Assembly: GCA_003223455.1 (NCBI GenBank)
Contig: QHVE01000033.1
Location: 4,439-42,086, forward strand
Length of the DNA: 37,648 bases
Origin: Gemmatimonadota bacterium
GTDB lineage: Bacteria > Gemmatimonadota > Gemmatimonadetes > Gemmatimonadales > Gemmatimonadaceae
Direction: 5' to 3'
This document shows, one piece after another, positions 1-37,648 of this stretch. The position numbers and the translations under genes are program-made. How positions within the stretch are numbered: position 1 is the first letter of the stretch; each line of letters opens with the position of its first letter. The notes beneath the pieces are model-generated. The model worked only from the letters and a program-made list of their open reading frames with translations, ran no database searches and was not told the origin of the DNA.

Positions 1-537
1 AAGACGGGACGCGCGCTCGTGCTGCCGATCCTCAAGAGCACGTATGAGCGTCGCGACAGTCTGACGAGCGACCTGCCCGAGGAGTCGATCTTCTGGCGCG
101 AGCACGTGGTGATGTGGACGAAGGACATCCGCCGCACGGTGGACTACGTCGGCTCGCGGGCCGACATGGACACGTCGCGCATCGCCTACTTCGGCTACAG
201 TTGGGGGGCGAACCAGGCGCCCATCAACCTCGTGGCCGAGCCGCGGTTCAAGGCGGCGGTGCTGTACGTGGCGGGGCTGACGATGGAGCGCGGCCGGCCG
301 GAGGTGGATCCGATCAACTATCTGCCGCGCGTGACGCAGCCGGTGCTGATGCTGAATGGACGGTACGACTACTTCTTTCCGTTGGAGACCGCGCAGCGTC
401 CCTTCTTCGACATGCTCGGCACGCCGGCGGACCGGAAGAAGTGGATCGTGTACGAGGGGGGACACGACGTGCCGCGCACGGAGCTCATCACGGAGACGCT
501 GCGCTGGCTGGACACCTATCTCGGACGCGTACGGTGA
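1..537 (+). CDS. Alpha/beta hydrolase (S9/dienelactone hydrolase-like), C-terminal part
   Basis: This is the C-terminal end of a serine hydrolase; the reading frame is already open at base 1, so the start lies upstream. The nucleophile elbow FGYSWGA puts the catalytic Ser at bases 199-201. The acid is probably the Asp of NGRYDYFFP (367-369) and the His that of EGGHD (463-465), in the order and spacing expected for the alpha/beta hydrolase fold. The local sequence (TYERR, DIRRTVDYVGSRADMD) resembles hydrolase domains that in Gemmatimonadota and Planctomycetes are often fused behind a protein kinase. Whether that applies here cannot be seen, because the N-terminus is missing. Substrate unknown; peptidase and esterase are both possible. 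Confidence 0.8.
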   Translation, partial: KTGRALVLPILKSTYERRDSLTSDLPEESIFWREHVVMWTKDIRRTVDYVGSRADMDTSRIAYFGYSWGANQAPINLVAEPRFKAAVLYVAGLTMERGRPEVDPINYLPRVTQPVLMLNGRYDYFFPLETAQRPFFDMLGTPADRKKWIVYEGGHDVPRTELITETLRWLDTYLGRVR

Positions 538-543
538 TGCGGA

Positions 544-561
544 TGCTCGTGCAGCCGAGCA
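544..561. terminator. Small hairpin between convergent genes
   Basis: TGCTCG (544-549) and CGAGCA (556-561) form a perfect 6-bp stem around a 6-nt loop, lying between the ends of two convergent genes. There is no T-tract on either strand, so terminator function is only suggested by position. Confidence 0.3.
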
Positions 562-565
562 CAGG

Positions 566-1033
566 TCATTGCTTCGTCGCTTCGGTGTGCAGTCGCAGGA
601 CGGAGTCGGGGCCGGACTTGGCGTAGTGCGCCACGGTCGTGCCGATCAGCTTCCCGTTCTCGAGATGGAACACCGACTCCGTCCACACCGTCTTCCCCTT
701 GCGTCGCATGCTCGCGTAGGGCTCAGACTTCAGCATGATGCTGTCGCCGGAGACCGCGACGCTGTGCGGCACCTTCTGCTTCGAGGGAAGCTCGATCACC
801 CATCCGGTCGAGTCGGCGGTCGCGATGAGCCGGGCGTTCGTGACGGTGGTGTCGGCTCCCGAATCGGGAAAGCTGCGGACGAGCCAGGTGCCGGCGACGT
901 CGGCGAGCGAGAGGGCCGGATCGGGCGCGGCCATCGCCCCGGTGGTGTCGTCCAGTGGGTGGTCCGCCTTCGCGCACGCGCCCAGCGCGAGCAGCACGAA
1001 AATGGCGAGCACGACGCGGGTCTCGCGAATCAC
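566..1033 (-). CDS. Small lipoprotein, unknown function (intact paralogue)
   Basis: A 155-residue secreted lipoprotein of a family I do not recognise. Residues 1-20 are a lipoprotein signal ending LALGAC, with the lipidated Cys at 20. The mature part is predicted beta-rich: AGTWLVRSF near residue 46, then ATADSTGW, VAVSGDSIML, RRKGKTVW, HYAKSGPDSVLRL. The alternation of strands and the 'AGTW' opening recall small lipocalin-like domains, but this is only a resemblance. A clear paralogue lies at 9761-10221 on the same strand, sharing ATAD(S/T)(A/T)GW, VSGDS, RRKG and HYAK(S/A)G(P/A)DSVL. Both genes have the same promoter boxes (see 1082-1109). Transcribed alone, convergent with the upstream hydrolase. 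Confidence 0.8.
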   Translation of the reverse strand: MIRETRVVLAIFVLLALGACAKADHPLDDTTGAMAAPDPALSLADVAGTWLVRSFPDSGADTTVTNARLIATADSTGWVIELPSKQKVPHSVAVSGDSIMLKSEPYASMRRKGKTVWTESVFHLENGKLIGTTVAHYAKSGPDSVLRLHTEATKQ

Positions 1034-1081
1034 GGGGACCTCTACGGACTGTGGGGAATCAGGGCACGGGCGTGACGCGAC

Positions 1082-1109
1082 ACGATAGGGGCGGCAACAC
1101 GAGAGTCAA
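1082..1109 (-). promoter_or_regulatory. Sigma-70 type promoter of the 566-1033 lipoprotein gene
   Basis: Read on the minus strand: -35 TTGACT (1109-1104), 16-bp spacer, -10 TATCGT (1087-1082). Expected transcription start is near 1075, giving a leader of roughly 40 nt. The paralogue at 9761-10221 has exactly the same two hexamers and the same spacing at 10275-10302, which strongly supports the call. Confidence 0.65.
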
Positions 1110-1154
1110 GCGCGGCGTGCGCTGGCTCGGCACGAACCTCGGACCGGAGCGGTG

Positions 1155-1340
1155 ATGCGGATGCTCATGACGATCGTAGGTGTCCTGCTCGTGCTGATGG
1201 GCGGCGTGTGGATCCTGCAGGGCATCAACGTACTGCCCGGCAGCTTCATGACCGGGCAGACGAAGTGGGCGATCTACGGCGCGCTCGCCGCCGTGGCCGG
1301 CATCGTCCTGATCGTGCTGGCGCGACGAGGGCCGCGCTGA
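1155..1340 (+). CDS. Small two-helix membrane protein
   Basis: A 61-residue protein with two hydrophobic helices (about residues 5-22 and 39-57) joined by a short loop with the motif PGSFMTGQ. This layout, MR-L-T-VGV-L---G-W-LQG followed by LPGSFMTGQ-W, is common to small conserved membrane proteins in several phyla with no known function. A Shine-Dalgarno GGAG at 1146-1149 sits 5 nt before the ATG at 1155. A GTG directly before it (1152) and an ATG at 1161 are alternative starts. The C-terminus is basic (ARRGPR), which would put it in the cytoplasm. No partner is evident from the neighbours. Confidence 0.75.
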   Translation: MRMLMTIVGVLLVLMGGVWILQGINVLPGSFMTGQTKWAIYGALAAVAGIVLIVLARRGPR

Positions 1341-1376
1341 AGCGGAGTCCAGCGCGGCGAGGACGCTGGAGCGCGA

Positions 1377-1598
1377 TCAGTGATCGCGGCCGCGCCCCGT
1401 GCGCTCCTGCAGCTCGTCGATCTTCTTCGACGCCTCGGCCTTCGTGAGGTCCTCGTCGACGTCTTCGCCCGCTTCGGTCGCGAGCGTCTTCAGGTACGAC
1501 GCCTGGGCGCCGGTCATGCTCTCGTCGCCCGTGACCCACTCGTCGGGGTCGCGCTGGACGGCGTCGGACTGAGCTTTCTCGCGGTTCTGCTTCGCCAT
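1377..1598 (-). CDS. DUF3072 family small protein
   Basis: A 73-residue, strongly charged soluble protein. The core MTGAQASYLKTLATEAGE followed by DLTKAEASKKIDELQ is the signature of the DUF3072 family: short proteins of unknown role found in many aerobic bacteria, sometimes beside stress genes. The second half resembles a small helix-extended-loop-helix unit as in SAP-like or DUF3072 modules. A strong ribosome site GGAGG (plus-strand CCTCC at 1605-1609) lies 6 nt before the ATG at 1598, fixing the start. No signal peptide. Convergent with the small membrane protein at 1155-1340. Confidence 0.85.
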   Translation of the reverse strand: MAKQNREKAQSDAVQRDPDEWVTGDESMTGAQASYLKTLATEAGEDVDEDLTKAEASKKIDELQERTGRGRDH

Positions 1599-1723
1599 GT
1601 GCGCCTCCGTGGAATACTGTCGGTGTCACTGACTCACTGGGACTAGTGCAGGAGACATGCCGAACAAACGCCGAACCCGACATGGGCTGGCGACTTCAGC
1701 CGTCGGGCCGCAGCTTCTCGCCC

Positions 1724-2317
1724 ATGTCCGATGAAGCCGCACTCATCGCTCGACCGCGAGACACGCGCTCGTCAGTGGCGGGCTTCGGGGCGCTCGCGGC
1801 GGGAATCGCCTGGGTCGCGTGGGCAGTGCTCAATACCCGCACGCATGGCGGTCTTGATGCCGGCGCCGGCGCGGTCGGTGAGCCGCTCGCACGGGTTGGC
1901 GCACTGTTGATGGTCGCATGGAACGTCCTGCTGCTCCCCGCGGCGCTCACGCTCGGCGACGAGCTCGCGCCGCGCGCGCGCGAGCGCATGCGCGTCGCCA
2001 CGATCGCCGGCATCGCGAGCCTCCTCTTCTGGGCGATCGGCGGGGCGACGCGCACGATCACGCCGACGCTCGAGGTCACCTACATCGCGCTCTCGGCGGT
2101 GTGGTGGGGCGGCATCGGGCTCACGATCCGCGCCGAGCGCCCCTGGTTCGGCACGTTCACGCTCGTGTTGGCGGCGTTCGCAGCGTGGGACGCGTTTCTC
2201 ACCGCGTTCGTTTCGGTGCCCTTCTCGCTCTACCTCACCGCGGCGCCGAAGCTCCCGCTCTCGATCATCTGGGACTTCTCGCTCGCGTTCGAACTGCTGC
2301 GCTCACGGCGCCACTGA
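1724..2317 (+). CDS. Polytopic membrane protein, unknown function
   Basis: A 197-residue hydrophobic protein with five or six predicted membrane helices (about residues 18-36, 58-78, 91-107, 116-135, 142-166 and possibly 176-192). I recognise no catalytic or transport motif. The start is uncertain: ATG 1724 (MSDEAALIARPRD) gives a natural cytoplasmic N-terminus of about 17 residues, while in-frame GTG 1646 or ATG 1682 would add a Pro/Cys-containing leader of low plausibility. No good Shine-Dalgarno precedes any of them. It ends 31 bp before the kinase at 2349 and could be co-transcribed with it. Confidence 0.65.
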   Translation: MSDEAALIARPRDTRSSVAGFGALAAGIAWVAWAVLNTRTHGGLDAGAGAVGEPLARVGALLMVAWNVLLLPAALTLGDELAPRARERMRVATIAGIASLLFWAIGGATRTITPTLEVTYIALSAVWWGGIGLTIRAERPWFGTFTLVLAAFAAWDAFLTAFVSVPFSLYLTAAPKLPLSIIWDFSLAFELLRSRRH

Positions 2318-2348
2318 CGCGGCGATCGCGCGACGTGCCGACGCACCC

Positions 2349-5045
2349 GTGACCGCATCCGCGCTGGCCGCTTCGCTGGCCGACCGCTACCGCATCGAGC
2401 GCGAGCTCGGCGTCGGCGGGATGGCGACCGTGTATCTCGCGCACGACCTCAGGCACGATCGCCGCGTCGCCATCAAGGTCCTGCTGCCCGAGCTCGCCGC
2501 CGTGATCGGCGCCGAGCGGTTCCTCGCTGAGATCAAGACCACGGCGAACCTGCAGCATCCGCACATCCTCGCGCTGTACGACTCGGGGGTGGTGGACTCG
2601 TTTCTGTACTACGTGATGCCGTACGTGCAGGGCGAGTCGCTGCGCGACCGCCTGACGCGCGAGAAGCTACTCCCCATCGCCGATGCGGTGCACATCGCCG
2701 CTGAGGTGGCAGACGCCCTCGACTACGCGCACCGCCACGGCGTCATCCACCGCGACATCAAGCCCGAGAACATCCTGCTGCACGACGGGCGTGCGATCGT
2801 CGCCGACTTCGGCATCGCGCTGGCGGCGTCGAGCGCGGGCGAGCGCATGACGCAGACGGGGATGTCGCTCGGGACACCCCAGTACATGAGTCCCGAGCAG
2901 GCGATGGGCGAGCGCGCGCTCGACGCGCGTACGGACGTGTACGCGCTCGGCTGCGTGCTGTACGAGTTGCTCACGGGCGATCCGCCGTTCACCGGCTCGA
3001 CGGCGCAGGCGATCGTCGCGAAGGTGTTGACGGAGAAGCCGGCGGGAATCGTCGCGCGGCGCGAGCGCGTGCCGCGCGGCGTCGAGGAGGCGGTGCTCAC
3101 CGCGCTGGAGAAGGTACCGGCGGACCGCTTCGCGAGTGCGGCGGCGTTTCGTGCGGCGTTGACGTCGGACGCGCCGGCACAAGCCCGCGAGGCACGTCGC
3201 GGCTCAGGATCGTGGATCGAGCGTCGCTCGTCGCCGATCATCGCAGCGCTCGTCGTCGTCGCCGCAGGCGCGCTCGGATTCGCCGCTACGCGGCCGAGCA
3301 TCGTCGCGCCGAGTCGCGTCAATCGCTTCGCCCTCGCGCTCGGCGCGGGAGATGACGGGCTCGCCGCGGCGGGCGGGAACCGGTTCGCGTGGTTCCCCGA
3401 CGGTCGATCGTTCGCCTACGTGGGGTCGGGCGGTAGCGCCGGCACGCGGCTCTGGATCCGCTCCCTCGATGCGCTCGACGCCACTCCCGTCGCCGGCACC
3501 GACGGCGCCGTCTGTCCGTTCACCTCGCCGGACGGCACGCAGGTCGGCTTCGTCACCCGCGCACCGTTCACGCTGCGCACGGTCCCGGCGCAGGGGGGCA
3601 GCGTGGTCGAAGTGGCGGCCCAGGGTGTATCCGGCGGCTGCGCGGACTGGGGCAGCGATGGCTACATCTACTTCGACGCGGCGACGAGCATCTCGCGCAT
3701 CCGGCCCGACGGGACGGGCCGCGAGATGCTCTATCCGCTCGATACGGCGGGACGCGAAGTCGGCGTCGCCTGGCCGCAGTGGCTCCCCGGTGGCGTCGTG
3801 CTCTTCCGCGTGCGCCGCTCGAGCGAGGAGGTCGCGCGGTACGAGATCGTCGCGTTCGATCCGAAGACGCGGACGCGGAGATCGATCGTGCGCGCGACGT
3901 ACGCGCGGTACGCGCCATCCGGACATCTGCTGTACGTGCTCGCCGATGGGTCACTGATGGCGGCGCGCTTCGACGTGGGCCGCCTCGAGATCACGGGGAC
4001 CCCAGCGCTCATGGCGCGAGGCGTGGGAATCGCGGAGTTCGGTGTCGCCGACGTCGCGTTCTCGTCGAGCGGCACGTTGCTCTACACGACGGGCCGCGCC
4101 GGCGTATCGGCCGTGCCGGTGTGGGTCGATCGTACCGGCAAGGCCGTCGTGGCCGACGAGTCGCGGCGCGACCTCCTCGCCGACGGACTCGCACTGTCAC
4201 CCGATGGGGCCCGACTGGCGCTACATGTGGTCGCGCTGTCGAAGACGAGCATCAGTCGCACGGAAGACATCTGGGTGCAACAGCTTCCGGCGGGCGCGCT
4301 ATCGCGCCTGACCATGGAGGGAGAGCAGAATCGCCGCCCGAGCTGGTCGCACGACGGGCGCTACGTCCTCTTTCTGTCGAATCGCAGTGGAGTCGCGGCC
4401 CTGTACCGACAGCGGGCCGACGGCAGCGCCGCCGCGGAGCGCATCGCCGCGGATCCGCGCGGCATCGGCGAGGGGCTCGAGTCGCCGGACGGACGCTGGA
4501 TCATCATTCGGACCGAGGGCGGCGTCACTGGCAACGCCGACATCCTGGCGATGCGCGTTGGCGTGGACACCGCCCCCGTGCCGCTGATCGCCACCCCGTT
4601 CAGGGAGCGCGCACCGGCGCTCTCTCCCGACGGACGCTGGCTCGCCTACTCGTCGGTCGAGTCCGGGCGCGAGGAGGTATACGTGCGCCCCTTCCCCGAC
4701 GTGAACGCTGGGAAGGTGCAGATCTCGTCGGAGGGTGGTGTGACGCCATGCTGGAGCCACCGCGGCGACGAGATCCTGTACGTGGACGCGGCGCGGGACA
4801 TGATGGCGGCGAGCGTGCAGGTGCGGCCCACGTTCGCCGTGACGGGGCGGACGAAGCTCTTCTCTACCACGCCCTACGCCACGCCCTACGCCACGAGCGG
4901 GGAGCACGCGCAGTTCGACCTCTCCACGGACGACAAGCGCGTGCTCATGCTCGGCAGCGGCGACACCCGAATGCAGAACGAGGAGGAGATGCATCCGATC
5001 CTCGTCGAGAACTTCGTGGCGGAGCTGAAACGGCAACTGCCCTGA
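2349..5045 (+). CDS. Membrane Ser/Thr protein kinase with periplasmic beta-propeller
   Basis: An 898-residue PknB-type (Hanks) kinase. Glycine loop GVGGMATVY at 21-29, ATP lysine K43 (VAIKVL), catalytic loop HRDIKPEN with D136 and N141, DFG at 153-155, activation segment with GTPQYMSPE at 175-183. All catalytic residues are present, so an active kinase is expected. One membrane helix at about 296-314 separates the cytoplasmic kinase from about 580 residues outside. The outer part repeats the TolB/WD40-like 'SPDG+-aY' pattern (SPDGTQVGF, SPDGARLAL, SHDGRYVLF, SPDGRWIII, SPDGRWLAY), so a beta-propeller that may sense or bind a ligand. This kinase-propeller layout is common in Gemmatimonadota and Acidobacteria. 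Starts at GTG 2349. Substrates unknown. Confidence 0.92.
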   Translation: MTASALAASLADRYRIERELGVGGMATVYLAHDLRHDRRVAIKVLLPELAAVIGAERFLAEIKTTANLQHPHILALYDSGVVDSFLYYVMPYVQGESLRDRLTREKLLPIADAVHIAAEVADALDYAHRHGVIHRDIKPENILLHDGRAIVADFGIALAASSAGERMTQTGMSLGTPQYMSPEQAMGERALDARTDVYALGCVLYELLTGDPPFTGSTAQAIVAKVLTEKPAGIVARRERVPRGVEEAVLTALEKVPADRFASAAAFRAALTSDAPAQAREARRGSGSWIERRSSPIIAALVVVAAGALGFAATRPSIVAPSRVNRFALALGAGDDGLAAAGGNRFAWFPDGRSFAYVGSGGSAGTRLWIRSLDALDATPVAGTDGAVCPFTSPDGTQVGFVTRAPFTLRTVPAQGGSVVEVAAQGVSGGCADWGSDGYIYFDAATSISRIRPDGTGREMLYPLDTAGREVGVAWPQWLPGGVVLFRVRRSSEEVARYEIVAFDPKTRTRRSIVRATYARYAPSGHLLYVLADGSLMAARFDVGRLEITGTPALMARGVGIAEFGVADVAFSSSGTLLYTTGRAGVSAVPVWVDRTGKAVVADESRRDLLADGLALSPDGARLALHVVALSKTSISRTEDIWVQQLPAGALSRLTMEGEQNRRPSWSHDGRYVLFLSNRSGVAALYRQRADGSAAAERIAADPRGIGEGLESPDGRWIIIRTEGGVTGNADILAMRVGVDTAPVPLIATPFRERAPALSPDGRWLAYSSVESGREEVYVRPFPDVNAGKVQISSEGGVTPCWSHRGDEILYVDAARDMMAASVQVRPTFAVTGRTKLFSTTPYATPYATSGEHAQFDLSTDDKRVLMLGSGDTRMQNEEEMHPILVENFVAELKRQLP

Positions 5046-5070
5046 CGGCGCGGCGGTACACCCATGCCGG

Positions 5071-5838
5071 CTATCTGAGCAGCGAGACGAACTGCCGCAG
5101 CTCCGCGGAATTGAGATCGGAGACGGCCCAGTGCTCCACGCCGTCCTGCCGCCAGTGCTCGAGGTTGTAGCCGTTCTTCGTCTGCGGCGAAGGCGCCGTA
5201 GCGCCGTCAGGCCCGGCGGGCCACGAGAATACGTTGATCACGTGCTGGCGCCGCCCGTACACCACCACGGCCACCGAGCGCCCGTTCACGTAGTCGACTC
5301 GGCCGCCGAGCAGGGGAAAGCCCTGTTCCTCGAGTCGCGGCACGGTCGGCGAGAAATCGAGCCGTCCGTTGAACCACGGCTTCACGTTGTGCGTGTCGTT
5401 CGATCGCACGTCGGTAAGATGCTCGGGCATGAGCGAGCGGATGTGGCTCGCGAGCACCTCCTGCGCTACGGGCGAGTCCGACGCACGTCGGTTGCCGGCG
5501 ACGATCGTCAACCCGCTGCTGACAACCGCGATCATCAACGCCGCGGCGACGACGTTCCACGGGATCCGCCACGCGCGCCGCGGGCTCGGCGCGACGCGCG
5601 CCACCGTGGGCCCGGTCTCCTCGCGTAGCGAAGCACGGATGCGCGCGCGCAGCACGTCGGGCGCATGCTCGCGCACGAGACCCTCGCGTGCCAATCTCAC
5701 GGTGGTGAGCATCGTCTCGTAGTCGCGCGCGCACTCGGCGCACGACGTCAGATGGTCGGCGATCTCCAGCGCGACATCGGGCGGCAGCTCGCCGTCGACG
5801 TATGCGCTCAACTGCTCGCCGACGTGTGCGGAGTTCAT
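5071..5838 (-). CDS. Anti-sigma factor, zinc-finger (zf-HC2) type
   Basis: A 255-residue membrane anti-sigma factor. The N-terminal zinc-binding anti-sigma motif H29-xxx-C33-xx-C36 (HLTSCAEC) lies in the usual helical domain that binds and inhibits an ECF sigma factor. A single membrane helix spans about 94-115 (IPWNVVAAALMIAVVSSGL). The remaining 140 residues are predicted outside and hold beta-rich sequence (FPLLGGRVDYVNGRSVAVVVYGRRQHVINVF) of the kind seen in many transmembrane anti-sigma proteins (RseA/ChrR-like organisation, not sequence identity). The ATG at 5838 is one base from the stop of the sigma gene, and the purine-rich GGAGAAGAG inside the sigma 3' end serves as ribosome site, so translation is coupled. 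Confidence 0.9.
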   Translation of the reverse strand: MNSAHVGEQLSAYVDGELPPDVALEIADHLTSCAECARDYETMLTTVRLAREGLVREHAPDVLRARIRASLREETGPTVARVAPSPRRAWRIPWNVVAAALMIAVVSSGLTIVAGNRRASDSPVAQEVLASHIRSLMPEHLTDVRSNDTHNVKPWFNGRLDFSPTVPRLEEQGFPLLGGRVDYVNGRSVAVVVYGRRQHVINVFSWPAGPDGATAPSPQTKNGYNLEHWRQDGVEHWAVSDLNSAELRQFVSLLR

Positions 5839-5839
5839 G

Positions 5840-6352
5840 TCAACTCTTCTCCCCGGCGCCGAGCCCGAGCGCCTGCTGTAACTGCCGGCGCGCTCGCGCG
5901 AGCCGCGACATCACGGTTCCGATCGGCGCGCCGGTGACGCGCGCGATCTCCTTGTACGACAGATCCTGGAGCTCGCGTAGCACGATGGCCTCGCGGAACT
6001 CGGGCGCCAGCTGATCGAGCGCGCGTCGCAGCTCGGCGCGGTTGGAGTCCGCAAGGGCGCCCGCGTCGGCCGACTGTTGCCCACCGGATGGCACGCCGTG
6101 CTCCTCGTCGACGTACTCGATCGTGTCGCGGCTGGCGCGCGTCGAGCGGCGCATCGTGTAGCAGCAGTTGCGCACGATCGTGAGCAGCCATGGGCGCGCG
6201 TCGCCGCCGCGGAACGAGGCGTAGTGCCGCCACGCCCGCAGGTACACCTCCTGGACGACGTCCTGTGCGTCGTGCTCGTCGTGCACGAGATGGCGCGCGA
6301 GCGTGTACGCGTCGTCGAGCAACGGCATGACCGTACGCTCGAACGATTCCAT
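5840..6352 (-). CDS. ECF-type RNA polymerase sigma factor
   Basis: A 170-residue group 4 sigma factor. Region 2 contains DEHDAQDVVQEVYLRAWRHY, the -10 recognition and core-binding helix. Region 4 contains LSYKEIARVTGAPIGTVMSR, the helix-turn-helix that reads the -35 element. The linker (about residues 75-115) is short, as in other ECF factors. ATG 6352 (MESFERTVMPLLDDAY) gives the typical family start; an in-frame GTG at 6397 would add 15 residues. It is followed after one base by its anti-sigma factor (5071-5838). The pair is probably autoregulated; a candidate ECF promoter lies at 6407-6433. The signal is unknown. Confidence 0.93.
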   Translation of the reverse strand: MESFERTVMPLLDDAYTLARHLVHDEHDAQDVVQEVYLRAWRHYASFRGGDARPWLLTIVRNCCYTMRRSTRASRDTIEYVDEEHGVPSGGQQSADAGALADSNRAELRRALDQLAPEFREAIVLRELQDLSYKEIARVTGAPIGTVMSRLARARRQLQQALGLGAGEKS

Positions 6353-6406
6353 CGTGCTCTCTGGCACGCTCGTCTCGATCCGTGGTGATGGCCTCACCTG
6401 AGAACA

Positions 6407-6433
6407 GACTCGGCCCCTGCCCGGAATATTCCC
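6407..6433 (-). promoter_or_regulatory. Candidate ECF promoter of the sigma/anti-sigma operon
   Basis: Read on the minus strand, GGGAATA (6433-6427) and GTC (6409-6407) are separated by 17 bp, the spacing and style of ECF-dependent promoters. GGAATATTCC (6423-6432) is itself a perfect palindrome. A second GGGAATAA lies on the plus strand at 6457-6464, facing the small gene at 6594. The call rests on pattern only. Confidence 0.35.
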
Positions 6434-6593
6434 GGCCCCTCGAATCCTGGCAACTCGGGAATAACGACCGTCGTCGCCCGGTACCCATCAGCGAAACGGT
6501 ACAACCGCATCGCGCCTCTCAGGCGTTCGGCGGTCATCAGACACTCAACGGCATCGAACCAGGCTCGCCGAGTCCGCGGGCCGAGGAGTCATC

Positions 6594-6740
6594 GTGCGCA
6601 TTCGAAGAGTATTGCCGGTCATCGTGACCTTTGCGGGCATCGCCCCTTGTGGCGGCGACAGCTCGTACACGACCGGAAGTGGAGGTGGCGAGGGCGGTGG
6701 TGCGTCGGGGACGGTCACAATCGGCTCGGGCATCCAATGA
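6594..6740 (+). CDS. 48-residue lipoprotein-like peptide, probable truncated cupredoxin lipoprotein
   Basis: A short gene starting at GTG 6594 with an excellent ribosome site GAGGAG at 6583-6588, 5 nt upstream. Product: basic start VRIRRVLP, a hydrophobic stretch VIVTFAGIAPC that ends in a Cys (residue 19), then GGDSSYTTGSGGGEGGG and TVTIGSGIQ. The pattern of signal, Cys-Gly-Gly-Asp, Gly/Ser linker and a first beta strand is how many cupredoxin lipoproteins begin, but the copper domain itself is absent: translation stops after 48 residues. Pro before the Cys makes the lipobox atypical. The stop overlaps the ATG of the phosphoesterase-cupredoxin gene (ATGA, 6737-6740), so it may act mainly to couple translation. 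Either a remnant or a real small secreted peptide. Confidence 0.55.
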   Translation: MRIRRVLPVIVTFAGIAPCGGDSSYTTGSGGGEGGGASGTVTIGSGIQ

Positions 6741-8095
6741 GCCCCGACCACGACCACCATCATCACCACGACCGCGACGACGAGCGGTTCGACGACGCCA
6801 GCAATACGCGTCCGACGGGGAGCAACTTCATCGGCGAGCCGTCGGACGACGGCGTCGACCGGCGCGGCTTCCTGCGCTGCATGGCGTGGGCGGGCACCGC
6901 CGCCATCTGGGGGATGTCGGGCGGCGTTCCGAAGTCGTTTGCCCTCGGCCAACTCGACTCGCTCACCGACGCCGAGCGAAAGAGCATCTTCTTCGCGCAG
7001 ATCAGCGACAGCCACATCGGTTTCGCGAAGGAGGCGAACAAGGACGTGACGGCGACGCTGCAGGCGGCCGTGGCGAGGTTGAACGAGCTGCCGCATCGGC
7101 CGGCCCTCGTGCTGCACACCGGCGACATCACGCAGCTCGCGAAGCCGGAGGAGTTCGACACGGCGAACGAGGTGCTGAGAGGCGTGAAGACCGATCGCGT
7201 GTTCTATGTGCCGGGCGAGCACGACGTCGCGAGCGACAACGGCGTCTCATATCTCCAGCGGTACGGGAAGGGGACGAAAGGGGGTGGATGGTACAGCTTC
7301 GACCATTCAGGCGTGCACTTCGTCGGGCTGGTCAACGTGCTGAACCTCAAGGCGGGCGGACTCGGCTCGCTCGGCGCCGAGCAGATCGCGTGGCTGAAGC
7401 GCGACGTCGCCGGCCTTTCGAGCAGCACACCGATCGTGCTGTTCGCGCACGTGCCGCTCTGGACGGTCTATCCCGAATGGGGATGGGGCACCGATGATTC
7501 CGAGCAGGCGCTCACGCTGCTCAAGCGCTTCGGGTCGGTGACGGTACTGAACGGCCACATCCACCAGATCATGCAGAAGGTGGAGGGGAACGTCTCGTTC
7601 CACACCGCGCTGTCGACGGCCTTCCCGCAGCCGGCGCCGGGCACGGCACCCTCGCCCGGTCCGCTGAAGGTGGAGCCCGAGCGCCTCAAGAGCGTGCTGG
7701 GAATCGCGAACGTGACGTTCGTGCCGGGACGCGGCCAGCTCGCCATCGTCGATGGCACGCTCTCCGGTGCACCGCCGGCGATCGCCGAGGCGTCGCACGA
7801 GGCGATGATGAAGCGCGGCGCCAACAAGCCGGCGGCGGCGCACGGGCCGAACGAGATCGGGATCGACAACTTCGCCTTCGCGCCCGCCACGCTGACGGTG
7901 AAGAGTGGTACGAAGGTCGTGTGGATCAACGACGACGACGTGCCGCACCTGATCGTGAACGTGGAGGGGAAGTTCCCGTCGTCGAAGGTGCTCGACACGA
8001 ACCAGCGACACAGCGTGACGCTGACGGCGCCTGGCACGTACAAGTACTTCTGCTCGCTCCACCCGCAGATGCAGGGGAAGATCGTGGTGGAGTGA
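6737..8095 (+). CDS. Tat-exported metallophosphoesterase fused to a cupredoxin domain
   Basis: A 452-residue exported two-domain protein. The N-terminus is His/Asp-rich (HDHHHHHDRDD, residues 5-15) and precedes a Tat signal with RRGFLR at 42-47 and the hydrophobic stretch MAWAGTAAIWGMSGG. The calcineurin-like phosphoesterase domain has D91-x-H93, G129-D130, GEHD at 160-163, H238 (FAHVPL) and G273-H274-x-H276. The usual metal-binding Asn of GNHD is Glu161 here. The C-terminal domain (about 375-452) is a type 1 copper plastocyanin/pseudoazurin-like module with ligands H404, C439, H442 and M445 (CSLHPQM). The start ATG 6737 overlaps the stop of the preceding small gene. Expected in the periplasm; substrate and redox partner unknown. 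Fusion of these two folds is the notable point. Confidence 0.87.
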   Translation: MSPDHDHHHHHDRDDERFDDASNTRPTGSNFIGEPSDDGVDRRGFLRCMAWAGTAAIWGMSGGVPKSFALGQLDSLTDAERKSIFFAQISDSHIGFAKEANKDVTATLQAAVARLNELPHRPALVLHTGDITQLAKPEEFDTANEVLRGVKTDRVFYVPGEHDVASDNGVSYLQRYGKGTKGGGWYSFDHSGVHFVGLVNVLNLKAGGLGSLGAEQIAWLKRDVAGLSSSTPIVLFAHVPLWTVYPEWGWGTDDSEQALTLLKRFGSVTVLNGHIHQIMQKVEGNVSFHTALSTAFPQPAPGTAPSPGPLKVEPERLKSVLGIANVTFVPGRGQLAIVDGTLSGAPPAIAEASHEAMMKRGANKPAAAHGPNEIGIDNFAFAPATLTVKSGTKVVWINDDDVPHLIVNVEGKFPSSKVLDTNQRHSVTLTAPGTYKYFCSLHPQMQGKIVVE

Positions 8096-8277
8096 TCTGA
8101 ACGACGGAACAAGGATCGAGCGGATGCGCGAGCAGGTGCTTCTGGGGCGGACGCCCAAGCAATCGTCTGTGCGTCGGGCCGATTTTCAAGGAGTCTGACC
8201 CCAATTCCCGAAGGAGTCCGATCTGAGGAAGCAGCTGCCCTGACCTCTGCGTCGGGCGACCACCATATTGCCCGCCC
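8096..8277. other. Intergenic region with repeat fragments and a possible promoter
   Basis: No gene is visible. At 8101-8117 lies ACGACGGAACAAGGATC, related to repeats at 14170-14190, 24813-24827 and 25164-25185. Near 8190-8215 there are two copies of AAGGAGTC(T/C)GA, the first within CAAGGAGTCTGACCCC, which resembles widespread REP-type intergenic sequences. CTGACC (8240-8245), 18 bp, CATATT (8264-8269) could be a promoter that places the transcript start about at the permease ATG 8278 (leaderless). Confidence 0.4.
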
Positions 8278-9657
8278 ATGAGCGCCGAGTCGTCGCCCCT
8301 GCCCCGCCGATTCGGCCTGCTGCCGGCCACGGCGTTGAACATGACGAACATGATGGGCGCGGGGCCGTTCATCACGATCCCGCTGCTCATGACCGCGCTC
8401 CGCGGTCCGCAGGCCATGCTCGGCTGGGTCGTCGCGCTGGTGATCGTGATCTGCGACGGGATGGTGTGGAGCGAGCTCGGTGCCGCGATGCCCGGATCGG
8501 GGGGCTCGTTCCACTACCTGCGCGAGGCGTTCGGGCGCGAGCGGTTCGGCCGGCTGATGGCGTTCCTGTTCGTGTGGCAGTTCGTGCTCAGCGGGCCGCT
8601 GGAGATCGCGTCCGGGTACATCGGCTTCGCGTCGTACGCGAGCTACATCTGGACGGGACTCGGTCGCGGCGGCGCGATCGCGCTGACGATCGGCATCGGG
8701 GTGCTCAACGTCGTGCTGCTGTACCGGCGCATCCACGCCATCGCGCGGATCACCGTGTCGCTCTGGGTGGGCACGCTGATCACGGTGCTCGCGGTGATCG
8801 TCACCGGCGCGATGCACTTCGATCCGCGGATCGCGTTCGACTTCCCGCCCGGCGCGTTCGACTTCTCGCTCGGCTTCTTCCTCGGGCTCGGCGCGGCGTC
8901 GCGCATCGGTGTCTACGACTACCTCGGGTACTACGACGTCTGCTACATCGGCGACGAGGTGCGTGAGCCGGGTCGTGTGATCCCGCGCTCGATCCTCATC
9001 AGCACGGCGGCGGTCGCGCTGATCTACATCGGCATCAACCTGTCGATCGTCGGCGTGATCCCGTGGCGCGAGTTCGTGCCGGCCGACGCCCACGCGGAGT
9101 CGGGGTTCATCGTCTCGCATTTCATGGAACGCATCCACGGCGCGCGAGTGGCGACGATCTTCACGCTGCTCATCCTCTGGACGACGTTCGGCTCCGTGTT
9201 CGCGCTGCTGCTCGGCTACTCGCGCATCCCGTTCGCGGCGGCGCAGAGCGGGTACTTCTTCCGCGCGTTCGGCAAGCTGCACCCGACGAAGCAGTTCCCG
9301 TACGTCTCGCTGATCGTGCTCGGCGTGCTCTCGATCATCGCCGGATTCTTCTCGCTGGGCACGGTGATCGACGCGATGATCGTGACGCGGATCCTCGTGC
9401 AGTTCATGGGGCAGGTGTTCGGTCTGATACTGCTCCGGCGCAACGCGCCCGAGATGCCGAGGCCCTACCGCATGTGGCTGTATCCGGTGCCGGCGCTGGT
9501 GGCACTGCTCGGCTGGATCTTCCTCTTCGCCACGACGCAGCTGGAGGTGATCCTGTTCGGCATCGGGATGCTCGCGCTGGGCGGCGTGGCGTTTCTCGTG
9601 TGGTCGTGGCGGACGGCGCGGTGGCCGTTCCCGCAGATCGGAGACGCCACGACGTGA
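8278..9657 (+). CDS. APC superfamily amino acid permease
   Basis: A 459-residue integral membrane transporter with about 12 predicted helices, the normal size for the amino acid-polyamine-organocation family. The unwound first helix carries NMMGAGPFITIP, the Gly-rich substrate site of the family, and the next segment has SELGAAMPGSGGSFHYL, a typical conserved cytoplasmic-loop motif. It should import (or exchange) amino acids using ion gradients; the substrate cannot be read from sequence. The short C-terminus ends after the last helix. No Shine-Dalgarno precedes ATG 8278, in keeping with a leaderless transcript. Convergent with the lipoprotein pseudogene. Confidence 0.9.
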   Translation: MSAESSPLPRRFGLLPATALNMTNMMGAGPFITIPLLMTALRGPQAMLGWVVALVIVICDGMVWSELGAAMPGSGGSFHYLREAFGRERFGRLMAFLFVWQFVLSGPLEIASGYIGFASYASYIWTGLGRGGAIALTIGIGVLNVVLLYRRIHAIARITVSLWVGTLITVLAVIVTGAMHFDPRIAFDFPPGAFDFSLGFFLGLGAASRIGVYDYLGYYDVCYIGDEVREPGRVIPRSILISTAAVALIYIGINLSIVGVIPWREFVPADAHAESGFIVSHFMERIHGARVATIFTLLILWTTFGSVFALLLGYSRIPFAAAQSGYFFRAFGKLHPTKQFPYVSLIVLGVLSIIAGFFSLGTVIDAMIVTRILVQFMGQVFGLILLRRNAPEMPRPYRMWLYPVPALVALLGWIFLFATTQLEVILFGIGMLALGGVAFLVWSWRTARWPFPQIGDATT

Positions 9658-9719
9658 GCCTGTGAGCGACTTGCCGGCAGTTCGATCGTGAGTGGCCCGA
9701 CCTGCAATGCAGGGCCGGC

Positions 9720-9743
9720 AGCGATGCGCGATGACGCATCGCT
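9720..9743. terminator. Bidirectional hairpin between convergent genes
   Basis: AGCGATGCG (9720-9728) and CGCATCGCT (9735-9743) pair perfectly over 9 bp around a 6-nt loop. A second hairpin, CCTGCA/TGCAGG, lies just upstream at about 9701-9713. Both lie between the convergent ends of the permease and the lipoprotein pseudogene. No T-run follows. Confidence 0.5.
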
Positions 9744-9760
9744 CCCCGCCCGTCACTGCG

Positions 9761-10221
9761 TCATGGCATCCGTGTGCCTTCGGTCTTCAACTGCAGCACC
9801 GAGTCGGCGCCCGCTTTCGCGTAGTGCGCCGTAGAAACACCCTGGAGCTTTCCGTCCACCAGCCGAAGCGTGGTGTTGGTGGTCACCTTGGCGCCCTTGC
9901 GGCGCTGGCTCTTGAACTCGCCCGACACAAGCGACACGCTGTCACCGGAGACGGTCGTCTTGAGCGGCACGACCTGCTTGTCGGGGAAAGTGAGCGTCCA
10001 GCCGGCGGTATCGGCCGTCGCGGTGAGCACGTACTTCGTCGGGGTCGTGTCGGTCCCGGCCATCGGTACGGAGCTGAACTGCCTGCGGGTGCGGGTGCGG
10101 GCGCGGCGGCTGGTGGGGGTGTCGTCGCCGCGACGGTGTCCTTCGGCGGCTCGCTCTTCGCGCACCCGGCGACGAGCAGGACGGTGGAGCTGGCGAGTGC
10201 GATACGAGTGATGCGATTCAT
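9761..10221 (-). pseudogene. Frameshifted small lipoprotein, paralogue of 566-1033
   Basis: The start ATG at 10221 gives MNRITRIALASSTVLLVAGC, a classical lipoprotein signal with lipobox VAGC (Cys20), then a Pro/Ala linker (TPPPAAAPAPAPAG). The homologous mature part continues in the other frame: QFSSVPMAGTDTT, ATADTAGW, VSGDSVSLVSG, RRKGAK, HYAKAGADSVLQL, ending at 9761. The frames meet near base 10081. The interval is 461 bases, one short of 153 codons plus stop, and the intact paralogue has 155 residues, so a single missing base explains it. It may be a sequencing or assembly error or a true recent mutation: promoter, signal peptide and domain are otherwise well kept. Confidence 0.8.
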
Positions 10222-10274
10222 GAACACCTCGGCGAGCGAGTGAAGGGAGCGGAGCGGCGACATCGGGGGGTGGG

Positions 10275-10302
10275 ACGATAGGGACCGCGATGGCGGAGTC
10301 AA
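10275..10302 (-). promoter_or_regulatory. Sigma-70 type promoter of the frameshifted lipoprotein
   Basis: Minus strand: -35 TTGACT (10302-10297), 16-bp spacer, -10 TATCGT (10280-10275), with expected start near 10268. Hexamers and spacing equal those at 1082-1109, while the spacer bases differ. The rest of 10222-10433 holds no gene or further repeat that I can see. Confidence 0.65.
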
Positions 10303-10433
10303 GCGCGCGCGCATAAACGCCCGATCGCACGCGGCAGATGTGCAGGGCGATGACTTGCCGACGTGGCTCGCGCGAGGCATCCTCACTCCGGCCGCGCGTC
10401 CGGTTCGCGCCCTCCCTCCCACCGCACGCCTCA

Positions 10434-12824
10434 ATGACAACTCGATCGACTTCTCCCGGCTACGTCATCAGCCGGCACACCGACGACGACTCCTACGCGG
10501 TGTGGAAGCTCGACCTGAAGAGCCCCAATCTCCTCGTGCCGCTCGACGGCGTGGGCGGGACGTTTCAGCGCGATCACACGGTCGTATGGATCGGCGGCTA
10601 TCTCCTCTGCTGGGGACCGGAACAGCAGGTCGGCGGCACGCCGTTCTACGAGTACCGGCTGATTCCGTTCAACGCCACCGCCAGCGATCCGCTCTCCCAG
10701 GCTCCGCTCCAGTCGGGGCAATGGCCGAAGGAGAAGTTCTGGGGACGCTTCGCCGACTTCGGCAATCCGCAGGGCGGGCACAAGCAGTACGACACCGACA
10801 AGACGCTCGAGCTCATCCCGCTCGGCAGCTTCCTGATGAACTTCATCGCCGACGACGGGCGCGGGACGTTCGGCGTGTGGAGCTTCGATCCGGCGCCGAC
10901 GCAGCCGTGCAGCGCCGATCCCATTCCCTCGCCGTACCCGTACACGGCCCAGGGCGCGTTCCGCGACATCCAGCGCGGGCACGAGCTGCTGCCGTTCAAC
11001 GGCTACGTGCTCGACCGCGAGGTCGCGACGGGGAGGTACCGCGTGTGGAGCTTCGACCCACAGGCGATCATCCCGCTCGCGCATCCCGCACTGCAACAGG
11101 GCACGTGGAACGATATCGGGCCCGATAACGAGCTCGTTCCGATCGGCGACCATCTGCTCGACTGGCAGCCCGCGACGCGGAAGTTCCGGCTCTGGGCGTT
11201 CGACCCGACGAGCGAGAACCCGCTCAAGGGGCCGGTGCGCCGAGGCACGCTGCCGGCCGACTTCGTGCCGACGTCGACGCTGATGGGCTTCCAGCCGCCG
11301 ATCCCGATCGACGCGACGAAGGCGACGCAGCCGGGCACGATCGACTTCATGCGGTCCAAGATCAAGCACGTCGTCTACTACATGCTCGAGAACCGCTCGT
11401 TCGACCACGTCGTCGGATGGCTGCACGACAAGGACGACAAGATCCACGTCGTCGGCCCCAAGGGCGCCTACCGTGGCGTGAGCGAGACGATGTACAACGT
11501 CGACGAGGCCGGCAACAAGGTGTACCTGAGCAAGTACAAGGACGGAAAGCTCAGCACCAAGTGGTCGCTCGAGATGTTCCAGTACGATCCGTACCACGAC
11601 ATGTCCGACGTGCTGCGGCAGATGTATCACGCGAAGCCCGACGGCTATCAGGACGGCGCCAAGCCGGACATGGGCGGATTCGTCTACAACAACAGCAGCC
11701 CGCAGGTGATGCAGACGTACACGCCGAACCAGCTTCCCGTGCTCAACGGGCTGGCGAAGGAGTACGCGATCTCGGATCTGTGGTTCAGCTCCATGCCGGC
11801 GGCGACGGACGTGAATCGCGCCTTCGCGGTGAGCGGCTCGGCGCAGCAACAGCTCAACAACTTCATGAGCCCGCCGCAGTACCTGTACTGGCCCGAGCAG
11901 CCGCATCGCGCGTCGATCTGGAAGACGCTGTGGGCCAACGGCGTCACGAACTGGACGATCTACAACTCGACGCAGTGGCAGAACCACGTCTTCACCTACG
12001 AGCTGTTCCTCCAGGGACAGATCCCGACGGTGGACGCCGACGTCGCCGCGGGGCTGCTCGACTACGTCGCGCCCGTGCAGCAGTTCTACCAGCAGGCGCT
12101 GGCGGGCACGCTCCCCGCGTTCAGCTACATCGAGCCGATCTGGATCGGCAACACGGGGACGACATCGTATCACCCGGGTGAGGACCTCGTGCCCGGCGAG
12201 GTGCAGCTCAACCTGATCTACGACTCGCTGCGCAAGGGACCGAACTGGGACGAGACGCTGCTCATCATCACCTTCGACGAGCACGGCGGGATCTTCGACC
12301 ACGTGCCCCCGCCACGCGCCGTGAACCCGTGGCCGCAGGACGAGGTGGATGGCTTCAAGTACGACGTGATGGGTGTGCGCGTCCCGACGATCGTCGCGTC
12401 GCCGTGGGTGGAGCCGAAGACGGTGTTCCGCTCGCCGACGAGCGTGGCGTACGACGGCACGTCGTTCATGGCGACGCTGCTCCAGTGGTTCGGGATCCCG
12501 CGCGAGCGGTGGTTCCTCGGCGAGCGGCTGAACAACGCGCCGAGCTTCGAGAGCGTGCTCACGCTCGACGCGGCGCGCACGGACTCGCCGGCGTTCACGC
12601 CGCCGTACGACAACGCCTATCCGCCCAAGGGTGCGCCACCGGCACCGACGGCGGGGGTGCACGACCTGCACCTGCACGTGGCGCACGTGCTGGTCGGCGC
12701 GATGGTGCGCGGCAAGCTGAGCCCGGGCGAGGCGGCGAAGCTGTCGCACGAGGTGGCGCGCGGCGCGAAGGACATCTACACGCTCACGCGGCGGCTCGAG
12801 TCGCTGAACAAGCAGTACCGATGA
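10434..12824 (+). CDS. Phosphoesterase (phospholipase C/acid phosphatase family) with N-terminal repeats
   Basis: A 796-residue protein whose residues 305-700 belong to the phosphoesterase family of bacterial phospholipases C and AcpA-type acid phosphatases (alkaline phosphatase-like fold). Key motifs: ENRSFDH at 319-325, metal-binding region and putative nucleophile; SSMPAATDVNRAF at 452-464; ITFDEHGGIFDHVPPP at 612-627; SPWVEPK at 656-662; TSFMATLLQWFGI at 676-688. The first 290 residues form about five repeats of 50-60 residues with the pattern VWxFDP...PL...GTW...ELxPIGxxLLD, possibly a propeller or lectin-like unit. No signal peptide or Tat motif precedes ATG 10434, unusual for this mostly exported family; an in-frame codon at 10338 adds only Arg-rich sequence. 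The stop overlaps the next gene (ATGA). Confidence 0.85.
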   Translation: MTTRSTSPGYVISRHTDDDSYAVWKLDLKSPNLLVPLDGVGGTFQRDHTVVWIGGYLLCWGPEQQVGGTPFYEYRLIPFNATASDPLSQAPLQSGQWPKEKFWGRFADFGNPQGGHKQYDTDKTLELIPLGSFLMNFIADDGRGTFGVWSFDPAPTQPCSADPIPSPYPYTAQGAFRDIQRGHELLPFNGYVLDREVATGRYRVWSFDPQAIIPLAHPALQQGTWNDIGPDNELVPIGDHLLDWQPATRKFRLWAFDPTSENPLKGPVRRGTLPADFVPTSTLMGFQPPIPIDATKATQPGTIDFMRSKIKHVVYYMLENRSFDHVVGWLHDKDDKIHVVGPKGAYRGVSETMYNVDEAGNKVYLSKYKDGKLSTKWSLEMFQYDPYHDMSDVLRQMYHAKPDGYQDGAKPDMGGFVYNNSSPQVMQTYTPNQLPVLNGLAKEYAISDLWFSSMPAATDVNRAFAVSGSAQQQLNNFMSPPQYLYWPEQPHRASIWKTLWANGVTNWTIYNSTQWQNHVFTYELFLQGQIPTVDADVAAGLLDYVAPVQQFYQQALAGTLPAFSYIEPIWIGNTGTTSYHPGEDLVPGEVQLNLIYDSLRKGPNWDETLLIITFDEHGGIFDHVPPPRAVNPWPQDEVDGFKYDVMGVRVPTIVASPWVEPKTVFRSPTSVAYDGTSFMATLLQWFGIPRERWFLGERLNNAPSFESVLTLDAARTDSPAFTPPYDNAYPPKGAPPAPTAGVHDLHLHVAHVLVGAMVRGKLSPGEAAKLSHEVARGAKDIYTLTRRLESLNKQYR

Positions 12825-14137
12825 CGTCTCCGTTGCGCTACACGTTGCCGGGCACCACCTCGTACGTCGATCAGCTCTATCCCGATCCGGCGAAGCTCAC
12901 ACGGTCGACCGGGCTCACGACGTACGAGCAGGTGATCGCCCACTTCACGGCGGTGTCGCTGGCGCAGGACGGGATCGCGATCGAGGAGAAAGTTCCGACG
13001 GTGACGCGGCGAGCCGGGCGCTACCACGTCGCGTTCACGCCGAAGACGCGGTCGGAGGCAGACGCGAAGGCGTTCGCGCGTGCGCACGTCGAGTTCCTGC
13101 AGGAGCATCGCGCCGGCCTCGCGCTCGCCGGTGCGGCGGCGTGCAAGGCGACGCCGGCGTGGAACCCGATGGCCGGCTTTCCCGTGAACTCCAGCGACGG
13201 GACCTCCGAGTGGTATCCCTGTCTACCACTCGGCCTCCCGCTGGTGAACCAGCGCGCGGTCGTGCTGATGCACTACCCGCCGATCGTCGCCTATCGCAGC
13301 GCCGACTACCTCGACAACAACACGCTGCGCCGCTGGGCCCAGCTGCTGACCTGCGTCGGGGTGAAGTCGCCGTCGCTGTATCACTCGATCGTCGACGTGA
13401 ACCCGATCGCCGCTCCGGGCTCCGGCGAGAGCGAGTACCAGAACGACTACTTCACGGTGAGCCTGACGTCGCAGTTCTACGACGACGATTCGCGCAAGCT
13501 CACCTATGTGCGCGCGATGCTCGCGCAGGCGCTGAACCCGGCGTCGAACGCCGACAATCCGTACACGCTGCCGCTGCTCGTGTGCGGCTCGCCGCTGTAC
13601 GATCCGCAGGCGGCGGCGTGGTTCCGCGTCCGCTACAAGGACCAGCTTCCGGTGGACCAGAACGGGACGCCGACGGCGGACGTGCTGCAGGTGGGAACGG
13701 TGCGCCTCGATCCGACGAGCGCGAAGCTCACGCCGTACATGGTGGCGAACCACATGATCGCGGCGGGCGTGACGGGTCGCTGCACGAAGCAGCCATCGAA
13801 GATCCCCGACATCCGGAAGTACGAGGCGCAGGACCTCGTCGCCGCGACGTTCCTCAGCCTGTATCACGATCGACCCGATATCGACCCGGCGGAGGCGAAG
13901 CGGATCGCCTGCCAGCGGTGGTTCGGCGCCGACGACGGCGCGGGCGCACCGAAGCCGGCGTCCGCCGCCGACAAGCTCACGATCTGCGCGCTGGCGCAGA
14001 TGGATCTCTGCTTCGACCTGAAGACGCTCCGCCCGACGTACACCTTCGATCAGGCGACGAAGCGATGCAAACAGGCCGGTGGCGATACGTTCTCGCCGTG
14101 CTTCGACTGCGACCCGATCACGGCCGGCAAGCGCTGA
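12821..14137 (+). CDS. Protein of unrecognised family A, long member
   Basis: A 438-residue soluble protein that I cannot assign. It has no signal peptide, no membrane helix and no known catalytic motif. It is clearly homologous to the product of 22606-23706 over most of its length: LPLGL, HYPPIVAYRSADYL, RRWAQLL, APGSGES, CGSPLYDPQAAAWFRVRYK, VLQVGTVRLD, TPYMVANH, QDLVAATF and the DPAEAKRIACQRWFG segment all have counterparts in the same order. A C-terminal extension of about 60 residues is Cys-containing (CALAQMDLC, RCKQ, CFDCD) and absent from the short member. ATG 12821 overlaps the stop of the phosphoesterase gene by four bases, so the two are translationally coupled and probably act together. 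Confidence 0.75.
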   Translation: MTSPLRYTLPGTTSYVDQLYPDPAKLTRSTGLTTYEQVIAHFTAVSLAQDGIAIEEKVPTVTRRAGRYHVAFTPKTRSEADAKAFARAHVEFLQEHRAGLALAGAAACKATPAWNPMAGFPVNSSDGTSEWYPCLPLGLPLVNQRAVVLMHYPPIVAYRSADYLDNNTLRRWAQLLTCVGVKSPSLYHSIVDVNPIAAPGSGESEYQNDYFTVSLTSQFYDDDSRKLTYVRAMLAQALNPASNADNPYTLPLLVCGSPLYDPQAAAWFRVRYKDQLPVDQNGTPTADVLQVGTVRLDPTSAKLTPYMVANHMIAAGVTGRCTKQPSKIPDIRKYEAQDLVAATFLSLYHDRPDIDPAEAKRIACQRWFGADDGAGAPKPASAADKLTICALAQMDLCFDLKTLRPTYTFDQATKRCKQAGGDTFSPCFDCDPITAGKR

Positions 14138-14182
14138 CTCACGAACCGCCTTTGAAGCTGACCGTTTGAACGACGGCACGGG

Positions 14183-14221
14183 GATCTGGAAATCAGGCGC
14201 GCCGTGCTTGATTCCAGGATC
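14183..14221. terminator. Hairpin between convergent genes, with repeat core
   Basis: GATCTGGAAATCA (14183-14195) pairs with TGATTCCAGGATC (14209-14221) with one bulge on each side, between the end of family A (14137) and the stop of glutamate-cysteine ligase (14220-14222). The left arm overlaps the dispersed repeat core ACGACGGCACGGGGATCTGGA (14170-14190). No T-tract. Confidence 0.4.
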
Positions 14222-15470
14222 AGGAATCAGTCACGAAAGACTCCGCCCGGTCTCCCGGATCTCTTCGACGTAGCGTGAATTCGTCCAGGAACGCCTCGAG
14301 ACGTTCGACGAGTCTCCTCCCATCAGGCAGCAGTGCATCGAGCGCTGCCGGCGCTCGCTCCGCCAGCCAGCGCGCCTCGGCGCCGAGCTCGTCGTCGGCG
14401 AGCCCGAAGCGTCCCGCGCGTCTCAGCCGGTCCACGGTCGGTGCGGGCAGCTCGCGCAGCACGTCGCGGCGCAGCGGCGTATGGTGGAACGCCGCCCACG
14501 CGACCGCCATCGGGAGGATGGCCCAGCGTACGGGCAGCGCGTCGACGCTCCGCAGCCCGAGATATGCACCGCGCGGGCGCACCTCGGGAAACAGCGTCGT
14601 GAGATGGCGCGCGAAGTCGTCGTCCGTCGCGCCGATGGCGCGCCATTCGGCGAAGCTCCGCGACGCCGCACCGGGTTCGCCGAGCAGAAACGACTCGGCA
14701 CCGAGGGCGAAGTCGAGATAGGCCGGCGCCGGATCGGCCGTCGGCGCGAACACCGCGGTGCGCGACGGATCGAGCGCGCGCCAGATCGCCGCGCGGTGGC
14801 TGCGATGGGGTACGGCGTGGCCGGCACGCTCCGGCGAGTTGGCGAACATCGCGACGAGAAGTGGCGCCAGCGTGTTGGCCACGTTCCAGGCCGCCACTGG
14901 ATCGTCGCCGACGTCGAGGTTCAGGTGGATCCCTGCGGTCTGCAGCATCATGGCGCGCCCAGGCGTGCCGATGCGGTCGTAGTGCGCGCGCTGGCGGCGG
15001 TAGCGTTCGCCGTCCACGACCATCGTCGATCCTTCGACGCCGGTGACGGGATCGACTCCGCGCGCGAGCAGCTGGATTCCCTCGGCCAGCATCGCGTCGG
15101 CGAGACGACGGGCAATGTCGTGCGCTGCGGCATCGAGATCGTCGAGCGACTGGTGCGCGGCCGACGACCACTCGAGCTGGCCACCAGGCTCGTACGAGAT
15201 CACGCCGCCTTCCGCGAGCAGGAACTTCGGTACGCCGTAGCCCGTTGGCGACTCGCGCCAGCCGCACGTCACGGCCAGTCGCCTGAGCACGCCGAGCGTA
15301 CCGGGTCCATTCGGGCCGTCGAGCGGCGGCACCGGTTCGTGCGTCACGCTGCGCACCGGCAGCGCTTCGAGCTCCATCCCAATCCGCGACGAAGGTCGAG
15401 CCCCGGATGGAAAGCGCTCGCGAACCAGCACCTCGAGCTCGCTCGCTCCGTGGTCGACGGCGTGCGCCAT
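14220..15470 (-). CDS. gshA: Glutamate-cysteine ligase (GCS2 / plant-type)
   Basis: A 416-residue enzyme of the GCS2 family that joins L-glutamate and L-cysteine using ATP, the first step of glutathione synthesis. Markers are RIGMELEA at 29-36, ISYEPGGQLEWSS at 91-103 (compare the plant-type ISLEPGGQFELS) and MMLQTAGIHLNLD at 174-186 (compare MMLRTCTVQVNLDF). These hold the glutamate and metal/ATP sites in the plant-type group. Length fits the family. Start ATG 15470 chosen because the family-like sequence begins soon after it. EgtA of the ergothioneine pathway is of the same family, but no egtB or egtD is in view, while a glutathione synthetase lies at 23832, so the glutathione role is preferred. 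Divergent from the cyclotransferase at 15603. Confidence 0.82.
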   Translation of the reverse strand: MAHAVDHGASELEVLVRERFPSGARPSSRIGMELEALPVRSVTHEPVPPLDGPNGPGTLGVLRRLAVTCGWRESPTGYGVPKFLLAEGGVISYEPGGQLEWSSAAHQSLDDLDAAAHDIARRLADAMLAEGIQLLARGVDPVTGVEGSTMVVDGERYRRQRAHYDRIGTPGRAMMLQTAGIHLNLDVGDDPVAAWNVANTLAPLLVAMFANSPERAGHAVPHRSHRAAIWRALDPSRTAVFAPTADPAPAYLDFALGAESFLLGEPGAASRSFAEWRAIGATDDDFARHLTTLFPEVRPRGAYLGLRSVDALPVRWAILPMAVAWAAFHHTPLRRDVLRELPAPTVDRLRRAGRFGLADDELGAEARWLAERAPAALDALLPDGRRLVERLEAFLDEFTLRRRDPGDRAESFVTDS

Positions 15471-15551
15471 GACGGGACCTCGCGTGCAGGAGTGGGCGGC
15501 GGCACGTGAACCTGTGCGGTGGGCCCGGGTCGAGCAAGCGGATTGGCGCGG

Positions 15552-15580
15552 TTGACACCCCCCGTCCACCGGCGTGAGTT
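15552..15580 (+). promoter_or_regulatory. Sigma-70 type promoter of the 15603 operon
   Basis: -35 TTGACA (15552-15557, consensus), 17-bp spacer, -10 TGAGTT (15575-15580). Expected transcription start is about 15587, just upstream of GTG 15603. This argues against the earlier in-frame start at 15519 for the cyclotransferase. The 132-bp gap between the divergent starts (15471-15602) also has to hold the ligase promoter; only a weak TTGCTC-17-CAGGTT (15537-15509, minus) is seen. Confidence 0.6.
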
Positions 15581-15602
15581 TGGGGCTCCTTCCACCCACG
15601 TC

Positions 15603-16391
15603 GTGTTTCACTACTTCGGATACGGCTCGAACCTCCACGTCCCCGCGCTGCGTGCGAAGGGCGTCGAGCCGCTCGCGTCGACGCGCGGCCGGCTGCGCGG
15701 CTGGCGACTCTCGTTCGACGTGCGCCACTGGTTCCCGCACGAAGGCGGCATGGGGAACATCACGCATACGGGCAGCGGCGATGACGAGGTGCAAGGCGTG
15801 GTGCACGCCTGCGAGGACGACGCGCTCGCCACCCTCGACCGACTCGAGGCGTACGGCGTGGGCTACGATCGCATCGAAGTCGAGGTTCTCACCGATGCGG
15901 GCCCGGTGCGCGCCCAGACGTACGTCGGGCTGCCGGCGTTCCTCGACGCGAGCCGCCTGCCGACGCGTCGCTACCTCGCGATCCTCGTCAAGGGCGCGAT
16001 GGCGGCTGGACTCGACGAGGCCTACATTCACCGCCTGCGCCGGCACGACATCGCCGCCGAGCCGGAGTCCCCGCCATTCGTTCCCCCCGACGGATCGTTC
16101 CCGAACGTGACGCGCGCGTCGCTCGCTCTCCATCCGGAGTGGACCGCGCTCCTGGGCAACGTGTTCGACATGTCGCACGCCCGCGCCGATCTCGCCAGCG
16201 CGAAGCCCGTGCTCGGCGGGCGTGACACGACCCTCTTTCACCTCCACCGCCACGACACGAGCGACGGCACGGAGTCGCTCGAGGATCTTCGTCAGGGACG
16301 CGTGAATGACGCCGCGCGGCGATATCTCGCGGCATGGCTGCATGCGTACGCCACCGAGTTCCGCTACGCCGGCCAGTACGTCGATCAGTGA
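15603..16391 (+). CDS. Gamma-glutamylcyclotransferase family protein
   Basis: A 262-residue protein. The N-terminal 145 residues are a gamma-glutamylcyclotransferase domain: FGYGSNL at 5-11 binds the gamma-glutamyl group, and E82 in LDRLEAYG is the likely catalytic acid, followed by YDRIEVEV. These enzymes split gamma-glutamyl compounds, including glutathione, to 5-oxoproline. Residues 150-262 are an additional domain (HPEWTALLGNVFDMSHA, LFHLHRHD, RYLAAWLHAYATEF) that I do not recognise. Start GTG 15603 is chosen because the promoter at 15552-15580 would start the mRNA after the alternative codon 15519 and because the domain begins here. It is divergent from glutamate-cysteine ligase, supporting a link to glutathione turnover, and is the first gene of a probable operon to 22521. 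Confidence 0.82.
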   Translation: MFHYFGYGSNLHVPALRAKGVEPLASTRGRLRGWRLSFDVRHWFPHEGGMGNITHTGSGDDEVQGVVHACEDDALATLDRLEAYGVGYDRIEVEVLTDAGPVRAQTYVGLPAFLDASRLPTRRYLAILVKGAMAAGLDEAYIHRLRRHDIAAEPESPPFVPPDGSFPNVTRASLALHPEWTALLGNVFDMSHARADLASAKPVLGGRDTTLFHLHRHDTSDGTESLEDLRQGRVNDAARRYLAAWLHAYATEFRYAGQYVDQ

Positions 16392-16422
16392 CCCTCTCCC
16401 CATTCCCCACTCCCCACCCTCG

Positions 16423-17136
16423 ATGTCCACGTACCACCCGGTGATGCCGCACGGCGCGATCCAGCAGGTGTTCCCCGACGTGTTCTTCGTCACGGGAACG
16501 ATGCGCGCCGAGTTCTTCGGCTCGATGTGGCAGTTCAATCGCAACATGACGATCGTGCGTGACGACGGGCGCCTCACGTTGATCAACACGGTGCGCCTGA
16601 ACGATGCCGGCCTCGCCGAGCTCGAGAAGCTCGGCACGGTGACCAACGTCGTGCGCATCGGCGACATGCACGGCGTGGACGACCCGTTCTACGTCGATCG
16701 GTACAAGGCGAAGTTCTGGGCGATGCCCGGCATGGGGATCCAGGACGGCCTGAAGGTCGACCAGGAGCTGAAGGAGGGCGGTCCGATGCCGTTCGCCGGC
16801 TGCTCGATGTTCACCTTCACCACGACGCAGCGCCCGGAGTGCATCCTTCGTCTCGATCGCGAGGGCGGGATCATGATCGCCTGCGACTCCCTGCAGAACT
16901 GGACCGAACCGGACGAGCTGTTCGACGAGGAGACGGTTGGCAAGATGAAGGAGATGGGGTTCTTCACGCCGACGAGCCTCGGCCTCGCGTGGCTGCACGG
17001 CAGTCAACCGAAGCCGGAGGACTTCGTGCAGCTGAAGCAGGTGCGGTTCCGCCATGCGCTGTGCGGCCATGGGGCACCGGCGCACGATTCGATGGATGGC
17101 TTCCACGCCTCGTTCAATCGCTTCTTCCAGGTCTGA
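16423..17136 (+). CDS. Degenerate metallo-beta-lactamase-fold protein
   Basis: A 237-residue cytoplasmic protein with the strand order of the metallo-beta-lactamase fold: FFVTGTM, NMTIVRDDGRLTLINTVRL, NVVRIGDMHGVDDPFYVDRY, GGIMIACDSLQNW, HALCGHGAPAHDS. The metal signature HxHxDH is replaced by D81-M-H83-G-V-D86-D87, while the later Asp (D155 in CDS) and His (H216 in CGHG) are kept. It may bind metal differently or be a non-enzymatic relative. It follows the cyclotransferase by 31 bp and ends 3 bp before the pseudokinase-cyclase gene, so co-transcription is likely and a sensor role for the latter is conceivable (inference). No Shine-Dalgarno is visible at ATG 16423. Confidence 0.65.
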   Translation: MSTYHPVMPHGAIQQVFPDVFFVTGTMRAEFFGSMWQFNRNMTIVRDDGRLTLINTVRLNDAGLAELEKLGTVTNVVRIGDMHGVDDPFYVDRYKAKFWAMPGMGIQDGLKVDQELKEGGPMPFAGCSMFTFTTTQRPECILRLDREGGIMIACDSLQNWTEPDELFDEETVGKMKEMGFFTPTSLGLAWLHGSQPKPEDFVQLKQVRFRHALCGHGAPAHDSMDGFHASFNRFFQV

Positions 17137-17139
17137 CGG

Positions 17140-20100
17140 ATGACGGGCGTCGCCGGAGCGACGGTCGGTGCCGGGGTCGACATCCTCGGGTACCGCATCG
17201 TGGAGCTGATCGGCGAGTCCGGACCGTGGGTGACCTGGCGCGCCGTCGCCGACGACGGCGTGCGTGTCACGATCAAGACGGCGCGCGCGCAGTACCCGCG
17301 CGCGCGCGACCTCGCCGAGCTGCGGCGTGAGTACGAGGTGCTGCGCAAGCTGGCGCTTCCCGGCATCGTGGCGGCGCGCGCGCTCGTGCCGCACGGCTCG
17401 GGCAACCTCGCGCTCGTCACGGAGTCGGTCGGGAAGCCGCTCTCTCAGCTCATGACGGAGCGTGCGCGCGAGCCGCTGCCGCTCGATCGCTTCTTTCCGC
17501 TCGTCATCCGCCTGACGCGCACGCTCGGCGCGCTGCACGAGCGTCACGTCGTGCACAAGGACGTGACGCCGCACAGCATCTACGTGGATCCCGAGACGTG
17601 GGAGCCGTACCTGACGAACTTCGGCCTCTGCTCCGAGCTCTCGCTCGAGCGGCAGAGCGCCAAGCTCTCGACGAAGCTCGAAGGCTCGCTCCCGTACATC
17701 TCGCCGGAACAGACCGGACGCACGAGCCGCGACGTCGACTGGCGCTCGGACTACTACTCGCTGGGCGTGACGTGCTTCGAGCTGATCACGGGCACGCTGC
17801 CGTTCGAGGCGAAGGACGCGCTCGAGTGGGCGCACCGGCACATCAGCCAGCCGCCTCCGCTGGCGAGCGACCGTCGCAGCGATGTGCCCGTCGCGCTCGC
17901 GCTGGTGCTGGAGAAGCTGATGGCAAAGAGCGCCGAGCAGCGCTACCAGAGCACGTTCGGGCTGATCGCGGACCTCGAGCGCTGTCGCGCCGCGGCTCGA
18001 TCGGGGGACGGCGCACATGCGTTCGCGCTCGGCGCCGACGACGTCTCGCGTCGCTTCCAGATGCCGCAGCGGCTGTACGGCCGCAAGCGGGAGGTCGAGC
18101 AGCTCGTCAGGCTGTTCGAGGAATCGGCGAAGGGCGCGACGGTGTTCGCGCTGGTCTCGGGATACTCGGGCGTCGGCAAGTCGGCGCTCGTCGCCGAGAT
18201 GGGACGCGCCATCGTGCAGCGGCGCGGATATCTGGCCGAAGGCAAGTTCGATCAGTTCCAGCAGGCCGCCGCGTACGGCGCGATCGCCTCGGCGTTCCGC
18301 GGCCTGGTCGACCAGCTCCTCGGTGAGCCGCCAGCGCATCTGGCCGCGTGGCGCGCCGCGCTGCAGCAGGGGTTGGGCGCCAACGCGGGGCTCGTCACGG
18401 CGCTGGTGCCCGAGCTCGCGCTGGTGATCGGCGAGGTACCGCCGGTGCCCGAGCTTCCTCCGGCCGAGGCGCAGACTCGGTTCCAGCTCACCGTCGCGAG
18501 CCTGGTGAAGGTGTTCGCGACGGCGGAGCATCCGCTCGTGCTGTTCATGGACGACCTGCAGTGGAGCGACGTGCCCACGCTTCATCTGCTGTCGCGACTG
18601 GCCACGGCGCGCGACGTGGGGCATCTGCTGATCATCGGAGCCTACCGCGACAATGCGGTGGACGCGACCCATCCGCTCACGGTGACGCTCGACCAGCTGC
18701 GGAAAGTGCGCGACCTGGCGGAGCTGTCGCTGCAGCCGCTCGCCGCGCCCGCCGTGGATCAGCTCGTGGCCGACACGCTGCGCGTCGAGCCGACGCGCGC
18801 CGAGCCCCTCGCGCGCCTGGTGTTCGAGAAGGCGCAGGGCAATCCGTTCTTCGTCCGCGAGCTCCTCCGCACGCTGCACGAGGACGGCGCCATCGTCTTC
18901 GATCCCGACGCCGGCCGGTGGCGATGGGACGACGTCGCCGTCGCGGCCGCCGGCGTGGGGGAGAACGTCGTCGACTTCCTCGTCGGCTCGCTGCGTCGGC
19001 TGCCCGCCGAGACGCAGGAGGTGCTGCAGCTCGCGGCGTGCATCGGCGGCACGTTCGACCTCGGCACGCTGGCGTTGATCGCGGAACGCACGCCGGCCGA
19101 GACGGCCGAGGCGTTGCAGGCAGCGCTGCAGCGCCAGGCGATCGTGCCGCTCACCGAGAGCTACCGGCTGGTGGCACACGGCGCCGCCGAGGATGGCGGC
19201 TCCGGCGGCGACGCATCGCGCACGACGTATCGGTTCCAGCACGACCGCGTGCAGCAGGCGGCCTACGCCCTCATCGGCGAAGAGCGCCGGCAGGCCGTGC
19301 ACCGCTCCATCGGTCGCCTGATGCTGAAGCACGCCGACGTCGCCGAGCGCGAGACGCGGCTGATCGACATCGTGTCGCACCTGAACCAGGGTCGCGCGCT
19401 GATCGAGGACGACGCCGAGCGATGGGAGCTCGTGCGACTCGACGTCGACGCCGGCCGCATGGCGGTGCGCTCCGCCGCGTACGACTCGGGACTCGGCTTC
19501 CTGCGGATCGCGCTCGAGCTCGCGGGCCCCGACGCATGGGAGACCGATCACGCTCTGATGATGGAGCTCGGCACGGAGATCCAGCGCTGTGCCTATCAGG
19601 TGGCCGACTATGCGGACGCCGATGCGTGGACCGAGAGGCTGCTCACCCGAGCGGAGACGCCGCTCGCCAAGGCGGAGGTGCTCAGCGACCGCGTACGCCA
19701 GTACGCCACGATGGGGCGCATGCGCGAGTCGATCGACGCCGCCCTCGCCGGCCTCGCCGTGCTCGGGGTGGAGATCCCCGCCGCGCCGACGCGCGACGAC
19801 GTGCAGCGCGAGCTCGAGGCCGTACACGCTGCGCTCGGGGACCGCAGCATCGAGTCGCTGATCGACGCCCCGGAGATCGACGATCCCGCAGCGCGGATCG
19901 CGGTTCGATTGATCATGGAAGTGTTCGCCGCCTCGTTCCTCTCCGGCGCGGGAGAGATCTTCCCCTTCCTGATCCTGCGCAACGTCACGCTGTCGCTGCG
20001 CTACGGCAACAGCCCCGAAGCGGCGTTTGCCTACGCCGCGTTCGGCATGCTGCTGTGTGGCTCGCTGGATGCACCCGCCGCCGGGGAGCGGTGGGGGCGC

Positions 20101-22521
20101 CTCGCCGTGGCGATGAACGAGAAGCTCGACGACCTGCCGCTCAGGTCACGCATCATCTACGTGTACGCGATGTTCATCAGTCACTGGAACCACCACTGGT
20201 CGAGCATGACGCCGTGGTTCCTGCGGGGCATCGAGGCGGGATATCAGTCGGGCGACATGCTGTACCTCGCCTACAGCGCGCAGGACTGCATCCTGTGGGA
20301 TCCGACGATCGATCTGGCCACTCAGTCGCGCGAGACGCGGAAGTACCTCGCGATCGTGAAGGACTGCGAGTATCAGGACTCGTACGACTCCGGCACGCTG
20401 TCCCTGCGGATGCAGCTCAACTTCCAGGGGCTGACGGACGGCGAGTATTCGATGAACGACGCGTCGTTCGACGAGGAGCGCTGCCTCGCGGGGATGCGCC
20501 AGCGGCAGTTCATGACGGGAGTCGCGAACTACCACATCTACAAGGCCGAGATTCATCTCCTGTTCGGCGACTTCGCCGGCGCGCTGCCGCACGTGGAGGT
20601 GATGGACCGCATGATCGCTTCGGCGATGTCGTTGCCGCAGCTCGTGCGCTACCGGATCGTGGCGTTCCTCGTGCGCGCGGCGCTGCTGGAGCGGCTGCCG
20701 GTCGATGAGCGCGTGGCCGAGCGTGCACGACTCGAGGCACACCTCGCGCAGATGGCGGCGTGGTCTCCCAACTGCCCGGAGAACTTCGAGCACCTCCGCC
20801 TCACGATGGAAGGCGAGCTGGCTCGGCTGGACGACCGGGCCACCGAGGCGCTCGCCTTCTACGAGCAGGCCATCGCGGCCGCGCACGCGAGTGGATTCCG
20901 GCGCGACGAGGCGGTGGCCAACGAGCTGGCGGCGCGGCTCCTCACCACGCTCGGCGCGCCGCGCGCGGCCGAGGGATACCTGCGTGCCGCGCGCCATCTG
21001 TACGAGCAGTGGGGCGCGGCGCGAAAGGTGGCGCAGCTCGACCGGGCACATCCCGAGCTCTCGGCCGCCGCGCGCATCGCGCCGCGGACGACCGGCTCAC
21101 ACGGCGCGATCTCGATGGACACCACCGCGCTCGACATGGGCTCGGTGATCAAGGCCTCGCAGACGATCTCGGGCGAGATGGTGGTGGAGCAACTGCTGCG
21201 CACCACGCTGCAGATCCTGCTCGAGAACGCGGGGGCGACGATCGGCTACTTCGTCGTGCGCGAGGGGGACGCGCTCGTGCTGCGCTCGCAGGCGGGCACC
21301 GTCGAGGCAGGCGTGACGCGTTCGCTGCCGATTCCGCTCACCGCGGAGGGAGACCAGGTGCTCCCGCTGTCGATCGTGAATCACGTCCTCCGTACCGGCG
21401 CGCCGCTGGTGCTCGCCGACGGCGCCAGTGCCGGTCGGTTCGCGAGCGATCCGTACGTGCGCGCACGCCGGCCCAAATCGGTGATCTGCGTTCCGATCGA
21501 GCGAGCTCGCCGGTTCAGCGGCGCGATCTACATGGAGAACGACCTCATCACCGGCGCCTTCACCGAGGATCGCGTCGAGGTGATCAAGCTGCTGGCCGCG
21601 CAGGCGGCGATCTCGGTGGAGAACGCGCGGCTGTACGAGGATCAGCTCCGGCTCACCGCGGCGCAGGGACGATTCGTTCCCGGCCAGTTCCTCGAGCACC
21701 TCGGCCATCGCGACATCGCGGAAGTGGGGCTCGGCGAGTTCGTGGCACGCGAGATGAGCGTGATGTTCGCCGACCTGCGCGGCTTCACGCCGCTCGCCGA
21801 GCGCCTCGCACCGCGCGAGGTGATCGATCTGCTCAACCGGTACTTCAGCCGCATCGGGGTCCCCGTGGCGGAGGCGGGCGGCTTCGTGGACTCGTACAAC
21901 GGCGACGAGATCATGGCGCTGTTCCCATTGCCGGCGGAACGTGCCGTGCGGGCGGGTGTCGCGATGGCCACGGCGCTGGTGGAGTTCAACCGCGAATCGC
22001 AGCGCGATGGCGGGCCCGCGCTCGCGATGGGGATGGGGGTGAACAGCGGCCCTCTCGTGCTCGGCACCGTCGGGAGCGCCGACCGGCTCAAGTGCGGCGT
22101 CGTCGGCGACACGGTGAACACGGCATCGCGCATCGAGCAGCTCACGAAGCGCTACGGCGCGCGGTTCCTCATCGGCGAGGAGACCCAGCGCCGACTCGGC
22201 GGCGATGCGTCGTTCACGCTGCGCGCCGTGGATCGTGTAGCAGCCAAGGGAAAGGCGCAGGCGATGACGCTCTACGAGGTGCTCGACGCCGAGGAGCCGG
22301 CGCGCCGCGCGGCCAAGGAGTCGACACTCGCCCTGCTCGACGAAGCGCGCGACCTATACACCCACGCCCGCTTCGCCGAGGCCGGACGCGTGATCGCCAG
22401 CGCGCGCGCGATCGATCCGCACGACGCAGCGCTCGACGTCCTCGCGGCGCGGTGCGGCCGCTACGAGCTCGACCCTCCGCCTGCGGACTGGCAGGGGGTC
22501 GAGGCGCTCGATTCCAAGTAG
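17140..22521 (+). CDS. Pseudokinase-ATPase-GAF-class III adenylate/guanylate cyclase
   Basis: A 1793-residue multidomain signalling protein. Residues 1-290: kinase fold with K46 kept, but the catalytic loop reads HKDVTPHS (139-146), with Ser where Asn binds Mg, and DFG is NFG (160-162); a pseudokinase is expected. Residues 310-600: AAA-type (STAND-like) ATPase with Walker A GYSGVGKS at 341-348 and Walker B LFMDDLQWSD at 468-477. About 600-1320: helical, TPR-like repeats. About 1325-1510: GAF domain. About 1535-1725: class III cyclase with metal Asp D1545 (FADLRGFT) and D1589 (NGDE), and N1660/R1664 in VNTASRIE, all present, so cyclase activity is likely. A C-terminal TPR-like tail follows. 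It resembles the family of kinase-ATPase-GAF proteins that usually end in a histidine kinase; here a cyclase takes that place. Starts 3 bp after the MBL-fold gene. Confidence 0.88.
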   Translation: MTGVAGATVGAGVDILGYRIVELIGESGPWVTWRAVADDGVRVTIKTARAQYPRARDLAELRREYEVLRKLALPGIVAARALVPHGSGNLALVTESVGKPLSQLMTERAREPLPLDRFFPLVIRLTRTLGALHERHVVHKDVTPHSIYVDPETWEPYLTNFGLCSELSLERQSAKLSTKLEGSLPYISPEQTGRTSRDVDWRSDYYSLGVTCFELITGTLPFEAKDALEWAHRHISQPPPLASDRRSDVPVALALVLEKLMAKSAEQRYQSTFGLIADLERCRAAARSGDGAHAFALGADDVSRRFQMPQRLYGRKREVEQLVRLFEESAKGATVFALVSGYSGVGKSALVAEMGRAIVQRRGYLAEGKFDQFQQAAAYGAIASAFRGLVDQLLGEPPAHLAAWRAALQQGLGANAGLVTALVPELALVIGEVPPVPELPPAEAQTRFQLTVASLVKVFATAEHPLVLFMDDLQWSDVPTLHLLSRLATARDVGHLLIIGAYRDNAVDATHPLTVTLDQLRKVRDLAELSLQPLAAPAVDQLVADTLRVEPTRAEPLARLVFEKAQGNPFFVRELLRTLHEDGAIVFDPDAGRWRWDDVAVAAAGVGENVVDFLVGSLRRLPAETQEVLQLAACIGGTFDLGTLALIAERTPAETAEALQAALQRQAIVPLTESYRLVAHGAAEDGGSGGDASRTTYRFQHDRVQQAAYALIGEERRQAVHRSIGRLMLKHADVAERETRLIDIVSHLNQGRALIEDDAERWELVRLDVDAGRMAVRSAAYDSGLGFLRIALELAGPDAWETDHALMMELGTEIQRCAYQVADYADADAWTERLLTRAETPLAKAEVLSDRVRQYATMGRMRESIDAALAGLAVLGVEIPAAPTRDDVQRELEAVHAALGDRSIESLIDAPEIDDPAARIAVRLIMEVFAASFLSGAGEIFPFLILRNVTLSLRYGNSPEAAFAYAAFGMLLCGSLDAPAAGERWGRLAVAMNEKLDDLPLRSRIIYVYAMFISHWNHHWSSMTPWFLRGIEAGYQSGDMLYLAYSAQDCILWDPTIDLATQSRETRKYLAIVKDCEYQDSYDSGTLSLRMQLNFQGLTDGEYSMNDASFDEERCLAGMRQRQFMTGVANYHIYKAEIHLLFGDFAGALPHVEVMDRMIASAMSLPQLVRYRIVAFLVRAALLERLPVDERVAERARLEAHLAQMAAWSPNCPENFEHLRLTMEGELARLDDRATEALAFYEQAIAAAHASGFRRDEAVANELAARLLTTLGAPRAAEGYLRAARHLYEQWGAARKVAQLDRAHPELSAAARIAPRTTGSHGAISMDTTALDMGSVIKASQTISGEMVVEQLLRTTLQILLENAGATIGYFVVREGDALVLRSQAGTVEAGVTRSLPIPLTAEGDQVLPLSIVNHVLRTGAPLVLADGASAGRFASDPYVRARRPKSVICVPIERARRFSGAIYMENDLITGAFTEDRVEVIKLLAAQAAISVENARLYEDQLRLTAAQGRFVPGQFLEHLGHRDIAEVGLGEFVAREMSVMFADLRGFTPLAERLAPREVIDLLNRYFSRIGVPVAEAGGFVDSYNGDEIMALFPLPAERAVRAGVAMATALVEFNRESQRDGGPALAMGMGVNSGPLVLGTVGSADRLKCGVVGDTVNTASRIEQLTKRYGARFLIGEETQRRLGGDASFTLRAVDRVAAKGKAQAMTLYEVLDAEEPARRAAKESTLALLDEARDLYTHARFAEAGRVIASARAIDPHDAALDVLAARCGRYELDPPPADWQGVEALDSK

Positions 22522-22531
22522 CTCGCCGCTG

Positions 22532-22597
22532 TCATCCCGAGCGCAGTCGAGGGATCTGCACTTCCCGTAGTCCTCCCGAGCGAAGCCGAGGGAGCAC
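22532..22597. repeat. Two tandem copies of a CCCGAGCG-type intergenic repeat
   Basis: Copies at 22532-22559 and 22571-22597 share TC-TCCCGAGCG-AG-CGAGGGA, each with an imperfect internal dyad (TCCCGA/TCGAGGGA). They lie between the convergent ends of the cyclase gene and the short family A gene. Sequences of this kind are spread through intergenic DNA in many bacteria; function unknown, possibly termination. Confidence 0.6.
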
Positions 22598-22605
22598 TTC
22601 AGCGC

Positions 22606-23706
22606 TCAGCGGCCGCGCGCGGCCGGCTGGCTCGGGGGAGCAGGAACGGCTGCCATCGAAGTCACCGCGGTGGATGTCTTCCCGCTGGTCGGGTTGCGCA
22701 CCGCCGACGACTGCTTGGCGTAGCCGTACACTTCCTCCTGCGCCGCGACGATGCCCTTCACCTCGTCGCGCCGTCCCTCCCAGAACTTCTTCGCCTCGCG
22801 CAGCACCTTCACGGGATCCGCGTCGCGATGCTCGGCCATGTCCGCCTGCCAGCGCGCGGCGATCAGGTCCTGCGTCATCAGCTCGAACGCCCACTTCGCG
22901 TCGTGCTCGTCGAAGAAGAGGAACTCGCTCGGATGGTTCGCACACAGGATCGGCGTCACCGCCTTGCCCGTCCCGACGCGAAGCTGAAGCACCGAGAACA
23001 GCGACGGCGTGCGCTTCACCTGCTTCGGGAATGCCGAGCGGAGCCACGCGTGCGCCGGACTTCCATAGGCGACGACCGGCTGCGTGCTCGTCCTGGATTG
23101 GTCGAGCAGCGCCGACAGCATCGCTCGGCCGTAGGGCACGAAGTACGGCTCGACTTCGTTGATCACGGTCGCGTCGCTGCCGGGGCCCGCCAGCGGCACG
23201 GCGTCGCAGATCCGCTCGAGCGCCGTCACGTGCTCGATGTCGTAGCCGTTGGAGCCGAGCAGGCTCTCCCACCGGCGATTGGTCGGTGAGTAGAGGTAGT
23301 CGGCGAAGGTGCGCGCCTCGTACGGCGGATAGTGCAGCAGCTGGACCGACCGTGTCTTCAGCATGCACAGTCCCACGGGAAGCCAGAAGAACAGCTTCCC
23401 CTTCTCGATCGTGGATCGGTGCGCCTGATACGCGGCGAAGCCGAGCCGCGCGGCGGCGATGAACGCGGGGACCTGCCTCGCGTAGCCGCGCACGCTCCCG
23501 AACTCGGCCGACATCTTCACGCTCAGCGTGTCACCTGGACTGGAGAAGACATCGGTCCACGCACCGAGCAGGCCGTCGCGGTACATCGTCTGGTTGAGCC
23601 CATGCGCGATCCAGTCGGTGAGCTCCGTCCCGGTGCTGCTGTCCCAGGCGAACAGGTCGGCCATCTCGTCCCAGGGGCCCAGCTTGAACTGGATGGTCGT
23701 CGTCAT
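22606..23706 (-). CDS. Protein of unrecognised family A, short member
   Basis: A 366-residue soluble protein without a recognised domain. It aligns in order with the product of 12821-14137: LPVGL, LLHYPPYEARTFADYL, NRRWESLLG, LAGPGSD, AYGSPAHAWLRSAF, VLQLRVG, TPILCANH, QDLIAARW and DPVKVLREAKKFWEG. Most likely fixed functional positions are the HYPPxxAR/ADYL block and the GSP and AN-H motifs. The N-terminal 100 residues (WTDVFSSPGDTLSVKMSAEFGSV) differ from the long member. The C-terminal 45 residues are Ala/Pro/Ser-rich and probably disordered. A GGAG about 9 nt before ATG 23706 supports the start. Divergent from glutathione synthetase (125 bp apart), so a shared control region is possible. 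Function unknown. Confidence 0.75.
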   Translation of the reverse strand: MTTTIQFKLGPWDEMADLFAWDSSTGTELTDWIAHGLNQTMYRDGLLGAWTDVFSSPGDTLSVKMSAEFGSVRGYARQVPAFIAAARLGFAAYQAHRSTIEKGKLFFWLPVGLCMLKTRSVQLLHYPPYEARTFADYLYSPTNRRWESLLGSNGYDIEHVTALERICDAVPLAGPGSDATVINEVEPYFVPYGRAMLSALLDQSRTSTQPVVAYGSPAHAWLRSAFPKQVKRTPSLFSVLQLRVGTGKAVTPILCANHPSEFLFFDEHDAKWAFELMTQDLIAARWQADMAEHRDADPVKVLREAKKFWEGRRDEVKGIVAAQEEVYGYAKQSSAVRNPTSGKTSTAVTSMAAVPAPPSQPAARGR

Positions 23707-23831
23707 CGTCGTGCTCCGTGCGGGTGGATGGCGCCCGCGAAGCTACGGCCTCCGGCTCCTCGGCGTAACGGCTCGTGTCGCATTGCGCCCGGAGGCGCGC
23801 GCCGGTTCATTCCCGCGACCGGAGGAGAACG

Positions 23832-24785
23832 ATGACTCGGCGTCTCGGGGTCGTGATGGACCCCATCTCGGCGATCTCGCCGCAGAAGGACAGCACGCTC
23901 GCCATGCTCGCCGAGGGCGCGCGGCGCGGCTGGGCGCTGGAGTACGTGGAGCTGGGCGACTTGCGACTGCGCGATGGACGCCCCGAGGCCTCCGCCCGGC
24001 CGCTCCAGGTGCGCGACGATCCAGGTGATTGGTTCGCCCTCGGCGCGGCGCGCGTCGTGTCGCTCGACGAGCTGGATCTCGTCCTCATGCGCAAGGACCC
24101 GCCGGTGGATCTCGAGTTCATCACGTCGACGTGGATCCTCGAGGCGGCCGAGCGTGGAGGCACGCTGGTGTCCAACCGTCCGCAGTCGCTGCGCGACGCG
24201 AACGAGAAGTTGAGCGCGACCTGGTTCCCGCAGTGTGCACCGCCGAGCCTCGTGAGCCGCGACCGCGCGGCGCTGCGCGAGTTCATGCACGCCGAAGGGC
24301 GCGTCGTGCTCAAGCCGCTCGACGCGATGGCGGGTCGCTCCGTCTTCGTCACCGGCACCGGCGATCCCAACGCCAACGTCATCCTCGAGGAGATGACACG
24401 CCGCGGCGAGCGGATGGTGATCGCGCAGCGCTATCTGCCCGCGGTGATGGAGACGGGCGACAAGCGCATCCTGCTCGTGAACGGCGAGCCCGTGTCGGGC
24501 GCACTGGCGCGGAAGCCCGCCGCCGGCGATTTCCGCGCGAATCTCGCAGCGGGCGGACGCGGCGAGCCGGCCGAGCTCACGGAGCACGAGCGGTGGATCT
24601 GCGCCGAGATCGGACCGACGCTGCGGACGCGCGGACTGCACTTCGTCGGCATCGACGTGATCGACGGATGGCTCACCGAGATCAACGTCACCAGCCCCAC
24701 CGGCATTCGTCAGATCGATCGGCACTTCGGGCTCAACGTCGCGGGGCTGATGTTCGACGCGTTGGAGCCGATGCTGAGACGTTGA
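23832..24785 (+). CDS. gshB: Glutathione synthetase
   Basis: A 317-residue ATP-grasp enzyme joining gamma-glutamylcysteine and glycine, the second step of glutathione synthesis. It matches proteobacterial GshB throughout: MDPISAISPQKDSTLAML at 10-27, LMRKDPP (binding of the dipeptide), VLKPLDAMAGRSVF (ATP-grasp), RKPAAGDFRANLAAGG (glycine-rich loop that covers the active site) and FVGIDVIDGWLTEINVTSPTG with the metal-binding Glu/Asn. Length is normal. ATG 23832 follows an ideal GGAGGAG (23821-23827) at 4 nt. The partner ligase lies 8.4 kb away on the other strand, so the pathway is not a single operon here. Confidence 0.95.
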   Translation: MTRRLGVVMDPISAISPQKDSTLAMLAEGARRGWALEYVELGDLRLRDGRPEASARPLQVRDDPGDWFALGAARVVSLDELDLVLMRKDPPVDLEFITSTWILEAAERGGTLVSNRPQSLRDANEKLSATWFPQCAPPSLVSRDRAALREFMHAEGRVVLKPLDAMAGRSVFVTGTGDPNANVILEEMTRRGERMVIAQRYLPAVMETGDKRILLVNGEPVSGALARKPAAGDFRANLAAGGRGEPAELTEHERWICAEIGPTLRTRGLHFVGIDVIDGWLTEINVTSPTGIRQIDRHFGLNVAGLMFDALEPMLRR

Positions 24786-24811
24786 TCGGATGTCGTGGCG
24801 GTTGGCCTCTT

Positions 24812-25186
24812 GACGACGGAACGCGGAAAGGGCCGGATCGATCGGCAACAGCTTCACGCGGAGGGCGCGGAGGGTACCGCGAGCCCGCGGAGGACGGCTC
24901 TCCGGGTCGACTCGCTCGCACCCGCCCAGCATGTCTTTCCATCCACGACCTCAAAGTCTTTGATGGTCCGGCGGAGAGATCTCTGCGCCCCGGCTCCGCG
25001 CCTCCGCGGGCCGCGGCGAGCGTGGCTGGCTGAGGTGCACCGCTCCGCGGTCTCCGCGTGAAATCCCTGCACGACAAAGCCGATCGCGTGAGCACAGGAC
25101 CGTTCGACTGCGGCGGCGAGATCTCTCTGCGCCGAGGATCCGGCCCCTTCCGCCAGATCGCCGTTCCAGATCCGCGTTCCGTCGTC
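24812..25186. repeat. Nested inverted-repeat element, 375 bp, MITE-like
   Basis: The gap between gshB (24785) and the kinase (25196) has no plausible gene but is palindromic at several levels. Outer arms: GACGACGGAACGCGGA at 24812-24827 against its exact complement at 25171-25186. Next, GGCCGGATC (24831-24839) against GATCCGGCC (25138-25146). Next, GATCGGC against GCCGATC. Middle arms: 24853-24872 against 25043-25062, 20 bp with two mismatches. Inner arms: GCCCGCGGAGG (24883-24893) against CCTCCGCGGGC (25001-25011), exact. No target-site duplication is obvious and there is no transposase. It could be a non-autonomous mobile element or a large structured transcript/terminator. Confidence 0.7.
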
Positions 25187-25195
25187 GGGTTGAGT

Positions 25196-27493
25196 CTACA
25201 CCCCGATCCTCTCCCGCAACGCCACGAACCGGGGATCGCTCCGCAGCGGCGCGTATGCCGGCCGCACGCCGATGAACACGATCTCGGGGTCGCGCGCGTC
25301 GGCCGCGCGCGCGAGGGCCTCGATGGCGAGGTCAGGCTCGTCGAGCGCAGCGTGCACCTGCGCCGCGAGGCAGGGCGACACGTGGCGCGTCGCGGCGGTG
25401 GACGTCAGCGCGCGGAGCAGCGTGCGCGCCTCGTCGCGGCGGCCGCTGCGCGCGTGCGTCTGCGCGAGGGCGGCGAGCATCTCCGGCGTCCCACCCGACT
25501 TGTCGATCGCCGTGCGTAGCGAGGCCTCGGCGCCGACCAGGTCGCCCGCGTCGCGCAGCGCGCCGCCGAGGAAGTAGTGCGTCATCACGAACCCCGAGTC
25601 GATCTCCATCGCACGACGGAGTGCGCGCACCGCGCCGCCAAGGTCGCCCGACAGGTGGTACACCGCACCGACGCTGGTGGCGACGACCATGGAGAGCGGA
25701 TCGAGCGCGCGGGCGCGATCGATCGCGGCGCGCGCTTCGTCGAGCCGGCCCGTCGGCAGCAACAGGTTCAGCGCGCTCCACTGCCACGCCGTCGGATAGC
25801 GCGGGCTGAGGGCCTTCGCCCGCTGGAAGGCGTCCTCGGCGCCCGCCCAGTCCCAGTCGAACAGCGCGCGCACGGAGCCGAGTGTGGCGTACGCCTCACC
25901 CAGCGCCGGATGAATGGCCAGCGCGCGCTCGGCCGCGGCGCGTGCGCGCGGCATGACGGAGGCCGCCGGCTCCGCACCGTACACGCCGAGCATGAGCAGC
26001 GCGTCGGCGAGGCCGGCGAACGCGAGCGCGAACTCCGGATCCTCCCCGGTCGCCTCCTCGAAGAAGCGCGCTGCGGCGTGCAGATCGGTCTCCGTCCGCT
26101 TGTTGAGCGCGAACCGTCCACGGAGGTAGAGCTCGTACACGGCGCCGGCCACGTGGTCGCGCGTCGCCGTCGTCGACGCCTGAAGCAGGGTCACGGAGAG
26201 CGCGTCCGAGATGGCGCGCGCGATGTCGTCCTGGATCGCGAACGCGTCGTCGAACGAGCGGTCGATGCGGTCGGACCACATCTGGAATCCCGTGTGTGCG
26301 TCGACGAGCTGCGCGGAGACGCGCACGCGCTGTCCCGACAGGCGCACGCTGCCGTCGAGCACCGACGTGACGCCGAGCTGCTCGGCGATCGAGCGCACGT
26401 CCACGTTGCGGCCCTTGAAGGCGAACGACGAGCTGCGCGCCGCCACGCGGATCGTGCGCAGACGGCTGAGCGTCGTCATGACCTCTTCGGTGATGCCGTC
26501 GGACAGGTAATCGTTCTGCGGATCGCCGCTCAGATTGGTGAACGGCAGTACGGCGACCGACGGCATGCCGGCATCGCTGATCGTCGGCGCCCGGCGCAAC
26601 CCCGACTGCGTGCGCGCCGTCGCGGTCGCGCTCGTCGGCACGGGCGTGGCCGTCCCGCTGAGCATTCGCGCCAGTGCACCGGCCGTCGCCGGACGGTCGT
26701 CGGGCTCGAAGGCAAGAGCGGCGGCCACCGCGTCGTCGACGTGCGCCGGCACCTCGGGCCAGTACGACGAGACGCGCGGCGCCGTCTCCGTGAACCGGCG
26801 CGCGATCAGCGCACGCGCGCTCGGCGAGGAGAATGGACCGCACCCGCAGAGCATCTCGAACACCACCGTCCCCAGCGCGTATACGTCGCTGCGCCGATCG
26901 ATCTCGTCCGTCCCGACGGCCTGCTCCGGGCTCATGTAGGCGGGAGTGCCGAGGACGAATCCCTGCGATGTGACGTTCGTGTCGTTGACGGCGCGCGTCA
27001 CCGCCCGGGCGATCCCGAAGTCGGCGACCATGGCGTGGCCGCTCAGCAGGAGGATGTTCTCGGGCTTGATGTCCCGGTGGATGATCCCCGCCGCGTGCGC
27101 GTAGTCGAGCGCGTCCGCGACCTCACCCGTCAGCGCGACGGCCTCGTGCAGGGGGATGCGCCTGTCCCGGTCGAGCCGTCCGCGCAGCGACTCGCCCTCG
27201 ACGAACGGCATCACGTAGAACGGCGTCGAGCCGATGCTCCCCGAGTCGAGCAGGGGCACGATGTTGGGATGGGTCAGTCGCGCGGCGACGTGGATCTCGC
27301 GCACGAACCTCGTCGCCCCGTCCGTGCCCGTGAGCTCCCCGCGGAGGAGCTTGATCGCCACGGGTCGCTCGTGCTTCGTGTCCAGCGCGAGATACACCGT
27401 CGCGGCTCCACCGCTGCCGAGCAGCCGCTCGATGCGGTACGTCGGGGCGAGCGCATCGCGAACGAACGCGAGGGAGGAGGATGTCTCGGGCAA
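25196..27493 (-). CDS. Ser/Thr protein kinase with TolB-like and TPR output
   Basis: A 765-residue kinase. Glycine loop GSGGAATVY at 26-34, K48, catalytic loop HRDIKPEN (139-146, D141), DFG at 158-160, GTPAYMSPE at 182-190: all catalytic residues intact. There is no membrane helix after the kinase. Residues 310-435 match the TolB-like N-terminal domain found behind bacterial kinases and transcription activators (SVAVLPFTNLSGDPQNDYLSD, SVLDGSVRLSG, VDAHTGFQMWSD). Residues 490-765 are TPR repeats (ALGEAYATLGS, PTAWQWSALN, GDLGGAVRALRRAM), probably binding partner proteins. The start is uncertain: TTG 27493 (PETSSSLAF) or TTG 27508; ATG 27619 would lie upstream of the likely promoter (-10 at 27549-27554) and add an unnatural Arg/Gly-rich leader. 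Confidence 0.88.
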   Translation of the reverse strand: MPETSSSLAFVRDALAPTYRIERLLGSGGAATVYLALDTKHERPVAIKLLRGELTGTDGATRFVREIHVAARLTHPNIVPLLDSGSIGSTPFYVMPFVEGESLRGRLDRDRRIPLHEAVALTGEVADALDYAHAAGIIHRDIKPENILLLSGHAMVADFGIARAVTRAVNDTNVTSQGFVLGTPAYMSPEQAVGTDEIDRRSDVYALGTVVFEMLCGCGPFSSPSARALIARRFTETAPRVSSYWPEVPAHVDDAVAAALAFEPDDRPATAGALARMLSGTATPVPTSATATARTQSGLRRAPTISDAGMPSVAVLPFTNLSGDPQNDYLSDGITEEVMTTLSRLRTIRVAARSSSFAFKGRNVDVRSIAEQLGVTSVLDGSVRLSGQRVRVSAQLVDAHTGFQMWSDRIDRSFDDAFAIQDDIARAISDALSVTLLQASTTATRDHVAGAVYELYLRGRFALNKRTETDLHAAARFFEEATGEDPEFALAFAGLADALLMLGVYGAEPAASVMPRARAAAERALAIHPALGEAYATLGSVRALFDWDWAGAEDAFQRAKALSPRYPTAWQWSALNLLLPTGRLDEARAAIDRARALDPLSMVVATSVGAVYHLSGDLGGAVRALRRAMEIDSGFVMTHYFLGGALRDAGDLVGAEASLRTAIDKSGGTPEMLAALAQTHARSGRRDEARTLLRALTSTAATRHVSPCLAAQVHAALDEPDLAIEALARAADARDPEIVFIGVRPAYAPLRSDPRFVALRERIGV

Positions 27494-27548
27494 GGCGGCG
27501 GCGCGCAAGCCTGGCGTTCTGGCGCGGATGCGTGGTGCGAACCCGTCT

Positions 27549-27554
27549 AGTATA
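27549..27554 (-). promoter_or_regulatory. Probable -10 element of the 25196-27493 kinase gene
   Basis: Minus-strand TATACT (27554-27549), close to consensus, gives a transcript start near 27542. No convincing -35 hexamer is seen 17-18 bp upstream. If correct, translation must start at a TTG around 27493-27508. Confidence 0.4.
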
Positions 27555-27606
27555 CCGCCGTGGCCGCCCGAGGGTAGCCGCGATTCGCGAACTCGGCGCC
27601 CGGTCG

Positions 27607-27612
27607 TAAGTT
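27607..27612 (+). promoter_or_regulatory. Probable -10 element of the UPF0182 gene, leaderless
   Basis: TAAGTT ends 5 nt before ATG 27618, so transcription would start at or next to the start codon. There is no Shine-Dalgarno upstream of this ATG, consistent with a leaderless mRNA. The -35 region is weak (TTCGCG at 27584-27589, 17-bp spacing). Confidence 0.4.
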
Positions 27613-27617
27613 CGGAC

Positions 27618-30539
27618 ATGCCCGACCTCGTTCCCGACGACGATCCCTTCATCCGCAGCCTGCGGGACGCCGGCATCCGGCCGCCGCCGCGCCTGCGTCG
27701 ATCGAAGACGGGCCGCCCGCCGCGGCCGCCGCGGTTCGCCATCGGCGCGGCGATCGTCCTGTTCGTGCTCGTGATCGTCCTGCCGGGCCTCACCGGCCGG
27801 CTCGCCGACTGGCTCTGGTTCACGGAGATCGGCTACGAGCGCGTCTTCTTCACGAAGATCGCCGCGCAGTGGAGCATCGGCTTGGTGAGTGGCGCGATCG
27901 CGTTCGCGGTGCTCTACGGCAATGCGCGCTACGCACTGCGCGGCCTCGTCGTGGGCGAGGCGCGCGTGCGCGAGCCCATCACCGACATCACCGCGATGGC
28001 CACCGCGGTCGGCGCGCACGCCGCGCGCCTGATGCGTGTGCTGGCGCTGCCGTGGACCGCGCTCATCGCCTTCGTCGTCGCGCTCTCGATGGCGTCGCAG
28101 TGGAACACGGCGCTGCTGGCGATGAACCGCACGCCATTCGGAACGACGGATCCCATCTTCGGGCGCGAGATCGGATACTACGTGTTCGTGCTGCCGGCCA
28201 TCGAGGCCGTCGTCGGGTTCGCGTTCTCGCTCGTGCTCCTGTCGCTGCTGCTCGTCGCGATCCCGATCCACTTCGCGCGCTCCGAAGCGGGGCACGATGG
28301 GGAAGTGCTCGTCATCCCCGCGCAGGCCCGCCAGCATCTCGCGGTGCTCGCCGCGCTCGCGCTGCTCGTGCTCGCGGTGCGCACGGAGCTGGTGAGCCTG
28401 CCCGGCCTCCTGTTCGGCGAGCACCTCCCCCTCTCCGGCGCGAACTACATCGACCTCCACGTGCGCATTCCGGCGCTGCACGTGCTGGCCATCGCCGCGC
28501 TCGTCGGAGCGGGGCTCATCGCCTGGAGCGGCGTGCGTGGACGGATGGCGTACGTCGCGGCGCGCGTCGTCGTCGCGTACGTGGCGCTCGTCGTGCTCTC
28601 GGTGCTCGTGCCGGCGGCGTACCAGCGGCTCGTCGTCCAGGCCAACGAGCTGTCGTACGAGACGCCGCAGATCGCGCATCACATCCAGGCCACGCGCGAC
28701 GCGTGGGGGATCGCCACGGTCCAGCTCCACGAGCTCGGCACCGCGACCGACCTGACGCCGGCGACGATCGCCGCCAACCGCGCGACGATCGACAACGTGC
28801 GACTCTGGGATCGCGAGCCGCTGCTCCAGACGTTCGGGCAGCTCCAGTCGATCCGCACGTACTACGATTTCGTCTCGGTCGACGACGACCGCTATCGCAT
28901 CGGCGGACAGGTGCGGCAGGTGATGCTCTCCGCGCGCGAGCTGGACACCGACGCGCTGCCGACGAAGGGCTTCATCAACGAGCATCTGACCTACACGCAC
29001 GGCATGGGCGTCACCCTCGGCCCGTCGAACGAGGTGACGGCCGAGGGATTGCCCGTCCTCTTCATCAAGGACCTGCCCCCCGCGTCGAGCATCCCGCTGC
29101 CGATCACGCGGCCGCAGATCTACTACGGCGAGCAGTCGAACGACTTCGTGCTCGCGCCGAGCGGCCAGCGCGAGTTCGACTACCCGGCCGGCGAGGGAGA
29201 TGCCGCCGTCTACTCGACGTACGACGGCCGCGGCGGCGTGCCGGTGGCGTCGTTCGCGCGGCGGCTGCTCTACGCACTCAACTTCGGGTCGTTCAACATC
29301 CTCCTCTCGCGCGACGTCACGTCCCGCACGCGCATTCTCTATTACAGGAGCGTCGCCGAACGCGCGCAGCGTGCGCTTCCGTTCCTGAACTTCGACCGCG
29401 ACCCGTACATGGTCGTCGCGAGCGACGGTCGACTGAAGTGGCTCATCGACGGCTACACGGCGACCGACCGGTACCCGTACTCGCAGCCGCTGTCGGACGG
29501 CACCGACTACATGCGCAACGCCGTGAAGGTCGTGATCGACGCCTACGACGGCGACGTCGCGGCGTACGTCGCCGCACCGGACGATCCGATCGTCCGCACG
29601 CTCGCGAAGATCTACCCCGGCCTGCTCCGCCCGCTCGCCGAGATGCCGGCGGACCTGCGCGCGCACATCCGGTATCCCGAGGATCTCTTCCGCGTGCAGA
29701 CCGCGCTCTACGCCACGTACCACATGGCGAATCCGGAGACCTTCTACCACCGCGAGGATCAGTGGCAGGTGCCCGGCGCCGCGGCGATCAGCCAGTCGAG
29801 CGCGAGCGAGCGCGCGTCGGCCGGCGGCCGGATCGCGGGCGAGTCGTTCCTCCGCCACATGGTGATGCGCCTGCCCGGCGAGAGTGCGCCGGAGTTCATC
29901 CTCATGCGGCCATTCACCCCGCGGCAGAAGGACAACCTCGCCGCGTGGATGGTCGCGCGAAACGACGGCGCGAACTACGGCAAGCTCGCCGTGTACCGCT
30001 TCCCTCGGCAGAGCCTCGTGTTCGGCCCGAACCAGATCTCCAACCGGATCAATCAGGACACCGAGGTGTCGCGCCAGATCTCGCTGTGGGATCAACGCGG
30101 GTCGGAGGTGCTGCGCGGCGAGCTGCTCGTGATCCCCATCGAAGGCTCGCTGATCTACGTGCAGCCGCTGTACCTGCGCGCCCAGGGTGGGCGCATCCCG
30201 GAGCTGAAGCGCGTCGTCGTGGCGCAGGAGGGCCAGGTGGCGATGGCCGAGACGCTCGACGCCGCGCTTCGCGCGCTGTTCGGCGAGGCGCGTGCGGCCG
30301 CGACGCGCGAGACGGTCGCGACCGCGCCTCCTGCTGGGGCGGCGGCGCCCAGGCCGCCCACCGCCGACACGGCGACGGGCACGACGACGGCGGATCTCGC
30401 GCGCCGCGCGAACGAGCACTACGAGCGGGCGCGGGCGGCACAGCGCGCCGACGACTGGGCGACCTACGGCGAGGAGATGAAACGGTTGGGTGACGTGCTG
30501 CGCCAGCTCGGTGCGCAGCGGAGCGCTGCCCCGCGGTAG
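27618..30539 (+). CDS. UPF0182 family membrane protein
   Basis: A 973-residue protein of the UPF0182 (COG1615) family, normal length. The N-terminus is Pro/Arg-rich and cytoplasmic, followed by about seven membrane helices in the first 320 residues (the first at about 41-60: IGAAIVLFVLVIVLPGLTG) and a characteristic RLADWLWFTEIGYERVFFTK. The remaining 600 residues are a large extracytoplasmic region with family motifs such as YYDFVSVDDDRY, GFINEHLTYTHGMG, YYGEQSNDFV, NGVKVV-like YMRNAVKVVIDAYDGDV and RYPEDLF. A Pro/Ala linker leads to a C-terminal helix pair (HYERARAAQRADDWATYGEEM) also typical of the family. Biochemical function is unknown. Divergent from the kinase at 25196-27493; apparently leaderless. 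Confidence 0.93.
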   Translation: MPDLVPDDDPFIRSLRDAGIRPPPRLRRSKTGRPPRPPRFAIGAAIVLFVLVIVLPGLTGRLADWLWFTEIGYERVFFTKIAAQWSIGLVSGAIAFAVLYGNARYALRGLVVGEARVREPITDITAMATAVGAHAARLMRVLALPWTALIAFVVALSMASQWNTALLAMNRTPFGTTDPIFGREIGYYVFVLPAIEAVVGFAFSLVLLSLLLVAIPIHFARSEAGHDGEVLVIPAQARQHLAVLAALALLVLAVRTELVSLPGLLFGEHLPLSGANYIDLHVRIPALHVLAIAALVGAGLIAWSGVRGRMAYVAARVVVAYVALVVLSVLVPAAYQRLVVQANELSYETPQIAHHIQATRDAWGIATVQLHELGTATDLTPATIAANRATIDNVRLWDREPLLQTFGQLQSIRTYYDFVSVDDDRYRIGGQVRQVMLSARELDTDALPTKGFINEHLTYTHGMGVTLGPSNEVTAEGLPVLFIKDLPPASSIPLPITRPQIYYGEQSNDFVLAPSGQREFDYPAGEGDAAVYSTYDGRGGVPVASFARRLLYALNFGSFNILLSRDVTSRTRILYYRSVAERAQRALPFLNFDRDPYMVVASDGRLKWLIDGYTATDRYPYSQPLSDGTDYMRNAVKVVIDAYDGDVAAYVAAPDDPIVRTLAKIYPGLLRPLAEMPADLRAHIRYPEDLFRVQTALYATYHMANPETFYHREDQWQVPGAAAISQSSASERASAGGRIAGESFLRHMVMRLPGESAPEFILMRPFTPRQKDNLAAWMVARNDGANYGKLAVYRFPRQSLVFGPNQISNRINQDTEVSRQISLWDQRGSEVLRGELLVIPIEGSLIYVQPLYLRAQGGRIPELKRVVVAQEGQVAMAETLDAALRALFGEARAAATRETVATAPPAGAAAPRPPTADTATGTTTADLARRANEHYERARAAQRADDWATYGEEMKRLGDVLRQLGAQRSAAPR

Positions 30540-30620
30540 CGCGGCCACGACCGTGCCGTGGTACTAAGCGAACGAGGCGCTCGCGGCCTCCAACCGAGAC
30601 TCACCACTCGGGAGCGTCCC

Positions 30621-31340
30621 ATGAAGAAGCTCGTGCCGGCCGTCGTCGGAGTCCTGCTGCTCGCGTCCACCGCCGCGTACTCGGCGTTCGGTGGGTGGGC
30701 CGTGGTGAAAGTCTCGAAGATCCCGGACGCGTGGGTGGCCGGAAAGCCGCTGCAGCTCTCCTGGCAGGTTCGGCAGCACGGAGTCAGGCCGATGGGTCCC
30801 GAGGACCAGCTGCATCCCACATTGGAGGCGCGATCGGGCTCGCGCGTCGTGCAGGGCACGGCGGCGGCGTACGTCGAGGAGGGGTGGACGGGCTTCCGCG
30901 GCACGATCGTCTTCCCGACGACGGGCGACTGGCAGGTCACGATCAATAGCGGTTTCGGCGGCGCGCGCGCCGTACTGGTGCCCTGGCGCGTCGTGGATTC
31001 GGTGCGCACGATCCGCGGCACGGTCGAGGAGCACCTCGCGACCCTGGGCATCCCGCGCTTCAGCGAGGTCGAGCGTGGGCGGAGGCTGTTCGCGGCGCAG
31101 GGGTGCGTGACCTGCCACGTACACCGCGACGTGGACGTCACTGGACAGATGAGTACCGTGGGCCCGGAGCTCACCGACCGGCGCCTCCCCGCCGACTACC
31201 TCGCGAAGTTCCTCGCGAACCCATCAATCAAGCCGCAGACCGCCGGCAAGCCCCAGATGCCGAACCTCGAGCTGCGGGAGAAGGAGATCGTCCCGCTGAT
31301 CGCGTTTCTCACCGCCGAACGGCACGCCGCAGCCAGGTAG
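30621..31340 (+). CDS. Exported c-type cytochrome with N-terminal beta domain
   Basis: A 239-residue exported haem protein. Residues 1-24 are a signal or membrane anchor (KKLVPAVVGVLLLASTAAYSAFGG). Residues 25-125 form a beta-rich, Ig/FixH-like domain (LQLSWQVRQHG, FRGTIVFPTTGDWQVTI). Residues 145-235 are a class I cytochrome c domain with haem motif CVTCH at 162-166 and axial Met probably M213 in KPQMPNL. It should carry electrons on the outside of the membrane; no oxidase or reductase gene is next to it. GGAG at 30611-30614 precedes ATG 30621 by 6 nt. TACTAA near 30561-30566 after TGG could be an extended -10 element. Confidence 0.85.
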   Translation: MKKLVPAVVGVLLLASTAAYSAFGGWAVVKVSKIPDAWVAGKPLQLSWQVRQHGVRPMGPEDQLHPTLEARSGSRVVQGTAAAYVEEGWTGFRGTIVFPTTGDWQVTINSGFGGARAVLVPWRVVDSVRTIRGTVEEHLATLGIPRFSEVERGRRLFAAQGCVTCHVHRDVDVTGQMSTVGPELTDRRLPADYLAKFLANPSIKPQTAGKPQMPNLELREKEIVPLIAFLTAERHAAAR

Positions 31341-31412
31341 CCCGCGCCTGGTTCGACAATCGGCGTCTCCGTACACAGATTCAGGCCGAGCTCTCAAAGA
31401 GGCACGGCCGTC

Positions 31413-32288
31413 ATGAGAACGGAGACACAGGCGCTTCCCAACACTCGCAAGCCGCGCGACGACGAGATCGACGTACACGGACTCACGCACGCCGGCCGGA
31501 TACGCAAGGAGAACCAGGACCACTTCCTCCTCGCAACGGTCCACAAGCGGGTCGACGTCATCGCGACGAATCTGGGACGGCAGGAGCAGCTTCCCACGGG
31601 CGAGCAGCGCGTGGCGTTCCTCGCGATGGTGGCCGACGGCGTCGGTGGTTCGGAGGGTGGCGCCGAGGCGAGCGCCACGGCGCTCGAGTCGGTGATGCAG
31701 TACGTGAACGACAGCATGTCGTGCCTGTTCGACCGTAACGTCGCCGAGTCGACGTTCACGGACATGCTCCAACGCTGCGCGCTGCGCTCACACGAGGAGA
31801 TCCTCGCGCGCGCGAAGGCGAACGAGCAGCACCGCTCGATGGCGACGACGCTCACGCTGTTCATGGGTGTGTGGCCGGCCTACTACCTCGTGCAGCTCGG
31901 CGACTCGCGCTACTACCTGTGGCGCGAGGGGCGGTTGACGCAGATCACGCGCGACCAGACGCTGGCGAACGACCTCGTGGACCAGGGAATCCTGTCGCGC
32001 GCGCAGGCGCCGCACACGCAGTTCGCGCACGTGCTCTCGAGCGCGCTCGGCGCGGACACGGCGGAGCCGGTGGTGACGCGGCTCCGCGCCGAGTGGGAGA
32101 ACGTGCACCTGTTGTGCAGCGACGGGCTGACGAAGCACGTGAGCGACGAGCGGATCGCCGAGCGGCTGGCGAACATGACGAGCTCGAAACAGGTGTGCGA
32201 GCAGCTGCTGGCCGACGCGCTCGAGGATGGCGGGACGGACAACATCACGATCATCGTGGCGCAGGGGGTACCGAAGGACGTCGGGTGA
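31413..32288 (+). CDS. PP2C-family Ser/Thr protein phosphatase
   Basis: A 291-residue soluble metal-dependent phosphatase of the PPM/PP2C group. Motifs in order: KENQD with D36, VADGVGG with D75 and G76 (metal binding), TTLTLF at 145-150, LGDSRYYL with D164, CSDGLTKHV with D237, and GGTDNITIIV with D276/N277. All metal-binding Asp are present, so an active enzyme removing phosphate from Ser/Thr is expected. An insertion at 45-65 (RVDVIATNLGRQEQLPTGEQ) precedes the DGVGG motif. AAAGAGG lies 10 nt before ATG 31413. It is 50 bp upstream of a kinase-BRCT gene on the same strand, so the pair is likely to act on the same targets, the usual kinase/phosphatase arrangement. Confidence 0.93.
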   Translation: MRTETQALPNTRKPRDDEIDVHGLTHAGRIRKENQDHFLLATVHKRVDVIATNLGRQEQLPTGEQRVAFLAMVADGVGGSEGGAEASATALESVMQYVNDSMSCLFDRNVAESTFTDMLQRCALRSHEEILARAKANEQHRSMATTLTLFMGVWPAYYLVQLGDSRYYLWREGRLTQITRDQTLANDLVDQGILSRAQAPHTQFAHVLSSALGADTAEPVVTRLRAEWENVHLLCSDGLTKHVSDERIAERLANMTSSKQVCEQLLADALEDGGTDNITIIVAQGVPKDVG

Positions 32289-32325
32289 GAAATTGACCGC
32301 GGTCGCGGGCCGAGCCTGCCCCTGG

Positions 32326-32331
32326 TAGAAT
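32326..32331 (+). promoter_or_regulatory. Probable -10 element of the kinase-BRCT gene, leaderless
   Basis: TAGAAT (32326-32331) ends 7 nt before ATG 32339, the distance expected when transcription starts at the start codon. No Shine-Dalgarno is present and no good -35 is visible. It suggests that the kinase-BRCT gene can be transcribed separately from the phosphatase. Confidence 0.45.
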
Positions 32332-32338
32332 CCGTCAT

Positions 32339-33502
32339 ATGCCCACCCAGTCCGTGCCGCCCGCCGCCCGGCGTGCGAGCTACACGCGCCACCTCGACCG
32401 TCGGCCGGGCGCGGCGCCGGCGATCCCTGCGCCGCCCACGGCACACAGCTCGGAGACCGGCCGCACCTATCGCCTCGACCGGCTGATCGGAAAGGGCGGG
32501 TTCGGCGAGGTCTATCTCGCCACGCCGTCTCCCGCGCAGGGTTTCCCCGACAAGGTCTGCATCAAGATCAGCGACCGACTCTCCGGGTGGCTCCGCGAGG
32601 CGTACTTCGCCGAGCTGCTCGCTCGCGAGCCGCGCGCGCTCCGCGTCTACGACCGCTTCGCCGACGCGAGCAGCGGTGCGATGCGCTACTACCTCGCCAT
32701 GGAGTACGCGGAGCACGGTGACCTCGGGAGCTGGCTGGAGAAGGTGGGCGCGCAGTCCGAGCGGTTCGTCCGGCGCGAGCTCGCGGCCATCGCAGGAGCA
32801 CTGGATGCATTGCATCGAGGGCATGCCATGCACCGCGACCTCACGCCGTTCAACGTGTTCGTGTGCACGGGCAACCAGCTCAAGCTGGGCGACTTCGGCA
32901 TCGCCACGCACCAGCTCAACCCGCGTGGCGTCACGGCGGACGCGTTCAATCTCTTCCACGTGCCGAACGAGATCGCGTGGGGCCGCGTGCGCCGCTGGCA
33001 GAAGCGCGACGACGTGTACCAGATCGGCCTCCTCGCGGCGATGCTGCTCCGCGGCGACACCACGACGGTGATGCGGAGCAAGGACGTGCGCACGCTCCCG
33101 TGCAGCGATCATTTCAAGGAAGTGATCCACTGCTGCCTCGGCTCGCGCGGCAAGCGCTACGAGTCGGCGCGCGAGTTGATCGCCGCGCTGCGCAAGCCAC
33201 CGAGGGAGCCGAGCCTCGGCCGCACCGACAGTCTGAAGGGGAAGCGCGTGTCGTTCACCGGCTTCCTCGTGCGTCCCCGCGCCGACGCGATCGCCGCGGC
33301 GAGGAAGGCGGGCGCGCTCGTGCAGTCCAAGCCGGGTCCGTCGACGGACATCCTCGTGCGCGGGCGCCCGAACGCGCAGCAGATCGCCGGCAAGGACGGC
33401 GGCTCGAAGCTGATCGAGGTGCGACGGCTCGCCGCACAGGGGATCAAGGTGACCGTGATCGGCGAAAGACAGTTCTGGAAGCTTGCCGCCGCGAAAAAGT
33501 GA
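32339..33502 (+). CDS. Protein kinase with C-terminal BRCT domain
   Basis: A 387-residue soluble protein. An N-terminal Pro/Arg-rich tail (1-42) leads into a Hanks-type kinase: GKGGFGEVY at 51-59, K76 in VCIKI, catalytic loop HRDLTPFN at 165-172 (D167 and N172 kept; Thr169 replaces the usual Lys), DFG at 185-187. The segment after DFG lacks a normal APE and runs FHVPNEIAWGRVRRWQKRDDVYQIG. Residues 298-383 form a BRCT domain like that of NAD-dependent DNA ligase: LKGKRVSFTGFLVRPRADA, AGALVQSKPGPSTDILV, KLIEVRRLAAQGIKVTVIGERQF. BRCT domains bind DNA ends, phosphopeptides or partner proteins of DNA repair, so this kinase may act near DNA damage or replication (inference). It lies 50 bp after the PP2C gene. 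Confidence 0.85.
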   Translation: MPTQSVPPAARRASYTRHLDRRPGAAPAIPAPPTAHSSETGRTYRLDRLIGKGGFGEVYLATPSPAQGFPDKVCIKISDRLSGWLREAYFAELLAREPRALRVYDRFADASSGAMRYYLAMEYAEHGDLGSWLEKVGAQSERFVRRELAAIAGALDALHRGHAMHRDLTPFNVFVCTGNQLKLGDFGIATHQLNPRGVTADAFNLFHVPNEIAWGRVRRWQKRDDVYQIGLLAAMLLRGDTTTVMRSKDVRTLPCSDHFKEVIHCCLGSRGKRYESARELIAALRKPPREPSLGRTDSLKGKRVSFTGFLVRPRADAIAAARKAGALVQSKPGPSTDILVRGRPNAQQIAGKDGGSKLIEVRRLAAQGIKVTVIGERQFWKLAAAKK

Positions 33503-33671
33503 GTTGGTTGGTTGGATAGCTGGCTAGTTGGTCGGTGAACTAGTGAACTGAACGGGCCCTGGCTACAACCAGCGTGAAGATCCCTCAGCGGGGCTTCCAC
33601 GCCGGTTGTGACCAGGGCCGTCAACTCACCAATCAACCGACCAGCCAACCAACGATCCAACTCACCAACTC
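33501..33671. repeat. 171-bp imperfect palindrome (hairpin element)
   Basis: The whole gap between two convergent kinase genes folds on itself. Left arm 33501-33562 (GAGTTGGTTGGTTGGAT... GGGCCCTGG) matches the complement of the right arm 33612-33671 (CCAGGGCC... ATCCAACTCACCAACTC) with scattered mismatches. Inside, ACAACCAGCGTG pairs with CACGCCGGTTGTG and GAAGATCCC with GGGGCTTC. The arms are built of TTGG/AGTTGGT units. It may be a mobile palindrome of the MITE/REP type and may also terminate transcription from both sides. Confidence 0.7.
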
Positions 33672-33676
33672 ACCCC

Positions 33677-35563
33677 TCAAAGTCCCCTCACCTCCCCCGC
33701 CGCCTCGAGCGCCACTCCGATGTCTCTCGACAGCGCCCGTGCTTCCTGCGTCGCGCTCGACACGTCGGCCAGGCCGGCCTCGAGCCCTGACGCACGCAGC
33801 TTGAGCAGGTCGAGTCGGAGGTTCCCCAGCGCGAGCACCGCCTGCTCGACCTGGTGCGCGAGCGTGACGCGCTGTCGCGCGAGGTGCTCGAGCGACACAC
33901 GCTGCCGGCGCAGGAGCGCGATCTCACGCAGCTCCTCGGTCGAGCTGTCGGTGCGCTCCGCCTGGGCGATGCGGGTCGCGACTGCTGATGCCGCCGCCGG
34001 ATCGTAATCGGTGTCGAGCCGCTGGAGCGTCGTCGCCAGATGTGCCACGCGCTCCACCAGTGCGTTCACCGTCGGCACGACGTCGGGGAGCAGCTCGCGA
34101 TCGGCCTTCGACAGCTTCTTCACGACGTCGAGGATCGCCGCGCGCTCCTCGGCGGCGCGGCGGATCGCCGCGCCGTGCGCGCTCTCCAGCACGGCGCGCG
34201 TCGCGATCTTGCGGAGCTGGCGGCTCGTCGGCAGCGGCGCCGCGGCGAACACGCGCCACGAACGTCGAGAGAACAGGACACGGCGCAGCCGCAGGCCGGC
34301 CAGGCGCAGCGATGCGCCCCGACGCGCCAGCGTGACGGTCATGACGATCGGCACGAGCGGGCCCACGATGAGCGGCGGCGCCTCGGCGACACCGAAACCG
34401 AAGCTGATCATGCCGAGCGTCCACGCGCCGGCCGTGTACAACGTATATCGTCGGAACGTTTTCACCCGGTCGAGCAGGTTCACGCGACCCGCCCAGAGCC
34501 GGAGGTCTTCCCGCTGCTCCGCGGTGAGCGACGCGAGATGGGGCGGCTCGAGCACGAGACCATTCGCCGACACGACCGGCATCGCCGTCGCGCCGCCGTC
34601 CCCTTGGGCGATGCGCGACCGGGGCACGGGCGACGCCGAGTCCCGCTTGTTGCGCGGCACCGGCGACGGATAGCGCACCGGCTCGCGCTCGCTCCGCCAC
34701 GACGGCGCCTCGCTCCCCTGCAGCAACGCGTCCCTGAACGCCGACGCCGTCGGCCACCGGTCCTCGGGCGCCTTCTTCAGCGCGCGCTCGATCGCGTCGC
34801 ACATCGCCTTCGGCGCCTCGGGTCGCAGCTCCGCGATCGGACGCGGTCGCTCGCTGACGTGCTTGAGCAGCAGCGCCATCGAGTTCCCCGCCGTGAACGG
34901 TGGCCGCCCCGTCAGCATCTGGTAGCCGAGCACGCCGAGCGAATAGAGGTCGCTGCGGCCGTCGAGATCGCGCTCACCCACCGCCTGCTCGGGGGACATG
35001 TACGTCGGAGTGCCGAGTGCGGCGCCGGTGAGGGTGAGTCGCGTGCTCCCCTCGATCGCGCGGGCGATGCCGAAGTCGGTCACGATCGCGCGGCCGCTCT
35101 CGGCGTCGAGCAGGATGTTGTCCGGCTTCACGTCGCGATGGATGACGCCGCGCAGATGCGCGTACGCGAGTGCGTCGGCGGTCTCGCAGAGGAGTCGCCG
35201 CACCTCGTCCACCGGCCGCCGCGGCTGATGCTCGAGCAGCTGCGCGACGTTGCCGCCGTCGACGAGCGCCATCACGAAGTACGCGATGCCGTCGCGCTCG
35301 CCGACGTCGTAGATGGGGACGATGTGGGCGTGGGCGAGCTGGGCCGAGGTCTGCGCCTCGCGGGTGAAGCGCGTGCCGAGCGCCGGGTCGAGCGCCAGCT
35401 CGGGCGGGAGGACCTTGATCGCCACGTGCCGCTCGAGCCTGAGGTCGCGGGCGCGGTAGACGACGGCCATGCCTCCCCGCCCGATCTCGTCCTCGATCTG
35501 GTACTGCTGGCGCAACGCGGCGGCGACGCGGTCGCGCAGGGAGTCGGGGGGAATGGCGGTCAT
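33677..35563 (-). CDS. Membrane-associated Ser/Thr protein kinase with coiled-coil tail
   Basis: A 628-residue kinase. Glycine loop GRGGMAVVY at 28-36, K50 (VAIKVL), HRDVKPDN at 142-149 with D144, DFG at 163-165, GTPTYMSPE at 184-192; fully conserved and presumably active. A Ser/Pro/Arg-rich linker (285-345) follows. Then comes a short segment LTAEQREDLRLWAGRV and two hydrophobic stretches at about 373-392 and 396-412, probably a membrane hairpin that would leave both ends in the cytoplasm. Residues 445-628 are helical with heptad-like Leu/Ala patterns (LERVAHLATTLQRLD, LEHLARQRVTLAHQVEQAVLALGNLRLDLLKL), a likely coiled coil for dimerisation. This architecture recurs in Gemmatimonadota. No beta-propeller sensor. 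ATG 35563 lacks a clear Shine-Dalgarno. Confidence 0.9.
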   Translation of the reverse strand: MTAIPPDSLRDRVAAALRQQYQIEDEIGRGGMAVVYRARDLRLERHVAIKVLPPELALDPALGTRFTREAQTSAQLAHAHIVPIYDVGERDGIAYFVMALVDGGNVAQLLEHQPRRPVDEVRRLLCETADALAYAHLRGVIHRDVKPDNILLDAESGRAIVTDFGIARAIEGSTRLTLTGAALGTPTYMSPEQAVGERDLDGRSDLYSLGVLGYQMLTGRPPFTAGNSMALLLKHVSERPRPIAELRPEAPKAMCDAIERALKKAPEDRWPTASAFRDALLQGSEAPSWRSEREPVRYPSPVPRNKRDSASPVPRSRIAQGDGGATAMPVVSANGLVLEPPHLASLTAEQREDLRLWAGRVNLLDRVKTFRRYTLYTAGAWTLGMISFGFGVAEAPPLIVGPLVPIVMTVTLARRGASLRLAGLRLRRVLFSRRSWRVFAAAPLPTSRQLRKIATRAVLESAHGAAIRRAAEERAAILDVVKKLSKADRELLPDVVPTVNALVERVAHLATTLQRLDTDYDPAAASAVATRIAQAERTDSSTEELREIALLRRQRVSLEHLARQRVTLAHQVEQAVLALGNLRLDLLKLRASGLEAGLADVSSATQEARALSRDIGVALEAAGEVRGL

Positions 35564-35611
35564 GGATGGGGATACGCGGGGATGGGGGCGTTCGTTTCCA
35601 GTGGGTCAGGA

Positions 35612-35690
35612 GGTCTGGGGGGGTCTGAGACGACTGATGCAGGCTGCGCGAGCGGCGGATGCGAGTAACCGGCCCCCTGCCCCCCAGACC
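35612..35690. repeat. GGTCTGGGGGG / CCCCCCAGACC inverted repeat
   Basis: An exact 11-bp inverted repeat, arms 35612-35622 and 35680-35690, with a 57-nt loop in the 200-bp gap between divergent genes (kinase on minus, epimerase on plus). The rest of 35564-35763 is G- and C-run-rich (CCCCGGGGCCCCCC) with no gene visible. It could be a regulator site or slow transcription. Confidence 0.5.
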
Positions 35691-35763
35691 CCGGGGCCCC
35701 CCGTTACAGCTGTGTCCGCAAGATCGTCTCCGAGAGTAGGCCACCCTCAGAGACATCATATAG

Positions 35764-36783
35764 ATGCGCGTTCTGATCACCGGCGGCGCCGGATTTGTCG
35801 GCTCCCATCTCGCGGATGCTTGTCTGCTTCGCGGTGACGAGGTCTACGTCCTCGACGACCTCTCCACCGGCAGCATCGACAACATCGAGTACCTCAAGCG
35901 GCACCCGTACTTCCACTACACGATCGGGCGCGTCCAAAACGCCTCGGTGACCGCCGAGCTCGTGGACCGTGTGGACATGGTCTACCACCTCGCCGCCGAA
36001 GTCGGCGTGCGCCGCGTCATCGACAGCCCGATCAGCACGATCGAGAACAACGTCCAGGCCACCGAGGTGGTCTTCGGCGCCGCGGCGAAGAAGGGGAAGC
36101 GGGTGCTGTTCACCTCGACCTCCGAGGTCTACGGGCTGAGCACCGACCTTCCCTACCGCGAGGAGGGCAACATCGTCATGGGCGCGGCGTCCAAGGGACG
36201 CTGGAGCTACGCCTGCTCCAAGGCCCTCGACGAGTTCCTCGCCCTCGCCTACTACAACGAGCGGCAGCTCCCCGTCACGGTCGTCCGCCTGTTCAACACG
36301 GTCGGCCCGCGACAGACGGGACACTATGGTATGGTCGTGCCCTCGCTGGTGCAGCAGGCGATGACCGGCAAGCCGATGACCGTGTACGGCGACGGCTCCC
36401 AGTCGCGCTGCTTCGGCTTCGTGAAGGACGTCGTCCGAGCCCTCGTCGCGCTCATGGAGCGTCCCGAGGCGGCGGGCGAGATCTACAACATCGGTGCGTC
36501 GACGGAGATCTCGATCCTCGACCTCGCCAAGCGCGTGAAGGAGATCGCGAAGTCCACCTCGCCGATCGTCCTCGTGCCCTATGCCGACGCGTACGACGCG
36601 GGCTATCAGGACATGCCGAGGCGCATTCCCGATACGACGAAGCTGCGCAGCCTGGTCGGCTTCGCCCCCGCGACGGACATCGACGAGATCATCGACTCCG
36701 TGATGAAGTCCTTTCTGGCGCGCCAGGAGCGGTCGGCCCAGCGTACGCCGATCTCGCTGCGCACCCCGGTCCGGGTGGCCTGA
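35764..36783 (+). CDS. NAD-dependent sugar-nucleotide epimerase/dehydratase (extended SDR)
   Basis: A 339-residue cytoplasmic enzyme of the extended short-chain dehydrogenase group. The dinucleotide site GGAGFVG is at 7-13, the acidic NAD-ribose contact DDL at 31-33, HLAAEVGV at 75-82, the catalytic Ser/Thr region TSTSEVYG at 117-124 and YACSK at 149-153 with Y149 and K153. RLFNTVGPRQ and GDGSQSRCF are the nucleotide-sugar contacts. The sequence is closest in style to UDP-glucuronate decarboxylase/4-epimerase and GDP-mannose dehydratase relatives, so it should make sugar nucleotides for cell-surface glycans; the exact reaction is not decided. Its stop overlaps the start of the HEAT-repeat gene by one base (TGATG). 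Confidence 0.88.
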   Translation: MRVLITGGAGFVGSHLADACLLRGDEVYVLDDLSTGSIDNIEYLKRHPYFHYTIGRVQNASVTAELVDRVDMVYHLAAEVGVRRVIDSPISTIENNVQATEVVFGAAAKKGKRVLFTSTSEVYGLSTDLPYREEGNIVMGAASKGRWSYACSKALDEFLALAYYNERQLPVTVVRLFNTVGPRQTGHYGMVVPSLVQQAMTGKPMTVYGDGSQSRCFGFVKDVVRALVALMERPEAAGEIYNIGASTEISILDLAKRVKEIAKSTSPIVLVPYADAYDAGYQDMPRRIPDTTKLRSLVGFAPATDIDEIIDSVMKSFLARQERSAQRTPISLRTPVRVA

Positions 36784-37648
36784 TGGAGACGACGCTCGCG
36801 TCCCGGGTCGAGCCGATGCTCGGCCAGGGCTTCGCGGCCGTGGCGTCGCTCTGGCTCGTGACGTCGGCCTGGGTGGTGGCCGACCGCGTACGGCACGACC
36901 GCCAGCGGAGTCGCCTGCGCTCGATCGAGCGGGCGCTGTCGGACCCCACGCTGGCGGCGCTTCAGCCGCTCGAGCGCGCGGCCACGGTGCGCGAGATGGT
37001 GACGCGCCTGCCCACGCTCGTCGTCTACCGCATGACGGGGAACGTCGACCTCGCGCCCTGGGTGCGTGAGTGCTGCGCGGCAAATGCGCTCGAGCAGATC
37101 GGGCTCCAGCGGATGCTGCGCGACGCGATGCCGCATCGCGGCACACGTCGGAAGTGGCGGCGCATCTCGGCGCTCCATGCGCTGGTGTACGCGCGCCCGG
37201 ACTCGATTCATGCCCTGCTGCGCGTGGCGCTCGCCGACGCGGACGCGGACGTCGCCAGCGCGGCGGCGTCGGTGCTGCTGCGGCTTGGTGATCGGCGCGC
37301 CGCCGAGATCCTCATCGGCGGCCTGCGCTCGGCACGACTTCCGGCGTCCCGCATCGCGGCGCGCCTCGCGCGCTTCACGATCCCGCTCGACGACCTGCTC
37401 CGGCCACTGCTCACCAGTCCGCGCGCCGAAGCGCGCTACTGGGCGGTGACGCTGCTGCGCAACCAGCACGACTACGACGGCCTCGCCGCCGCGATCGTCC
37501 CGCTGGTGGACGACGCGGACGCGCCGGTGCGCAAGGCGGCGCTGCTCACGCTCGCTTCGATGCAGTCGGCGGACGTGAGTCGGCTCGCCACCTGGCGGCT
37601 CACCGATCCCGCACCGTACGTCCGCAGCGCGGCGATCCATGCGCTCGC
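36783..37648 (+). CDS. HEAT-repeat membrane protein, N-terminal part
   Basis: Open from ATG 36783 to the end of the window, 288 residues without a stop, so the gene continues beyond. A hydrophobic segment at about residues 17-36 (FAAVASLWLVTSAWVVADRV) is a probable membrane anchor, followed by a basic stretch RHDRQRSRLRS. From about residue 60 on there are helical HEAT/Armadillo-type repeats with the Asp-Ala-Asp...VR-AA--L pattern (LADADADVASAAASVLLRLGD, LVDDADAPVRKAALLTLASM, LTDPAPYVRSAAIHAL). HEAT repeats bind proteins. The one-base overlap with the epimerase gene suggests coupled translation and a link to glycan synthesis; the missing C-terminus may carry another domain. Confidence 0.8.
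   Translation, partial: METTLASRVEPMLGQGFAAVASLWLVTSAWVVADRVRHDRQRSRLRSIERALSDPTLAALQPLERAATVREMVTRLPTLVVYRMTGNVDLAPWVRECCAANALEQIGLQRMLRDAMPHRGTRRKWRRISALHALVYARPDSIHALLRVALADADADVASAAASVLLRLGDRRAAEILIGGLRSARLPASRIAARLARFTIPLDDLLRPLLTSPRAEARYWAVTLLRNQHDYDGLAAAIVPLVDDADAPVRKAALLTLASMQSADVSRLATWRLTDPAPYVRSAAIHAL

Follow-up and report, generated by a model that had tools for sequence, protein, structure and literature searches.

Positions 32339-33502 (+ strand) of the window, by which the whole 37,648-nucleotide stretch analysed here is meant, encode a 387-residue protein that joins a Hanks-type kinase domain to a C-terminal BRCT domain. The source genome (Gemmatimonadota) is 4.96 Mb in size, and the open reading frame, which matches the Pfam Pkinase model at 2.3e-22 (80.1 bits against a cut-off of 31.7), aligns over its full length with 24 homologues. 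This protein, termed kinase-BRCT here, may be a soluble, stand-alone kinase that is held on DNA by its BRCT domain, phosphorylates proteins there and is perhaps activated by the DNA, a reading to which we assign a probability of roughly 0.5. A literature search combining BRCT, protein kinase and Gemmatimonadetes returned no match, and one combining BRCT, Hanks-type and bacteria returned only the archaeal Rio1 kinase, which has another layout (subscription papers lay mostly outside both searches). The domain fusion has apparently gone undescribed so far.

The BRCT domain (33230-33487, + strand; residues 298-383) carries invariant T307-G308, P313-R314, K357 and F379-W380. The Pfam BRCT model, applied to the isolated domain of a single sequence, scored 17.8 bits (E 0.004), below its cut-off of 21.3. 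In contrast, the NCBIfam model PRK06195 / NF004844, which represents DnaQ-type exonucleases with a BRCT domain, matched 86 residues at the kinase-BRCT C-terminus at 1.1e-7, and the family profile retrieved the Thermus LigA BRCT from the PDB at 7e-4. A fold search with the full-length model returned kinases only, as the kinase fills the search, and the BRCT domain was therefore predicted and searched alone. Its AlphaFold model (pLDDT 83) exhibits the canonical order b1-a1-b2-b3-a2-b4-a3, and BRCT domains are its leading structural matches. The top match is the BRCT of Rfc1 in complex with nicked or gapped DNA (Z 10.2, 1.9 Å over 74 residues, 32% identity), followed by LigA (Z 10.1, 1.8 Å over 75 residues), whereas the phosphopeptide-binding BRCTs of Rad4 and TopBP1 rank lower (Z 8-9). 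The conserved tryptophan of BRCT motif II is found within the F379-W380 pair in all 24 sequences. Although Pfam alone is weak, the NCBIfam model, the fold and the 24 homologues settle the identity of the C-terminal domain as BRCT. Its assignment to the DNA-ligase type, made in the initial annotation from the letters of the sequence, is borne out by both the profile searches and the predicted structure.

Residues G301, T307, G308, L310, R314, G325, G342, K357 and L364 are identical in an alignment of kinase-BRCT, exonuclease-BRCT and the BRCT from the LigA of the window genome. Among them, T307-G308 (following strand 1), R314 (helix 1) and K357 (helix 2) are invariant in the family and are common to the LigA and exonuclease BRCTs. 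The domain is strongly basic throughout the family, with a net charge of +7 to +15 (mean +11.3). The LigA BRCT encoded in the own genome has a net charge of 0, and the exonuclease BRCTs have one of +1 to +3. The Thr/Ser-X-Lys signature of phosphopeptide-binding BRCTs (PMC10386641), which would be located at helix 2, reads Gly355-X-Lys357 in all 24 sequences. LigA without its BRCT has a lower affinity for double-stranded DNA (PMC10504179), and a recessed 5' end is bound with the help of the Rfc1 BRCT (PMC9293004). Taken together, the pocket residues, the fold matches, the Gly-X-Lys motif and the basic charge favour DNA over phosphopeptides as the putative BRCT ligand; the basic domain could instead bind RNA or acidic proteins. 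The earlier idea that the BRCT domain could place the kinase on DNA thus gains support from the invariant Thr-Gly, Arg and Lys residues and from the charge of the domain.

If the BRCT domain read phosphoproteins in the manner of BRCA1 or TopBP1, the kinase would dock on its own product and spread phosphorylation along a complex. Thr307-Gly308 and Lys357, at positions of the type that phosphopeptide-binding BRCTs use to grip the phosphate (PMC10386641), are invariant, which is consistent with such docking, as is the presence of TopBP1 and Rad4 among the structural matches. We nevertheless consider it unlikely, given the glycine in place of Thr/Ser in the signature of all 24 sequences, the single rather than tandem arrangement of the BRCT, and the fact that the nearest BRCTs in both sequence and fold are of DNA-binding types.

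Most homologues extend beyond the BRCT domain in a C-terminal tail rich in lysine and arginine, and the window protein lacks this basic tail. A palindromic element of ~173 bp (window 33499-33680) starts at the kinase-BRCT stop codon. Its outer arms are 53 nt long (75%) and its inner arms 22 nt (86%), and the DNA fold z-score is -7.75. The 76 matches in the own genome, for the most part counted on both strands, correspond to ~40 copies at 70-96% identity, and the element belongs to a MITE- or REP-like family. Since the tail found in most homologues is missing from the window protein, the element may have removed it.

A genome-wide search of 298 Gemmatimonadota genomes found kinase-BRCT in 19, the window's own among them. 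All 19 carriers belong to a single order, Gemmatimonadales (19/172), in which they are distributed over two families and 13 genera; three further members of the window's genus were sampled, and none yielded kinase-BRCT. The other proteins of this 298-genome sample are 62-79% identical to that of the window, and a scan of public genomes adds closer homologues, up to 87% (locus L022). Over the 24 aligned sequences, identity to the window protein is 69-90% in the kinase and 60-93% in the BRCT domain, so that the two domains are equally conserved, and dN/dS values of 0.05-0.17 (kinase) and 0.00-0.08 (BRCT) indicate purifying selection on both. The equal conservation together with the low dN/dS argues that the fusion is an old and selected protein rather than a chance read-through. 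In two homologues, L039 and L041, the reading frame is broken, apparently by decay in a single genome or by an assembly error. Identity between kinase-BRCT proteins is often higher than that between the corresponding LigA proteins (79% vs 67% for genome G246 and 72% vs 59% for G137, but 70% vs 73% for G241), a pattern consistent with slow evolution, some gene transfer and extensive loss.

No kinase-BRCT was found outside Gemmatimonadales in the sampled genomes, which reflects sampling and is no proof of absence. The BRCT profile returned none at 1e-3 from 39 kinase-rich genomes of other phyla (a search run without a positive control), and its only matches among 140 genomes from another phylum were NAD-ligase-type proteins (4e-8). 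Viral contigs and plasmids likewise contained no kinase-BRCT relatives. One close match (L034) lies in a contig labelled Chloroflexi; because it is nearly identical to L043, the contig is taken for wrongly binned Gemmatimonadota sequence. When the family BRCT profile was applied to the 298 genomes, the only proteins matched outside the family were exonuclease-BRCT proteins (E ~5e-12), and the BRCT domain was thus likely taken from a protein of the exonuclease or ligase kind. The exonuclease-BRCT genes are doubled in two genomes, G045 and G224 (L154 and L155, 405 aa; L150 and L151, 339 aa). The copies are nearly identical in their exonuclease and BRCT parts, and one copy carries ~100 extra N-terminal residues.

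The neighbourhoods of the kinase-BRCT gene vary between genera, seldom have genes in common and are mostly not concerned with DNA repair. A scan of ~40 flanking proteins for operon function disclosed no common theme, the recurrence of AlkZ-like glycosylases, LigD polymerase, DinB-superfamily and Uma2 proteins being limited to a few loci. Genes for AlkZ-like DNA glycosylases directly adjoin kinase-BRCT in L037 (7194-8225) and, on the opposite side, in L040 (4777-5901), and a LigD-type polymerase lies 0.5 kb from it in L027. The kinase-BRCT gene seems to stand alone. Ku is present in 18 of the 19 kinase-BRCT genomes as against 82 of the 153 genomes of the order that lack kinase-BRCT (p = 0.00035). 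Counted by genus, the corresponding figures are 12/13 and 37/47 (p = 0.43), and one carrier genome (G210) has no Ku that was seen; the co-occurrence is a suggestive lead only. The window's own genome contains two Ku genes (C4:20876-21376 and C113:45234-45773).

A solitary gene with a patchy distribution (19/172 genomes of the order) and changing surroundings might also encode a kinase of the PD-T4-6 / Stk2 type that acts alone against phages; its BRCT domain would sense phage DNA ends or replication and trigger an abortive response. The PADLOC models mad6 and PD-T4-6 match the protein at 1e-25, and identities above those of LigA for some distant genera, as in G246, would fit gene transfer. The two models, however, cover the kinase domain only and fit kinases in general; no defence genes were recognised among the flanking proteins scanned; no relatives appeared in viral contigs or plasmids; and the slow evolution of the family contrasts with the rapid divergence typical of defence genes. 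An anti-phage role is accordingly judged quite improbable.

The kinase domain (32447-33205, + strand; residues 37-289) comprises a GKGGFG loop, K76, the HRDLTPFN motif (165-172) and D185. G51, G53, G56, K76, H165-R166-D167, N172 and D185 are invariant in the 24 aligned sequences. The catalytic-loop lysine (HRDxKPxN) is replaced by Thr169 in every one of them and its replacement is a family trait; the activation segment, which lacks a GTPxYMAPE-like stretch, is atypical and is kept in this form throughout the family. The full-length predicted fold gives PknB, Aurora A and AAK1 as top structural matches (Z ~18-19; 18.6 for PknB). The description given at the outset, a Hanks-type kinase with K76, D167 and D185 retained and Thr169 in place of lysine, thus holds for the whole family. 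In the alignment of the family, no membrane segment was evident. The window codes for further Hanks-type kinases at 33677-35563 (-), at 25196-27823 (-), which has TPR repeats, and at 2349-5045 (+), which has WD40-like (PD40) repeats.

Because the catalytic-loop lysine is absent, kinase activity is not assured. The family-wide Thr169 and atypical activation segment would be compatible with a pseudokinase, a scaffold or ATP-dependent switch in which the BRCT is the working part. Retention of the glycine loop, K76, H165-R166-D167, N172 and D185 in all 24 sequences would be needless in a non-catalytic domain, and makes this very unlikely.

The PP2C phosphatase gene (31413-32288, + strand; 291 aa) ends 50 bp before the kinase-BRCT gene on the same strand, and both reading frames were confirmed at the positions originally described. 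The product matches the PP2C_2 profile at 2.4e-10 (40.8 bits against a cut-off of 24) and an Stp1-type model at 5.9e-52, yet under the equivalog cut-off of the latter, and the metal-binding motifs D36, D75, D237 and D276 are present. The flanking sequence upstream of the PP2C gene codes for a small protein with a cytochrome c-like domain (CxxCH; 1.3e-5) at its C-terminus (30558-31340) and, before it, for a 1101-residue UPF0182 family protein of unknown function (27234-30539; 2.5e-257). Bacterial Hanks kinase genes commonly stand in a pair with one for PP2C, and the initial annotation had drawn from this arrangement a small reversible-phosphorylation switch. A survey of relatives does not sustain that proposal. 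PP2C relatives occur in 216 of the 298 Gemmatimonadota genomes, and no kinase lies within ~1.5 kb of the phosphatase gene for the 29 best of these relatives elsewhere; conversely, no PP2C gene was found in the flanks of any other kinase-BRCT locus examined. The nearest homologue, L022, has the same two downstream genes as the window, an epimerase and a HEAT-repeat protein, but an antisense gene of another kind occupies the place of PP2C upstream, and no PP2C lies within the 497 bases covered on that side. The kinase gene at 33677-35563 (-), situated between kinase-BRCT and the epimerase in the window, is missing from that place in L022. PP2C was rejected as a conserved kinase-BRCT partner, the pair being unique to the window genome among the loci examined. 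Judged by the lack of a conserved neighbourhood, which the initial annotation had named as refuting, the switch fails, whereas the kinase-BRCT fusion stands. A dedicated reversible-phosphorylation pair, to which the 50-bp spacing on one strand in the window would point, is hardly credible in view of its absence from the other kinase-BRCT loci, from the 29 best PP2C relatives and from the syntenic L022. The neighbouring phosphatase may still reverse the phosphorylation in the window strain, outside any conserved module.

We return to the reading in which kinase-BRCT is addressed to DNA. The C-terminal BRCT domain would hold the kinase on DNA, with nicks, gaps or recessed 5' ends as the most likely sites, and the kinase so held would phosphorylate proteins working there, such as repair, recombination or cell-division factors. 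DNA binding perhaps also activates the kinase. Several observations weigh against this proposal, namely the mixed neighbourhoods, the Ku link that is gone when counted by genus, the carrier without Ku, the missing catalytic-loop lysine, the window protein without a basic tail, and the other three sampled genus members without kinase-BRCT. In bacteria, DNA-damage signalling is mostly thought of as RecA/LexA. A bolder and distinctly tentative extension is a one-protein bacterial DNA-damage checkpoint kinase, in which the BRCT domain would itself recognise a nick or 5' end and trigger phosphorylation of proteins for repair, end joining or division. Such a protein would be an analogue of the eukaryotic damage kinases, formed by the independent fusion of a Hanks kinase with an exonuclease/ligase-type BRCT. 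The conserved family would provide a directly testable case of a bacterial kinase sent to DNA lesions by a module of eukaryotic damage signalling.

The kinase fold is shared with PknB-type kinases, and the pairing of PknB with Stp1-type phosphatases resembles the PP2C adjacency in the window; kinase-BRCT differs from that type in having no PASTA part, in reading HRDLT for HRDLK and in that its pairing with PP2C is not conserved. In bacteria, the main proteins known to contain BRCT domains are DNA ligase and a polymerase III epsilon-type exonuclease (reviewed in PMC10386641). The BRCTs of LigA and Rfc1 resemble that of kinase-BRCT in fold (Z ~10) and in the Thr-Gly, Arg and Lys positions, but share only ~30% identity with it and are joined to a ligase or a clamp loader. 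The LigA BRCT of the own genome, in addition to its zero net charge, is without the ~9-residue insert that precedes Lys357 of kinase-BRCT. The DnaQ-type exonuclease-BRCT proteins contain the nearest relative of the kinase-BRCT BRCT domain, likewise in a C-terminal position, and occur in the same phylum (L149-L155); in contrast, their catalytic part is an exonuclease and their BRCT is far less basic.

Among bacterial kinases, the damage-responsive Ser/Thr kinase RqkA of Deinococcus radiodurans resembles the present proposal in its link to the DNA-damage response, and differs from kinase-BRCT in that the abstract describing it mentions no BRCT domain (PMC6052341). YabT of Bacillus subtilis is a DNA-activated Hanks kinase that phosphorylates RecA (PMC3708118, PMC6333020) and acts on other genome-maintenance proteins as well. 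Both YabT and kinase-BRCT would be Hanks kinases tied to DNA, which has been shown for the former and is proposed here for the latter. YabT is membrane-anchored and binds DNA through a short basic juxtamembrane stretch, whereas kinase-BRCT has an entire BRCT domain C-terminal to its kinase. Hanks kinases that carry an extra targeting domain are already known; the novel point is that the module is a BRCT and not a basic stretch or a membrane sensor.
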